From contig JAPWHF010000004.1 of the NCBI GenBank assembly GCA_027214125.1, positions 1-64,000 of the forward strand: a stretch of DNA of 64,000 bases, in the 5' to 3' direction. Below, in pieces: positions 1-64,000 of this stretch. The notes under the pieces were generated by a model that searched no databases, was not told the origin of the DNA, and saw nothing but the letters and a program-made list of their open reading frames with translations. The position numbers and the translations under genes were made by a program. The stretch is from Zoogloeaceae bacterium G21618-S1. Its GTDB lineage: Bacteria > Pseudomonadota > Gammaproteobacteria > Burkholderiales > Rhodocyclaceae. How positions within the stretch are numbered: the first letter of the stretch is position 1; each line of letters opens with the position of its first letter.

Positions 1-83
1 TTCCACCTCGTCAACCCCCTCAAGCTCGTTTCCGACTCCTTCCGGGGCCGCTCAAAACGCGTTTGCGTTCAAGCGAGGTGCGA

Positions 84-111
84 ATTATAGACACCACAAA
101 AAACCTGTCAA
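84..111 (-). promoter_or_regulatory. Strong sigma-70 promoter, probably for a stable RNA operon leaving the window
   Basis: Read on the minus strand there is a perfect -35 TTGACA (plus 106-111), a 16-base spacer and a perfect -10 TATAAT (plus 84-89), followed by a GC-rich discriminator (TCGCACCTCGC). Such a discriminator is typical of stringently controlled rRNA and tRNA promoters. A second -35-like TTGACG lies at plus 9-14, so a tandem promoter may continue beyond the left edge. No coding frame follows in the visible 80 bases. The identity of the transcript, rRNA or tRNA operon, is inferred and lies outside the window. Confidence 0.72.
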
Positions 112-227
112 CACCCAACCCCTACTTTATTTCCAAACGCGCAAAACGACGCTTGCCTACCTGAACAACAACGACTTTGGCGCGCCATGAACAAGCACGC
201 ACTACCAACAAAACACGGTGCGTCGGA

Positions 228-1691
228 CTAAACAGCGATGTAGGTGCGTACTTCAAACTCGTGCCCACGCCATACACTGCCCAAGGGTTTGAGTTTTTGA
301 ATGACGCCATCTTCGGCAACAAACAGCGGAGCGCCAGGGCGCAGTGCGCCAGCAGGCGCTGCCACTCTCAAGTGAGAACCGCGTCGCAAGGGGTCGCACA
401 GAAGAACATCGAGCGGAGAGCGCCCATCGTCCGCCTTGACCGCACGGGGATCGAGCGCAAAGGTTTCCACGCCGACCAAGGCTCGGGTGATGTCGCCCCG
501 CTGGATTCGTCTCACCAGACCGAGTCGCCACGTTACGGCATCTTCAGATCGCATCGCTATTAGCTCACCGATGCGAGGCATGCCATATTCGGAAACTGGC
601 GCGACGGCCCCCAAACCACCAACGCTGACATCTTGCAAGTCCCAGGACATCAATGCCACCGCCTCGCCGCCAGAGATTACCTGACTAAAGGAGTCGAAGC
701 CCCTGACAGCCGACAGCTTTCCGCCCATAAGGTGGCGGCGATGGCGTCGCGCCGACGGCGTGTCATACCAAGTGCGCCGAAAATGGCGGATACACGCCGC
801 AATGTGGTCTTTAGCGCCAGGCCCAGCGCCCAGACCGCCGGGCACGACACCTTTTCCGAGCATCACTTCCAACTCGGAAAACACTCGCTCTGCCAAAAGG
901 GGGGAGAAATACCACGTGGGCTCACCTTCCGAGACGGCCTTGATGAGGCGTCGCGGCTCACCGCCCAGCATTGGCGACACAATAAAACGAGCGCCTTCGA
1001 CTGGCCCTGCCCCAAGATGAAGCGCGGGCAGCAGGTGCTGGATCAACCGATCGGCTACGTCGATGTGCTCGACGGGCATTTGCTCAAGGCCCGAACACTG
1101 CAAAGCCACAGCGCGCAGGTACTCGCGGTAGGTCGAGGTTTCGGTGTCTCTCCCCTGACGCAGGCGGACCGGCAACATCAGGCGGCCGTCTTCCTCAGCC
1201 TCAAGAAATACCGAGCCCATCTGTTGCCACAAGCCGCTATCGAACGGGCCGTAGAGCAAATGCGCCCACTTCAGGCGACTTGCCTCTGCACGCATCAGTC
1301 GCGCGGCCATCTCGGCAGCGACACTTGAAGAAATTGCTTCCGAATAGCGCTGTCGCTGCAAAACGGATTGGCCCACCCTGGCAATCGCCCGGAACGCACG
1401 TGTCGACGCAGCGTGAAGCACCGCTCCACGCGCAGAACCCAATACGCTAGATTGAACAAAGCCCTGCGCGGCCTGCCGAATGACCGCCTGCGCGGATTCG
1501 TCAAACTGGCGCAACGCGGACACAAGTTGATCCAGCGGCCATTCAGCACCATCAAGCATTAACTCGGCGCCCGCGGCGATTTCGTCGAGCGCCAGACCCG
1601 GTTCATTCGTCGGCAGAGCGTCCAGACGCCAGCGGACTTCGTCCAGACGCTGAGACGATTCCGGTGAGGGAGTCGATGCATTCAGGAACAT
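228..1691 (-). CDS. PilZ-like domain protein with long uncharacterised N-terminal region
   Basis: The product is 487 residues. The first 300 or so residues are largely helical, and I do not recognise a family in them. The C-terminal part has the hallmarks of a PilZ cyclic-di-GMP receptor: RRHRR at 315-319, which gives an RxxxR pattern, then after about 34 residues DVSVGG at 354-359, which matches the D/NxSxxG motif, then strands ending in GLVRRIQ and LVGVETFA around 391-412. No signal peptide or membrane segment is visible. The gene stands alone, divergent from thyA and facing the stable-RNA promoter at the left edge. The PilZ assignment is motif-based and the role is unknown. Several other cyclic-di-GMP enzymes lie in this window, so binding of that nucleotide is plausible but untested. 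Confidence 0.6.
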   Translation of the reverse strand: MFLNASTPSPESSQRLDEVRWRLDALPTNEPGLALDEIAAGAELMLDGAEWPLDQLVSALRQFDESAQAVIRQAAQGFVQSSVLGSARGAVLHAASTRAFRAIARVGQSVLQRQRYSEAISSSVAAEMAARLMRAEASRLKWAHLLYGPFDSGLWQQMGSVFLEAEEDGRLMLPVRLRQGRDTETSTYREYLRAVALQCSGLEQMPVEHIDVADRLIQHLLPALHLGAGPVEGARFIVSPMLGGEPRRLIKAVSEGEPTWYFSPLLAERVFSELEVMLGKGVVPGGLGAGPGAKDHIAACIRHFRRTWYDTPSARRHRRHLMGGKLSAVRGFDSFSQVISGGEAVALMSWDLQDVSVGGLGAVAPVSEYGMPRIGELIAMRSEDAVTWRLGLVRRIQRGDITRALVGVETFALDPRAVKADDGRSPLDVLLCDPLRRGSHLRVAAPAGALRPGAPLFVAEDGVIQKLKPLGSVWRGHEFEVRTYIAV

Positions 1692-1823
1692 GTGGCACTC
1701 ATGGAAACAGTCCGCATCTCATTGTCGTTTCGAGCATTATTTCACACAAAACTCAGCAGACGACGCTGTTTTTCCCGGTCGTCCAGACGTGTCGCAGCCC
1801 CTACCCGACGGGCTGGGCCGCGG

Positions 1824-1829
1824 TACAAT
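1824..1829 (+). promoter_or_regulatory. Possible -10 element for thyA-folA
   Basis: TACAAT lies 34 bases upstream of the thyA start in the 172-base divergent gap shared with the PilZ-like gene. No good -35 is visible at the usual spacing, so this is a weak call based on the -10 match and its position only. Confidence 0.35.
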
Positions 1830-1863
1830 CGACCATCCTTTAAAGAACCGGTGAATTGCTCGA

Positions 1864-2658
1864 ATGCAACAGTATCTTGACCTCATGCAGCATGTGCTTG
1901 ACCACGGCCATGACAAATCTGACCGGACAGGCACCGGCACACTATCGGTTTTCGGCCACCAGATGCGGTTTGACCTGGCCCAAGGTTTCCCGCTCCTGAC
2001 CACCAAAAAACTGCATGTCCGGTCGATTATTCATGAGCTCCTGTGGTTTCTGGCGGGCGACACCAATATCGAATACCTCAAGTCCAATGGTGTCTCGATC
2101 TGGAACGAGTGGGCAGACGAGAACGGCGACCTCGGCCCGGTGTATGGTCATCAATGGCGTCACTGGCCCGCTCGCGACGGCGGCGAAATCGACCAGATCC
2201 GCCAGCTTGTCGAAGGACTGAAGAACTCACCCGATTCACGCCGTCACCTGGTATCGGCGTGGAACCCTTCGGACGTGGATCGCATGGCGCTACCGCCCTG
2301 CCACGCCCTGTTTCAGTTTTATGTGGCCGATGGACGTCTGTCGTGCCAGCTATATCAGCGCAGCGCCGACATATTCCTCGGGGTTCCTTTCAATATTGCG
2401 TCGTACGCGTTGCTGACGCTGATGGTGGCGCAGGTGTGTGGCTTTAAACCGGGTGACTTTGTGTGGACCGGTGGCGACTGCCATCTCTACAAGAACCACC
2501 TGGAGCAAACACGCCTCCAGCTTTCCCGTGAACTCCGCCCCTTGCCGACGCTGCGAATCAACCCAGACGTAACCGACGTGTTCGCCTTCCGCTTCGAAGA
2601 TTTTTCGCTAGAAGGCTACGAGCCGCACCCGCATATTTCTGCGCCGGTGGCCGTATGA
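1864..2658 (+). CDS. thyA: Thymidylate synthase
   Basis: The product is 264 residues, the same length as the Escherichia coli enzyme. It makes dTMP from dUMP using methylenetetrahydrofolate, which is oxidised to dihydrofolate. The catalytic cysteine is C146 in [10 protein letters not shown]. The dUMP-binding [18 protein letters not shown] stretch follows, and the folate-side RTGTGT loop is near residue 21. The gene overlaps folA by four bases (ATGA), so the dihydrofolate it makes is recycled by the product of the next gene. Translational coupling is likely. Confidence 0.98.
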
Positions 2659-3152
2659 GCCCCCCCCAAGTTGTCCTGATTGCCGCGGTCGCAGCCAACG
2701 GCGCCATTGGCAAGGACAACGCCTTGCCATGGCGATTGAAGGCCGATCTCGCACATTTCAAGGCCGCCACGCTGGGACACCCGATTGTGATGGGACGCAA
2801 AACCTGGGAGTCGCTTGGCCGGCCGTTGCCTGGTCGTACAAATATCGTGATCAGCCGCGATCCCGGCTACGCGGCGCCCGGTGCGCATGTGGTCGATAGC
2901 CTGGCGGCGGCGATCGCAGCCTGCGTCGACCACCAACAACTCTTTGTTATTGGCGGCGCGCAGATCTACGCGCTGGCCTTACCGCTGGCCGATCGCCTCA
3001 TGCTGACCGAAGTGGACGCTACCATTGACGGCGACGCCTTCTTCCCCGCTTTTGACCGCTCGGCGTTCGAAGAAACTGCGCGCCGCCACCAAAGCCGGAA
3101 TGCGGACAATGACCACGCGGCAGATTTTGTCGACTACCGACGCGTCAACTAA
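2655..3152 (+). CDS. folA: Dihydrofolate reductase
   Basis: The product is 165 residues, a normal length for a chromosomal type I enzyme. It reduces dihydrofolate to tetrahydrofolate with NADPH. Visible family features are the N-terminal [19 protein letters not shown] (residues 10-28), an acidic active-site residue in KADLAHFK, the cofactor-binding [16 protein letters not shown] and [12 protein letters not shown]. The start codon overlaps the thyA stop in ATGA. This is the classical thyA-folA couplet that regenerates folate after dTMP synthesis. Confidence 0.97.
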
Positions 3153-3160
3153 GCGCCACA

Positions 3161-3192
3161 CCACGCCCCAAGCAAAATTGCCGGGGGCGTGG
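3161..3192. terminator. Hairpin between convergent folA and decarboxylase genes
   Basis: CCACGCCCC (3161-3169) and GGGGCGTGG (3184-3192) form a nine-pair stem with a 14-base loop in the 45-base convergent gap. There is no long T run on either side, so termination is inferred from position and symmetry. Confidence 0.45.
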
Positions 3193-3197
3193 CGAGG

Positions 3198-5450
3198 TCA
3201 ATCCTGAATCACGCAATCCACGCAGTAGCTGGTCTGTCCATTCACATCGGCTTTGACCAGGCCGTGGATGTCCGTTTCGAAGCCGGGAAAACCCACGTTG
3301 AACGCGCGCGCAAATTTCAAATAGCGCACGATCGTCGCATTGAACCGCTCGCCCGGAATCAGCAGAGGGATGCCCGGCGGATAGGGCGTCAGCAGCACGC
3401 TGGTGACGCGGCCTTCGAGGTCATCGATGGGCACACGATCCACTTCTCGATGGGCCGTCTTGGCAAAGGCGTCGGTCGGGCGCATCGCCGGCACCATGTC
3501 CGACAGATACATTTCGGTTGTCAGCCTGGCGACATCGTGCATCTGGTAGAAGGCGTGGATCTGCATGCACAGATCCTTCAGCCCCACGCGCTCATAGCGC
3601 GGATGCTTGGCAATGAACTCTGGCATGACCCGCCACAGCGGGCGGTTGCGGTCGAAATCGTCCTTGAACTGCTGCAACTCGGTCACCAGCGTGTTCCAGC
3701 GGCCCTTGGTGATGCCGATGGTGAACATGATGAAGAAGGAGTACAGCCCGGTCTTTTCGACCACGATGCCGTGCTCGGCCAGATACTTGGTGAGCACACC
3801 CGCCGGAATACCCCACTCGGCGAAATCGCCATCGACATCCAGCCCGGGGGTGATCAGCGTCGCCTTGATCGGATCGAGCATATTGAAGCCCGGCGCGAGG
3901 TCGCCAAAGCCGTGCCAACGCTCCCCGGCCTTCAACATCCAGTCTTCGCGCTCGGCGATGCCATCGTCCGACAGGTACTCCGGCCCCCAGACCTTGAACC
4001 ACCAGTCGTCATCGCCGAATTCATCGTCCACCTTGCGCATGGCGCGGCGAAAATCGAGCGCCTCAGCGAGCGACTCCTCGACCAGCGCCGGCCCGCCCGG
4101 CGGTTCCATCATCGCCGCGGCCACATCGCAGGACGCGATGATCGAATACTGCGGCGAGGTCGAGGTGTGCATCAGATACGCTTCGTTGAAGATGTCGCGA
4201 TCAAGCTGTCGTTCGTCGGAGTCCTGCACCAGAATCTGAGAGGCCTGCGACAGGCCGGCCAGCATCTTGTGGGTCGACTGGGTTGAAAAGATCATCGACT
4301 CCTTGCAGCGCGGGCGGTCCTCGCCGATGGCGTGATAGTCACCATAAAAATCATGGAACGCGGCGTGCGGCAGCCAGGCTTCATCGAAGTGCAAGGTATC
4401 GATCTCGCCGTCGAGCATCTCCTTGATCGCCTCGACGTTGTACAGCACCCCGTCGTAGGTCGATTGTGTGATGGTGAGAATGCGCGGGTTCTTCGCGGCC
4501 GTTTTGCTCACAAACGGGTTCGCCGCGATTTTCTTGCGAATGTTCTCGATCTTGAACTCTTCAAGCGGAATCGGGCCGATGATGCCGTAATGGTTTCGCG
4601 TCGGCGTCAAAAAGACCGGCACCGCACCCGTCATGATGATCGAATGCAGGATCGACTTGTGGCAGTTGCGATCCACCACCACCACGTCGCCCGGCGCCAC
4701 GGTGGAATGCCACACCATCTTGTTGGAGGTCGAGGTTCCGTTGGTGACGAAGTACAGGTGATCGCAATGAAAAATTCGCGCCGCATTACGTTCGGACGCG
4801 GCCACCGGACCTGTATGGTCGAGCAGCTGGCCCAGTTCATCCACTGCGTTGCACACGTCGGCGCGCAGCATGTTTTCGCCAAAGAACTGGTGGAACATCT
4901 GCCCCACCGGGCTCTTCAGGAAGGCCACGCCGCCCGAGTGCCCCGGGCAATGCCACGAATACGAACCATCAGCGGCGTAGTGCGTCAGCGCGCGAAAGAA
5001 GGGCGGTGCCAGACTGTCGAGGTAGCTCTTCGCCTCGCGCACCACATAGCGCGCGATGAACTCGGGCGTGTCCTCGAACATGTGGATGAAGCCGTGCATC
5101 TCGCGCAGCACGTCGTTCGGGATGTGCCGAGAGGTGCGCGTTTCACCGTACAAAAAGATCGGAATGTCGGCGTTGCGAAAACGGATCTCCACCACAAACT
5201 TTCGCAGATCGTCGATGGCCTTGGCCGTCGCTTCTGGCGAGTTGAATTCCTCATCATCGATCGACACGATAAAGGTCGACGCCCGGCTCTGCTGCTGGGC
5301 AAACGAAGCCAGATCACCGTAACTGGTAACACCAAGCACCTCGATGCTTTCGCCCTCGATCGCTTTGGCCAGGGCGCGAACGCCAAAACCGCTGGTGTTT
5401 TCCGAGCGGAAGTCTTCGTCAATGATGATGATCGGAAACTGGAAACGCAT
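3198..5450 (-). CDS. Orn/Lys/Arg decarboxylase, PLP-dependent (LdcA/AdiA type)
   Basis: The product is 750 residues, the length of AdiA and of Pseudomonas LdcA. It has the three-part organisation of the family: an N-terminal receiver-like wing domain (about 1-130), a large PLP-binding aspartate-aminotransferase-fold core and a C-terminal domain ending in PYPPGIPLLIPGE. The Schiff-base lysine is K395 in STQSTHK, and the PLP-nitrogen aspartate is D356 in HFDEAW. The enzyme should decarboxylate a basic amino acid in the cytoplasm to a polyamine or diamine, consuming a proton. By remembered similarity it is closest to lysine decarboxylase LdcA, but arginine or ornithine cannot be excluded, so no symbol is given. 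A GGGGGCGAGG ribosome binding site precedes the ATG. dcd and mrp lie upstream on the same strand. Confidence 0.9.
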   Translation of the reverse strand: MRFQFPIIIIDEDFRSENTSGFGVRALAKAIEGESIEVLGVTSYGDLASFAQQQSRASTFIVSIDDEEFNSPEATAKAIDDLRKFVVEIRFRNADIPIFLYGETRTSRHIPNDVLREMHGFIHMFEDTPEFIARYVVREAKSYLDSLAPPFFRALTHYAADGSYSWHCPGHSGGVAFLKSPVGQMFHQFFGENMLRADVCNAVDELGQLLDHTGPVAASERNAARIFHCDHLYFVTNGTSTSNKMVWHSTVAPGDVVVVDRNCHKSILHSIIMTGAVPVFLTPTRNHYGIIGPIPLEEFKIENIRKKIAANPFVSKTAAKNPRILTITQSTYDGVLYNVEAIKEMLDGEIDTLHFDEAWLPHAAFHDFYGDYHAIGEDRPRCKESMIFSTQSTHKMLAGLSQASQILVQDSDERQLDRDIFNEAYLMHTSTSPQYSIIASCDVAAAMMEPPGGPALVEESLAEALDFRRAMRKVDDEFGDDDWWFKVWGPEYLSDDGIAEREDWMLKAGERWHGFGDLAPGFNMLDPIKATLITPGLDVDGDFAEWGIPAGVLTKYLAEHGIVVEKTGLYSFFIMFTIGITKGRWNTLVTELQQFKDDFDRNRPLWRVMPEFIAKHPRYERVGLKDLCMQIHAFYQMHDVARLTTEMYLSDMVPAMRPTDAFAKTAHREVDRVPIDDLEGRVTSVLLTPYPPGIPLLIPGERFNATIVRYLKFARAFNVGFPGFETDIHGLVKADVNGQTSYCVDCVIQD

Positions 5451-5461
5451 CCTCGCCCCCT

Positions 5462-5497
5462 GAAAAGAAGAAAGCCCGCAGTGCTATGACCGCGGGC
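5462..5497 (-). terminator. Terminator after dcd
   Basis: On the minus strand GCCCGC (plus 5492-5497) pairs with GCGGGC (plus 5474-5479) across a 12-base loop, followed by TTTCTTCTTTT. It lies in the 117-base gap between dcd and the decarboxylase, so the decarboxylase may be only partly co-transcribed with dcd. Confidence 0.55.
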
Positions 5498-5567
5498 ACA
5501 TCGTACCGCGATGCGGTGATGGTTTGTCGCATAGGCCGACGCGGCGAGCACGTCGGCACAAGAAGCA

Positions 5568-6134
5568 TCAGATCTTCGGCAGCGTGACGCCTTTCTGGCC
5601 GAAGTACTTGCCGCCGCGATCCTTGTACGACGTCTCGCAGACTTCGTCCGACTCGAAGAACAGCATCTGTGCGATGCCTTCGTTGGCGTAGATCTTGGCC
5701 GGCAGCGGCGTGGTGTTGGAGAACTCCAGCGTCACATGGCCTTCCCACTCGGGCTCAAGCGGCGTCACGTTAACAATGATGCCGCAGCGCGCGTAGGTGC
5801 TCTTGCCCAGACACACAGTCAGCACATTGCGCGGGATACGAAAGTACTCAACCGTGCGCGCCAGTGCGAAGGAGTTTGGCGGGATGATGCACACATCGCC
5901 AACGAAATCGACGAAGTTGCCCGAATCGAAGTTCTTCGGATCGACGATGGTCGAGTTGATATTGGTGAAGATCTTGAATTCGTTGGCGCAGCGCACATCG
6001 TAGCCATAGCTCGAGGTGCCATACGACACAATCTTGCCGCTATCGTTTTCGCGCACCAGCTCGGGCGCGAACGGCTCGAGCATCTGGTGCTCCTGCGCCA
6101 TGCGGCGAATCCACTTGTCCGACTTGATGGACAT
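5568..6134 (-). CDS. dcd: dCTP deaminase
   Basis: The product is 188 residues from the ATG at 6134. A GTG two codons upstream is also in frame, but a GGAG sits seven bases before the ATG, and family members in this class begin MSIKSDKW. The enzyme deaminates dCTP to dUTP, the start of the route to dUMP and so substrate for ThyA about 3 kb away. Family signatures are [45 protein letters not shown] (active-site S, R and E) and the C-terminal [16 protein letters not shown] that closes over the nucleotide. A possible -10 (TAGAAT, plus 6192-6197) lies upstream. The enzyme probably acts as a homotrimer in the cytoplasm. Confidence 0.96.
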
Positions 6135-6233
6135 CCTCACACTCCGGTCAGACCCGCCCCACGGGCGCGTCGCTGAATAATAAAGCGGCCTATTCTAGCT
6201 TTGCTGCGGGGCGAATCAAGGTCGATCGTCGGT

Positions 6234-7325
6234 TCAGGTGTTTTGCACCACGATATTCGGGAACTTGTGCGTCATGTTCTTGGCACGAACAGCCACGCTG
6301 CCAGCCACTTTGCGCGCGATCTCGCGATACAGGCCGGCGATGCGCCCGTCAGGCTCCGCCACCACGGTCGGACGACCCGCATCCACTTCGGTACGGATCT
6401 GCATATCCAGCGGCAAACCACCGAGAAAGGCGATGTTGTAGTCGTCACACATTTTCTGACCACCGCCGGTACCGAAAATATGTGATTCGTGCCCGCAGTT
6501 CGAACAGATGTGCAGACTCATGTTTTCGACCACGCCCAGAATCGGCACGCCAACCTTCTCGAACATCTTCACCCCCTTGCGCGCATCGAGCAGCGCGATG
6601 TCCTGCGGCGTGGTCACCACGACCGCACCGGTCAACGGCACGCTCTGCGACAAGGTGAGCTGAATGTCGCCGGTGCCCGGCGGCATATCGACGATCAGAT
6701 AGTCCAGATCGGCCCAGTTGGTTTCGGTCAACAACTGCTTGAGTGCCTGCGTGGCCATCGGGCCGCGCCACACCATCGGCGTTTCAACATCCACCAGGAA
6801 GCCGATCGACATGGCCTGCACGCCGAAGGCCTCGATCGGCGTCAGCGTCTTGCCATCCGGCGAGGCCGGCTGCGCGCCTTGCAGACCGAGCATCTGCGGC
6901 TGCGAAGGGCCATAGATATCCGCGTCAAGAATCCCCACGCGGGCGCCCTCGGCGGCCAGTGCCAACGCCAGATTGACCGCGGTGGTGCTCTTGCCCACGC
7001 CGCCCTTGCCGGAAGCCACAGCGATGATGTTCTTCACCCCGGCCAGCAGTTTCACGCCGTGCTGCACCGCATGCGCGACGACTTTGGTATTCAAAGTGAC
7101 TTCCACTGCGCTCACGCCAGCCACCTGGCTCACGGCCTCGGTCAGCAGCGCGCGGAGCGCGTCTTCCTGGCTGCGCGCCGGGTAACCCAGCTCGACCGCC
7201 ACGGTCACCTTGCCGCCATCGACGGCCACGTCGCGAATACAGCGACTGCTCACGAAGTCCTTTCCCGTATTGGGGTCGACCACGTTCTTGAGCGCCGCCT
7301 GAATCTGATCCCGATCGATTTCCAT
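6234..7325 (-). CDS. apbC: Iron-sulfur cluster carrier protein Mrp/ApbC
   Basis: The product is 363 residues from the ATG at 7325, chosen over an upstream ATG because GGAG lies five bases before it. An N-terminal MIP18/DUF59 domain (about 1-85) is followed by a deviant Walker A ASGKGGVGKSTTAVNL (about 105-120) in a P-loop NTPase. A CxxC pair in HICSNCGH bridges the Fe-S cluster at the dimer interface. The protein carries assembled clusters to apo-enzymes in the cytoplasm. It lies upstream of dcd on the same strand and divergent from the lipoprotein gene. Mrp is an alternative name for the same family. Confidence 0.95.
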   Translation of the reverse strand: MEIDRDQIQAALKNVVDPNTGKDFVSSRCIRDVAVDGGKVTVAVELGYPARSQEDALRALLTEAVSQVAGVSAVEVTLNTKVVAHAVQHGVKLLAGVKNIIAVASGKGGVGKSTTAVNLALALAAEGARVGILDADIYGPSQPQMLGLQGAQPASPDGKTLTPIEAFGVQAMSIGFLVDVETPMVWRGPMATQALKQLLTETNWADLDYLIVDMPPGTGDIQLTLSQSVPLTGAVVVTTPQDIALLDARKGVKMFEKVGVPILGVVENMSLHICSNCGHESHIFGTGGGQKMCDDYNIAFLGGLPLDMQIRTEVDAGRPTVVAEPDGRIAGLYREIARKVAGSVAVRAKNMTHKFPNIVVQNT

Positions 7326-7480
7326 CCTGACTCCACACATGCAACGGGCAATCCGTTTTGCCCAACAAGCGCATCATACCGAAGCCGGCCACATTCGCCT
7401 CCCCTGACGCAAACAGGGTTATCCTTCGCCCCCACACCGGTGGCTCGCCACCGCCTCAAACCCCTTATCCAGTCAGCCTA

Positions 7481-8047
7481 ATGCGCCGTATCCGCCCTCA
7501 CCTACTTGCCCTGACACTCACAGCCAGCGTGCTTGCCGGCTGTGCCACGCAAGCGCCCACGAGCGACTCACAAACCATCGACATCACCGCCGAACACGCC
7601 ACGCGACGCATCTTCGACTGGCAGCCCATCATCAACGCCCTGGCCGCCGACACGCAGGCCGGCAAGATCCGCGTGCAAACGACACCCGACAACACGCTGC
7701 AGCTGACTCTCGAAGACGACGCCGTCTTTGACAGCGAGAGCACCGCACCATCACCTCGCTTTGTCGCCCTGCTTGGTCGAATCAGCACCATCCTGCATCA
7801 ACACCCCGGCCTGATGGTACGCATCATCGGTCACACCGACAGCACTGGCCGCGAGGGCTACAACATGCAGCTATCCCGCGCCCGAGCCAAAACCGTGCGC
7901 AATGCGCTCATCGACCAAGGCGGCATCGACCCCACCCGGCTCAACGCCGAAGGCCGGGGCGAAGCCGAACCGGTTGCCGACAACGACACTCCCGAGGGGC
8001 GTGCCCGCAACCGCCGGGTCGAACTTTTCCTCACGCCGCTACCCTGA
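7481..8047 (+). CDS. OmpA-family outer membrane lipoprotein
   Basis: The product is 188 residues from the ATG at 7481, chosen because it begins a proper lipoprotein signal peptide (MRRIRPHLLALTLTASVLAGC) with lipobox LAGC. The C-terminal half is an OmpA/MotB peptidoglycan-binding domain. It has VRIIGHTDSTG, the NMQLSRARAKTVRNAL segment that contacts diaminopimelate, and a closing ARNRRVELFL. The mature protein probably sits in the outer membrane and binds peptidoglycan. It is shorter than Pal-like YfiB proteins only in its linker. It stands alone between mrp and metG, and its precise role is unknown. Confidence 0.85.
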   Translation: MRRIRPHLLALTLTASVLAGCATQAPTSDSQTIDITAEHATRRIFDWQPIINALAADTQAGKIRVQTTPDNTLQLTLEDDAVFDSESTAPSPRFVALLGRISTILHQHPGLMVRIIGHTDSTGREGYNMQLSRARAKTVRNALIDQGGIDPTRLNAEGRGEAEPVADNDTPEGRARNRRVELFLTPLP

Positions 8048-8118
8048 GCCATCACACGATTGACGGTGCAACGTGCGCCGAACGGCCGTCAAGCCGCCGC
8101 GAACCCGCCCGCCTTTGC

Positions 8119-8124
8119 TAAACT
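8119..8124 (+). promoter_or_regulatory. Possible extended -10 for metG
   Basis: TAAACT is preceded by TGC, an extended -10 arrangement, and lies about 30 bases before the metG ATG. No strong -35 is evident. Confidence 0.35.
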
Positions 8125-8154
8125 TGCGGTCTTTGACCGCCGCCGCAGGAAACC

Positions 8155-10278
8155 ATGTCGCGCCAGATCCTCGTCACCAACGCCCTGCCCTACGCCAACG
8201 GCGATATCCACCTCGGCCATCTGGTCGGCTACATCCAGGCCGACATCTGGGTGCGTTACCAGCGCATGCAGGGGCACACCGTGCATTACGTCTGTGCAGA
8301 CGACACCCACGGCACACCGGTCATGCTGCGCGCCGAGAAAGAAGGCATCACGCCCGAGGCACTCATCAACCGCGTGCATGGCGAGCACCTGCGCGACTTC
8401 ACCGACTTCGACGTCACCTTCGACAACTACCACTCCACGCACAGCGCCGAGAACCGCCAGTTTGCCGAGGACATCTACGGCAAGCTGCAGGGGGCCGGCC
8501 TGATCGAAACGCGCTCGATCGAGCAGTTTTACGATCCGGTCAAAGCCATGTTTCTGCCCGACCGCTTCATCAAGGGCGAATGCCCCAAATGCGGCGCACT
8601 CGACCAGTACGGCGACAACTGCGAAGTGTGCGGCGCCGCCTACGCGCCGACCGATCTCAAGAACCCGGTCTCCGCGGTCTCCGGCGCCAAGCCCGAGATG
8701 CGCAGTTCCGAGCATTACTTCTTCAAGCTCTCCGACCCGCGCGCGGTCGACTTCCTGCGCGACTGGACACAAGGCAGCGACGCCAACGGCGCGCGTCGCC
8801 TGCAATCAGAAGCCAGCAACAAAATGAAGGAATGGCTCGGCGAGCCGGGCGAAAACAAGTTGTCGGACTGGGACATCTCCCGCGACGCGCCCTACTTCGG
8901 CTTCGAGATCCCCGGCGCGCCAGGCAAGTACTTTTATGTGTGGCTGGACGCGCCGATCGGCTATTTCGCCAGCTTCAAGCACCTGGCCGACAAGACCGGC
9001 CGCATCGACGTCGAGCGCTTCATCGACACCGCCGCCGCAGCCAAGCATGGCACCGAGCTGGTGCACTTCATCGGCAAGGACATCCTCTACTTCCACGCCC
9101 TGTTCTGGCCGGCCATGCTGCACTTCGCCGGCTACCGCACGCCCACGCAGCTCGCGGTCAACGGCTTCCTGACCGTCGACGGCGCCAAGATGAGCAAGAG
9201 CCGCGGCACCTTCATCACTGCCCGCTCCTACACCGAGCAAAAACTCAACCCGGCCTGGCTGCGCTACTACTTCGCCGCCAAGTCCAACGGCACCATGGAA
9301 GACGTCGACCTCAACCTCGACGACATGATCGCCAAGGTCAATTCCGACCTGGTCGGCAAGTTCATCAACATTGCCAGCCGCTGCGCCGGTTTCATCACCA
9401 AGCGCTTTGACGGCAAGCTGGCCGCGCCAGACCTCGACGCGATGGCCGCTTACCGCAGCAGCATCGAGGCAGGCGAAGTCGCCCGCGCCTTTGAAGCCCG
9501 CGACTACAGCCGCGCGCTGCGCGAGATCATGCGTCTGGCCGATGCCGCCAACCAATACGTAAACGATCACAAGCCCTGGGAGCTGGTCAAAGATCCGGCC
9601 AACACCGAGCGCCTGCACATGGTGTGCAGCACCGCGCTCAACCAGTTCCGCGTGCTCGCCGGCCTGCTCAAGCCGATTCTGCCGACGGTGGCCGAGCAGA
9701 TCGAAGCCTTCCTCGACATCCCGCCGCTGCGCTGGTCGCAACTCACCGACACCCTGCCTGCCGGCCATGCCATCGCCCCATACAGCCACATGCTGACGCG
9801 CGTCGAGCGCAAGCAGATCGACGCGCTCATCGACGCCAACAAAACCTCGCTCGCCCCCGCACCGGCGTCCGAAGCGAGCAGTCGCCAGCGCCACGCCGAA
9901 GCGCAGCAAAAAGACGCGCAGGCAGCGACCACGGCCGATGCGCACATCGGCATCGACGACTTCACCAAGGTCGACCTGCGCATTGCCAAAATTGTCTCGG
10001 CCGAGCATGTCGAAGGCGCCGACAAACTCCTGCGCCTGCAACTCGACATCGGCGAGTCCAAGCCGCGCCAGGTGTTTGCCGGCATCAAGTCGGCCTACGA
10101 CCCGGCCACGCTGGTCGGCCGGCTCACCGTGATGGTGGCCAACCTCGCCCCGCGCAAGATGAAGTTCGGCATGAGCGAGGGCATGGTGCTGGCCGCCTCC
10201 GACGACACCGGTGCCACGCCGGGTCTGTTCATCCTCTCCCCCGACGCGGGCGCGACGCCCGGCATGCGAGTGAAGTGA
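8155..10278 (+). CDS. metG: Methionyl-tRNA synthetase
   Basis: The product is 707 residues, full length with the C-terminal dimerisation extension. It charges initiator and elongator tRNA-Met. The class I motifs are present: HLGH at 19-22 and KMSKS at 345-349. A zinc knuckle of CPKC and CEVC pairs lies at about 143-160 in the connective peptide. The last 105 or so residues form an OB-fold tRNA-binding domain ([14 protein letters not shown], then [15 protein letters not shown]). The linker at about 570-600 is Ala/Gln-rich and low in complexity. It is followed closely by a small membrane protein and acyP. Confidence 0.98.
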
Positions 10279-10281
10279 TCC

Positions 10282-10539
10282 ATGAGCGAAACCAACGGAA
10301 AGATTGATACCAAAGGCGGCAACATGGCCAAGTGGATCGGCCTGCACATCGTCGGCTCCATCATCGCCGTGCTTGGCGCGCTCTACCTGATCGCCGACAT
10401 GGCGCTGCTGGACGGTATCCCCAGCTCCACCACCCAGGCCATCGCCATGGTGGCCGTTGGCCTGGTGCTCGACTTCTGGGGCGTCATCGAACTGCGCCGC
10501 ATCCAGCTGGCCAAGAAGGCCGCGGCCGACAAGTCATGA
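10282..10539 (+). CDS. Small hypothetical inner membrane protein
   Basis: The product is 85 residues from the ATG at 10282, or 71 from the ATG at 10324. The latter has AAAGGCGG just upstream and may be the true start. Two hydrophobic segments are visible, WIGLHIVGSIIAVLGALYLI and AIAMVAVGLVLDFWGVIEL, followed by a basic tail, consistent with a two-pass membrane hairpin. I do not recognise a family. Its stop overlaps the acyP start in ATGA and it begins three bases after metG, so it is probably co-transcribed and translationally coupled. Confidence 0.7.
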   Translation: MSETNGKIDTKGGNMAKWIGLHIVGSIIAVLGALYLIADMALLDGIPSSTTQAIAMVAVGLVLDFWGVIELRRIQLAKKAAADKS

Positions 10540-10826
10540 GCCAACCCATCGCCCAGCGCCTGGTCATCACCGGCACGGTCCAGGGGGTGTGGTATCGCGC
10601 CTCGGCGGCCGAGGCCGCCACCCGCTTCGGCGTGCGCGGCTGGGTGCGCAATACCGCCGACGGCTCGGTCGAGGCGCTGGCCATCGGCACGGAGTACATG
10701 CTCGAATCGTTTGTCGCCTGGTGTCATCAGGGCCCGCCCAAAGCCAAGGTCGCCCGGGTCACCGTGACCGAGGTGGCCCTGCCCGATCCGCTGCCCACCG
10801 ACTTCACCGTCGTACCCGACGCCTGA
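10536..10826 (+). CDS. acyP: Acylphosphatase
   Basis: The product is 96 residues, the usual size. It hydrolyses acyl phosphates such as carbamoyl and acetyl phosphate. The phosphate-binding loop GTVQGVWYR contains the catalytic arginine R21. RGWVRNTADGSVE contains the catalytic asparagine N39 and the typical GxVxNxxDGxVE pattern. The start overlaps the preceding small membrane protein by four bases. The physiological substrate is not known for most bacterial members. Confidence 0.95.
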   Translation: MSQPIAQRLVITGTVQGVWYRASAAEAATRFGVRGWVRNTADGSVEALAIGTEYMLESFVAWCHQGPPKAKVARVTVTEVALPDPLPTDFTVVPDA

Positions 10827-10834
10827 GAGACTCG

Positions 10835-12490
10835 ATGCGCTTTCGCCCCCGTTTGCTCGACACACTGCCCGGCTACGACCGCGCGCAGCTGATGGGAGAC
10901 GCCGGGGCCGGCATCACCGTCGGCGTGCTGGCCCTGCCGCTGGCCATGGCCTTTGCCATTGCCTCGGGCATGTCGCCCACGGCCGGCATCTGGACGGCGA
11001 TTGTCGCCGGCCTCCTGATCTCGCTGCTCGGCGGCTCACGGGTACAGATCGGCGGCCCGACCGGCGCCTTCATCCCGATCATCTACGCCATCGTGGCCGA
11101 CTACGGCGTGGCCAACCTGCTCATCGCCACCATGCTGGCCGGACTGATCCTCATCGCCATGGGCGCTTTCCGCCTCGGCAACATGATTCGCTTCATCCCC
11201 ATCTCGGTGGTCATCGGCTTCACCAATGGCATTGCGGTAGTCATTTTCCTTTCTCAGATCAAAGACTTCCTCGGCCTCAAGATCGACCAGCTACCGGGCG
11301 AGTTCTTCGGCAAGATCAGCACTCTGGCTGGCGCGCTTGGCAGCACTCATCTGCCCACCGTCACTCTCGCCACTGCCTCCCTCGCCCTGCTCATTGGCTG
11401 GAACCGGCTGGCCCAGCGCGTCCGCTGGATGCGCCGCCTGCCCGGCCCGCTCGGTGTGCTGGTGATCGGCACCGCTGTCACCGCAGTGTTCGGCCTGCCC
11501 GTCGATACCATCGGCTCGCGCTTTGGCGGCATCCCGCAGGCTGTGCCCGCACTCGCCTTCCCCGACCTCGATCTGTCGAATCTGGGCAAGCTGATTGCCC
11601 CCGCGCTAACCATCGCCATGCTCGGCGCGATCGAGTCCCTGCTCTCGGCCCGCGTCGCCGACGGCCAGATCGACGATCGTCACGACCCCAATCAGGAACT
11701 GCTCGCCCAAGGCGTCGCCAACCTCATCGCACCCCTGTTCGGCGGTTTTGCCGCCACCGGCGCGATTGCCCGCACGGCCACCAATGTGCGCAGCGGCGGT
11801 CGGACACCCGTCGCGGGCATCATTCACTCGCTCGTATTGCTGGCGACAGTACTGGCCCTGGCACCGCTGGCGCACCACATCCCGCTCGCCACCCTGTCGG
11901 CCATCGTAGTGATGGTGTCGGTGCACATGGGCGAGTGGCATGCGTTCAAGACACTCACCCGCTTCTCGGTGGCCTATCGCACCATTTTGCTGTCGACTTT
12001 CTTCATCACCGTGGTCTTCGACCTCACCCTCGCCGTAGAGCTCGGTCTGGTGCTGGCCAGCCTGTTCTTCATTCACCGCATGTCCGACCTGACCCGGATC
12101 GAGCCCGTCCCCCTGGCCGACGCGGCTGACAACGCACTGGCCGGCAAAATCCAGGTCTTCCGTATTTTCGGCAGCCTGTTTTTTGGCGCTGCCAACAAGC
12201 TTGAGGCCCTGCTCGCGGCAGCCGACAGCCATCCATCGGTGATCGTGCTGAACATGGACAAGCTCATCAACATCGACACCACCGGCCTCGAAATTTTGCA
12301 GAACCTGCATCGCACCCTCGCCAAACACGGCGCCTCCCTTGTGCTGTGCGAGCTCAATGCGCAACCCCGCTCGCTGGTCCAGCGCTCGGGCTTCCTCAAG
12401 ACAATTGGCGAAGACAATCTCACCCACACCCTGAACGAAGCGCTTGAACGCGCCCGGCAACTGAGCGCGACGCCCCCCGACGCCGCGTAG
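10835..12490 (+). CDS. SulP-family anion transporter with STAS domain
   Basis: The product is 551 residues from the ATG at 10835, eight bases after acyP. It begins in the usual SulP way, with a short cytoplasmic segment followed by AGAGITVGVLALPLAMAFAIASG. About a dozen hydrophobic segments fill the first 420 residues, including IRFIPISVVIGFTNGIAVVI and a LGAIESLLSARVADG stretch. A cytoplasmic STAS domain occupies about 440-545, with a VLNMDKLINIDTTGLEIL core. SulP proteins move sulfate, bicarbonate or other anions, often with sodium or protons. The substrate cannot be read from the sequence and there is no carbonic anhydrase or sulfate-assimilation gene beside it. Confidence 0.9.
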   Translation: MRFRPRLLDTLPGYDRAQLMGDAGAGITVGVLALPLAMAFAIASGMSPTAGIWTAIVAGLLISLLGGSRVQIGGPTGAFIPIIYAIVADYGVANLLIATMLAGLILIAMGAFRLGNMIRFIPISVVIGFTNGIAVVIFLSQIKDFLGLKIDQLPGEFFGKISTLAGALGSTHLPTVTLATASLALLIGWNRLAQRVRWMRRLPGPLGVLVIGTAVTAVFGLPVDTIGSRFGGIPQAVPALAFPDLDLSNLGKLIAPALTIAMLGAIESLLSARVADGQIDDRHDPNQELLAQGVANLIAPLFGGFAATGAIARTATNVRSGGRTPVAGIIHSLVLLATVLALAPLAHHIPLATLSAIVVMVSVHMGEWHAFKTLTRFSVAYRTILLSTFFITVVFDLTLAVELGLVLASLFFIHRMSDLTRIEPVPLADAADNALAGKIQVFRIFGSLFFGAANKLEALLAAADSHPSVIVLNMDKLINIDTTGLEILQNLHRTLAKHGASLVLCELNAQPRSLVQRSGFLKTIGEDNLTHTLNEALERARQLSATPPDAA

Positions 12491-12549
12491 GCAGGGGCAT
12501 CGCCGTCGATCTGTTACGCTGCGAGCCACGACTCGACATTGACTGCGTT

Positions 12550-12579
12550 TGACGCTATCGGTGTGAGGTCGGGATAATC
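12550..12579 (+). promoter_or_regulatory. Promoter of the peroxiredoxin gene
   Basis: -35 TTGACG (12550-12555), an 18-base spacer and -10 GATAAT (12574-12579) lie 37 bases upstream of the peroxiredoxin start. An AAGAGAGAG ribosome binding site follows. I see no obvious OxyR box by eye. Confidence 0.6.
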
Positions 12580-12616
12580 ACGAATTCATTCACCCACTTA
12601 TAAGAGAGAGCAAACC

Positions 12617-13216
12617 ATGGCAGTTCTGGTCGGCAAGAAAGCCCCCGATTTCACCGCAACCGCAGTCCTCGGCAACAACGAAATCAAGGACATCACGTTC
12701 TCGGACGTCACCAAAGGCAAGTACGCCGTGGTGTTTTTCTACCCGCTGGACTTCACCTTCGTCTGCCCGTCCGAGCTGATCGCCTTCGATCACCGCCTCG
12801 AAGAGTTCAAGAAGCGCAACGTCGAAGTGCTGGGCGTGTCCATCGACAGCCAGTTCTCGCACCTGGCCTGGAAAAACACCTCGGTCGCCAATGGCGGCAT
12901 CGGCCCCGTCGGCTACACCCTGGTGGCTGACATCAAGCACGAAATCTGCCGCGCCTACGACGTGGAAGCCGAAGGCGGCGTCGCCCTGCGCGGCTCCTTC
13001 CTGATCGACAAGGACGGCGTGGTTCAGCACCAGGTGGTCAACAACCTGCCGCTGGGTCGCGACATCGACGAAATGCTGCGCGTGGTCGACGCGCTGCAAT
13101 TCACCGAAGAACACGGCGAAGTCTGCCCGGCCGGCTGGAACAAAGGCAAAGCCGGTATGAAGCCGAGCACCGACGGTGTCGCCGCCTACCTGAGCGAGCA
13201 CGCCGGCGGTCTGTAA
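12617..13216 (+). CDS. Typical 2-Cys peroxiredoxin (AhpC/Prx1 family)
   Basis: The product is 199 residues. It reduces hydrogen peroxide and organic hydroperoxides in the cytoplasm. The peroxidatic cysteine is C50 in DFTFVCPSE, and the resolving cysteine is C170 in HGEVCPAGWNKG, so it is a typical dimeric 2-Cys enzyme. The C-terminal tail resembles the Prx1/Tsa group more than enteric AhpC. No AhpF flavoprotein gene lies beside it, so its reductant, perhaps thioredoxin, is encoded elsewhere. It has its own promoter and a strong terminator, so it is monocistronic. Confidence 0.95.
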   Translation: MAVLVGKKAPDFTATAVLGNNEIKDITFSDVTKGKYAVVFFYPLDFTFVCPSELIAFDHRLEEFKKRNVEVLGVSIDSQFSHLAWKNTSVANGGIGPVGYTLVADIKHEICRAYDVEAEGGVALRGSFLIDKDGVVQHQVVNNLPLGRDIDEMLRVVDALQFTEEHGEVCPAGWNKGKAGMKPSTDGVAAYLSEHAGGL

Positions 13217-13241
13217 GCGAACGCCTTCAGCAGCACCCAGA

Positions 13242-13267
13242 ACGCGGCCTTCGGGCCGCGTTTTTTT
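13242..13267 (+). terminator. Rho-independent terminator after the peroxiredoxin gene
   Basis: ACGCGGCC (13242-13249), a TTCG tetraloop and GGCCGCGT (13254-13261) form a perfect eight-pair stem running straight into a T7 tract. It is one of the clearest terminators in the window. Confidence 0.93.
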
Positions 13268-13351
13268 GTGCCTGCATTATTGAGATGGCGCAATCAAACG
13301 TGCGTTCGACAAGCAGATGATGAACTTGGGAGGGCTAAAAGGAGCACTGCC

Positions 13352-15745
13352 ATGTCGGTACCCAACTGCCACACACACGCATCACCCGCGGCGCATCGCT
13401 CAATCGCCGGTGTGCTGAGTGTCGTCGTGCCGGGCCAGGCCTTGGCCCACACCACGATTACGCTGGACGCACCGCCGCTGCTGATTGCCGGTGCCGTGAC
13501 TGTTGGCGTACTGGCAACGCTGGCGCTGGGCGCGATCATCCAACGTCGCCGCGCCGATCGACAGATGTTGCGGGACGCGCACCGGCATCACGCCGTGTCC
13601 GCCTCGCTGGCACAAACCGTGATGGACGTCGAGCCCGAGCCATCGACTCGCGCAGAGGCGGCAACCATGAACAACGCCGGTGCCGACCTCGCCGCACTCA
13701 ACACCGTCATCGCCACGCTCGACGAAGGCGTGATCATCAGTGCGTCCAACGGACAAACGCTCGCCAGCAACGATGCGGCGGCCCACATATTCGACCTCGA
13801 CCCGGCGCAAATGGACGCCTTTCATATCGACCGTCCGCCGGTGAAGTTCCTGCGGACAAACGGCTTGGCTTGCCCGTCGGCAAGCCTGCCGCCCCAACAA
13901 AGCCTCGCCGACGGCCAGGTCCACGAAGCTGAATTCAACATCGTTCAGCCCAACGGCACCCGTCAATGGGTCAAGCTGCACGCTCGCCCCATCGTGCTTG
14001 CGGGCGCGGCGGTGGTCACCGCCATCACCGACGTGACCCATCAACGTCAGACCGACGCCCGCCTGCGCCTGGCCGACAAGGCCATCGAGCACAGCCCCGA
14101 CGCAATCATGATCACCACGGCCGAAGGTCTGATCCTGCGCGTCAATCCGGCCTTCACCCGGCTCACCGGCTATCGTCTGGACGAGGTAATCGGCCACAGT
14201 CCGGCGCTGTTGCGCTCCGGCCAGCATGACACGGCCTTCTATACCGCCATGTGGAACAGCGTTCGCCGCAGCGGTCGCTGGGAGGGCGAAATCTGGAACC
14301 GTCACAAGCGCGGCCATCTGTTTGCAGAGCGGCTCTCGATCAGTGCGGTCGAGGATACACCCGGCCATGTGTCCCACTACGTGGCGGTGTTCTCCGACAT
14401 CACCGAGGCCAAGACGGAGGCGGCGCGGATATCTCACCTCGCCCAACACGACGCACTTACCGGCCTGCCCAACCGCAGCCTGATGAGCGACCGGCTGAAC
14501 CATGCCCTGCATCGAAGCCAGCGCCATCGCGCGGTAGTGGCCCTGCTGTTTCTCGATCTTGACCGTTTCAAAACGGTCAACGACACCTTCGGCCATGCCG
14601 TCGGCGACCTTCTTTTGCAACAAGTGGCCGCCCGATTGACTGGCTGCGTGCGCGAGTCCGATAGCGTCGGACGTCTGTCGGGCGATGAATTCATGGTGGT
14701 GCTGACCGACCTGGTCGATGCAGAGCAGGCCGGACAAGTGGCTCGAAAGATCCTCGCCTCGCTGGATTCACCCTTCGAGATCGAAGGCCATCGAATACAA
14801 GCAACCTTCAGCATCGGTATCGCGCTCTACCCGAACGATGCGGGCTCGGCCAAAGACCTGCATCACCATGCCGACACCGCGCTCTACCACGCCAAGGCCA
14901 GTGGTCGAAACGCCTTCCGGTATTTCACCGAGGCGATGAACACGCGGGCAGAACAGCGACTGAACATGGAGCACCACCTGCGCGGCGCCATTGCCAAGGG
15001 CGAACTCAGTCTGCTGTTCCAGCCGCTAACGCGCATTGACGATGGCCGCGTGGTGGCCATGGAAGCCTTGTGTCGCTGGCACAGCCCGGTGCTGGGTGAC
15101 ATTCTGCCCGACAGCTTCATCCCCGTCGCCGAAGGCTGTGGGCTGATAGTCGACCTGGATTACTGGGTGCTCGAACACGCCTGCCACGAGCTCTCGATCT
15201 GGCAAACGCATGGCGCGACCGAGGTTGGCGTCGCGGTGAATCTCTCCTCACTGCATTTTCGCCGGGAGGGTTTGGTCGACGAGGTGCGAGCAGTTCTGGC
15301 CCGCACACAGATTCCCGCCTCGCGGCTGGAGCTGGAACTGAGTGAATCGACCCTGCTGCAAGGCGGGCCCGAGGTGACCGCGACACTGAATTCACTCAAG
15401 GCCATGGGGGTGCATCTGGTGATCAACGATTTCGGTGTGGGTTACAGCTCACTGGCGCACTTGCGTCGCTATCAGATCGACCGCCTGAAGATCGATCGAC
15501 GCTTTATTCAGGCCATGGAGCACACCGGCGACGACGCCGCCATCGTGCGCGCGCTGATCGAACTGGGCCAGAGCATGCGCATCGAAGTGCTGGCCGAAGG
15601 CGTGGAAACGGACGGCCAGCGTCGCGGCGTGCTGGCCGCCGGCTGCCTGCTCGCACAAGGCCAACTGATGGGTGCGCCGATGACCGCCGAGACGACTCTG
15701 GCCTTGCTGACCGCCCCCACCACGCTGCGGCCGACTCAGCGGTAA
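13352..15745 (+). CDS. Membrane-anchored PAS-PAS-GGDEF-EAL protein
   Basis: The product is 797 residues from the ATG at 13352, chosen for AAGGAG eight bases upstream. One hydrophobic segment (about 45-68) follows a signal-like N-terminus. Two PAS domains come next; the second has HSPDAIMITTAEGLILRVNP and a PAC tail. The GGDEF domain has SGDEF at 443-447 and the EAL domain has EAL at 571-573. The usual DDFGTG metal motif reads NDFGVG, with N692 in place of the first aspartate, so phosphodiesterase activity may be reduced. Other EAL residues (LELELSES, LKIDRRFI, EGVET) look intact. The protein should sense a signal through PAS and adjust cyclic-di-GMP. The gene ends convergently with dnaE, overlapping it by ten bases. 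Confidence 0.9.
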   Translation: MSVPNCHTHASPAAHRSIAGVLSVVVPGQALAHTTITLDAPPLLIAGAVTVGVLATLALGAIIQRRRADRQMLRDAHRHHAVSASLAQTVMDVEPEPSTRAEAATMNNAGADLAALNTVIATLDEGVIISASNGQTLASNDAAAHIFDLDPAQMDAFHIDRPPVKFLRTNGLACPSASLPPQQSLADGQVHEAEFNIVQPNGTRQWVKLHARPIVLAGAAVVTAITDVTHQRQTDARLRLADKAIEHSPDAIMITTAEGLILRVNPAFTRLTGYRLDEVIGHSPALLRSGQHDTAFYTAMWNSVRRSGRWEGEIWNRHKRGHLFAERLSISAVEDTPGHVSHYVAVFSDITEAKTEAARISHLAQHDALTGLPNRSLMSDRLNHALHRSQRHRAVVALLFLDLDRFKTVNDTFGHAVGDLLLQQVAARLTGCVRESDSVGRLSGDEFMVVLTDLVDAEQAGQVARKILASLDSPFEIEGHRIQATFSIGIALYPNDAGSAKDLHHHADTALYHAKASGRNAFRYFTEAMNTRAEQRLNMEHHLRGAIAKGELSLLFQPLTRIDDGRVVAMEALCRWHSPVLGDILPDSFIPVAEGCGLIVDLDYWVLEHACHELSIWQTHGATEVGVAVNLSSLHFRREGLVDEVRAVLARTQIPASRLELELSESTLLQGGPEVTATLNSLKAMGVHLVINDFGVGYSSLAHLRRYQIDRLKIDRRFIQAMEHTGDDAAIVRALIELGQSMRIEVLAEGVETDGQRRGVLAAGCLLAQGQLMGAPMTAETTLALLTAPTTLRPTQR

Positions 15746-18700
15746 CGCACCTCTACCGCCTCGGCCGGCAGCCACTCGCGCAGGCTGTCGAGCAAGGAAT
15801 CCTCCAGGCGCACTCGCCACCCGGCGCCGAGCGGCAAATCGCCCTCGGCGTCGGCATTGCGATAGCGCACCAGCACCGGGCAAGACTCATCGCGGTAGGG
15901 TGTGAGCAGGCTTTCCAGACGCTGGGCCGCCGCGCTTGCACTGCCGGCCTCGGCCACCTCGCCATTGAGGCTGATCTCCAGACGCTGCGCAAAGCGGCCG
16001 CGCGCCTCGGCCAGTGTCATCAAACTGTCGGCGATGATGCGATAGCCGCCCGTGAAGTCGTCATTGCTGACCTTGCCATCGACGATCAGGATTTCGTCGA
16101 CCACGATTTTGCCGCGTCGCGATTCGTACAGTTCGTTGAACACCGAGATCTCACGCACCGCCGTGCCATCATCGAGCACCACGAAAGCCATCTTGCCGCG
16201 CGCGGTCATCTTCATGCGCACGTCCATCACCACACCGGCCATGGTCACCAGATCGCGGCTGGGCTCCACCTGCGACAGCGGGCGACGCACAAAGCGGCGC
16301 ACCTCGGATTTGAAGCTGTTGAAGGGGTGGCCGGAGAGGAAGAAGCCGATAGCGGTCTTTTCTTCCTTGAGCCGCTCCCGCTCGGTCCACGGCCGCACCT
16401 TGGCGTAGTCGGCCATCGGCCCGCCAGCGTCGGGCAGGGCATCGAACAGGCCGCCCTGCATGGCATTGGCTGCGATCTGCTCGGCCGCCTCCATGGCCAC
16501 CGGCACCGTGGCGATGAGCTTGGCGCGATCAGCATCAAGGGCATCAAAGGCGCCGGCGCGGATCAGCGCCTCAACCGCCCGGCGATTCACCGAGCGCCGG
16601 TCCACCCGCTCGCAGAAATCGAACAAATCGGTGAAGGGCTTGCCCTCGCGCGCCTTGATGATGGCCCGCACCGCCGGCTCACCCGCGCCCTTGATGGCGC
16701 CGAGCCCGTAGCGGATGGTCTTGCGATCAACCGGCACGAAGCGGTAGTCCGATTCATTCACGTCCGGCGGCAGCATGACCAGTTTGTTAACCGGCGAGAT
16801 CGCGTCTTCGTAGAAAATCTTGATCGTATCGGTCTGATCGAGATCCGACGACAGCGTGGCGGCCATGAAGGCGGCGCAGTGGTGCGCCTTGAGCCAGGCG
16901 GTGTGGTAGGTGACCACCGCATAGGCCGCGGTGTGCGACTTGTTGAAGCCGTACTCGGCGAACTTCTCCATCAGGTCGAACAGCTGCATCGCCAGTTCTT
17001 CGGCGAAGCCTTGCTTCTTGGCCCCCTCGCGCATGATCTCGCGGTGGTGCGCCATCTCCGAGGCCTTCTTCTTGCCCATCGCGCGGCGCAGCATGTCAGC
17101 GCCACCGAGCGTGTAGCCGCCGATGATCTGCGAGATCTGCATCACCTGCTCTTGATACACGATCACGCCGTAGGTCGGTTCCAGGCAGGCCTTGAGCGCG
17201 TCGTCGAAGAAGTCGATCGACTGCTGACCCTTCTTGCGCAGGATGAAGTCGTCCACCATGCCCGAGCCGAGCGGCCCCGGCCGATAGAGCGCGAGCACAG
17301 CGATGATGTCTTCGAAGCGGTCGGGGCCGAGCTTCTTGAGCAGCTTCTTCATGCCGTCCGATTCGACCTGGAAGATTGCCGTGGTGTTGGCGTCTTTCAG
17401 GATCTGGTAGGCGGCGGGGTCATCGAAGCTCAGGCCGGCCAGGTCTGGCCGCTCGCCCGACAGACGTTCGACATAATCGACCGCCAGCTCGAGAATGGTC
17501 AGGTTGCGCAGGCCGAGAAAGTCGAACTTCACCAGCCCCACCGCCTCAACGTCGTCCTTATCGAACTGCGACACCGGCGTGGCGTCGTCGCCGTCGGCGA
17601 TATAGAGCGGGCAGAAGTCGGTGAGCTTGCCAGGCGCGATCAACACGCCACCGGCGTGCATGCCGACGTTGCGCGACAAACCTTCGAGCGGTTCGGCCAG
17701 GCTCCACAACTCCTGGATCGACTCGCCGTCGCCGGGGTCGGCCATCAAGTCGTTGATCTGCGGTTCCTGGTCGCGCGCATCATTGAGCGACAGCGGCTTG
17801 TTCTGCACCACCGGAATCAACTTGGAGAGTCGATCGCACAAGCCATAGGGTAAATCGAGCACGCGGCCAACGTCGCGCACCACCGCTTTCGAGGCCATGG
17901 TGCCAAAAGTGGCGATCTGGCTCACCGCGTCGGCGCCGTATGTGTCGCGCACATACTCGATCACCTTGTAGCGGTTGTCCTGGCAGAAGTCGATATCGAA
18001 GTCAGGCATCGAGACCCGCTCGGGGTTCAGGAAGCGTTCGAACAGCAGCGCATATTCGAGCGGGTCCAGATCGGTAATGCGCAGACTGTAGGCCACCAGC
18101 GAACCGGCACCCGACCCCCGCCCCGGACCAACCGGCACACCATTGTGTTTGGCCCAGTTGATGAAGTCCGCCACAATCAGGAAGTAGCCCGGGAAGCCCA
18201 TCTGCACGATGGTGTCGGTCTCGAACTTGAGCCGGTCGAAGTAGCGCTCACGCTGGGCCTCGCGCTCGACCTCGTTCGGATACAGCTCCTTGAGCCGCAC
18301 TTCCAGCCCGGCCTTGGCCTCGGCGACGAGAAAGTCGTCCAGCGTCATCCCCTCGGGCGTGGGAAATTGCGGCAGGAAGTTCTTGCCCAGCTGCACGGTG
18401 AGCGAGCAGCGCTTGGCGATCTCGATGCTGTTGGCCAGTGCCTCGGGCAGGTCGGCAAAAAGCTCGGCCATCTCGTCCTGGCTCTTGAGGTATTGCTCCT
18501 CGGTGAAGTCTTTCGGCCGACGCTTGTCGGCCAGCACATAGCCCTGCGAGATGCACACCCGCGCCTCATGCGCCTTGAAGTCGTCGCGGTTGAGGAACTG
18601 CACCGGGTGCGTCGCCACTACTGGCAGGCCCAACTCGCCAGCCAGCTTCACCGCGGCACGCAGATAGGTTTCGGCACCCGGATGCCCGGCCCGTTGCACC

Positions 18701-19218
18701 TCAATGTAATAGCCGTCCGGGAAGCGTGCCGCCCAGGTACGTGCGCATTGCTCGGCCGCCGCAGCATTGCCGTTCATCAGCGCCTGGCCAACATCACCGA
18801 GCATGGCGCCGGACAGGCAGATCAGGTCGCTGGCCGCACCCTTGTCGAACCACTCACCGCGCATCTCGGCGCGGCCGCGGTATTTATTGGTGCGATAGGC
18901 CTCGGTCAGCAGCTCGCACAGCTGGCCATAGCCCTTGCGATTGCGGCAGATCAGCAGCACCCGGCCGGGTTTGTCGCGATCAGTGTCATTGGTGATCCAG
19001 GCGTCCACGCCAATGATCGGCTTGACCCCCTTGCCGCGCGCACCCTTGTAGAACTTGACCATGCCGAACAAGTTGGCCAGATCGGAAATGCCCAGCGCCG
19101 GCATACCGTCGGCAGCAGCGCGGGAAATGGCTTGTCCGACCTGCACGATCCCGTCGGAAATCGAGTATTCGGTGTGCAGGCGAAGATGGATGAAGCGGGG
19201 TTCGGTGGGCGTGCTCAT
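15736..19218 (-). CDS. dnaE: DNA polymerase III alpha subunit
   Basis: The product is 1160 residues, the same length as the Escherichia coli subunit. It is the replicative polymerase of the chromosome. The start at 19218 gives MSTPTEPRFIHLRLHTEYS, the normal N-terminus of the PHP domain. The catalytic aspartates lie in MPDFDIDFCQ, with GPGRGSGAGSLVAYSL upstream. HhH and OB-fold domains follow toward the C-terminus. No ribosome binding site precedes the ATG. A TAGAAT -10 (plus 19227-19232) ends only eight bases before it, so the message could be leaderless. The 3' end overlaps the convergent GGDEF-EAL gene by ten bases. Confidence 0.98.
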   Translation of the reverse strand: MSTPTEPRFIHLRLHTEYSISDGIVQVGQAISRAAADGMPALGISDLANLFGMVKFYKGARGKGVKPIIGVDAWITNDTDRDKPGRVLLICRNRKGYGQLCELLTEAYRTNKYRGRAEMRGEWFDKGAASDLICLSGAMLGDVGQALMNGNAAAAEQCARTWAARFPDGYYIEVQRAGHPGAETYLRAAVKLAGELGLPVVATHPVQFLNRDDFKAHEARVCISQGYVLADKRRPKDFTEEQYLKSQDEMAELFADLPEALANSIEIAKRCSLTVQLGKNFLPQFPTPEGMTLDDFLVAEAKAGLEVRLKELYPNEVEREAQRERYFDRLKFETDTIVQMGFPGYFLIVADFINWAKHNGVPVGPGRGSGAGSLVAYSLRITDLDPLEYALLFERFLNPERVSMPDFDIDFCQDNRYKVIEYVRDTYGADAVSQIATFGTMASKAVVRDVGRVLDLPYGLCDRLSKLIPVVQNKPLSLNDARDQEPQINDLMADPGDGESIQELWSLAEPLEGLSRNVGMHAGGVLIAPGKLTDFCPLYIADGDDATPVSQFDKDDVEAVGLVKFDFLGLRNLTILELAVDYVERLSGERPDLAGLSFDDPAAYQILKDANTTAIFQVESDGMKKLLKKLGPDRFEDIIAVLALYRPGPLGSGMVDDFILRKKGQQSIDFFDDALKACLEPTYGVIVYQEQVMQISQIIGGYTLGGADMLRRAMGKKKASEMAHHREIMREGAKKQGFAEELAMQLFDLMEKFAEYGFNKSHTAAYAVVTYHTAWLKAHHCAAFMAATLSSDLDQTDTIKIFYEDAISPVNKLVMLPPDVNESDYRFVPVDRKTIRYGLGAIKGAGEPAVRAIIKAREGKPFTDLFDFCERVDRRSVNRRAVEALIRAGAFDALDADRAKLIATVPVAMEAAEQIAANAMQGGLFDALPDAGGPMADYAKVRPWTERERLKEEKTAIGFFLSGHPFNSFKSEVRRFVRRPLSQVEPSRDLVTMAGVVMDVRMKMTARGKMAFVVLDDGTAVREISVFNELYESRRGKIVVDEILIVDGKVSNDDFTGGYRIIADSLMTLAEARGRFAQRLEISLNGEVAEAGSASAAAQRLESLLTPYRDESCPVLVRYRNADAEGDLPLGAGWRVRLEDSLLDSLREWLPAEAVEVRYR

Positions 19219-19522
19219 GGGGCAGAATTCTACCGCGCAAACGCCCCTGGGCGTTGCCGGTACACCACAGTCCGACATCCGGAATCCGCCCCCAACAACA
19301 GCCGATCGCACCACACAGCCGTTCGTCGGATCGAGAGCGGGCCAAATTTTACCCAGCTTGGCTCAACCGGCTATAGTGACACCGTCTGGAAGCGCTTCTG
19401 AGTGAAGCGCCAGACCGACTGCCGGGCTCGATCCCGACGGCGCAAAGAAACAATCAAGAATCCGCTGGACCCGCCGCCGTATGAGGTCATCGGCAACGAC
19501 AGGCGGGCCCCAGGAGAGAAGC
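19219..19522. other. Divergent intergenic region, dnaE / HisKA_2 kinase
   Basis: This is a 304-base gap without a gene. It holds the candidate dnaE -10, a rightward TATAGT -10-like element near 19373, and an interrupted hairpin at 19384-19415. In the hairpin GTCTG and GCGCTTC pair with GAAGCGC and CAGAC around a TGAGT loop. The hairpin is about 108 bases upstream of the kinase start, so the kinase message would have a structured leader. Nothing else recognisable was seen. Confidence 0.5.
19227..19232 (-). promoter_or_regulatory. Possible -10 of dnaE
   Basis: TAGAAT on the minus strand, eight bases upstream of the dnaE start codon. The -35 region is not close to consensus. If used, transcription would begin at or within a base or two of the ATG. 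Confidence 0.4.
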
Positions 19523-21319
19523 ATGCTGATGGACCCACGCGAGCCAGCCCGACCGGGCGGGCCTGCCGGGATTGACACAGGCATAGAGCGCGCACCGACA
19601 GTGCCGCTTTCGGCGTTGCCAATGGCGGCTGCTGTGATCACCGCACACGGGCAATACGCTGACACCAACGCGGCCTTTTCCCGCCTGCTCCCGGAGCCGG
19701 ATGCACAATGGCAAGGCCAGCCCTACGACACGCTGTCGCCAGTGGATCCCGCCGGACTGATGGCCTTGCTGCAGCGCGTACAAGCGCAAGGCCTGCCTCA
19801 GAGCGCAGATCTGATGGCCGGCACGGCGGCCGCGACGAGCAACCTACTGCGCTGCCGGTGTCAGCCGCTGGCCGATGGCAACATGCTCTTGCTGATCGAA
19901 CCCGCCCCAGCTCCCGCCAGTGCGCCTCAAGCCCACAGCATTCTCGACCATATCTTCACCTTCGTCGGCGTGCTGGCCCCGGACGGCACCGTGCTTGAGG
20001 CAAATCGCGCCTCTCTTGAAGCCGCCGGTATCACGCTCGACGACGTGCGCGGTCGTAAGTTCTGGGACTGTTACTGGTGGAACCTTGAATCGGAGACCGC
20101 CCACCGCATCGCCCGGGCGGTGCGCAGTGCCGCTGCGGGCGCCACGCCGCGTTTCGATATTGAAAAACGCATGGCCGGCGACAGCGTGCTCACCATCGAC
20201 CTGATCCTCTCGCCGGTGCACGACGACAGCGGCACCGTCACCCATCTGATCTACAGCGCCATCGATGTGAGCGACCGCAAGGCTGGCGAAGCGGCGCTGC
20301 AGCGCTCGGAGCAGCGCTTCCGGCAGGTGGTGGAGTCGGCACCCGACGGCCTGGCGATGGTCGATGCCAACGGTCACATGGTGCTGGTCAATACCGGCAT
20401 GGAGAACATTTTCGGCTACACCCGCGGCGAGATGCTCGGCAACATTATCGAGATGCTGATGCCGCAGCGACACCGCGGCGCGCATGGCGCGCTGTTCCAG
20501 GGCTATCTGGCAGATCCGACCGCGCGTGACATGGCAGGGCGACGCGAGCTCTACGCCCGACGCAAGGACGGTAGCGAATTCCCGGTTGAGATCGGGCTCA
20601 ACCCGATTCCCACCGAGACCGGAACGATGGTGTTGGCCACCATCCAGGACGTTACCCGGCGCAAGGCCGACCGGCAACTGATCGAACGCTCGCTCGAAGA
20701 AAAGACCGTGTTGCTGCACGAGATCCATCACCGGGTGAAGAACAACCTGCAGGTCATCTCCAGCCTGCTCAACCTGCAGGCGCGCAACGCCGACCCCTCG
20801 GTCGGTCAGGCACTGTCTGAGAGCCAGGGCCGGGTCAAGGCAATGGCACTGATCCACCAGCTGCTTTATGAACGCAATGATTTCTCACAGGTCGACCTGG
20901 CCACCTATCTGCAGCGCCTGTGCGCCCTGCTGCAAGAGAGCTACCGCAGCGGACCCGCCCGTTTCAGCCTGCACGTCAATGCCGCCGAGCCGGTGCATCT
21001 CAACCTGCAACGCGCCGTGCCCTGCGGGCTGCTGGTCAACGAGTTGGTCACCAACGCCATCAAACACGCCTTTCCGGACGGGCGCAGCGGTCACATCAAC
21101 GTCACACTCGCGCCGATCGACGACGATCACTGCGCCATCACCGTGGCCGATGATGGCATCGGCCTGCCGTCAGAGGTCTCGCCAGGGACAGGCCGCTCGC
21201 TCGGCATGCAACTCATTCCGCTACTCAGTGACCAGGCCGGCGGGCAATGGCAGGTGTTTAGAGAGCACGGCACCCGATTCGAGCTGAAAATCAGCACTAC
21301 CCCTCAGGAGTCAAAATGA
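19523..21319 (+). CDS. PAS-domain sensor histidine kinase, HisKA_2 family
   Basis: The product is 598 residues from the ATG at 19523, chosen because GGAGAGAAGC lies immediately upstream. No membrane segment is visible, so it is probably cytoplasmic. PAS-like domains occupy roughly 30-380; the last has ESAPDGLAMVDANGHMVLVN and a PAC tail. The HisKA_2 phosphoacceptor region HHRVKNNLQVISSLLNLQAR starts near residue 402. The HATPase_c domain has LVNELVTNAIKHAF (N box) and VADDGIGLP (G1 box). The gene overlaps the next response-regulator gene by four bases (ATGA), so the two very probably form a dedicated two-component pair controlling cyclic-di-GMP turnover. Confidence 0.92.
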   Translation: MLMDPREPARPGGPAGIDTGIERAPTVPLSALPMAAAVITAHGQYADTNAAFSRLLPEPDAQWQGQPYDTLSPVDPAGLMALLQRVQAQGLPQSADLMAGTAAATSNLLRCRCQPLADGNMLLLIEPAPAPASAPQAHSILDHIFTFVGVLAPDGTVLEANRASLEAAGITLDDVRGRKFWDCYWWNLESETAHRIARAVRSAAAGATPRFDIEKRMAGDSVLTIDLILSPVHDDSGTVTHLIYSAIDVSDRKAGEAALQRSEQRFRQVVESAPDGLAMVDANGHMVLVNTGMENIFGYTRGEMLGNIIEMLMPQRHRGAHGALFQGYLADPTARDMAGRRELYARRKDGSEFPVEIGLNPIPTETGTMVLATIQDVTRRKADRQLIERSLEEKTVLLHEIHHRVKNNLQVISSLLNLQARNADPSVGQALSESQGRVKAMALIHQLLYERNDFSQVDLATYLQRLCALLQESYRSGPARFSLHVNAAEPVHLNLQRAVPCGLLVNELVTNAIKHAFPDGRSGHINVTLAPIDDDHCAITVADDGIGLPSEVSPGTGRSLGMQLIPLLSDQAGGQWQVFREHGTRFELKISTTPQESK

Positions 21320-23742
21320 ACGGCAGAATCATGATTGTTGAAGACGAGCGCATTGTCGCACTCGATCTTTGCCAGACACTCGAATCCTTTGGGCATACCG
21401 TGGTAAAAGTGGTGTCCAGCGGCGAGCAGGCTGTTTCCGATGGGCCGTCACTGAAGCCGGATCTGGTCCTCATGGACATCCATCTCGATGGCAAGATGGA
21501 CGGTACCGAGGCAGCCCGGGTGTTTCAGCAGCACAATATTCCGGTCCTGTTCCTGACCGCTTTCGCGGGCCAGTCGATGCTTGATCAGGCCGAAAAAAGC
21601 AGCCCCTACGGATATCTGGTCAAACCTGTCGAGACACGCGCCCTGCAAGCGACCGTGCGCATGGCCCTGGCGCGCCGCCGTGCCGAGCTCGACGTTGAAA
21701 GAGGCGAAGAACGCCTGCGCCTCGCTGTCGACGTCGCCGGCCTGGGCGTATGGGAATGGGACGCCGCCGCCAGGGAATTCATCGGCGAGGGGCAGTTCGA
21801 AGCGATTCTCGGGCACATGCCAGCGTCCCTCGACGATGCCGACAGCGGGTTTCTGGCGCGTATCGAACCCGCCTACCGTTCCGCCATCGCCGACGCCCTG
21901 ACTCGCGGCGAGGCCATCCGCACTACCGTCAAACTACGTGAAGCGCCAGACACCGGTCGCAACGGCTGGCTTGATTTCCACGCCCGCGCCTTTGCCGGCC
22001 CGAATGGTGGCATGGGCCGCGCCATCGGCGTCATCCGCGATGTCACCGCCCAGCGCAGCCAGGAGGACCATCTACGACGGGCGGCCGTGGTGTTTACCAG
22101 CACCGGCGAGGGGATCGCCATTCTCGACGCCCAGCGCCGTATCGTTTCGGTCAACCCGGCCTTCACCGAGATGACGTGCTACTCCGAAAGCGATGTGCTG
22201 ACACGCGATCCGGACGAATTCCTCTACGCCCGACGCCACGACGACAGGCTTGCCGCCAAACTGAAGGAAAGCGGCTCAGACTTCTGGAGCGGCGAAGTCG
22301 CCTGTGTGCGCAAGGACGGCACCCTGCTGCCCTCATGGCAACACCTGTGCGTCGTGCGCGATGCGCAGGGGCAGGTCGGCAACTATGTGCTGGCCATCTC
22401 CGACACCGGCGCCTTGCGTCGTGCCGAAGCGCAAATCAACCACCTGGCTTTTCACGACACGCTGACCGGTCTGGGCAACCGCAATATGCTCGAAGACACG
22501 ATCGAGAAGGAAATCGAACGCGCCAACCAGAACCGCAGTCGCATGGCAGTGTTGTTCATCGACCTCGACGGATTCAAACTGATCAACGACACAATGGGCC
22601 ACGCGACCGGCGACCAACTACTGAGCGAAGTCGCGCGACGTATCGTCCGCGTATTGCGGCGGACCGACACCGCCATCCGGCTCGGCGGCGATGAGTTTCT
22701 GGTGGTCGTGCCAGAAGTCTCCCGACTCGAAGATTGCGCCAGCCTGGCCGAGAAGCTGCTGTGCGAAATCCGCTCGGTTGTCGAACTCGAACACGAGCGT
22801 CTCAGTGTCTCGGCCAGCATCGGCATTGCCGTCTATCCGGACAATGCCACCGATTTCAACGACATGATCAAGGCGGCGGACAGTGCCATGTATGGCGCCA
22901 AAGAGCATGGCCGAAACCGCTTCGCCTTCTATTCTTCCGAAATGGCCGATCGTGCCATGGAGCGACTTTACATCGAGCAAGGCCTGCTTCGCGCCATTGC
23001 CGACGAGCAGTTTGTGCTGAACTATCAGCCCGTCGTGCGCCTCGAGGACGGCCAGTTGCTGGGCTTCGAGGCACTGATCCGCTGGGATGAACCGACCCAT
23101 GGACGCATCGAACCGGACCGCTTCATCCCGGTCGCCGAGGAGTCCGGCCTGATTGACTACATCGGCAGCTGGGTGCTGCACACCGCCTGCGCGCAGGCCA
23201 ACACTTGGATCGCGGCTGGCTTTACCGACCTGCGACTGGCCGTCAACGTCTCCGCCCGGCAGATGCGCGCGGGCGATTTCGATACCATCGTCCGCGATAC
23301 GCTCGCGGCCACCGGTTTTCCGGCCGCGCAGCTGGAACTGGAGATCACCGAAAGCACACTGCAGTCGGTCGATCGCAGTCGCGAACTGCTTGGCCGGCTC
23401 AAGGCGCTCGGCGTCATGATCTCGATCGACGATTTCGGCACCGGCTTCTCGTCACTATCACTGCTCAAGCACCTGCCGATCGACCGCATCAAGATCGATC
23501 GTTCCTTTGTTCAGGATCTGCCAGACGACGCCAACGACGTGGCCGTCACCGAAGCCATCATCGCCATGGCCGGCAGCCTCGGACTGGCATTGCTTGCCGA
23601 AGGTGTCGAAACCCCGGCTCAGCAGCAATTTCTGCGCGCACGTGGCTGTGCCGACGCTCAGGGCTACCTGTATTCGAAGCCACTCGATGTGCACGATGTC
23701 GACCTGCTGATCGCCTCCCCGTCGCGCGGGCGGCTGTCATAG
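21316..23742 (+). CDS. Response regulator REC-PAS-PAS-GGDEF-EAL
   Basis: The product is 808 residues. The receiver domain (about 1-118) has the acidic pair ED at 9-10, phosphoacceptor D54 in VLMDIHL and K103. Two PAS-like domains follow, then GGDEF with LGGDEF intact (457-461) and EAL with FEAL (EAL at 585-587). The EAL metal motif IDDFGTGFSS and the EGVET glutamate are intact, so both catalytic domains could be active. The start overlaps the upstream HisKA_2 kinase stop. Phosphorylation by that kinase most likely switches the balance between making and breaking cyclic-di-GMP. Confidence 0.93.
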   Translation: MNGRIMIVEDERIVALDLCQTLESFGHTVVKVVSSGEQAVSDGPSLKPDLVLMDIHLDGKMDGTEAARVFQQHNIPVLFLTAFAGQSMLDQAEKSSPYGYLVKPVETRALQATVRMALARRRAELDVERGEERLRLAVDVAGLGVWEWDAAAREFIGEGQFEAILGHMPASLDDADSGFLARIEPAYRSAIADALTRGEAIRTTVKLREAPDTGRNGWLDFHARAFAGPNGGMGRAIGVIRDVTAQRSQEDHLRRAAVVFTSTGEGIAILDAQRRIVSVNPAFTEMTCYSESDVLTRDPDEFLYARRHDDRLAAKLKESGSDFWSGEVACVRKDGTLLPSWQHLCVVRDAQGQVGNYVLAISDTGALRRAEAQINHLAFHDTLTGLGNRNMLEDTIEKEIERANQNRSRMAVLFIDLDGFKLINDTMGHATGDQLLSEVARRIVRVLRRTDTAIRLGGDEFLVVVPEVSRLEDCASLAEKLLCEIRSVVELEHERLSVSASIGIAVYPDNATDFNDMIKAADSAMYGAKEHGRNRFAFYSSEMADRAMERLYIEQGLLRAIADEQFVLNYQPVVRLEDGQLLGFEALIRWDEPTHGRIEPDRFIPVAEESGLIDYIGSWVLHTACAQANTWIAAGFTDLRLAVNVSARQMRAGDFDTIVRDTLAATGFPAAQLELEITESTLQSVDRSRELLGRLKALGVMISIDDFGTGFSSLSLLKHLPIDRIKIDRSFVQDLPDDANDVAVTEAIIAMAGSLGLALLAEGVETPAQQQFLRARGCADAQGYLYSKPLDVHDVDLLIASPSRGRLS

Positions 23743-23754
23743 CAAGCGCGCCAC

Positions 23755-24705
23755 CTACATCAGCCCCGCAGCCCGCAACACCAGCACGCCCACACTGGTG
23801 GTCAGGATTGAACCCAGGGTGGTCACGGCAATGATGTTGGCCGCCAGCACCGCGTTGCCGCCCATGGCGCGCACCATCACATAACTCGCGGCAGCCGTTG
23901 GGGCACCGGACATCAGCATCAACACGCCCAGATCCACCCCACGGAAGCCGGCGATCAGGCCGCACACCACAAACACCAGCGGCACCGCCACCAGCTTGAT
24001 GCCGCCCACCACCAAAGTGGTACGCACATCACGGCGCAACTGGCCAAAGTCCAGGGCCGCACCGGTGCACAACAATGCCAGCGGCAAGGACAGGTTGGCA
24101 AAATACTGCCCAGACTGCAGCACCAACGCCGGCAACTCGATGCCCGCCCACGACACCGGCAAGGCCGCCACGATGCCGATGATCAGCGGATTTCGGACAA
24201 TGCCCTTGATCAACTGCCCGGCACTTCGATGGGTGTTCAGCGAACGGCTGAGCGTCATCACCGCCAACACGTTGAACAAGATGGTCACCAAACCGAGGTA
24301 GAGCGACGCGGCGACCAGGCCCGCCTCGCCATAAGCATTGACGCACAATGCCAGGCCAATGATGCCCATGTTCGAGCGAAAACAGCCCTGCACGAACACC
24401 CCGCGGTCAGTCGGCGTCGCCACCCAACGCCGCGCGCCCCACTCCAGTGCAACAAAAATCGCCACAGTCCCCGCCAACCCGAGCCCGATCAGGCCGAAAT
24501 TGGCCGCCGCCTCGAAGCGCGTCTTACTGATGCTGATGAACAGCAGCGCCGGCAAGGCGACGTTGAACACCAGCTTCGCGCCGGTATCAACAAAATTGTC
24601 ATTGAGCAGGCCGACCCGCATCAGGCCGACACCCAGCGCCAACACGACAAAAATCGGGCCAGTGACGGAAAAGGAAAACGCCAGCGCATCTAGTAAATCG
24701 GTCAT
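23755..24705 (-). CDS. AEC-family permease
   Basis: The product is 316 residues, the usual size for the auxin efflux carrier family. It starts at the ATG at 24705 (MTDLLDALAFSFSVTGPIFV). About ten hydrophobic segments are arranged as two inverted halves. Family-like stretches are GLLNDNFVDTGAKLVFNVALPALLF near the N-terminus and VLMLMSGAPTAAASYVMVRAMGG near the C-terminus. Bacterial members export or import small organic acids such as malate or malonate. The substrate is unknown here. The gene lies 46 bases downstream of the rhomboid gene on the same strand. Confidence 0.88.
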   Translation of the reverse strand: MTDLLDALAFSFSVTGPIFVVLALGVGLMRVGLLNDNFVDTGAKLVFNVALPALLFISISKTRFEAAANFGLIGLGLAGTVAIFVALEWGARRWVATPTDRGVFVQGCFRSNMGIIGLALCVNAYGEAGLVAASLYLGLVTILFNVLAVMTLSRSLNTHRSAGQLIKGIVRNPLIIGIVAALPVSWAGIELPALVLQSGQYFANLSLPLALLCTGAALDFGQLRRDVRTTLVVGGIKLVAVPLVFVVCGLIAGFRGVDLGVLMLMSGAPTAAASYVMVRAMGGNAVLAANIIAVTTLGSILTTSVGVLVLRAAGLM

Positions 24706-24751
24706 CAAAAATCTCGTCGCCCCCGTGGTCCGTCTGGTCGGGGAGAAAGGT

Positions 24752-25870
24752 TCAGTCTTGCGTCGGCGGCGCCACCCGCAATACCTGACTGATCTGCGCA
24801 TCCGCCGATTTCTGCAGCGCGTTCGACAACTCCAGCCAGCGCGGGTCACCCGTTTCCATCGCCATCGTCAGCGCTTGCAACGCCTCACGCCGGGCCCGGG
24901 CATAGCGCGCAAACACTGGCGCCTGCCAGGCGCTGGCCGGTGCCGCGTCCAACGCCTCGGCCAGCGCCGCCCAGCCCGGCATCAATTCGGTTTCGATCAC
25001 CCGCAGGGCGTCCTGGGTCGTCATCTGGCCGCTGCGCAAAGCGTCGAGTACCAGATGGTGACGTGTCACCAAGCGATATTCCGTCTCGGACAATTGCTGC
25101 TGCAAGGCCTCGGGCAAAGCACCCAGCGTCGGCGCCGGGCGATGCGCTGGCGTCACAGCAGCCCACAATACCGCCGTCGCCAATACCACCAGTGCGCCAC
25201 CCAAACCCGCACGACGCCGCGCACCGGGCGCTTGCCGACTCGCGGGAGCCAAAGCGGCACCGAGCACAATGCCGGTCAGCAAGCCACCAATATGTGCGGC
25301 ATTGTCGATACCGGGAATCAGCAGCCCCGCCGCCAGCGAGTAGGCAATGAAAATCAGCAAGCCCCGCCGCAAGCGCCGTGCCGTATCGGCAGGGATGGCA
25401 TCGCGACTGACCAGCACATAGCCAAGCAAGGCCCCAAACACACCAAACACCGCACCGGAGGCGCCAATGCTCAGCCCGCTCGGCCGCCACCACACGCTGG
25501 CCACACTGGCCACGATGCCACAGGCCAGATAGATCCACAGAAATGGCCGAGAGCAAAACACCCGCTCGGCCAGCTGTCCGCCCTGATAGAGCGCGAGCAT
25601 GTTGAGCGACACATGCAGCACACCACCGTGCAAAAAAATGCCGGTGATCAACCGCCATGGCTGCCCACCGTGGGTTTGCACCGCGTAGTTTCCGCCCCAG
25701 TCGGCAAGCAAGGCGCCAGGGATATGCCACAACGCCCCGGCACTTGAGGCCAGCCCGACAAAGATCAACAGATTCGCCGCGATCAGACCCGCCGTCGCCC
25801 AGATGACGGGCACACGCGCAAACAAGGCGTCGGCAAACTCCTCGGGGGTCGGGATGCGGGATACAGGCAT
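24752..25870 (-). CDS. Rhomboid-family intramembrane serine protease
   Basis: The product is 372 residues from the ATG at 25870, which has a weak AAGAAG upstream; an ATG eleven codons earlier is also possible. The rhomboid core shows HGGVLHVSLNM (first catalytic-face histidines and asparagine), the nucleophile S138 in GASGAVFG and the catalytic H193 in AAHIGG. About six or seven membrane segments are present between residues 20 and 215. A cytoplasmic C-terminal tail of about 150 residues, helical in character and without a recognised domain, is an extension beyond the minimal rhomboid fold. It should cleave membrane-protein substrates within the bilayer. Substrates are unknown. Confidence 0.88.
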   Translation of the reverse strand: MPVSRIPTPEEFADALFARVPVIWATAGLIAANLLIFVGLASSAGALWHIPGALLADWGGNYAVQTHGGQPWRLITGIFLHGGVLHVSLNMLALYQGGQLAERVFCSRPFLWIYLACGIVASVASVWWRPSGLSIGASGAVFGVFGALLGYVLVSRDAIPADTARRLRRGLLIFIAYSLAAGLLIPGIDNAAHIGGLLTGIVLGAALAPASRQAPGARRRAGLGGALVVLATAVLWAAVTPAHRPAPTLGALPEALQQQLSETEYRLVTRHHLVLDALRSGQMTTQDALRVIETELMPGWAALAEALDAAPASAWQAPVFARYARARREALQALTMAMETGDPRWLELSNALQKSADAQISQVLRVAPPTQD

Positions 25871-25958
25871 GCGCTTCTTATACACCAGACGAATGGACGA
25901 CATCGCGACGCCGCCCGCGCTTACCCGACGACCGCGATGACGAAGAGCGTGCTGTGTG

Positions 25959-26450
25959 TCAGCCCTTTTCCTCGTGGCCGTGGGTTTCAGCAAAGCGCTT
26001 TTCCAGCTCGTGGCGCAAGGCCTTGCGGGCCTCGGCGGCCTCAAAGCGCCGCTTTTCCTTGGGGCTGAATGGCCGCAAGGCGGGCACCGGCGCCGGCTTG
26101 CCCTCGTCGTCCACCGCCACCATGGTGAAGAAACAACTGTTGGCGTGGCGCACATCCTGGGTGCGGATGTTCTCGGCCATGACCTTGATGCCGACTTCCA
26201 TCGACGACTTGCCGGTGTAGTTCACGCTGGCCAGGAAGGTGACGAGTTCACCGACGATGATCGGCTCGCGGAACATCACCTGATCGACCGATAACGTCAC
26301 CACATAGCGTGCGGCGTAGCGGCTGGCACAGGCATAGGCCACCTGGTCGAGCAGGCGCAGCACCGCGCCGCCGTGCACCTTGCCGGAGAAGTTGGCCATT
26401 TCCGGGGTCATCAAGACCGTCATGGTCAGTTGGTGTGCGGGTAAATCCAT
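25959..26450 (-). CDS. Acyl-CoA thioesterase, hotdog fold (YciA/BACH type)
   Basis: The product is 163 residues. The hotdog domain has MTPEMANFSGKVHGGAVLRLLDQVAYACASR, where the Asn/His/Gly helix and the DQVAY aspartate match acyl-CoA hydrolases of the YciA group. A charged, Lys/Glu-rich C-terminal tail follows. It hydrolyses acyl-CoA to free acid and CoA in the cytoplasm. Chain-length preference is not readable. It stands between the rhomboid gene and a small secreted protein, with no obvious pathway partners. Confidence 0.88.
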   Translation of the reverse strand: MDLPAHQLTMTVLMTPEMANFSGKVHGGAVLRLLDQVAYACASRYAARYVVTLSVDQVMFREPIIVGELVTFLASVNYTGKSSMEVGIKVMAENIRTQDVRHANSCFFTMVAVDDEGKPAPVPALRPFSPKEKRRFEAAEARKALRHELEKRFAETHGHEEKG

Positions 26451-26480
26451 ACTGGGCTTCCTTGTAATCTCTTGGGCCGA

Positions 26481-26840
26481 TCAACGCTGGGCCGCTTCGG
26501 CACGAGCGCGGGCCAACGCCGCTTCACGCCGCGCATCGGCGGCATGAATGGCAGCGCGTTGGTCGTCGCTCAGCGTGCGACCAATTTGATGCTCAAGGCT
26601 TTCAGTTACCCTACGACCGGTATCGGTGATACGCGGGCCGTTCGGTATCCCCTGCCGCACCTGTGCCGGCGTCGCGCCCGTAATACTGACCACGTCATCG
26701 ACAAAGGCGCGCTCGATGCGCACCCGCTCCGCCTTCAGATGGGCCGCGCCCGCCGGACTCGGCATGGGCTCGGCCGCCTGCGCGCCCATGGCCAGGGCCA
26801 TCAGCACAGCAAGCACCCAGCGGCACGCGGGCCGCATCAC
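26481..26840 (-). CDS. Small secreted hypothetical protein
   Basis: The product is 119 residues, with an N-terminal signal peptide (hydrophobic VLAVLMALAMG, cleavage probably after AQA) and a mature domain of about 95 residues rich in Ala, Arg and Glu and probably helical. I recognise no family. The start codon overlaps the stop of the upstream quinone oxidoreductase gene in ATGA, so it is probably translated with it. Periplasmic location is inferred from the signal peptide. Confidence 0.72.
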   Translation of the reverse strand: MMRPACRWVLAVLMALAMGAQAAEPMPSPAGAAHLKAERVRIERAFVDDVVSITGATPAQVRQGIPNGPRITDTGRRVTESLEHQIGRTLSDDQRAAIHAADARREAALARARAEAAQR

Positions 26841-27814
26841 GCCGGGTCCAGCACGGTCGACCCGGTGGTCTTGCGTGCTTCGAGGTCGCGGTGTGCCTGC
26901 GCCGCATCGGCCAGCGCATAGCGTTGGCGAACTTCGATCTTCACCTTGCCGCTGCCCACGATGTCGAACAACTCACCGGCCATGGCGACCAGATCGGCCC
27001 GCTCGGCGGCGTAGCCAAACAGCGTCGGCCGGGTCACGAACAGCGAACCCATCTTGGCCAGCAGGCCGAGATCAAAGGGCGCGACCGGCCCCGTGGCATT
27101 GCCATAGGTGACCATCATGCCCCGCGGCCGCAGGCAGCTGAGCGAATCCATGAAGGTGTCCTTGCCGATCGAGTCGTACACCACCGGCACACCCTTGCCA
27201 CCGGTGATTTCGCGTACCCGGTCGGCAAAATTTTCGCGGTTATAGAGAATCGTATGGTCACAGCCATGCGCTTTGGCCAGCGCGGCCTTTTCATCCGAGC
27301 CGACGGTGCCGATCACCGTCGCGCCCAGCACCTTGGCCCACTGGCAGGCGATCAGCCCAACGCCACCCGCGGCGGCATGAATGAGGATGGTGTCGCCCGG
27401 CTGCACCCGGTAGGTCTGGCGCAACAGGTACTGGGCCGTCATGCCCTGCAACATCATGGCCGCAGCCTGATCGTAACTGATGGTGTCGGGCAGTTTCACC
27501 AACCGGTCTGCCGGCATGTTTCGCCGCTGGGCATAGGCGCCGATCGGGCCGCCGGCATAAGCCACTCGGTCGCCGATGCGCAGCTCGACGACACCCGCAC
27601 CCACCGCGACGACCTCCCCCGCGCCTTCGAGCCCGATGCCCGAAGGCAGCGGCACCGGATACAGCCCGCTGCGGTGGTAGGTGTCGATAAAATTGAGCCC
27701 CACCGCATGCTGGCGCAGGGTGACTTCCCCCGCGGCCGGGGGCGGTACGTCGACAGCCTCCCAACGCAAAACCTCGGGGCCGCCGGTTTCGTGAAAACGA
27801 ATCGCGTGACTCAT
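26837..27814 (-). CDS. NADPH:quinone oxidoreductase / zinc-independent medium-chain dehydrogenase
   Basis: The product is 325 residues from the ATG at 27814, which has AGGAGAGC upstream. It is a medium-chain dehydrogenase/reductase: a GroES-like N-terminal half (VGLNFIDTYHRSGLYPVPLPSGIGLEGAGEVVAVG) and a Rossmann half (IHAAAGGVGLIACQWAKVLGATVIGTVGSDEK). It lacks the catalytic and structural zinc cysteines, which matches QorA-type quinone reductases. It should reduce quinones with NADPH in the cytoplasm. It is followed by an overlapping small secreted protein gene, an unusual partner. Confidence 0.92.
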   Translation of the reverse strand: MSHAIRFHETGGPEVLRWEAVDVPPPAAGEVTLRQHAVGLNFIDTYHRSGLYPVPLPSGIGLEGAGEVVAVGAGVVELRIGDRVAYAGGPIGAYAQRRNMPADRLVKLPDTISYDQAAAMMLQGMTAQYLLRQTYRVQPGDTILIHAAAGGVGLIACQWAKVLGATVIGTVGSDEKAALAKAHGCDHTILYNRENFADRVREITGGKGVPVVYDSIGKDTFMDSLSCLRPRGMMVTYGNATGPVAPFDLGLLAKMGSLFVTRPTLFGYAAERADLVAMAGELFDIVGSGKVKIEVRQRYALADAAQAHRDLEARKTTGSTVLDPA

Positions 27815-27830
27815 ATGTGCTCTCCTGCGA

Positions 27831-29000
27831 TCAACGGACGATCGAAACACCAATCCGCAATTGTGGTTGGCCGGCGCGCTGGTAGTCCAGCAGGGTCTCG
27901 CCCTCCCCATCAAAGTATTGCAAATGAAGGAAAGCACCCACCGACGAAAAAATACTTTGCCGCAAAGGATAGGACACGTCGACCTGTGACGTGCCGACCC
28001 CACCCGTGCCTCGGCGCAGCATCAGCTTGGCCAGCCAGCCGTCATCGCGCCCGAAGCGCAAGCCCAGTTCGCCATAGCCCCGGTAGCGATGGATGTCCGG
28101 GTTGTCCGACTTTTCGAGATAGCCCCACAGCTTGGGGGTAACACCGATATGGCTCTTGCCCTCGCCCAGGCGATACTGCCAGTCCGCCTGCACAAAAGCG
28201 ATATTGATGCTGCGCGACTTCTCGCCGTCACGCCCATTGGACTCGTGCTCGACACCGGCACGCAGCCAGCTCTGGTGACGGCTGCCCGCAGCAACGGGAA
28301 CGTCCCACTCATAGAACAGCGCGGGCCGATAGCTGGTGTCGCGAAAAGGCGCCGAGTCGGAATCCAGATCCCACAGCGAGGTCTGGGTGTAGCCGAAATG
28401 CAGGCCGTCCAAGAAGGGCAGCATTCTGACGACCGCACCTTCATCATCAAACAGGCGGTACTTGAAGCTCAGTTGAAACCGCGCAGATGCGCCACTGTTG
28501 GCGCCAAAAACGAAATACATCGGATCATAAAATGACAGCGCCGGCTTGGCCGGGATGACATCTGCAGCCACTTTTGTATCAGGCAAGCCGGCGCTGGTAG
28601 TGGCCGGCACTGTCTGCGCACGCGCGAGGGGGTCCTGACCCGCGCTCCAGCCGGGGCGCTCGGCCAGCACCATCAATTGCGCACGGCTGTCGTCAGCCAA
28701 ACTGAGCACCGACAGGCCCAACACTTCGGCGGGCCACTCGAACCCGTAGCGCCGGGTCGCGCCGATGGCTGCGGCCTGTGCGTTCAGCTGCACGGTGATC
28801 TTCCGGTCACCGAGCGTCAGCCTGGCGTCCAGCAGTTGGGGCAATGCCGCTGGCGCGCTCGTGTCCACGACGGTCAACACAAACGCCTCGCCGACGCGGG
28901 CATGCGTCCGCTCGGCTGACAACAGCCGCTCGGCCCCCGCGGGGACGGACGCCAGAAACAACATGGCGGTACACAAAACGGGAAGGAATCGGCTGATCAT
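27831..29000 (-). CDS. pldA: Outer membrane phospholipase A
   Basis: The product is 389 residues from the ATG at 29000; an in-frame TTG two codons earlier is less likely. A signal peptide ending near AGA precedes an extra N-terminal region of about 130 residues, then the 12-strand OMPLA barrel. The catalytic set is visible in VEHESNGR (H252 and S254) and SRSIN (N266), as in the Escherichia coli enzyme. The protein is longer than enteric PldA (about 289 residues) because of the N-terminal extension. It hydrolyses phospholipids that reach the outer leaflet, as a calcium-dependent dimer. The quinone oxidoreductase gene begins 16 bases downstream on the same strand. Confidence 0.93.
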   Translation of the reverse strand: MISRFLPVLCTAMLFLASVPAGAERLLSAERTHARVGEAFVLTVVDTSAPAALPQLLDARLTLGDRKITVQLNAQAAAIGATRRYGFEWPAEVLGLSVLSLADDSRAQLMVLAERPGWSAGQDPLARAQTVPATTSAGLPDTKVAADVIPAKPALSFYDPMYFVFGANSGASARFQLSFKYRLFDDEGAVVRMLPFLDGLHFGYTQTSLWDLDSDSAPFRDTSYRPALFYEWDVPVAAGSRHQSWLRAGVEHESNGRDGEKSRSINIAFVQADWQYRLGEGKSHIGVTPKLWGYLEKSDNPDIHRYRGYGELGLRFGRDDGWLAKLMLRRGTGGVGTSQVDVSYPLRQSIFSSVGAFLHLQYFDGEGETLLDYQRAGQPQLRIGVSIVR

Positions 29001-29100
29001 GATCAAGGCGCAGAGTCGAATCGAGCGTCCATTCTAGCCGTCTGCGAATTCAACCGTGCGTTGTCGGTGTCTACGGCCAGCGGTGGCGCCATCAGACAAG

Positions 29101-29128
29101 AAAAAACGGGGCGCCCGAAGGTGCCCCG
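29101..29128 (-). terminator. Terminator after malic enzyme gene
   Basis: On the minus strand CGGGGC-A-CC, a TTCG tetraloop, then GG-C-GCCCCG (plus 29107-29128) runs into T6 (plus 29101-29106). It separates maeB from pldA. Confidence 0.88.
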
Positions 29129-29152
29129 CTTCATGTTGCATCGATGACGCAA

Positions 29153-31441
<2,289 letters not shown>

Positions 31442-31747
31442 TGTGTCTCCCTCGATAGATATGCAACGATCAACTCCGACAGCCTACGTGTCGGAGCACC
31501 ACCCGCCAATTGCGAACATCCACAGTATGGTTTGATTTCTTCGCTCAGCACGTGTTGTGCTGGCCGTGGAGCGATACGACGCTAGCCGGGGAGTGGCCGA
31601 CGCCGCATTCCGGGCGGACCGACGCATTATCCGCAGAAATTGACTCAAACGGAAGGACATCACACGCCCGGAGCTCACCGCAATGCAGCATTAACTGGCA
31701 AAATGCCACAACGTTCATTCATCCGGAACCGTGGGAGATCGGCCAGC
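31442..31747. other. Divergent intergenic region, maeB / parA
   Basis: This is a 306-base gap without a gene. Two inverted repeats stand out. CTCCGACA (31474-31481) and TGTCGGAG (31489-31496) flank a seven-base centre close to the maeB start. TGGCA and TGCCA (31696-31708), with an AAA centre, lie 39 bases before the parA start. The rest shows no open frame with a ribosome binding site that I could support. Confidence 0.5.
31474..31496. repeat. Perfect inverted repeat in the maeB leader/promoter
   Basis: Arms of eight bases (CTCCGACA / TGTCGGAG) are separated by GCCTACG, 33 bases upstream of the maeB start. It could be an operator or a leader hairpin. No regulator is assigned. Confidence 0.6.
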
Positions 31748-32527
31748 ATGCGACGAGTTGTCTTCAACCAGAAGGGGGGCGTCGGCAAGTCCACCATTAC
31801 CTGCAACCTCGCGGCGATCAGCGCCCACAATGGGCAACGCACGCTGGTGGTCGACCTCGATCCACAAGGCAACTCCACGCGTTACCTGCTCGGCGACGCC
31901 ACCGATGACCTCGACTGCTCACTGGCCGACTTCTTCGACCAGACGCTGAACTTCAAGCTCAATCCCAAGCCGCTGGATGACTTTATCGCCGCCAGCCCCT
32001 TCGAGCGCCTGCATGTGATGCCCTCGCATCCAGACCTCGAAGAACTGCAGGGCAAGCTCGAATCGCGCTACAAGATCTTCAAGCTGCGCGAAGCGCTCGA
32101 CGAGCTCGCCGACGACTACGACGTCATCTACATCGACACCCCGCCGGCGCTCAACTTCTTCACCCGCTCGGCCATGATTGCTGCCGACGCCTGCCTGATC
32201 CCCTTCGACTGCGATGATTTCTCGCGTCGCGCGCTGTATTCGTTGCTGGCCAACGTGGATGAAATTCGCGCCGACCACAATCCGGACCTGGCCATCGAAG
32301 GCATCGTGGTCAATCAATTCCAGCCGCGCGCCAGCCTGCCACGCAAAGTGGTGCAGGAACTGATCGACGAAGGCCTGCCGATCATCGCGCCCTACCTGTC
32401 GGCATCGGTCAAGATCAAGGAGTCGCACGAGCAGGCCAAACCGATGATCCATCTCGACCCGAAACACAAACTGTCGCAGGAATTCATCGCCCTGCACGAC
32501 ACGCTGGCCCGCAAATACGGCACCTGA
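31748..32527 (+). CDS. Orphan ParA/MinD-family ATPase
   Basis: The product is 259 residues from the ATG at 31748 (GGGAG upstream). The deviant Walker A motif NQKGGVGKST is at 7-16, Walker A' is VVDLDPQGNSTR and the switch II/Walker B region is YIDTPPALNF. No ParB, parS-like cluster or MinC/MinE gene is adjacent, so it is not the standard chromosome-partition pair. It is one of the stand-alone ParA relatives that position other cargo or have unknown roles. A b-type cytochrome gene follows 68 bases downstream on the same strand. Whether they are functionally linked is unknown. Confidence 0.85.
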   Translation: MRRVVFNQKGGVGKSTITCNLAAISAHNGQRTLVVDLDPQGNSTRYLLGDATDDLDCSLADFFDQTLNFKLNPKPLDDFIAASPFERLHVMPSHPDLEELQGKLESRYKIFKLREALDELADDYDVIYIDTPPALNFFTRSAMIAADACLIPFDCDDFSRRALYSLLANVDEIRADHNPDLAIEGIVVNQFQPRASLPRKVVQELIDEGLPIIAPYLSASVKIKESHEQAKPMIHLDPKHKLSQEFIALHDTLARKYGT

Positions 32528-32595
32528 ACGAACAGCCGGAATACTGCCGCCGAAAACGGTGTTGACCTCGTCAGCATCGTTGCCGGAGCCACCCC

Positions 32596-33285
32596 ATGTC
32601 CAAACCCACCATCCTGATCTGGGACCTGCCCACCCGCCTGTTCCACTGGCTGCTGGTCGTGTGCGTCATCGGGGCCATCATCAGCACCAAGATCGGCGGC
32701 AATGCCATGCTGTGGCACGGCCGCTTCGGGCTGGCGATTGTCGGTCTGCTCGGCTTTCGGCTGGCCTGGGGCGTTGTTGGCAGCCACACCGCGCGCTTTG
32801 CCCAATTCGTCCGCGGCCCGGCCACCATCGCAGCCTATCTGCGCGGCCAGTGGCAGGGGGTTGGCCACAATCCGCTCGGTGCGTTGTCGGTGCTTGCCAT
32901 GCTGCTCGTGCTGCTCGCGCAAGCGGCAACCGGCCTGGCGGCCAATGACGACATCGCCTTCACCGGGCCGCTCTACGCCGTCGTCAGCAAGGAGGTGTCC
33001 GACGCACTCACCGGCTGGCACCGCCGTGGCGAGTGGGCGATCTTTACGCTCATCGGGCTCCACCTGGCCGCGCTGCTGTTCTACCGCTTCGTCAAAAAAG
33101 ACCCGCTGATTCGGCCGATGATCAACGGCCGGAAGCCCGTCACCCGCCCCGCGCGTGCCGCCCCGCGACGGGCCGGACCGGTCGCGCTGATTATTTCGCT
33201 GAGCATCGGCGCATCAACGGTGTGGATCGCCAGCGGCGCATGGCTGCCGCCGCCACCGGCAAGCATTGACACACCCGCGTGGTAA
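32596..33285 (+). CDS. Cytochrome b561 / Ni,Fe-hydrogenase-type b cytochrome
   Basis: The product is 229 residues with four to five hydrophobic segments and the family opening ILIWDLPTRLFHWLLV, whose histidine is a likely haem ligand. Further candidate ligands are the histidine in LWHGRFG and those in GWHRRGEW and IGLHLAAL. A final hydrophobic segment near 195-215 precedes a proline-rich end. This family passes electrons between membrane quinones and periplasmic or membrane partners. A cytochrome c' gene is convergent to it. ParA lies upstream. Confidence 0.88.
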   Translation: MSKPTILIWDLPTRLFHWLLVVCVIGAIISTKIGGNAMLWHGRFGLAIVGLLGFRLAWGVVGSHTARFAQFVRGPATIAAYLRGQWQGVGHNPLGALSVLAMLLVLLAQAATGLAANDDIAFTGPLYAVVSKEVSDALTGWHRRGEWAIFTLIGLHLAALLFYRFVKKDPLIRPMINGRKPVTRPARAAPRRAGPVALIISLSIGASTVWIASGAWLPPPPASIDTPAW

Positions 33286-33305
33286 AGCACACCGACAAAC
33301 GATAA

Positions 33306-33325
33306 CGGCCACCCACGGGTGGCCG
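33306..33325. terminator. Hairpin between cytochrome b and cytochrome c' genes
   Basis: CGGCCACCC with GGGTGGCCG forms a tight stem in the 59-base convergent gap. T runs are poor on both sides, so it may be a weak bidirectional terminator. Confidence 0.5.
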
Positions 33326-33344
33326 CTCTACTGCGCAGCGAGGC

Positions 33345-33818
33345 TTACTCTTCGCGGCGGTACTTGTCGTGACACGCCTTGCAGGCCTTGCCCATTTCAC
33401 CAAACTGGGTCTTGATCGCCGCCTGGTCCCCGGTGGCCGCCACCTGCTGCAGGGTATTGGCCTGCTGGATGAAGTTCATGGCGATCTTGCGCACTTCGTC
33501 CTGCTCCTGGAAGAATTCCGGCTTGAGCCGCGTCTCTTTCCAGCCCGTGCCCTTGTCGGTGCCCGGCGCGTACAAGGCCCCCATGCCCGAATTGGCCACC
33601 GCGGCGACGACGTTGGCCGCGGCCAGAACCTGGTCTTTATTGAAGGGCACGCTGCCGTCGACCACCTGCGCCTTGATCTTGCCCATGTTCCAGGCCATGA
33701 AGGTGTAGCCCGACTGACGGGTCTTGATCATCTCTTCGGGCTTCATCTGCGCGGACACGCCTGCCGCCACACCAAAGCTCATTGCCGCCACCACGACACG
33801 CATCATGTGTTTTTTCAC
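33345..33818 (-). CDS. Cytochrome c'
   Basis: The product is 157 residues with a signal peptide (cleavage likely after VSAQ or VSA) and a four-helix-bundle mature domain. The single haem-binding motif CKACH is at 146-150, close to the C-terminus, followed by KYRREE. This placement is diagnostic for cytochrome c'. The RQSGYTFMAWNMGKIK helix is typical of the N-terminal part. It is a periplasmic haem protein that binds NO and is linked to nitrosative stress protection, often in denitrifiers. It is convergent with the b-type cytochrome gene. Confidence 0.95.
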   Translation of the reverse strand: MKKHMMRVVVAAMSFGVAAGVSAQMKPEEMIKTRQSGYTFMAWNMGKIKAQVVDGSVPFNKDQVLAAANVVAAVANSGMGALYAPGTDKGTGWKETRLKPEFFQEQDEVRKIAMNFIQQANTLQQVAATGDQAAIKTQFGEMGKACKACHDKYRREE

Positions 33819-33986
33819 GTTCGACTCTCCAGGTTTTCAAGGGATTTGAAAGCACGCAGCGCGCGGTGCTCATGCGCGTGAACAGCCAGACCTCGCCCGC
33901 TATTCCCGGCCTCGGCGCATGAAACTGAAGAATCTCGCGCACAGGCCGCTAAGGGTTAACACACTGATGTGCCCCGGAGAAGCCCC

Positions 33987-34790
33987 ATGGCGACAACGAT
34001 CAACGCCACCGATCTCGAACTGCTGATCGTCGAGCCCTCGTCAATGCAGCGCAAGGTCATCACGCAGGCCTGCGAAGCCTTGGGCATCCATTCGCCGCGC
34101 CACGCGGAGCATGGCGCACACGCGCTCACGAGCATGTCGCAACACCGTCCGGACATCGTCATCAGCGCGCTGTACCTGCCCGACATGCTGGGCACCGATC
34201 TGGTTCGCAGCATGCGCACCGATCCGGCCACGGAAGAGGTCGCATTCATCCTGGTATCCAGCGAAACCCGCCCCCAGGCGCTCGACCCGGTGCGCCAGTC
34301 TGGCGTCTGCGCAATCGTGCCAAAGCCCTTCACGACCCACCAGCTGGCGCAGGCCATCAACGCCACCCTCGACATGCGCGCCGTCGAGCCGATCACCGAC
34401 TGGGACATGGACGTGGAAGAGCTCAAGGTCTTGCTGGTGGATGACAGCCTGCATGCCCGCCGGTGTATCCGCCGGGTGCTCGAGCAGCTTGGCCTGCGCC
34501 ACTTCATCGAAGCCGACAACGGCGCCGAGGCCGCCGGCATTCTGGGCGACACCATGGTCGATCTGGTGGTGACCGACTACAACATGCCCGAAATGGACGG
34601 CAAGGCGCTGGTCGAACACATCCGCCAGCACAGCTGGCAGACCTCGGTGCCCATCCTCATGGTGACCAGCGAGCAGGACGCCAGCCGGCTGGCGGCGATT
34701 GAAAATGCTGGCGTCTCGGGCATTTGCGACAAACCCTTTGACCCCGGCACGGTCCGCCGCCTGCTTCAACGGGCACTGTCGGGCGACTGA
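33987..34790 (+). CDS. Double receiver protein with a degenerate first receiver
   Basis: The product is 267 residues from the ATG at 33987 (CGGAGAAG upstream). Two CheY-like domains are joined by a short linker and there is no output domain. Domain 2 is intact: DD at 152-153, phosphoacceptor D197 in VTDYNMP, S228 or T227 and K249 in CDKPF. Domain 1 has K113 in VPKPF, but alanine (A61, in ISALYLP) replaces the phosphoacceptor aspartate and only one acidic residue (E16) remains in the metal pocket. It is therefore probably a pseudo-receiver used for protein binding or dimerisation. The cognate kinase is not adjacent. Confidence 0.9.
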   Translation: MATTINATDLELLIVEPSSMQRKVITQACEALGIHSPRHAEHGAHALTSMSQHRPDIVISALYLPDMLGTDLVRSMRTDPATEEVAFILVSSETRPQALDPVRQSGVCAIVPKPFTTHQLAQAINATLDMRAVEPITDWDMDVEELKVLLVDDSLHARRCIRRVLEQLGLRHFIEADNGAEAAGILGDTMVDLVVTDYNMPEMDGKALVEHIRQHSWQTSVPILMVTSEQDASRLAAIENAGVSGICDKPFDPGTVRRLLQRALSGD

Positions 34791-34796
34791 ACGCGG

Positions 34797-37004
34797 CTAT
34801 GCCGGATCAAGTTTGGCCACCGACATCAGCAGCCATTTCATCCCCTGCGAACCGAAATTGATCTGCACCCGCGCGTCCGACCCGCTGCCTTCGGCCGCCA
34901 CGATGATGCCTACGCCGAAGCGCGCGTGACGCACGTTCTGCCCGATCCGCAGGCCGCCCAGATCCCGCCCCGGCGCACGCGCCGCACTGGCAGGGCGCCG
35001 CGGCACGCTGGCCGGTGATTGCGGAAAATGGCTTGGACGAGCCGACACCTGCCCACTTCCGGAGCGCGGCGTAAGCCATTTGGTCAGCGGTTCGGGAATT
35101 TCCTCAAGAAAGCGCGAGCGCATTTTATAGCGCGTCTGGCCATGCAACATGCGGCTTTGCGCCAGCGACACATACAAGCGCTGGCGCGCCCGCGTCACTG
35201 CCACATACATCAGGCGCCGCTCCTCCTCCAGGCCGTCGGTCTCCATCAGACTGTTTTCGTGCGGGAACAAGCCTTCTTCCAGCCCGCACAGGAACACCAC
35301 GTCGAACTCCAGCCCCTTGGCGGCATGCACCGTCATCAACTGCACCGCATCTTCGCTGGCATCGGCCTGATGGTCGCCTGCTTCAAGCGAGGCATGCGCG
35401 AGAAAGTCCGCCAGCAGCGGATGCTCTACGGTCGGCTCGGGCGCCTCGGCTTCGGCCACAAAATTGGTCGCGGCGCTGATGATTTCGTCCAGGTTCTCCA
35501 GCCGCTCGCGGCCGTCCTTTTCTTTCTGGCTCTCGTAGTGCGCGCGCAGGCCGGACTGGTCGAGCACATGGTCGACCGCCTCGGGCAAGGGCAGAGTCGC
35601 CGTGGCACTGCGCAAGGATTCAATCAACTGCACAAAGGCGCCAATCGCGGCGCGCGGCTTGCCCGACAGATGCGACACCGTGGCATACAAGCTGCTGTTA
35701 TAGGTTCGCGCCGCGTCCTGCAGCGTCTCCAGCGAGCGGGCACCGATGCCGCGCGTCGGGAAATTCACCACCCGCGCAAAGGCCGTGTCGTCGTCCGGAT
35801 TGGCGATCAGGCGCAGGTAGGCCAGCGCGTGCTTGACCTCCTGCCGCTCGAAAAAGCGCAAGCCCCCATACACCCGGTAAGACACGCCGGACGAAAACAA
35901 CTGGTGCTCCAGCACCCGCGACAGCGCGTTGGCGCGATACAGCAAGGCAATGTCCGAGCGCGACATGCCGTCGCGCACCAGCGACTGGATCTCCTCCACC
36001 ACAAAGCGCGCCTCGTCGCCATCGGTCATCGCCTCATACACCCGGATCGGCTCGCCCTCGCCGCGATCGGTCCACAATTCCTTGCCCAGACGCTGGGTAT
36101 TGTTGGCGATGATCGCGTTGGCCGCATCGAGAATATTGCCGCAGGAGCGGTAGTTCTGCTCCAGGCGGATCACGTTGGGCACCTTGAACTCACGCTCGAA
36201 GGCCAACATGTTGCCGACTTCCGCGCCGCGGAATCGGTAGATCGACTGATCATCGTCACCGACACAGAACAGACAAGCCGGCAACTCGCTGTTCTGGTCA
36301 CCTGCGAGCAGCTTGAGCCACAGATACTGCAGCTTGTTCGTATCCTGAAACTCGTCGGTCAGGATGTGCTTGAAGCGCCGCTGATAGTGATGCCGCAGCG
36401 GCTCGTTGCGACTGAGCAACTCGTAGGTGCGCAACAGCAACTCAGCGAAATCCACAACAGCCTCCCGCTGACACTGCGCCTCATACTCGGCGTAAAGCTC
36501 GACCCGGCGGCGGCTGAAATCGTCAAAAACTTCAACGGCGCCCGCACGCACGCCCTGCTCTTTCTGACCATTGATGAAGTGCTGAAGCTCGCGTGGTGGA
36601 AATTTTTCGTCATCCACATTCAGCGTTTTGAGCAAACGCTTGATGGCCGAGAGCTGATCGCCGGAATCGAGAATCTGGAACAACTGGGGCAGCCCGGCGT
36701 CGCGATGGTGCGCACGTAACAAACGGTTGCACAAACCATGAAAGGTGCCGATCCACATCGCCTTCGGGTTGACCGGCAACATCGCCGCCAGTCGCGCATG
36801 CATCTCCTTGGCCGCCTTATTGGTAAAGGTCACGCCGAGAATGCTTTGCGCTGTGGCCTGTCCGGTCTGGATCAACCAGGCGATGCGCGTCGTAAGCACG
36901 CGGGTCTTGCCTGAACCGGCGCCCGCCAGAATGAGCGCGTGCTGCGCTGGCAGGGTGACGGCGCGGGCCTGTTCTTCGTTGAGCGTTGCGAGCAGATCAG
37001 TCAT
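34797..37004 (-). CDS. uvrD: DNA helicase II
   Basis: The product is 735 residues, near the 720 of Escherichia coli UvrD. It is a 3'-5' superfamily 1 helicase acting in mismatch and nucleotide excision repair. Motif I is LAGAGSGKTR (about 26-35). The Q motif is LNEEQARAV, motif II lies in ILTDEFQDTN, motif III is VGDDDQSIYRFRGA and motif VI is VAVTRAR. The C-terminal NVRHARFGVGIIVAAEG and KWLLMSVAKL match the UvrD tail and distinguish it from Rep. The start at 37004 has CGGAGACC upstream. It ends six bases from the double-receiver gene. Confidence 0.95.
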   Translation of the reverse strand: MTDLLATLNEEQARAVTLPAQHALILAGAGSGKTRVLTTRIAWLIQTGQATAQSILGVTFTNKAAKEMHARLAAMLPVNPKAMWIGTFHGLCNRLLRAHHRDAGLPQLFQILDSGDQLSAIKRLLKTLNVDDEKFPPRELQHFINGQKEQGVRAGAVEVFDDFSRRRVELYAEYEAQCQREAVVDFAELLLRTYELLSRNEPLRHHYQRRFKHILTDEFQDTNKLQYLWLKLLAGDQNSELPACLFCVGDDDQSIYRFRGAEVGNMLAFEREFKVPNVIRLEQNYRSCGNILDAANAIIANNTQRLGKELWTDRGEGEPIRVYEAMTDGDEARFVVEEIQSLVRDGMSRSDIALLYRANALSRVLEHQLFSSGVSYRVYGGLRFFERQEVKHALAYLRLIANPDDDTAFARVVNFPTRGIGARSLETLQDAARTYNSSLYATVSHLSGKPRAAIGAFVQLIESLRSATATLPLPEAVDHVLDQSGLRAHYESQKEKDGRERLENLDEIISAATNFVAEAEAPEPTVEHPLLADFLAHASLEAGDHQADASEDAVQLMTVHAAKGLEFDVVFLCGLEEGLFPHENSLMETDGLEEERRLMYVAVTRARQRLYVSLAQSRMLHGQTRYKMRSRFLEEIPEPLTKWLTPRSGSGQVSARPSHFPQSPASVPRRPASAARAPGRDLGGLRIGQNVRHARFGVGIIVAAEGSGSDARVQINFGSQGMKWLLMSVAKLDPA

Positions 37005-37121
37005 GCGGTCTCCGGGGTGGATCGCCAGTTTAACCCACCCCTCCGGCCGCCGCCGGTCGGATGGTTTTTCGCTAGGGAAATCACTTGCTTGCAAAATCCC
37101 GACCAATTGAGTAAGGTTTAT

Positions 37122-37136
37122 TTGTGCATTGCAACA
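37122..37136. promoter_or_regulatory. TGCA-rich near-palindrome upstream of the 107-residue gene
   Basis: TTGTGCATTGCAACA is built around TGCA-T-TGCA. It lies in an AT-rich tract about 150 bases upstream of the next gene. TGC-rich sites are bound by PhaR-type polyhydroxyalkanoate regulators in some proteobacteria, but that link is only a suggestion here. Confidence 0.3.
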
Positions 37137-37154
37137 CGATTTTACTTAACTCGT

Positions 37155-37183
37155 TTCCCAAACAGCAAAAGCTTTGATAGGAT
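37155..37183 (+). promoter_or_regulatory. Extended -10 promoter of the 107-residue gene
   Basis: An extended -10 (TGA followed by TAGGAT, 37178-37183) has a 17-base spacer to TTCCCA (37155-37160). The leader of about 100 bases then contains two hairpins: CCGTC/GACGG near 37229-37243 and GGCGC/GCGCC near 37256-37273. It ends in CAGGAG before the start codon. The 13-mer containing the -10 recurs at 43390-43402. Confidence 0.45.
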
Positions 37184-37286
37184 TCGAACAGTTGTTTGTT
37201 TTGCTTTGCACCATCCCGCAGAGACGAGGCCGTCCAAAAGACGGTGTTAGCTGAAGGCGCATTGTTGCGCGCCAGGAGTACACATC

Positions 37287-37610
37287 ATGAACGCACCTAA
37301 ATTGCTTCCCTGGTATGCCCGCCGTGCTGGCGTATCGACCGAACGCGCCGAAGCGCTTTGGCGCAAAGCGGTTCGTCAGGCCACCACCGACACCGGCTGG
37401 GTCGGCAATTCCGAATACTATGGCGCCGCCATGGACAACTTCATTGCCCTGCTTGAGGCAGAACAAGCCAGTCTGTGCACGCCAAGCATGCGCGGCATCT
37501 TCCGCGCACAGGCCCGCGTCATGCGGCTGCCGCTGACAATGATGGAAGATTTCTCCAATGCCGCTGCCCACTGGCAGCGCTGCGTGGGCGTGCCGCGTCG
37601 CGCCGCCTGA
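37287..37610 (+). CDS. Hypothetical protein, 107 residues
   Basis: The product is 107 residues and probably all-helical, with no signal peptide or membrane segment. Recognisable stretches are PWYARRAGVSTERAEALWRK near the start and RGIFRAQARVMRLPLTMMED further on. I do not recognise the family. It has a good ribosome binding site (CAGGAG), its own candidate promoter and structured leader, and one of the strongest terminators in the window, so it is a well-insulated monocistronic unit. A phasin-like or granule-associated role is conceivable from the helical make-up and upstream TGCA site, but this is speculation. Confidence 0.8.
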   Translation: MNAPKLLPWYARRAGVSTERAEALWRKAVRQATTDTGWVGNSEYYGAAMDNFIALLEAEQASLCTPSMRGIFRAQARVMRLPLTMMEDFSNAAAHWQRCVGVPRRAA

Positions 37611-37648
37611 ACGCATCAACGGTCTCCCTCCCTCTCTTTGATGGAGTT

Positions 37649-37683
37649 CGGCACTCGGTCTCACCGACCGAGTGCCGTTTTTT
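37649..37683 (+). terminator. Rho-independent terminator of the 107-residue gene
   Basis: CGGCACTCGGTC (37649-37660), a TCACC loop and GACCGAGTGCCG (37666-37677) form a perfect 12-pair stem followed by T6. Confidence 0.95.
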
Positions 37684-37719
37684 CGTTTACCACCCCCGCT
37701 GAGCACGCGGGCTTCACGG

Positions 37720-37725
37720 TATACT
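37720..37725 (+). promoter_or_regulatory. Possible -10 of leuS
   Basis: TATACT lies 36 bases upstream of the leuS ATG, just after the preceding terminator. The -35 is poor. Confidence 0.4.
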
Positions 37726-37737
37726 TCCCCGCTTTGA

Positions 37738-40380
<2,643 letters not shown>

Positions 40381-40385
40381 GAACG

Positions 40386-40409
40386 GGCGGGTACGGCCTG
40401 CCCGCCTTT
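40386..40409 (+). terminator. Weak hairpin between leuS and lptE
   Basis: GGCGGG (40386-40391) and CCCGCC (40401-40406) form a six-pair stem followed by only three T residues. It may attenuate rather than end transcription between leuS and lptE. Confidence 0.3.
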
Positions 40410-40443
40410 CGCGCCACCTGTTTTTGCAAGGAAGCTTCGCACC

Positions 40444-40965
40444 ATGAAATCTGGCAACGATACGACCCGCCGACGCCTGCTCCTCGCCGGCCTCGCCACG
40501 TTCGGGCTCGCCGGCTGCGGCTTCCATCTGCGTGGCCAGCTCGACATGCCCTTCAAGCGGGCGTATCTCAACGCCAACCGCAACGAACGCTTCATGAATC
40601 GCATCGCGCGGCAGCTGGAGATCAACGGCGTCGTCCTGACCGAGCGCCTGAACGAGGCCGAAGTCAGCATTCGCCTCTTCAACATCAAGCGCGAGCGCGA
40701 CATTCTCAGCCTGAACCGGGCCGGCAAGGCCCGCGAATATCGCCTGCTCACCACGCTCACCTATGCGGTCGAGCGCGCCGATGGCACCACGGTGCGGCCG
40801 GCCGAGCGCATTTCGGTGCGTCGTGATGTGACCTACGACGACACGCAGCTGCTCGCCAAAGACCAGGAAGAGGCCATGCTCTACCGCGACATGGAAGACG
40901 ACATTGCCCAGCAGCTGGTCCGCCGCCTCGCCGCCGTCAAACTCGACGCCCCCGCCGCCCAATGA
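40444..40965 (+). CDS. lptE: LPS-assembly lipoprotein LptE
   Basis: The product is 173 residues with a twin-basic start (TTRRRLLLAGLATFGLAGC) and lipobox LAGC, giving lipidation at C25. GFHLRGQ directly after the cysteine is the hallmark of LptE (RlpB). The C-terminal half has a YRDMEDDIAQQLVRRLAA helix. It plugs the LptD barrel in the outer membrane during lipopolysaccharide insertion. It sits between leuS and holA, as in many Proteobacteria, and overlaps holA by four bases. Confidence 0.95.
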   Translation: MKSGNDTTRRRLLLAGLATFGLAGCGFHLRGQLDMPFKRAYLNANRNERFMNRIARQLEINGVVLTERLNEAEVSIRLFNIKRERDILSLNRAGKAREYRLLTTLTYAVERADGTTVRPAERISVRRDVTYDDTQLLAKDQEEAMLYRDMEDDIAQQLVRRLAAVKLDAPAAQ

Positions 40966-41981
40966 ATCTGCATCCGGACCGGCTCGCCGCCCATCTGGAA
41001 AAACCCCTCGCCGCACTCTACGTCCTGCACGGCAATGAACCGCTGACCGTCTCCGAGGCCGGCGACGCCCTGCGCGCCGCCGCCAGACGGCAAGGCTTCG
41101 ACGAGCGTGAGATCCTCATCAGCGGCCCCGGCTTTGGCTGGGAGGCCCTGTTCGAGGCGACCGGCAATCTGTCACTGTTTGGCAGCCGCAAAGTCATCGA
41201 CCTGCGCATCCCAAACGGCAAGCCCGGCAAGGACGGTGGCGACGCGCTCAAGCGCCTGGCCGACACGGCCGAGCCGACCGCCAGCGACGTCATCACCCTC
41301 ATCAGCCTGCCCGAACTCGACTGGGCGGCACGCAAGACCGCCTGGTTCAGCGCGCTCAGCCAGAAAGGCGTGGCCGTCGAATGCAATGCCCCGCCGCGTG
41401 AGCAGTTGCCGCGCTGGATCGCCCGTCGTCTGTCGGCGCAGCAGCAAAGCGCGTCACCCGAGGCACTCGATTTCATCGCCGACCATGTCGAAGGCAACCT
41501 CCTCGCCGCCCACCAGGAAATCACCAAACTCGCCCTGCTCCACCCGCCCGGCGAGCTCAGCCTCGACGCCGTGCGCGAAGCCGTCCTCGACGTCGCCCGC
41601 TACGATATCGACACCCTGCGTGGCGCGGTACTTGAAGGCGATGCCGGCCGCTGCACCCGCTTGCTCGAAGGCCTCGCAGGCGAAGGCACGGCCGCGCCGC
41701 TGCTGCTGTGGATGCTCGCCAACGAGATCCGCACCCTGGCCCGCCTCCAGGCCGCCCAAACCGAGGGACAACCGCTGTCGACCGCCTTCAAGGCCGAGCG
41801 CGTCTTTGACGACCGTCGACGCAAGGCCTTGCAACACGCGCTCCAGCGTCTCGCACCGGGCAAGGTCCGCGCCGCGCTGGCCCACGCCGCCCGCATCGAC
41901 CGGATCATCAAGGGCATCGCCCCCGGCGAGGTCTGGGATGAATTCCTGCTGCTGTGTCTGAGGCTGTGCCCGGCCCGCTGA
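40962..41981 (+). CDS. holA: DNA polymerase III delta subunit
   Basis: The product is 339 residues. It is the clamp-loader subunit that opens the sliding clamp. The family opening YVLHGNEPLTVSEAGDALRAAARRQGF is present. A degenerate AAA+ fold lacking a functional P-loop follows, then the C-terminal collar domain (LLLWMLANEIRTLARLQ). The start overlaps the lptE stop (ATGA), so translation is coupled. Confidence 0.95.
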   Translation: MNLHPDRLAAHLEKPLAALYVLHGNEPLTVSEAGDALRAAARRQGFDEREILISGPGFGWEALFEATGNLSLFGSRKVIDLRIPNGKPGKDGGDALKRLADTAEPTASDVITLISLPELDWAARKTAWFSALSQKGVAVECNAPPREQLPRWIARRLSAQQQSASPEALDFIADHVEGNLLAAHQEITKLALLHPPGELSLDAVREAVLDVARYDIDTLRGAVLEGDAGRCTRLLEGLAGEGTAAPLLLWMLANEIRTLARLQAAQTEGQPLSTAFKAERVFDDRRRKALQHALQRLAPGKVRAALAHAARIDRIIKGIAPGEVWDEFLLLCLRLCPAR

Positions 41982-42063
41982 ACCGTCGTTTTTGCCGCAG
42001 TGCGCAACGATGGGGTAACCTAACTCTCTTTACCGCCCCATCAAAGTGAACGGCCCAAGCACC

Positions 42064-43341
42064 ATGGACATCGAAGCCTATATGCGGACCCTCGGACGGC
42101 AGGCGCGCGACGCCTCCCGTCAGCTGGCCGCCGCCTCCACCGAGACCAAAAACACCGCCCTGCTGGCCATTGCCCGTCGTCTGCGCGAACAGAAGTCGGC
42201 GCTGCTCGACGCCAATGCCGCCGATCTGGCACAAGCACGCACCGACGGTCTCGAACCGGCCATGGTCGATCGCTTGACGCTGTCCGACGCCGGGGTCGAA
42301 AGCATGGCTCAGGGCCTCGAACAAATCGCTGCCCTGCCCGATCCGGTCGGCGAAATCACCGACGTCAAACGCCGCCCCAGCGGTATTCAGGTGGGCAAGA
42401 TGCGCGTACCGCTCGGCGTGATCGGCATCATTTACGAAGCCCGCCCCAACGTTACCGCCGACGCCGCTGCACTATGTCTCAAATCCGGCAACGCGGCCAT
42501 TTTGCGCGGCGGCAAGGAAGCCCTGCACTGCAATCAGGCGATTGCCGCCTGCGTGCGCGAAGGCTTGCTCGAAGCCCGCTTGCCGGCCGCCGCCGTGCAA
42601 GTGGTCGACACCACCGATCGCACCGCGGTGGGCCACCTGATCACCCTGCCCGAGTTTGTGGACGTCATCGTCCCGCGCGGCGGCAAGGGACTGATCGAGC
42701 GCATCTCGCGCGAAGCACGGGTGCCCGTCATCAAGCACCTGGACGGCAACTGCCATGTCTACGTGCACAGCGCCGCCGATCCCGACAAGGCCGAGGCCAT
42801 CGTAGAGAACTCCAAGACCCAGCGTTACGGCACCTGCAACACCGCTGAGTCGCTACTGGTCGACCGGGCCGTAGCTGCCGAGCTACTGCCGCGCATCGGC
42901 CGCAAGCTCAGTGCCCACGGCGTCGAGTTGCGCGGCTGCGCCGAGAGCCTGGCCATTCTCGAAGCGGCGAATATCGCCGACGTCAAACTGCGCCCGGCGG
43001 AAGCGTCCGACTGGTCGGAGGAGTACCTGGCGCCGATCATTGCCGTCAAAGTCGTCGCCGATCTGGACGAGGCCATCGCGCATGTCAATCAGTACAGCTC
43101 GGGCCACACCGAGAGCATCGTCAGCGAGAACTACACTGCCGCCATGCGCTTCCTGCGCGAGGTCGACTCGGCCTCGGTGATGATCAACGCGTCGACCCGA
43201 TTTGCCGACGGCTTTGAATACGGACTGGGCGCCGAGATCGGTATTTCCACCGACAAGATCCACGCTCGTGGTCCGGTCGGACTAGACGGCCTGACCAGCC
43301 AGAAGTGGATCGTCTTCGGCAACGGCGAAGTCCGCAACTAG
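42064..43341 (+). CDS. proA: Gamma-glutamyl phosphate reductase
   Basis: The product is 425 residues from the ATG at 42064; an in-frame GTG at 42046 is an alternative. It reduces gamma-glutamyl phosphate to the semialdehyde in proline synthesis. Aldehyde-dehydrogenase-fold features are the [15 protein letters not shown] segment, [12 protein letters not shown] and the catalytic cysteine in [12 protein letters not shown]. The C-terminal [16 protein letters not shown] is typical. Its partner proB is not in the window. Confidence 0.96.
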
Positions 43342-43373
43342 GCACGCCTCTAATAACGCGAAACATGTTTTTC

Positions 43374-43385
43374 GCACGATCGTGC
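43374..43385. repeat. Perfect 12-base palindrome upstream of the chalcone-isomerase-like gene
   Basis: GCACGATCGTGC reads identically on both strands. It lies where the -35 of the extended -10 at 43390-43402 would be, so it is a candidate operator. Confidence 0.55.
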
Positions 43386-43389
43386 GACG

Positions 43390-43402
43390 GCTTTGATAGG
43401 AT
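43390..43402 (+). promoter_or_regulatory. Extended -10-like 13-mer shared with the 37.2 kb leader
   Basis: GCTTTGATAGGAT is identical to 37171-37183. It contains TGA-TAGGAT in extended -10 form. Transcription from it would start inside or at the edge of the following hairpin, so use as a promoter is uncertain. Confidence 0.35.
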
Positions 43403-43405
43403 GAA

Positions 43406-43438
43406 GCGTCCGGTGCGCAGGGGCGCCGGACGCTTTTT
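43406..43438 (+). terminator. Rho-independent terminator after proA
   Basis: GCGTCCGG (43406-43413) pairs with CCGGACGC (43426-43433), extended by TGCGC/GCG pairing, and is followed by T5. It lies between proA and the chalcone-isomerase-like gene and 22 bases before the latter's start, so it could also act as a leader attenuator for that gene. Confidence 0.8.
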
Positions 43439-43460
43439 CTATAACAAAACCGGAGACACC

Positions 43461-44030
43461 ATGAAAAAACTGCTGACCACCCTCTGCGCATTCTTCACCC
43501 TCACCGCTGCCCACGCAGCCGTCGAAGTCGCCGGCGTGAAATTCGAAGACCAGACTCAAGTTGCTGACCAGACCTTGCAACTCAACGGCGCCGGACTGCG
43601 GACCAAGCTCTTCTTCAAGGTCTACGCGATGGGCTTGTACCTGCCCGCCAAAGCCAAAGGCACGGCAGCGGTTCTGGCAAGCACCGGCCCCCGCCGGATT
43701 GATATCACCACCCTGCGCGACCTGAGCGCCGAGCAGTTCGCCGACGCGCTCTCCGAAGGCTTGCAGAAGAACCTGAGCGAGGCCGAGCAAAGCGCACTGA
43801 AGACTGACAACGAGGCCTTCCGCGCCAACCTGCTGTCGCTCAAATCGGCCAAGGAAGGCACCCGCATCCAGATCGACTTCACCCCCGAAGGCGGCACGCG
43901 TCTCGTCGTCAACGGCAAGCCGCACGGGGAGGCGATTGGCAGCATCGCGTTTTCCAACGCCCTGCTGCGCGTCTGGATCGGCGAATCTCCCGCGCAAGGC
44001 GACTTGAAAAGTGCACTAATCGGGGAATAG
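43461..44030 (+). CDS. Chalcone isomerase-like periplasmic protein
   Basis: The product is 189 residues from the ATG at 43461 (CGGAGACACC upstream). A signal peptide (KKLLTTLCAFFTLTAAHA) precedes a mature protein matching the chalcone-isomerase-like family of bacteria: VEVAGVKFEDQTQVADQTLQLNGAGLRTK, KVYAMGLYLPAKA and a closing IAFSNALLRVWIGE. Bacterial members are not shown to isomerise chalcones, and fatty-acid binding is one suggestion. The promoter region carries a 12-base palindrome and the shared 13-mer. It stands alone. Confidence 0.88.
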   Translation: MKKLLTTLCAFFTLTAAHAAVEVAGVKFEDQTQVADQTLQLNGAGLRTKLFFKVYAMGLYLPAKAKGTAAVLASTGPRRIDITTLRDLSAEQFADALSEGLQKNLSEAEQSALKTDNEAFRANLLSLKSAKEGTRIQIDFTPEGGTRLVVNGKPHGEAIGSIAFSNALLRVWIGESPAQGDLKSALIGE

Positions 44031-44087
44031 CCGCCTCGGGCCAGTGTCTTGCTCCAGCGCGCCTGGCGCGCAGGGGTGGGGCAATCG

Positions 44088-44119
44088 GGTGCGGCGGAAC
44101 CTTCGGGCAGCGCCGCACC
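44088..44119. repeat. Inverted repeat between the chalcone-isomerase-like gene and ogt
   Basis: GGTGCGGCG and CGCCGCACC form a nine-pair stem with a 14-base loop. There is no T run, so a terminator role is doubtful. The surrounding 137-base gap is GC-rich and otherwise featureless. Confidence 0.45.
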
Positions 44120-44167
44120 CCCCCCAAATCGCTTGAAGCGCGCGCGGCAGCCCCCCACAATGGAGCC

Positions 44168-44650
44168 ATGACCGCCGCCATCGACACCCCATTCGACAGC
44201 GTTTTGCCCACGCCTTTCGGCGCGCTTGGCATTCGCGCGGACGATGACGCGCTCAGCGAAATCTGCTTTCTGCCCCCCGGCACGCCAGCTCAGCCCGGCA
44301 CACACCCCTTGGCACGAGAGGCCGAGCGTCAACTACGCGCCTACCTGGCCTCCCCCCAGCACCTATTCGACCTGCCCCTGCACACCGCCGGCACCGCCTT
44401 TCAGCAACGCGTCTGGGCCGAGATTGCGGCCATCGCCCCCGGAGAACTGCGCGCCTATGGCCAGCTCGCAGCCCGCCTGGGCAGCGCCGCCCGCGCCGTT
44501 GGCCAAGCCTGCGGCGCCAACCCGTTTCCCGTCGTCGTTCCCTGCCATCGCGTGGTGGCACAGCATGCGCTGGGCGGCTTCGCACACGCGCGTGACGGCT
44601 TTCTGATCGATACCAAAAGATGGCTGATCCGACACGAACAGCGCCGCTGA
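44168..44650 (+). CDS. ogt: Methylated-DNA-protein-cysteine methyltransferase
   Basis: The product is 160 residues, the short Ogt-like form without an Ada regulatory domain. It removes O6-methyl groups from guanine by transfer to its own cysteine. The acceptor is C126 in VVVPCHRVV. The helix-turn-helix RAYGQLAARLGSAARAVGQA and a final GFLIDTKRWLIRHE match the family. The 3' end overlaps xerD by 31 bases. Confidence 0.93.
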   Translation: MTAAIDTPFDSVLPTPFGALGIRADDDALSEICFLPPGTPAQPGTHPLAREAERQLRAYLASPQHLFDLPLHTAGTAFQQRVWAEIAAIAPGELRAYGQLAARLGSAARAVGQACGANPFPVVVPCHRVVAQHALGGFAHARDGFLIDTKRWLIRHEQRR

Positions 44651-45552
44651 GCCTGCCGTCCGACACCATCGCAGATCTCGACGCGTTCTGCGATGGGCTG
44701 TGGCTGTCCGACGGGCTCTCGCGCAACACGCTCGCCGCCTATCGGCGCGATCTGACGCTCTTCGCACGCTGGCTGCACGCCAGTCACGGCATCGCCCCAT
44801 TCGAGGCCGAGGCTGCCCATCTGCACGCCTATCTAGCCGATTTCAGTCAACGCGCCAAAGCCACGAGCCAACGCCGCCTGCTATCGACGTGGCGCCGGTA
44901 TTTCCACGCGCTGATGCAATCCGGGCGCATCCGCTGCGACCCAACCCAGCGACTTGATCCGCCCATGGCTGCGCCACGGTTTCCAAAAAGCCTGTCGGAG
45001 GCGGACGTCGACAGCCTGCTCAACACCCCGGATATCGACACCGCCCTCGGTATGCGCGACAAGGCCATGCTCGAATTGCTCTACGCCACCGGCCTGCGGG
45101 TGTCAGAGTTGATCGGTTTGCGCGGCTTTGAAGTCAGCCTAAACGACGGTGCGCTGCGCGTACTGGGCAAAGGCGACAAAGAGCGCCTGGTGCCTATCGG
45201 AGCCGCGGCAAGCGACTGGCTGCGACACTACCTCGCACAGGCACGCGGCGAAATTCTGGCAGGTCGACACGCCGATGCCTTGTTTGTCACCGTTCAAGGT
45301 GCCGCCATGAGCCGGCAAATGTTCTGGCGCCTCATCAAACAGTACGCCATACGCGCAGGCATTAGCGGCGACCGCATTTCCCCGCACACGCTGCGCCATG
45401 CGTTTGCCACACATCTATTGAATCACGGCGCCGATTTGCGCGTAGTACAACTCCTGCTGGGACACGCCGACATTTCAACCACCCAGATATATACGCATAT
45501 CGCCCGCGCACGACTCAAGCAACTGCACGCCATTCATCATCCACGGGGCTGA
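44620..45552 (+). CDS. xerD: Site-specific tyrosine recombinase XerD
   Basis: The product is 310 residues. It acts with XerC at dif to resolve chromosome dimers. The N-terminal SAM-like domain contains LSRNTLAAYRRDLTLFARWL. The catalytic set is complete: R160 (TGLRVSEL), K184, H256 and R259 (HTLRH), H282 (LLGHADISTTQ) and nucleophile Y291. The apparent start lies inside ogt and has only a weak ribosome binding site, so it may depend on coupling. No integron or phage genes are nearby, which supports the housekeeping XerD role over an integrase. Confidence 0.93.
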   Translation: MADPTRTAPLSLPSDTIADLDAFCDGLWLSDGLSRNTLAAYRRDLTLFARWLHASHGIAPFEAEAAHLHAYLADFSQRAKATSQRRLLSTWRRYFHALMQSGRIRCDPTQRLDPPMAAPRFPKSLSEADVDSLLNTPDIDTALGMRDKAMLELLYATGLRVSELIGLRGFEVSLNDGALRVLGKGDKERLVPIGAAASDWLRHYLAQARGEILAGRHADALFVTVQGAAMSRQMFWRLIKQYAIRAGISGDRISPHTLRHAFATHLLNHGADLRVVQLLLGHADISTTQIYTHIARARLKQLHAIHHPRG

Positions 45553-45565
45553 ATTCAAAACAATC

Positions 45566-46063
45566 ATGTCCAACACAACACCTGACACACCCGCAACCCG
45601 CGCCCTAAAAGCCGCGCACATCGCCTTTGCGAGCTATCTCTATCCCTACGAAGACCACGGCGGCGCTTCATTTGCAGCGCGCTTCTTGAATTTACCTGAA
45701 CACGCGGTGATTAAAACCTTGGTCATGGAAAATGAAAGCGCCAAGCCACTGCTGATACTCATGCACGGTGACCGTGATGTCGCAACCAAACAACTCGCGC
45801 TGGCCAGCAACAACCGCCAGATTCACCCCTGCAAACCTGAAGTGGCACAAAAGCACACCGGCTATCTGGTCGGCGGCACCTCGCCTTTCGGCACACGCAA
45901 GCCACTACCCCTATTCATTGAGCGCAGCATTCTTGATTTGCCGCTGATTTATATCAACGGCGGCAAGCGCGGCTTTCTCGTGGCACTGCACCCGCACGAT
46001 CTCGTCCGGGCCCTCGCGCCAACGCCCGTCAGCGTCGCCAAGGCCGCGGGCCCGGAACATTGA
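45566..46063 (+). CDS. ybaK: Cys-tRNA(Pro) deacylase YbaK
   Basis: The product is 165 residues. It belongs to the YbaK/ProX editing family that hydrolyses cysteine mischarged onto tRNA-Pro. Signatures are FASYLYPYEDHGG near the N-terminus, the tRNA-editing core VIKTLVMENESAKPLLILMHGDRDVATKQLA, with a conserved lysine in IKTL, and GGTSPFGTRKPLPLFIE. It follows xerD by 13 bases and is probably co-transcribed. Confidence 0.93.
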   Translation: MSNTTPDTPATRALKAAHIAFASYLYPYEDHGGASFAARFLNLPEHAVIKTLVMENESAKPLLILMHGDRDVATKQLALASNNRQIHPCKPEVAQKHTGYLVGGTSPFGTRKPLPLFIERSILDLPLIYINGGKRGFLVALHPHDLVRALAPTPVSVAKAAGPEH

Positions 46064-46169
46064 CCACTATCTGTGCGTGCAGCGCCAAGACACAGTGCGG
46101 AATATGCGTTGCTGTATTGACGGTTTATATTGCGATGTTGTGTACATGCTTGAAATTTATTCTTCCAAG

Positions 46170-46224
46170 GCGTTGATTTTAGTAAATCAAGAGTGGCAAA
46201 ATTAGCCGGAACGCGTTGATTTTA
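46170..46224. repeat. Direct repeats and palindrome in the hns upstream region
   Basis: GCGTTGATTTTA occurs at 46170-46181 and again at 46213-46224, 43 bases apart. The first copy overlaps the 18-base palindrome at 46173-46190. The 218-base gap here is clearly more AT-rich than its surroundings, as expected for a target of H-NS itself. Confidence 0.6.
46173..46202 (+). promoter_or_regulatory. Candidate hns promoter overlapping a perfect palindrome
   Basis: -35 TTGATT (46173-46178), an 18-base spacer and -10 CAAAAT (46197-46202) lie in the AT-rich region before hns. The -35 is part of a perfect inverted repeat, TTGATTT-TAGT-AAATCAA (46173-46190). Confidence 0.4.
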
Positions 46225-46281
46225 AAAAAAACGGCGTTCACCCACACCAAAACACATCACAATAAGCACAGAGGAATTGGA

Positions 46282-46650
46282 ATGGACATCAACCTGAGTG
46301 AAATGACGGTCCCTGAATTACGTCGCCTGCAAGGAAAACTCGAAACCGAAATCCGTCGCCGCGACGAATCGGCACGCCGGGATGTCCTGAAGCAATTCAA
46401 GAAAATCGCTGCTGATCACGGTGTCTCTCTCGACGACGTGCTGGGCGAAGCGCCCGCCAAGAGCGCTGCAAAAGCCGCCCCAAAGACCCGCCGCAAAGCG
46501 GCTTCGCCGGCCAAGGGCAAACGCGTTCCGATGAAATACGCCAACCCGGACGATCCGAAAATCGGCTGGACAGGTCGTGGCCGCAAGCCGCGCTGGGTGG
46601 AAGCGTGGTTGAGTGCAGGCAATTCGATCGACGCGCTGCTGATCAAATAA
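46282..46650 (+). CDS. hns: H-NS family nucleoid-associated protein
   Basis: The product is 122 residues from the ATG at 46282 (GAGGAATTGGA upstream). The N-terminal coiled-coil oligomerisation region (about 5-45) has VPELRRLQGKLETEIRRRDE. A Lys/Ala/Pro-rich linker (about 58-82) follows, then the C-terminal DNA-binding domain KYANPDDPKIGWTGRGRKPR with the GRGRKP hook that enters the minor groove of AT-rich DNA. It silences AT-rich or foreign DNA. Autoregulation through the AT-rich upstream region is plausible. It is followed by a bidirectional terminator. Confidence 0.94.
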   Translation: MDINLSEMTVPELRRLQGKLETEIRRRDESARRDVLKQFKKIAADHGVSLDDVLGEAPAKSAAKAAPKTRRKAASPAKGKRVPMKYANPDDPKIGWTGRGRKPRWVEAWLSAGNSIDALLIK

Positions 46651-46670
46651 CGCAGCCTGCCAGCATCAAT

Positions 46671-46697
46671 AAAAAGCCGCCCGAGGGGCGGCTTTTT
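46671..46697. terminator. Bidirectional terminator between hns and folB
   Basis: A5, GCCGCCC, a GAG loop, GGGCGGC and T5 form a symmetric terminator that can serve both convergent genes. Confidence 0.93.
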
Positions 46698-46716
46698 ATT
46701 TCAACACAACGCGCAA

Positions 46717-47088
46717 TCAATCCGACTCAAGCACACGACCATCCTTGCCGCGTTGAATGAAGACGCCAACACGCCGCACACCTTTCATGACACCAATCTT
46801 GGCGATGCGCAGTTTCACCCAGGGCGCGTTGAACTCATTAAACAACAAAGCCACCACAAACTCGCCCAGGGTTTCAATCAAATTGAAATGCCGAGCGGCC
46901 AGTTCCTCGCGGATGCGGTCAATCACCTGCGCATAGTCGATCGTGTCGGCGATATCGTCACGCTCGGCTGCCGCATCGGGCACACCAAATGTCAGGTTCA
47001 ACTCGACCGTTTGCGACGCCACGCGCTCTCGCGGGTAGATCCCCACACGGGCTTCGACCCGCAACTCCTCAATGAAGATGAAATCCAT
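46717..47088 (-). CDS. folB: Dihydroneopterin aldolase
   Basis: The product is 123 residues. It acts in folate synthesis, cleaving dihydroneopterin to hydroxymethyldihydropterin. Family marks are [44 protein letters not shown] and [16 protein letters not shown], where the TLGE glutamate (in the pterin site) and the tyrosine of DYAQV are expected active-site residues. The C-terminal lysine-bearing [19 protein letters not shown] is present. It is divergent from plsY. Confidence 0.95.
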
Positions 47089-47100
47089 TTCGGCTCTCGT

Positions 47101-47121
47101 CTAGAATTGTGGCCATTCTAG
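47101..47121. promoter_or_regulatory. Symmetric divergent -10 region of folB and plsY
   Basis: CTAGAAT (47101-47107), a seven-base centre and ATTCTAG (47115-47121) form a perfect inverted repeat. Each arm reads as TAGAAT -10 toward one gene: plus 47102-47107 for plsY and minus 47115-47120 for folB. Neither -35 is near consensus. Confidence 0.5.
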
Positions 47122-47144
47122 CCCGAACAGCAACAACACCCCCC

Positions 47145-47759
47145 ATGACGCTCACCACCACCCTCCTGACGCTGACTGCCTACCTGATCGGCTCGGTGCC
47201 CTTCGCCGTTGTGGTCAGCAAAGCCTTTGGCCTCAACGACCCCCGCCACTATGGCTCCGGCAATCCGGGCGCCACCAACGTCCTGCGTTCCGGCAACAAA
47301 ACGGCGGCCGTCCTTACACTGGTCGGCGATGCCGCCAAGGGCCTGATAGCGGTTTGGGTGATGCGCCAGTTCGGCAGCGATGCCCCGGCGGCCGTCGCGC
47401 TGGCGGGCATTGCCGCATTCATCGGCCACGTCTTTCCGGTATTTCTCGGCTTCAAGGGCGGCAAGGGTGTGGCGACCGCCGTCGGAGTGCTCGGCGCCTT
47501 TAGTGTCTGGCTGGCGCTCGCCAGCGCGGCGACCTGGCTGATCGTCGCCGTCACCACGCGTTACTCGTCGCTCGCCGCGCTCGTCGCCGCCATCGCCGCA
47601 CCGGCCTTCGCGCATGTGCTGCTGAATTCACCCGCTATCACCGGTGCCTGCCTGGTGATGGCCGCCATGTTGCTGTGGCGCCACACCGACAACATCAAGC
47701 GCCTGCTGGCCGGCACCGAATCCCGCATCGGCAAGAAGAAGCGCGACGGCGCGGGCTGA
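47145..47759 (+). CDS. plsY: Glycerol-3-phosphate acyltransferase PlsY
   Basis: The product is 204 residues from the ATG at 47145. It is an inner membrane enzyme that uses acyl-phosphate to acylate glycerol-3-phosphate, the first step of phospholipid synthesis. Five or so membrane segments carry the signature loops [32 protein letters not shown] and the cytoplasmic [13 protein letters not shown]. The longer in-frame extension upstream lacks a ribosome binding site. Its stop codon abuts that of tsaD. Confidence 0.95.
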
Positions 47760-47767
47760 TCAGCCCG
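47752..47767. repeat. Perfect palindrome spanning the convergent plsY and tsaD stop codons
   Basis: CGGGCTGATCAGCCCG is self-complementary over 16 bases and contains both TGA stops back to back, with no intergenic base. It may be a minimal shared transcript end. Confidence 0.75.
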
Positions 47768-48773
47768 GTGCCGCGAGGCTGTCCAGCGGCCAGCGCGGCC
47801 GCACCGACACCGTATGCGTGTCCGTACCGCGCTGCCCCTCGGCCAGACGCAGCGCCCCGGCGAAGGCGATCATTGCGCCGTTGTCGGTGCATAGCGCCGG
47901 CTCAGGGTAATACACCCGCTGGCGCCGGCGCCCCACCGCCTCGTTCAGACGGCTGCGCAAGGATTGATTCGCCCCCACGCCACCGGCCACCACCAGGCGC
48001 GACAAGCCGGTCTGCTTGAGGGCGGCCAGCGATTTGGCGACAAGCACATCCACGACTGCCGCCTGAAACTCGGCCGCCATATCGGCCGGCGCGTGGCTGC
48101 CATCACGCAACTGGGTCATGACGGCCGTTTTAAGCCCGCTGAAGCTGAAATTGAGATCGCCCGAATGCAGCATCGGCCGCGGCAGCTTCACCCGACCCGA
48201 CGTGCCCTGGTCCGCCAGACGCGCCAGCACCGGCCCGCCGGGGTAGGCCAGCCCCATCAGCTTCGCGGTTTTATCGAAAGCCTCCCCGGCGGCGTCATCC
48301 ACCGACTCGCCCAGCAAGGCATAGCGGCCCACGCCATCGACCCGCATCAACTGGGTATGGCCGCCCGACACCAGCAAAGCGACAAACGGGAAGCTCGGTG
48401 GATCGTCGGCCAGCAGCGGCGACAACAAGTGCCCCTCGAGATGATGGATCGGCAAGGCCGGGATGCCCAGCGCAGCCGCCAGCGCCTGCCCCGTGCCGGC
48501 GGCGATCAGCAGCGCCCCGGCCAAGCCGGGGCCGGCGGTGTAGGCCACGGCGTCGATGTCCTGCATCGACACCCCCGCCTCCAGCACCGTCTGACGAATC
48601 AGCGTCGGCATACGCCGCACATGGTCGCGCGAGGCGAGCTCGGGCACCACGCCGCCATAGGCCGCGTGCAGGTCGATCTGCGAGTGCAACTGCTGCGCGA
48701 TCAAGCCCCGCTCGGTGTCGTAAAGCGCAACACCCGTCTCGTCACACGAACTTTCCAGCCCCAGTACAATCAT
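47760..48773 (-). CDS. tsaD: tRNA N6-adenosine threonylcarbamoyltransferase TsaD
   Basis: The product is 337 residues from the ATG at 48773 (AAGGGGAAGGC upstream). It transfers threonylcarbamoyl to A37 of ANN-decoding tRNAs. The ASKHA fold opens with [16 protein letters not shown]. The metal ligands lie in HHLEGH (H111 and H115), and the glycine-rich SGGHTQLM and [12 protein letters not shown] loops bind nucleotide. It is divergent from rpsU, a conserved arrangement, and a possible -10 (TAAAAT, plus 48797-48802) precedes it. Confidence 0.97.
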
Positions 48774-48845
48774 GCCTTCCCCTTGTTCATCGCCGCATTT
48801 TAGCGGTTTCCGCCCTTTTCGGAAGGCAATCCCTGAAGGGTGGAC

Positions 48846-48874
48846 TTGGCATGAACGAGTCGAGTCGATATACT
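48846..48874 (+). promoter_or_regulatory. Promoter of rpsU and the macromolecular synthesis operon
   Basis: -35 TTGGCA (48846-48851), a 17-base spacer and -10 TATACT (48869-48874) give a strong sigma-70 match 39 bases upstream of rpsU. Confidence 0.75.
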
Positions 48875-48913
48875 GCGCGGTTTCTGTACTTTTGCTATCC
48901 AAGGAATCACGCA

Positions 48914-49126
48914 ATGCCGGGGATCCGCGTCAAAGAAAACGAGCCGTTTGAAGTTGCCATCCGTCGCTTCAAGCGCACCATTGAAAAAGCAGGGACGCTC
49001 ACCGAGTTGCGTTCGCGCGAGTTTTACGAGAAGCCCACAGCCGAGCGCAAGCGCAAGCTGGCCGCCGCCGTGAAGCGTAACCACAAGCGCCTGCGTAGCC
49101 AGACACTGCCGCCGAAGATGTACTGA
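48914..49126 (+). CDS. rpsU: 30S ribosomal protein S21
   Basis: The product is 70 residues, the usual size, very basic, with the family sequence [20 protein letters not shown] and a basic [15 protein letters not shown] region. It begins at the ATG at 48914 with AAGGA eight bases upstream. It heads the rpsU-yqeY-dnaG-rpoD cluster that links initiation of translation, replication and transcription. A strong terminator directly follows, as in the enteric operon, where it lets S21 be made in excess over primase and sigma. Confidence 0.97.
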
Positions 49127-49146
49127 TCCGTCTCGGCACGGCACCG

Positions 49147-49190
49147 CCACGCCTGGTGAAGCAGCCTTGCTTCACCAGGCGTGGTTTTTT
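49147..49190 (+). terminator. Terminator between rpsU and yqeY
   Basis: A perfect 17-pair stem (49147-49163 with 49168-49184, loop GCCT) is followed by T6. It must be read through, or bypassed by internal promoters, for dnaG and rpoD expression from the rpsU promoter. Confidence 0.95.
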
Positions 49191-49214
49191 GCGTTCCAGT
49201 CTCAGGAGACTTCG

Positions 49215-49661
49215 ATGTCGCTCAAAGCTCGCCTCCAGGATGACATGAAGACGGCCATGCGCGCCCGCGATGCGGCGCGCCTGTCCGCGATCCGGTTCCT
49301 GCTCGCCGCCATCCAGCAAAAGGAAGTCGACGGCCAGACGACGCTGGACGACACCGGCGTCGCCGCGGTGATCGAAAAGCAGCTCAAACAGCGGCGCGAC
49401 TCGGCCACCCAGTATGCCGCAGGCGGCCGGGCCGACCTCGAAGCCAATGAGCGCTTCGAAATCTCTGTGCTTGAGGCCTACATGCCGGCCGGCCTGTCGG
49501 ATACAGAAGTCGATGCAGCCGTGGCCGCCGCCATTGCCAGCACAGGCGCCGCCTCGCCCGCCGACATGGGCAAGGTCATGGCCCAACTCAAACCGGCGCT
49601 GGCCGGGCGCGCCGACATGGCGCAGGTGTCCGCTCGCGTCAAAGCCGCGCTCGCCAACTGA
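49215..49661 (+). CDS. yqeY: GatB/YqeY domain protein
   Basis: The product is 148 residues from the ATG at 49215 (AGGAGA upstream). It resembles the tRNA-binding tail domain of the amidotransferase subunit GatB but is free-standing. The MSLKARLQDDMKTAMRARDAAR opening and EISVLEAYMPAGLSDTEVDAAV are typical. Its function is not established. It lies between rpsU and dnaG in many Betaproteobacteria, and dnaG begins 13 bases after it. Confidence 0.93.
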   Translation: MSLKARLQDDMKTAMRARDAARLSAIRFLLAAIQQKEVDGQTTLDDTGVAAVIEKQLKQRRDSATQYAAGGRADLEANERFEISVLEAYMPAGLSDTEVDAAVAAAIASTGAASPADMGKVMAQLKPALAGRADMAQVSARVKAALAN

Positions 49662-49674
49662 GGCGGTTCACGCC

Positions 49675-51492
49675 TTGATCCCCCAGAGCTTCATCCAGGA
49701 TCTGCTGACACGCGTCGACATCGTCGAGGTGATCGATCGCCATGTTTCGCTCAAAAAACAAGGCGCGAACTACTTCGCCTGCTGCCCCTTCCACGGTGAG
49801 AAAAGCGCCTCGTTCTCGGTCAGCCCGAGCAAACAGTTCTATCACTGCTTTGGCTGCGGCGCGCATGGCAGCGCGATCGGCTTCCTCATGGAATACAGCG
49901 GCCTCGGCTATGTCGAAGCCATCCAGGAGCTCGCCCGCCAGATCGGCGTCGAAGTGCCCGAGGAGCGCAACCCGCACCGCGGCGACCAGCCAAAAGACCC
50001 GTCGCTCACCGAGCTGATGGGTGCCGCCGCACGCTTCTATCGCGAGCAGCTCAAAGGCGCCGAGCGCGCCATCGACTACCTCAAACGCCGCGGGCTCACC
50101 GGTCAGATTGCCGCCCGTTTCGGGATCGGCTATGCGCCGGACGGCTGGCAGTCGCTGCAAAAAGTGGTGCCCAACTACGCCGACAAAGCCCTGCTCGAGG
50201 CCGGCCTGGTCATCGAAAACGACCAGGGTCGTCGCTACGACCGATTCCGCGATCGCATCATGTTTCCGATCCAGGACAGTCGTGGCAATGTCATCGCCTT
50301 CGGCGGTCGCATTCTCGACCAGGGCGAGCCAAAGTACCTCAACTCACCCGAAACGCCGCTATTCGAAAAGGGCCGCGAACTGTACGGCCTGTTTCAGGCG
50401 CGCCAGTCGATTCGCGCCAGCAACACGGTGATTGTCGTCGAAGGTTACATGGACGTGGTCGCACTGGCCCAACACGGCGTACCAAACGCCGTTGCGACGC
50501 TCGGCACGGCAACAACCGCCACCCATATCCAGAAGCTGTTCCGTCACGCCGATCGCGTCGTCTTCTGTTTCGACGGCGATGCCGCCGGGCGCAAAGCCGC
50601 CTGGCGCGGGCTGGAGGCGGCGCTGGAGACCCTGAACGACGTCAAGCAGGTCGCTTTTCTGTTCCTGCCCGACCAGCACGACCCCGACACCTATGTGCGC
50701 GAATTCGGCGCCGACGCGTTCACGACGCAAGTCACCGACGCCACCCCACTCACCGAATTCCTGCTCAACGAGCTGGCCGCCGACGCCGACCTGAGCAGTG
50801 CAGAAGGCCGCGCCCGCTACGCCCATGAAGCCAAACCCCTGGTGCTGCGCATTGGCGCCGGGGTGCTCAAACTGCAGGTTCTGAAGGCGGTCGCAAAACG
50901 CTGCGCTCTGGACGAACGCGAATTGATGGAAGCCTGGGGTCTGAAAGCTCCGCCAGCGTCGCAGACGCGCCGCGACGGGGAGCCGTGGCGCAAAGGCAAG
51001 GGGCGCCGCGACGACGCTGGGCCACCCGCCGCACGCGGCCCGCGTCACCAGCCGCGCCCCCTTGAAGCCAATCTGCTGCGCATCGTACTGCACCATCCCG
51101 CCTGGGCGGCGCGCCTGCCGGTCGACCTCATACCGGCTGGCAGCGACGAGGGCCGCGCCCTGATCGCCATCGTAGACGCCGTCAGCGTCGGTGATCTCGG
51201 CAGCCAGAGTGCGCTGGGCACCTTGCTCGAACACTTCCGCAACACCGGGCACGCCGCCACGCTGACCCGCATGTGCGCCGAGCAGGGCGACGATGTCATC
51301 GACGAATCCGTGGTTGAAACCGTCTTCCACGACACCGTCCATGCTTTGCACACCAAGGCACTCGCTGACGAATTCAATCGCTTGGCGGCACGTGCCGGTG
51401 AGCTGACGTCGGACGAGCGGAAACGCTACGTTCAGTTGCTGCAACAAAAAAAACGGAACCCAATGCGGCAACCTAAAGTCTCAGATTCGTAA
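49675..51492 (+). CDS. dnaG: DNA primase
   Basis: The product is 605 residues from a TTG at 49675, with AGGCGG eight bases upstream; no ATG or GTG in frame fits better, and the family N-terminus IPQSFIQDLLTRVDIVEVID follows at once. The zinc-binding domain shows CCPFH and CFGCG (residues 36-40, 58-62). The TOPRIM core has VVEGYMDVVALAQHG and CFDGDAAGRKAAWR. A C-terminal DnaB-interaction domain (about 470-605) follows a proline- and arginine-rich linker. It makes RNA primers for replication. Confidence 0.97.
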   Translation: MIPQSFIQDLLTRVDIVEVIDRHVSLKKQGANYFACCPFHGEKSASFSVSPSKQFYHCFGCGAHGSAIGFLMEYSGLGYVEAIQELARQIGVEVPEERNPHRGDQPKDPSLTELMGAAARFYREQLKGAERAIDYLKRRGLTGQIAARFGIGYAPDGWQSLQKVVPNYADKALLEAGLVIENDQGRRYDRFRDRIMFPIQDSRGNVIAFGGRILDQGEPKYLNSPETPLFEKGRELYGLFQARQSIRASNTVIVVEGYMDVVALAQHGVPNAVATLGTATTATHIQKLFRHADRVVFCFDGDAAGRKAAWRGLEAALETLNDVKQVAFLFLPDQHDPDTYVREFGADAFTTQVTDATPLTEFLLNELAADADLSSAEGRARYAHEAKPLVLRIGAGVLKLQVLKAVAKRCALDERELMEAWGLKAPPASQTRRDGEPWRKGKGRRDDAGPPAARGPRHQPRPLEANLLRIVLHHPAWAARLPVDLIPAGSDEGRALIAIVDAVSVGDLGSQSALGTLLEHFRNTGHAATLTRMCAEQGDDVIDESVVETVFHDTVHALHTKALADEFNRLAARAGELTSDERKRYVQLLQQKKRNPMRQPKVSDS

Positions 51493-51498
51493 TATAAT
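51493..51498 (+). promoter_or_regulatory. Possible internal -10 of rpoD
   Basis: TATAAT directly follows the dnaG stop codon and lies 41 bases before rpoD. The -35 is weak. An internal rpoD promoter is expected from the known behaviour of this operon. Confidence 0.45.
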
Positions 51499-51539
51499 TT
51501 TCTGTTTTTCCGACTTCTCCGAAGTTTCCGAGGAGCATC

Positions 51540-53546
<2,007 letters not shown>

Positions 53547-53556
53547 GCCCTTCGCT

Positions 53557-53578
53557 GCACGGACCTCCGGGTCCGTGC
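53557..53578 (+). repeat. Hairpin between rpoD and the tRNA
   Basis: GCACGGACC and GGTCCGTGC form a nine-pair stem around TCCG, three bases before the tRNA. There is no T run, so it may be a processing structure or a weak terminator of rpoD. Confidence 0.5.
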
Positions 53579-53581
53579 AAC

Positions 53582-53658
<77 letters not shown>

Positions 53659-53817
53659 TTGATCGCGACGCACTGCCGGCCATCCCTCTTTTCCTTCCCG
53701 TACTTGATGGCGATGGCGTAAGCTCACGCGGTCACAGCGTGCTGGGCGCTGCACGGGTGCTGTATTTTACCAACCCGAGAGCACCCGGACGGCGAAGCGA
53801 AGGACTATCCTCGCGTC

Positions 53818-56214
53818 ATGGGAAGACTAAAGCACCTCATTGAGCCAATCGCCTCTGCGATGGCGCCATACCAAGCCGATGCCCCGCTGGCGGCTCAGTT
53901 TCGCGCGCGTCAGATTCAGGCGGTTCTGCGTCTCACGCCACTCACCATGCTGGCCAATGTCCTCAACGCCCTGATCGTTGGCTGGACATTTCGCAATGAC
54001 CTCAACCCGCTGCTGCTCGTGGGCTGGACCTTGTTTGTACTGTACGCCGCAGGCACGGGCATTGACGCCTGGCTGCGGTGGCGACGCCATCGCACACCGA
54101 CGACCGCCTCCCCTCGCGCACTCACCCGCTCGGCCAAGCATGCGGCCTTGTTGGCCATTCTCTGGGGCACCGTCCCCCTGCTGATGATGCCGGAGGCCAA
54201 CCCGGACGCCCGCGTCCTGCTCACCGCCGTGGTCACCGGGATGATCTGCGCCGGCGGCTTCGCGCTGGCAACCATCCCCCAGGCCGCGCTGACCTATGTC
54301 GCCATTCTTGGCACGGCGACCGTCTTCGGCCTGATCCGCATGGACTTGCCGCAAGCCTACGAGATGGGCATGTTGCTGCTGGTCTACACGCTGATCGTCA
54401 TGGGCACCGTGATCTCCAGCGCCCGCACCTTCGGCGCACGCCTCATGGCCGAAGCCGAGGGCGAACACCAGCGACAGCTCATTGGCCTGCTGCTGAACGA
54501 CTTCGAAGAGAACGCCAGCGACTGGCTATGGGAAACCGACGCCGACGGCCGCCTCACCCATGTATCTCATCGCATGGCCACGGTGTTCGGTCGGAGTGTC
54601 GACGCCTTGATGGGACAACGCCTGCTGGCGCTGATTGCCCACTCACTCGATCGCGTTCCGCATGATGAACGCAAGGCTTACACCGACCTGTGCCGGCGCT
54701 TCAGCACGGGCAGCCCCTTCCGCGAAGCATTGATCCCCATCGTGCTCGACACCGAGACTCGCTGGTGGTCGCTCACTGCCAAACCACTGACGGATGCGAA
54801 CAACACACTGATCGGCTGGCGGGGTGTCGGCACGGATGTCACTCAGGCGCTCGCCGCCCAGCGCGAAGTCCAGCGAATGGCCCACTTCGATGGTCTCACC
54901 GGGCTATCCAACCGAAACCACTTCCACGAATCGCTCAGTCGCGTCGAAGAAAACGCAGCCGACAGCAGCACCGGCGCACTGTTGCTATGCCTCGACCTCG
55001 ACAACTTCAAGGCCATCAATGATTCCTATGGGCACACCTTTGGCGACGGCCTGCTGCGCGTTATCGCCCAGCGACTGCTTGGCCGAACCCGTCGCACCGA
55101 CGTGGTGGCACGCCTGGGCGGAGACGAGTTCGCCATCATTCGATGGGGCCAGGTCACGCCAGAGGACGCCGAGGAGCTCGCATCCCGCATCATCACTTCA
55201 CTGTCCGACCCCTGCGAGGTTGACGGCATCCGGGTCAAGATCGGCACCAGCGTCGGCATCGCCATGGCCCCCAAGGATGGTCAAAGTGGTGATCAGCTCC
55301 TGAAAAACGCCGACATCGCCCTATATGCCGCAAAGTTCGACGGCAAGGGGCGGTTCCGATTTTTTGACTACGACATGGACACCCGAGCCCGGCGCCGCCT
55401 GTTTCTCGAGCATGAACTGCGCGGCGCCTTGCAACGCAGCGAGTTTTACCTCGCCTATCAGCCGATCTTTTCACTCGCCACGGGCCGCATCTGCGGCTGC
55501 GAGGCCTTGCTCCGGTGGCGCCACCCCCGCCTGGGGTTAATCGACACGCAAGAGTGCATCTCCGTGGCCGAAGACTCGGGCCAGATCGAAAGCATCGGTG
55601 AATGGGTGCTCAACGCCGCCATTCGTGACGCCGCCGAGTGGCCAGACAGCGTGCGCCTGTCAGTCAATCTGTCACTCGCCCAATTCATCAATCCCGCGCT
55701 GTGCGACACCATCTTGAAACTCCTCGCCACGCACGGCCTGCCGGCCAATCGCCTTGAGCTGGAACTAACCGAATCCATCTTCCTGCGCGACACAACCGAC
55801 ACCGAAGGCCACCTGCGCGCGCTGCGCGCCGCGGGGATCCGGATCGCGCTGGATGACTTTGGCACGGGTTATTCCTCCCTCGCCTATTTGCGCACCCTGC
55901 CGCTGGACCGCATCAAGATAGATCGGGCCTTCGTGCAGGCCATCATCGCGCACCCGGAAACGGCCGCCATCGTCCGGGCCATTATCGCCATCGCGCAAGC
56001 ACTGCATATGGACACCTGTGCCGAAGGTATCGAAGACAGCGCCCAACTGGCCCTGCTCCGCAGCGAAGGCTGCGATACGGTACAAGGCTTTGCTCTGGCC
56101 GAACCGATGACACAGTCGGCACTGGCCGCCTTTCTGGCCGGCAACGTCACCGTACCGGCGCTGGCGCAATCATCCCGCAATGTCGGAGAGAGGAAGATCA
56201 ACCGCCCATACTAG
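53818..56214 (+). CDS. Membrane PAS-GGDEF-EAL protein
   Basis: The product is 798 residues. Five or so hydrophobic segments within residues 35-205 form a membrane sensor of MASE-like appearance, not assigned to a named family. A PAS domain (about 230-350; DWLWETDADGRLTHVS) follows. GGDEF is intact at 434-438 (LGGDEF). EAL is intact at 562-564 (CEALLRW), with ALDDFGTGYSS and an EGIED glutamate. Both cyclic-di-GMP synthesis and breakdown are therefore possible. The ribosome binding site is weak (AAGGA 13 bases upstream). It begins a three-gene block with an HD-GYP regulator and a hybrid kinase. Confidence 0.9.
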   Translation: MGRLKHLIEPIASAMAPYQADAPLAAQFRARQIQAVLRLTPLTMLANVLNALIVGWTFRNDLNPLLLVGWTLFVLYAAGTGIDAWLRWRRHRTPTTASPRALTRSAKHAALLAILWGTVPLLMMPEANPDARVLLTAVVTGMICAGGFALATIPQAALTYVAILGTATVFGLIRMDLPQAYEMGMLLLVYTLIVMGTVISSARTFGARLMAEAEGEHQRQLIGLLLNDFEENASDWLWETDADGRLTHVSHRMATVFGRSVDALMGQRLLALIAHSLDRVPHDERKAYTDLCRRFSTGSPFREALIPIVLDTETRWWSLTAKPLTDANNTLIGWRGVGTDVTQALAAQREVQRMAHFDGLTGLSNRNHFHESLSRVEENAADSSTGALLLCLDLDNFKAINDSYGHTFGDGLLRVIAQRLLGRTRRTDVVARLGGDEFAIIRWGQVTPEDAEELASRIITSLSDPCEVDGIRVKIGTSVGIAMAPKDGQSGDQLLKNADIALYAAKFDGKGRFRFFDYDMDTRARRRLFLEHELRGALQRSEFYLAYQPIFSLATGRICGCEALLRWRHPRLGLIDTQECISVAEDSGQIESIGEWVLNAAIRDAAEWPDSVRLSVNLSLAQFINPALCDTILKLLATHGLPANRLELELTESIFLRDTTDTEGHLRALRAAGIRIALDDFGTGYSSLAYLRTLPLDRIKIDRAFVQAIIAHPETAAIVRAIIAIAQALHMDTCAEGIEDSAQLALLRSEGCDTVQGFALAEPMTQSALAAFLAGNVTVPALAQSSRNVGERKINRPY

Positions 56215-56287
56215 GCACAATGTTCTCAACTTGACCTGCCTGTGTGCCGATATGACTTTGACGCCATCGCGCGGAACGGCCAAAACC

Positions 56288-57337
56288 ATGAAAATTGTCA
56301 TTATCGACGACACCCCACTGAATCTCACCTTGATGCAAGCCTTGGTTGGCAAGCTCCCCGACTGCGAACCAGTACCCTTCATCGATCCGCAAGCGGGGCT
56401 CACGTGGTGTCAGGCCAACGAACCCGACCTCATCGTGGTCGACTACATGATGCCCGGACTGGACGGCGTCGAATTCATTCGCCGCCTTCGCGCCACGCCC
56501 AACCGCGACGACGTCCCCATCCTGATGGTCACGGCCGACCACGAACGCCAGACCCGCTACGACGCACTTCAGTCCGGCGCGACCGACTTTCTCAACAAAC
56601 CGGTAGACCGCAACGAATTCCAGCCACGCGTCCACAACATGCTGTCCTTGAGGCGCGCCCACCTCGCAACTCGCGCCCGAGCCCAATCACTGGAAGCGGA
56701 AATCGCCGACGCCACCGCCCAGATCCACGAACGCGAGCAGGAAACCGTCACCCGTCTGGCCCGCGCCGCTGAATTCCGCGACCCCGAAACGGGCGCCCAC
56801 ATTCTGCGCATGGCGCACTACTCGGCGCTCATTGCCCGCCAGCTCGGCAAAGATGAAGCCTACTCAGACCTTCTCCTGCATGCCGCCCCGATGCACGATG
56901 TCGGCAAGCTCGGCATTCCGGATCACATCCTGATGAAGCCCGGACGCTTGACCGTTGATGAATTCGAGCAAATGAAGCGCCACCCGATAATCGGTCACGA
57001 CATCCTCAAAGACTCGACCTCACCTGTCATCCAGACCGCCGCCGTCATTGCCCTGACACACCACGAAAAATTCGACGGCTCGGGCTACCCCTTCGGTACC
57101 GCCGGGGAAGCCATACCGCTGGAAGGGCGCATCGTGGCCGTCGCCGACGTCTTCGACGCGCTCACCTCGGCCCGCCCCTACAAACCCGCCTGGTCACTCG
57201 ACGACGCCACGGCTTTTCTGCGCGAGGGCCGCGGCCAGCATTTCGATGCCATCTGCGTCGACGCCATGCTCGATCGATGGTCGGACGTGCTCGATATCCG
57301 ACAGCGTTTCCAGGACGAATCGCCGACCGCGCTATAG
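56288..57337 (+). CDS. Response regulator REC-HD-GYP phosphodiesterase
   Basis: The product is 349 residues from the ATG at 56288. The receiver domain has DD at 7-8, phosphoacceptor D52 (VVDYMMP) and K104 in NKPVD. A coiled-coil linker (about 120-158) leads to the HD-GYP domain, with HDVGK (HD at 203-204) and HHEKFDGSGYPFG (GYP at 266-268). This domain hydrolyses cyclic-di-GMP to GMP or pGpG using a di-iron-type centre. It lies 73 bases after a GGDEF-EAL gene and 30 bases before a hybrid kinase with an HPt domain, a likely phosphoryl donor. Confidence 0.94.
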   Translation: MKIVIIDDTPLNLTLMQALVGKLPDCEPVPFIDPQAGLTWCQANEPDLIVVDYMMPGLDGVEFIRRLRATPNRDDVPILMVTADHERQTRYDALQSGATDFLNKPVDRNEFQPRVHNMLSLRRAHLATRARAQSLEAEIADATAQIHEREQETVTRLARAAEFRDPETGAHILRMAHYSALIARQLGKDEAYSDLLLHAAPMHDVGKLGIPDHILMKPGRLTVDEFEQMKRHPIIGHDILKDSTSPVIQTAAVIALTHHEKFDGSGYPFGTAGEAIPLEGRIVAVADVFDALTSARPYKPAWSLDDATAFLREGRGQHFDAICVDAMLDRWSDVLDIRQRFQDESPTAL

Positions 57338-57367
57338 CCCCCGGCCCCCAAGCACCCGATACCGTTG

Positions 57368-60300
57368 ATGCTCGCAAACACATCTCGCCTCTTCCGTCTG
57401 CGCTCGCTCAAGCACCGCCTGCTGCTGCTCACAAGCGTCTTGCTATGTGTGGCGATCGCGCTCACCACCGCGCTCGATCACGCACGCGAAACCCGCGCCA
57501 CAGACGCCCGCCAGCGCGCTCAGGCGCAAGCGCTTACCGCACACATCGCCACCCTGACAGCCGCTGGCGTGGCAGCGAACGACACCGGCAGCCTCAACCG
57601 AACGCTGGAAGCCTTTGACAGCTTTCCGCACATCCAGCGGCTGGTCGTCACCGACCGGCAAGACCAGGTCCTTGCCGCCGTCAGCCGCACGCCCCGCGGC
57701 GCACTCGCACCCGATGATCGCTCGCAGATCGGCGCCACCTACATCAGCCAATCACGCGACTTACGCGCCCCGATTGGTCCGATTGCGCCCACCGGCTGGG
57801 TCCATCTGAGCCTCGACCCCTCCCCAACACCGCCGTTCTTCACTGTCAGCACCGCCCTCCTGATGGGACTGATGTTGGTCGCTGCGGCACTTGCCGTTGT
57901 CTGGATTCTGCGCCGCCCGATCGAAGATCTCGCGCACGCTGAGGCCATCGCCACCGCATTACCCGCCGGCACACTCATTCCGCCACCGCCCGACGGCGTC
58001 CTGCGCGAAAACCAGCCGCTCACCGAGGCCCTGCAGCACGCCGCCGAGCGCGTCCAGCGGGCCCAGCACAATCTCTCCGCCAGCCATACCCGCATGCGTG
58101 CCATCACCGAGGCGGCACTCGACAGCATCATCACCATCGATGCACACGGCTGCGTCGTCGACTTCAATCCCGCCGCCGAAGCCTGTTTTGGCCATCGCCG
58201 CGAAGACACCCTCGGCCACCCCATCGCCGAACTGATCATCCCCCCCGACCAGCGCGAAGCCCACAACCGGGGCATGGCCCATTACCTGGCCACCGGCGAA
58301 GGCCCGGTGCTATCACGCCAGATCGAAGTCCTGGCGATGCGCAAAAACGGCGACACCTTCCCCGCCGAGCTGGCGATTGTCCCCATCGACCTGAATGGCG
58401 CACCGGGCTTCACCGCCTATTTGCGTGATATCAGCGAACGCAAGCAATCCGAACAGGCCTTGCAAGAAGCCAAATCACAGGCCGAAGCGGCCAATCAGGC
58501 CAAGAGCGACTTTCTGGCCAACATGAGCCATGAAATCCGCACCCCGATGAATGCCATCATCGGCATGACCGACCTGGCCCTTGAAACCCGTCTCGACGAC
58601 GAACAGCGCGAATACCTCACTCTGTCGCGCGACGCCGCCGACGCGCTGCTCAGTCTCGTCAATGACCTGCTCGACTACTCCAAGATCGCCACAGGCAAGC
58701 TCGACTTTGAACACATCAGCTTCGGCTTGCGCGACTGTATTGCCCTCAGTCACCGCACCCTCAAGGACGCCGCCGAGCGCAAGCAGCTGAGCTTCACCTA
58801 CCATGTCGCCCCGACCGTTCCCGACCACCTCGTCGGCGACCCGCATCGCCTGCGGCAAGTGCTCATCAACCTGATTGGCAACGCCCTCAAATTTACCGAG
58901 AGCGGACACATCACGATCCATGTGGCGCTGACCGAAAGCTGTGCCGACAGCACAGAGCTCAAGTTCTCGGTCGAAGACAGCGGTATCGGTATCGCCAAAG
59001 ACAAACAACAGCTCATCTTCGACGCCTTCTCCCAGGCCGACACGTCGTCCACCCGGCGCTTTGGCGGCACCGGTCTGGGTCTGACCATCTGCTCGCGACT
59101 GATCGACAGCATGCAGGGAAGGCTGTGGGTCGACAGCGAGCCCGGCAAGGGCAGCAGTTTCCATTTCACCGCCCGCTTCGAGCGCGCCAGCGCGCCCACC
59201 GTCCCCATCACACGCCCAGCCGAGACCGACCTGGGCAGCTTGCGCATTCTGGTGATCGCCGGCAATGAAGCCAGCCGCAGTCACCTCACCGGCATGATCG
59301 AAAGCTGGAACATGTTGTGCGACACCTGCGCCAGCGGTGCCGAAGCGCTCGCCGGCTTCAGCGGCGACGGGCCGGAGGTGCGCTACCACGCCATCGTTGC
59401 CGACACCGATCTGGGCGACATGAGCGCCTTCCGCTTCTTCGAACGGCTCAACACCCACGCGCTGACGCACCCGCCGATCCGGTTGATGACCGCCAACGCA
59501 GGCCAACGTGGCGACGCCGCCCGCTGCCGCTCGCTCGGCATCCAGGCCTACCTGAGCCGCCCGATCGAACCCTCCGACCTGCTTGACGCCATCTTGCTGG
59601 CCATCGGCGCCGACGGTATCGGGCCGCTGATTACCCGGCACAGTCTGCGCGAGCAGCGTCGCCGCCTGAATGTGTTGCTCGCCGAGGATAACAAGGTCAA
59701 CCAGATGCTCGCGCTGCGTCTACTCGAAAAGCTGGGGCATGTCACTCATGTCGTCAACAACGGCCTGGAGGCGCTTTCGGCCTGCGAAAGCACCCACTTC
59801 GACGTCATCTTGATGGACGTTCAAATGCCCGAAATGGGCGGTTTCGAGGCCACCGCCAGACTGCGCGAGCGCGAAGCCGGAACAGGCCGCTACACGCCAA
59901 TCATCGCCATGACCGCGCATGCCATGCCCGGTGATCGCGAGCGTTGCCTGGCCGCTGGCATGGACGACTATGTCGCCAAACCGGTTCAGCCGACCTCACT
60001 GGCTGCGGCGCTGGCCGCGATCGTCAGCGGTGACCAACGCGTGACCCATCGCGAAGCGGCCGCCGCCGTCACAAGCCGCCCGCTCACCGCATTTGACCAA
60101 GACACGCTGCTGGCCAATCTGGGCGGCGATCACGAACTGATGACACAACTGGCCGCGCTCTATCTCGATGACGAAATCGCGCTGCGCGAATCGCTAACAG
60201 CCGCGTGCAACAGCGGCGACCTGCAAGCGATTCATTCCGCCGTGCATGGCTTGAAAGGGGCGATCGCCAACTTCTCGGCCGATAGCGCCATGGCTGCAGC

Positions 60301-60418
60301 CAGCGCGCTGGAGAGCGTCTGCCGCAACGGTGAATCCGAGCAACTCGACCAAGCCATCACGCAGTTCAACATCGAGCTCGACCGCTTTGCCGAGGCCCTG
60401 CGCAGCGTGGCTGCCTGA
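57368..60418 (+). CDS. Tripartite hybrid sensor kinase PAS-HisKA-HATPase-REC-REC-HPt
   Basis: The product is 1016 residues from the ATG at 57368, which directly follows an in-frame TTG. Two membrane segments (about 18-38 and 160-180) enclose a periplasmic sensor of about 120 residues. A PAS domain (about 240-355) precedes HisKA with H388 in [12 protein letters not shown]. HATPase_c has [10 protein letters not shown] and GTGLGL. The first receiver (about 615-735) keeps an aspartate at 679 but has lost the acidic pair (IAGNEAS instead of DD) and has arginine for the conserved lysine (SRPIE), so it is probably inactive. The second receiver is canonical, with D817 in LMDVQMP. The HPt domain carries H960 in VHGLKGA. 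The order resembles BarA with an extra dead receiver. Confidence 0.93.
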
Positions 60419-60429
60419 TCCCCCGGCGA

Positions 60430-60813
60430 TCAATCGCGCTGAATCAGCTCGATCTTGTAGCCGTCCGGGTCATCCACAAAGGCAATGACCGTGGTGCCAT
60501 GCTTCATGGGCCCCGCCTCACGCACCACCTTGCCGCCGGCCGCACGGATCGCATCACAGGCCGCGTAGGCATCCGGCACGCCGAGCGCGATATGGCCGTA
60601 GCCATTGCCGAGCTCATAGCTCGCGGTGTCCCAGTTGTGGGTCAGCTCCAGCACCGCGCCTTCCGACTCGGGTTGATAACCAACAAAGGCCAGCGTGAAG
60701 CGGCCTTCCGGGTAGTCCTGCCGGCGCAGCAGCTTCATGCCCAGAATGTCCGTGTAGAACGCAATCGAGCGGTCCAGGTCGCCGACCCGAAGCATGGTGT
60801 GGAGTAAACGCAT
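60430..60813 (-). CDS. gloA: Lactoylglutathione lyase (glyoxalase I)
   Basis: The product is 127 residues, close to the 135 of Escherichia coli. It converts the methylglyoxal-glutathione hemithioacetal to S-lactoylglutathione. The four metal ligands fit: the histidine in LLHTMLRV, the glutamate in VLELTHNWD, the histidine in YGHIALGV and the glutamate in YKIELIQ. The short form with these ligands suggests a nickel- or cobalt-dependent enzyme. It is the last of a leftward gene run. Confidence 0.96.
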
Positions 60814-60830
60814 GGCTATGTCCTTATTGT

Positions 60831-61592
60831 TCAGTCGATAGAAGATGCGGCCGGCTCGGCCGCATCGATAAATTCGGGCAGGGCGCGTCCGAGCTGCCGG
60901 AGCCGCAAACGTGCGCCGCCCACATCGGGAATCACCTGCGCCACCAGCGCCCAGAAACGCGGCGAATGATTCATGTGAACCCGGTGCGCCACCTCATGTG
61001 CCACCACATAATCGATGAGATCCGGGCTCAGGTGAATCAGCCGCCAGTGCAGGCGGATGCCGCGCGCCGAACAACTGCCCCAGCGGGTGCGCGCCTGGGT
61101 CAGCCCGACCGGCGGCACCGGCACGCCGATACGCAAGGCGAACTCGGCCACCCGGCCTTCAAAATACGCCAGCGCCCGTGCCTGCAGCGCCCGCTTCAAA
61201 CGATCCGTGGGCGACTGGCGGACGGTACAGCGCAGCATCAAACGCGCCTCGTCGCCAAGGTCCGCAGCCATCCATCGCACCTCGGCCCGGCCGCGCGACA
61301 ACGTCAGCCGGCATGGCGCGCCCATCAGCGGAAACGACACGCCATCGACGACCACGAGTTTGGCCGCTTGTGGCCGCGCAGCCAGCGCGGTGAGCTTGTC
61401 GAGCACCCAGCGATCATGGGCCTGCAAGAAGGCCTCGACCGCCGAATGCGGGGCGCGCAGCGGTGCCGCCACCGACAGGCCGCGCCCGTCGATGGTCAGT
61501 CCGAGCGTACGACGCGCCGAGCGGCGCAGGTGATAACCGACCGGTCGGCCAAGCAGATGGATCTGGTGCTGGCTGCGCAAGGCAGCGCTCAC
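60831..61592 (-). CDS. YgjP-like zinc metallopeptidase (M48-related)
   Basis: The product is 253 residues starting at a GTG that overlaps the upstream CinA-like gene by four bases (GTGA). The zinc motif is HEVAH (H199, E200, H203), followed by MNHSPRFW, which supplies the third ligand region. RTRWGSCS at about 168-175 is the other family hallmark (YgjP/SprT-like DUF45). No signal peptide is seen, so it is probably cytoplasmic. Substrates are not established for this family. Confidence 0.9.
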
Positions 61593-62338
61593 GCCTTGTC
61601 GTCCCAGCTGAAGCCGCGCGCGGCCAGTTCAGCGAGGATCTCGGCCATGGCGGCCGCCACGCGCTCGGCCGTCCCTTTGACGCCCAGCTCGATACTGCGC
61701 CGCCGATCGGCCTCGGCAAAGGCCGGCAGGCTGAACACGGTCACATCCGGGTAGTCGGCGGTGATGCGCTCCATTAAGGCCACCAACTGACTCTCGTACG
61801 CCTCCCACACCGTCACCGCCTGCTCGACATAGTCTTCCGCGTGGAACAGCTCGGCGTAGCAGGTATCGAGCACCCAGGCCACCATCGGCCAGGCCATCAC
61901 CGGGAAGCCGGGCACGAAATAGTGCTTGGCAATGCTGAAGCCGGGGACCTGGTTATAGGGGTTGGGGATGATCGCCGCACCCACCGGGTAGACGCCCATC
62001 TGCAAACGATGCGCGGTGGTTTCATCGCCAAACTTGCCACGCAGGATGGCTTCGGCCTCGGGATGCAGCGCCAGCGGCTGCCCCACCGCTTCGGCCGCGG
62101 CCTGGCGGGTGTGGTCGTCCGGCGTTGCGCCGATACCGCCGAAGCTGAACACCACGTCACCGGTGGCCATTGTCTCTTGCAGCGTCTTGACCAGAAACGG
62201 CCGCGAGTCGGTCACATAGCGCACCCACGACAGCTTCAGACCACGCTCGCCGAGCAACTCGATGAGCTTGGCCAGATGCTTGTCTTGCCGACGGCCTGAG
62301 AGAATTTCGTCGCCGATGATGATCGCGCCAAAGCCCAT
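61589..62338 (-). CDS. CinA-like molybdopterin-binding domain protein
   Basis: The product is 249 residues. It corresponds to the N-terminal MoaB/Mog-type half of CinA (COG1058) without the C-terminal nicotinamide deamidase domain. GAIIIGDEILSGRRQDKH opens the domain, and FSFGGIGATPDDHTRQAAAEAVG is the conserved substrate loop. Such stand-alone proteins have been linked to pyridine-nucleotide or molybdopterin chemistry, but the role here is not defined. It is translationally coupled to the metallopeptidase gene and lies nine bases after the EI24 gene. Confidence 0.87.
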   Translation of the reverse strand: MGFGAIIIGDEILSGRRQDKHLAKLIELLGERGLKLSWVRYVTDSRPFLVKTLQETMATGDVVFSFGGIGATPDDHTRQAAAEAVGQPLALHPEAEAILRGKFGDETTAHRLQMGVYPVGAAIIPNPYNQVPGFSIAKHYFVPGFPVMAWPMVAWVLDTCYAELFHAEDYVEQAVTVWEAYESQLVALMERITADYPDVTVFSLPAFAEADRRRSIELGVKGTAERVAAAMAEILAELAARGFSWDDKA

Positions 62339-62347
62339 GAAAATTCC

Positions 62348-63103
62348 TTAACGGCCGGGCTGATCCGCGATCACCCAGCCACGCCCGACCCGGTCGCGGC
62401 GCAAGGCTTCGAGCAGGTAGTGGACATAGGCCAGGCCGCAGAAGGCCGGCGCAAACAGGTTAACAATCGGAATGTAGGCCAGCAGGGCGCAACCGGTGCC
62501 CAGGCCGAGCAGCGCGGCGCGGTGCTCCTGGCGCAGGCGTGGCATTTCTTCGCGGTCGCCATGCAACATCAGCGCGTCGTAGCCAAAGGCGCGCTGGTTG
62601 AGCCAGGCGGTGAGCAGGATCGAGGCGACCAGGCCAACACCGGGAATCAGCCAGAATGGCAAGGTCAGCACGATGCCGACAATGAACACCGCCACCGCCA
62701 CCACCGCATTGATGGCGCTACCGGTATTGGAGCCGCCGCGGCGCATTTCGAGATCGCCATAGCGGATCTTGGCGACCTTTTCGAGCATGATGGGCAAGGC
62801 CACCACCGCCACCAGCAAGGCCGCGGTCACGTAGATCACCGGCAGGAACAGCACCGCCAGTGCGATCTTGACCAGCACCAGCACCGCCGCCGCACCGACC
62901 TCGGAGCTGTCGAGCCGCGCCGACACCCAGTCCCACTGGCCGATCCAGCTCATCACACCGGCCACCATCGGGTCCCACAGCACGATGCCGAGAATCAGCC
63001 ACACCACCATCGCCAACAGCGTGGGCCACACCAGATGCCACAGCACGCCGCGTTCGGTGAGACTCTTCACCGCCCGGGCGTATGCGAGAAATATGTCCTT
63101 CAT
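62348..63103 (-). CDS. EI24-domain membrane protein (CysZ-like)
   Basis: The product is 251 residues with about five hydrophobic segments, ILLTAWLNQRAFGYDALM and GTGCALLAYIPIVNLFAPAFCGLAYVHYL. The latter pattern is typical of the EI24/CysZ family. CysZ imports sulfate in enteric bacteria, but the wider family is uncharacterised and there is no cys gene here, so no symbol is given. A possible -10 (TACAAT, plus 63134-63139) precedes it. It lies 74 bases downstream of hrpA, separated by the small hairpin at 63144-63162. Confidence 0.85.
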   Translation of the reverse strand: MKDIFLAYARAVKSLTERGVLWHLVWPTLLAMVVWLILGIVLWDPMVAGVMSWIGQWDWVSARLDSSEVGAAAVLVLVKIALAVLFLPVIYVTAALLVAVVALPIMLEKVAKIRYGDLEMRRGGSNTGSAINAVVAVAVFIVGIVLTLPFWLIPGVGLVASILLTAWLNQRAFGYDALMLHGDREEMPRLRQEHRAALLGLGTGCALLAYIPIVNLFAPAFCGLAYVHYLLEALRRDRVGRGWVIADQPGR

Positions 63104-63143
63104 GCCTGCCTGTCGTTTGAAAACACGGAAATCATTGTAGCGC

Positions 63144-63162
63144 CGTCATCAAAACGATGACG
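63144..63162. repeat. Small hairpin between hrpA and the EI24 gene
   Basis: CGTCATC and GATGACG pair across AAAAC (GTTTT on the coding strand). There is no T run beyond the loop, so it is at best a weak terminator for hrpA. Confidence 0.45.
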
Positions 63163-63177
63163 CCCGCCGCCCGACGC

Positions 63178-64000
63178 TTAACGGGGTCGGGCGTCCCATA
63201 TCTTTGAGAGCCGCTTCACCGAGACCGGCATCGGCGTCTTGAGTTCCTGCGCGAACAATCCCACGCGCAACTCTTCGAGCAGCCAGCGGAACTCCTCCAG
63301 GAAGGGGTCGGCCTGTCCGGCGCGCAAACTATCAATCCGCGCGCGCTCCACCGGCCGGGCGAGCAAGGCCCAGTCGCGCATCAACGCGGCGTCGCGCTCG
63401 GCCGCGTTGCGCAGCTTGTCGATGCGCACCACGGCCGCCTTGAGGTAACGCGGGAAGTGCGTCAGCCGCTCGTAGGGCACCTCGACCACAAAGCGCTTGC
63501 TGACCAGCGCCGCCAGCTGCTGGCGAATATCCTCGACCACTTCGGGATAGGTCTTGAGCCCGCCCAGCCGCTTTTCGAGCGTGGCCCGCTCGACCAGCAC
63601 CTGATCGACCAGCCGCAACAACTCCTGCGCGACCAGCGTCATGCGCGGCTTTGCCGCCTGCGCGCGGGCGACAAAGCTGTCGCCATCGGTCGGCAGCGGT
63701 TCGAGCAGGCAGGTGCGCGCCACCGTGGCCGCCACCAGCTGATCCTGCAATTCGCCCTCGGTGCCAAAGCTGATGAAGCGCAATGCCACGTCGCGCAGCC
63801 CCGGCAGGCGGCGGATTGCCTTGACCTGGTCTTTCAGCGTCAGGCAAAACAGCCGCACCAGCCCCTCGCGATGCACCCGCGCTGCCTCTTCCGGCGTGTC
63901 GTAGGGGCGCAGCGACACACTGTCGCCATCGTCATGCAGCGCCGGGAAGCCGACCACCTCGCGCCCGGCCACCTTGAGTTCGAGCAGCTCGGGCAGCGCG
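63178..64000 (-). CDS. hrpA: ATP-dependent RNA helicase HrpA, C-terminal part
   Basis: This is the last 273 or so codons of a gene whose start lies beyond the right edge; the frame is open to the last base. The sequence belongs to the C-terminal domain of bacterial HrpA (DUF3418): ELLELKVAGREVVGFPALHDDGDSV, RPYDTPEEAARVHREGLVRLF and a final RLSKIWDARPR. The helicase motifs are not in the window. HrpA is a DEAH-box helicase acting on mRNA and on stalled ribosomes. It heads the leftward run toward gloA. Confidence 0.92.
   Translation of the reverse strand, partial: ALPELLELKVAGREVVGFPALHDDGDSVSLRPYDTPEEAARVHREGLVRLFCLTLKDQVKAIRRLPGLRDVALRFISFGTEGELQDQLVAATVARTCLLEPLPTDGDSFVARAQAAKPRMTLVAQELLRLVDQVLVERATLEKRLGGLKTYPEVVEDIRQQLAALVSKRFVVEVPYERLTHFPRYLKAAVVRIDKLRNAAERDAALMRDWALLARPVERARIDSLRAGQADPFLEEFRWLLEELRVGLFAQELKTPMPVSVKRLSKIWDARPR

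Follow-up and report, generated by a model that had tools for sequence, protein, structure and literature searches.

A predicted PilZ-type c-di-GMP effector, probably related to FimW and encoded beside thyA in a Zoogloeaceae bacterium

The 64,000-nucleotide stretch of DNA analysed here (the window) carries, close to its first position, a gene whose product had been described in an initial annotation as a PilZ-like domain joined to some 300 residues of unrecognised fold. This raises the question of whether the protein is a c-di-GMP effector of a new kind and, if so, on what it acts. The gene is the following:

228–1691, minus strand: gene for a protein of 487 aa (ATG at 1691, stop at 228–230)

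It adjoins thyA, the two being divergently oriented, and its GC content by codon position is 0.70/0.49/0.64. Since relatives 91% (Denitromonas ohlonensis) and 89% (D. halophila) identical over the full length were found, the ORF was considered a real gene. No membrane segment was detected in the 487-aa protein (the highest 19-residue hydropathy mean was only 1.09), which bears out the earlier statement that it has no membrane signature; as judged from its sequence, the product is a soluble, cytosolic protein. No Pfam or NCBIfam family scored above its cut-off in the window protein, in 30 relatives (alignment A1) or in 10 remote members; stray rows (DmsC, Med14, MerD, Imm21 and others) passed no cut-off and were taken as chance. 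PDB sequences were searched using the full-length protein, the complete profile and the individual domains as queries; neither PilZ nor any other credible match was recovered, and a viral structure library contained no match to the model with E < 0.001.

Predicted fold and ligand motif

Modelling of the whole protein with AlphaFold on alignment A1 (mean pLDDT 87.7, pTM 0.88) gave a helical domain followed by a PilZ barrel and a PilZ-like barrel, with strands running from residue 320 to 412 and six more from 416 to 486. The parts referred to below are these:

765–1664, minus strand: N-terminal, mostly helical domain, residues ~10–309 (AlphaFold, A1, BLASTP)
765–815, minus strand: helix 293–309, with H303 and W308, just ahead of the PilZ motif (AlphaFold, A1)
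456–758, minus strand: PilZ barrel, residues 312–412 (VIA-align Z 11.3; hhalign E 8.8e-6)
735–749, minus strand: R315-x-x-x-R319, both arginines invariant in 30 rows
615–632, minus strand: D354-x-S356-x-G358-G359, the [DN]xSxxG motif kept in most family rows
231–455, minus strand: six-strand barrel, residues 413–487, PilZ-like in shape, without RxxxR (AlphaFold, VIA-align, Foldseek)

The initial annotation had placed a PilZ-like domain at residues 310–412 and had made this dependent on structure prediction; a barrel was indeed predicted there, at 312–412. When compared by VIA-align, these residues matched PA0012 with c-di-GMP (8u0i; Z 11.3, 81 residues aligned, 2.2 A), and residues 314–415 matched VCA0042 with c-di-GMP (3kyg; Z 11.3, 87 residues aligned, 2.0 A). 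The features of the PilZ superfamily, i.e. RxxxR at the N-terminal edge of the barrel, [DN]xSxxG, and six strands, were all found, the last in the predicted model. Residues R315, R319, D354, S356 and G359 occupy the positions first assigned to them, so that the window protein retains the entire motif. Five columns of A1 (30 rows) are invariant, namely R315, R319, G359, W388 and G407. When 48 family rows were read by eye, all had RxxxR and 45 had [DN]xSxxG, the remaining three replacing the serine; in another set of 55 rows the motif region was present in 54, the exception being a short-ORF tandem copy at locus L061.

Profile comparison by hhalign was performed against 20 canonical PilZ domains from the order (A5). 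The PilZ region of the family aligned with these at a probability of 83 and an E of 8.8e-6, with DxSxxG in register, and the whole family profile did so at E 5.8e-5; the values for the C-terminal and N-terminal profiles were 0.35 and 0.66. Against a single YcgR-type sequence the PilZ region rendered a weak signal (probability 1.5). In the search of PDB sequences this region recovered no PilZ chain. The Pfam PilZ model (PF07238) produced no PilZ row for the window protein at E up to 10, and the window protein was absent from the matches listed when its genome was searched with that model; among the 30 relatives the model appeared in four (best E 0.016, below the curated cut-off). The structure prediction and the conservation of these residues support a six-strand PilZ barrel with an intact motif at 312–412, which makes the protein a candidate effector, as had been suggested, and very probably a (putative) c-di-GMP receptor.

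An alternative is that the PilZ fold has been kept as a scaffold and no longer binds c-di-GMP. The serine of DxSxxG is replaced in 3 of 48 family rows, and the pilus protein PilZ is reported in a review not to bind the nucleotide (PMC11656802), but with R315, R319 and G359 invariant in 30 rows, and every motif residue present in the window protein, such a loss appears unlikely.

The arrangement around the PilZ barrel differs from that of the known systems that resemble it. VCA0042 and YcgR-type proteins likewise combine a PilZ barrel (Z 11.3 to 3kyg) with the ligand motif, but in these a barrel precedes PilZ, whereas the window protein has a helical domain before it and a PilZ-like barrel after it; no YcgR-N-type barrel was seen ahead of PilZ, residues 10–309 being mostly helical in the model. 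PA0012 has the same barrel (Z 11.3 over 81 residues) but is a single-domain PilZ chain of 85 residues with no extra domains. When Foldseek was run with the full model, the top rows were to the PilZ part of cellulose synthase BcsA (E 4e-4), and 4hg6 gave a VIA-align Z of 10.2 over 88 residues; BcsA is, however, a membrane synthase, and the whole-chain alignment was poor (TM 0.17, rmsd 19).

The domain at residues 413–487 had been missed in the first reading. Modelled alone it reached a pLDDT of 93.1; its two best Foldseek rows were the PilZ proteins PlzA and VCA0042, with weak E values (0.087 and 0.25), and VIA-align returned a Z of 7.8 to VCA0042 (72 of 75 residues aligned) and of 8.8 to the phage protein xkdH. 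The predicted barrel is therefore described as PilZ-like in shape. Since hhalign detected no signal between it and the first barrel, and none between it and canonical PilZ (A5; E 0.35), a shared origin with PilZ is not claimed.

No Pfam or NCBIfam model covered the helical domain in the window protein, the 30 relatives or the 10 remote members, and in this respect the description of the N-terminal 300 residues as unrecognised stood. Residues Y147, P149, W155, P246, A267, G281, P284 and H303 are nearly invariant. Most of the VIA-align rows listed for residues 7–271, taken from the whole-protein model, were 14-3-3 proteins (Z 10.2–10.6), designed helical repeats reaching Z values of up to 11.8; a true 14-3-3-type scaffold that binds phosphopeptides was therefore considered. 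However, the best Foldseek E for 14-3-3 was 0.11. Since a Z below ~13 may, for helical folds, reflect a mere common arrangement, the 14-3-3 identity was not accepted, and we regard it as very improbable.

Probable relation to FimW

Twelve loci of other family members were inspected. Eight (L099–L106), which come from the same class but from different orders, encode a form of 582–616 aa. At six of these eight the family member (600–616 aa) lies directly upstream of a same-strand gene belonging to a single cluster of proteins of 689–717 aa. Pfam, run on four of the six cluster proteins, found GGDEF, EAL and PAS in all of them and a receiver domain below cut-off in two; one cluster protein, compared with PDB sequences, was FimX (E 1.3e-196 to 4j40). 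The remaining four loci, which encode forms of 501 and 508 aa, are not beside this fimX-like cluster. The homology between the window protein and the fimX-adjacent protein is clearest in the N-terminal helical domain (BLASTP E 4e-10, 24% identity over residues 2–247), and extends over the whole length when profile A1, built without the 600-aa forms, is used (hmm positions 14–504, E 3.4e-62). The 300 residues are therefore a conserved domain shared with a protein encoded directly upstream of fimX in Pseudomonas-type genomes, and the idea of a singular fusion had to be dropped, since helical domain and PilZ recur together across a widespread family.

In P. aeruginosa, FimW, a regulator of surface attachment, presumably corresponds to tag PA4958. 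According to a 2024 review, FimW is a PilZ effector that binds c-di-GMP and is encoded together with FimX, its exact function being called unknown (PMC11656802), and it is placed among the PilZ effectors of pilus assembly in a 2025 review (PMC12564702). Upon surface contact FimW reportedly accumulates at the pole in a c-di-GMP-dependent manner. PA4959 is given as FimX (PMC9355167), and PA4958 is listed among the Anr-regulated genes required for swarming (PMC8087004). Since the reviews have FimW encoded with FimX, the fimX-adjacent family member was taken to be FimW, an identification that we infer from gene order and those reviews.

Compared with FimW, as represented by this fimX-adjacent member, the window protein has a similar helical domain and the same RxxxR, with NxSPGG in the fimX-adjacent form, but it is shorter (487 aa vs 600–616 aa) and is encoded beside thyA instead of fimX, on a separate branch. 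In a quick tree of 57 rows the window protein grouped with its two Denitromonas relatives and a further member (L024) with an SH-aLRT of 99; this clade belongs to a group of 35 rows separate from the fimX-adjacent group, although several branches are long. Both the thyA neighbourhood and the position in a different clade, within the limits of a quick tree with long branches, speak against strict orthology with FimW. Among the 40 matches of the window genome to one GGDEF-EAL query, the best hits, considered as possible FimX orthologues, were 25% identical.

The preferred reading, to which we would assign a probability of roughly 0.7 on the basis of predicted fold and conservation, is that the gene product is a cytosolic protein, related to FimW, that acts as a c-di-GMP effector. 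What is known in it is the FimW-type PilZ effector; what is new is the separate, thyA-linked branch, of which the titles and abstract openings consulted in the literature contained no description. The model of this FimW relative also supplies residues that could be mutated in FimW itself.

Distribution of the family and association with pilB

With the window protein as the query, matches were found at the level of the order in at least 196 of 399 genomes, and at that of the class in at least 17 of 274; with profile A1 the figures were at least 131 of 200 for the order and at least 27 of 249 for the phylum. Up to seven family matches per genome were listed with this profile (i.e. at least seven), these tallies and copy numbers being lower bounds since 3 to 7 candidates were scored per genome. 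The window genome has at least four copies: the window gene (C44), C11, C33 and C64. The N-terminal profile alone found three of these four, C64 appearing only with the whole profile. Two proteins other than the family copies match PF07238 in this genome, which we take to be of the YcgR and PilZ types. As to the surroundings of the other copies, C64 (L087) lies beside a cation-efflux gene and an exonuclease/phosphatase-type gene, and C33 (L088) beside genes for a kinase resembling PhoR and for a class-II glutamine amidotransferase. C11 (L089) has a neighbour cluster in common with the 508-aa member in three genomes of Pseudomonas size (L107–L109), which may point to another ancient locus that has been conserved. 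Tandem pairs of family genes occur at several loci (L060, L061, L062, L065 and L067); the second copy at L061 is a short predicted ORF that lacks the PilZ motif.

No PF07238 match was found in 15 of 60 genomes of the order, and five of these 15 (G284, G303, G313, G319 and G331, the gene in the last being partial) have a family match among the matches listed. Counts of c-di-GMP effectors based on PF07238 would thus miss the family. In Azoarcus sp. CIB, for example, a genome search is reported to have yielded one putative PilZ protein, and the c-di-GMP cascade to be hard to predict (PMC7998248); family members could be the PilZ-type proteins missed there.

Co-occurrence with pilB was then considered, presence being defined as a full-score match to TIGR02538. 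Matches below the cut-off were treated as absences, which may overlook divergent PilB proteins, and the tests ignore kinship. In the phylum sample, pilB was present in 26 of 27 family-positive vs 78 of 222 family-negative genomes (P = 3e-10), the rows of the class accounting for 16 of 16 vs 31 of 51. In the order sample the corresponding values were 84 of 131 vs 26 of 69 (P = 5e-4), flagellin, used for comparison, rendering 97 of 131 vs 39 of 69 (P = 0.016). When the order genomes were split at a best E of 1e-100, a value chosen after inspection of the data, those with close relatives (E ≤ 1e-100) showed no association with pilB (30 of 61 vs 80 of 139; P = 0.28), while in the other 139 genomes pilB was present in 54 of 70 with remote members vs 26 of 69 without them (P = 3e-6). 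This contrast between remote and close members suggests that it is the FimW side of the family which is tied to the pilus, whereas the thyA-linked branch may act elsewhere.

The protein might nevertheless have a role equivalent to that of FimW, binding c-di-GMP and promoting type IV pilus extension. A full-score pilB is present in the window genome, the family as a whole accompanies pilB in the phylum sample and its class rows, and the other branch adjoins fimX. However, the association is lost among the close relatives in the order, no pilus gene adjoins the gene in the window, and any of the three other copies in the genome could hold this function. In addition, fimX is among the genes reported from a transposon screen for twitching, but apart from PA14_65580 no further tag beginning PA14_655 is mentioned in the main text of that study (PMC6321873), which counts mildly against a strong role in twitching. 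We therefore regard an equivalent role as possible, at odds clearly below even. The alternative that the protein is a c-di-GMP receptor whose partner lies outside the pilus, for example among the proteins of the envelope, of growth or of metabolism, is a serious possibility, if one still short of an even chance. It fits the split in the pilB result and the deep separation from the fimX-adjacent group, as well as the steady linkage of the branch, over 20 close-relative loci, with thyA (8/20), a mog-type molybdopterin-binding gene (14/20), darP (11/20) and pmbA (15/20), these neighbour clusters being named by Pfam from one member each. Linkage to such housekeeping genes names no partner, however, and PilB proteins too divergent to reach the curated cut-off may have been scored as absent.

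A broader proposal would be that of a large c-di-GMP receptor family hardly seen by the Pfam PilZ model, built from a 14-3-3-like scaffold and two PilZ-type barrels, present in several copies per genome and the sole PilZ-type receptor in some, the thyA-linked branch having its target outside the type IV pilus. Taken as a whole this is possible, though less likely than not.

Proposed switch and surroundings in the window

If the protein is a FimW-related effector, as preferred above, c-di-GMP would be clamped by R315/R319 and by D354-S356-G359. The ligand might then order the segment that follows helix 293–309, which is proposed as the switch segment. Such ordering could shift the position of the helical domain relative to the two barrels, so that the preceding helix packs differently, and this repacking might, by analogy with FimW, create or expose a site at which a partner could bind. 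For the thyA-linked branch, a candidate for that partner is the machinery of type IV pilus extension, put forward with some reserve.

The three GGDEF-EAL proteins and one HD protein claimed for the window were found by Pfam, the latter being a REC-HD protein (PF13487, HD_5). As support for an effector role they carry little weight, since the genome has the 40 matches to one GGDEF-EAL query mentioned above. Within 53818–60418, GGDEF-EAL, REC-HD and hybrid histidine kinase (REC and Hpt) genes adjoin one another on a single strand, likely forming a signalling cluster.

At the other end of the window, a TTGACA-16-TATAAT promoter sequence matching at 12 of 12 positions lies on the minus strand at 84–111 (one site found vs 0.5 expected in shuffles). 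It points away from the stop of the gene and towards the contig end. The contigs of both Denitromonas relatives (L049 and L050) end ~200 bp past the gene and carry a promoter sequence there that is nearly the same, and the site may mark where a ribosomal RNA operon, or another repeated element, begins.
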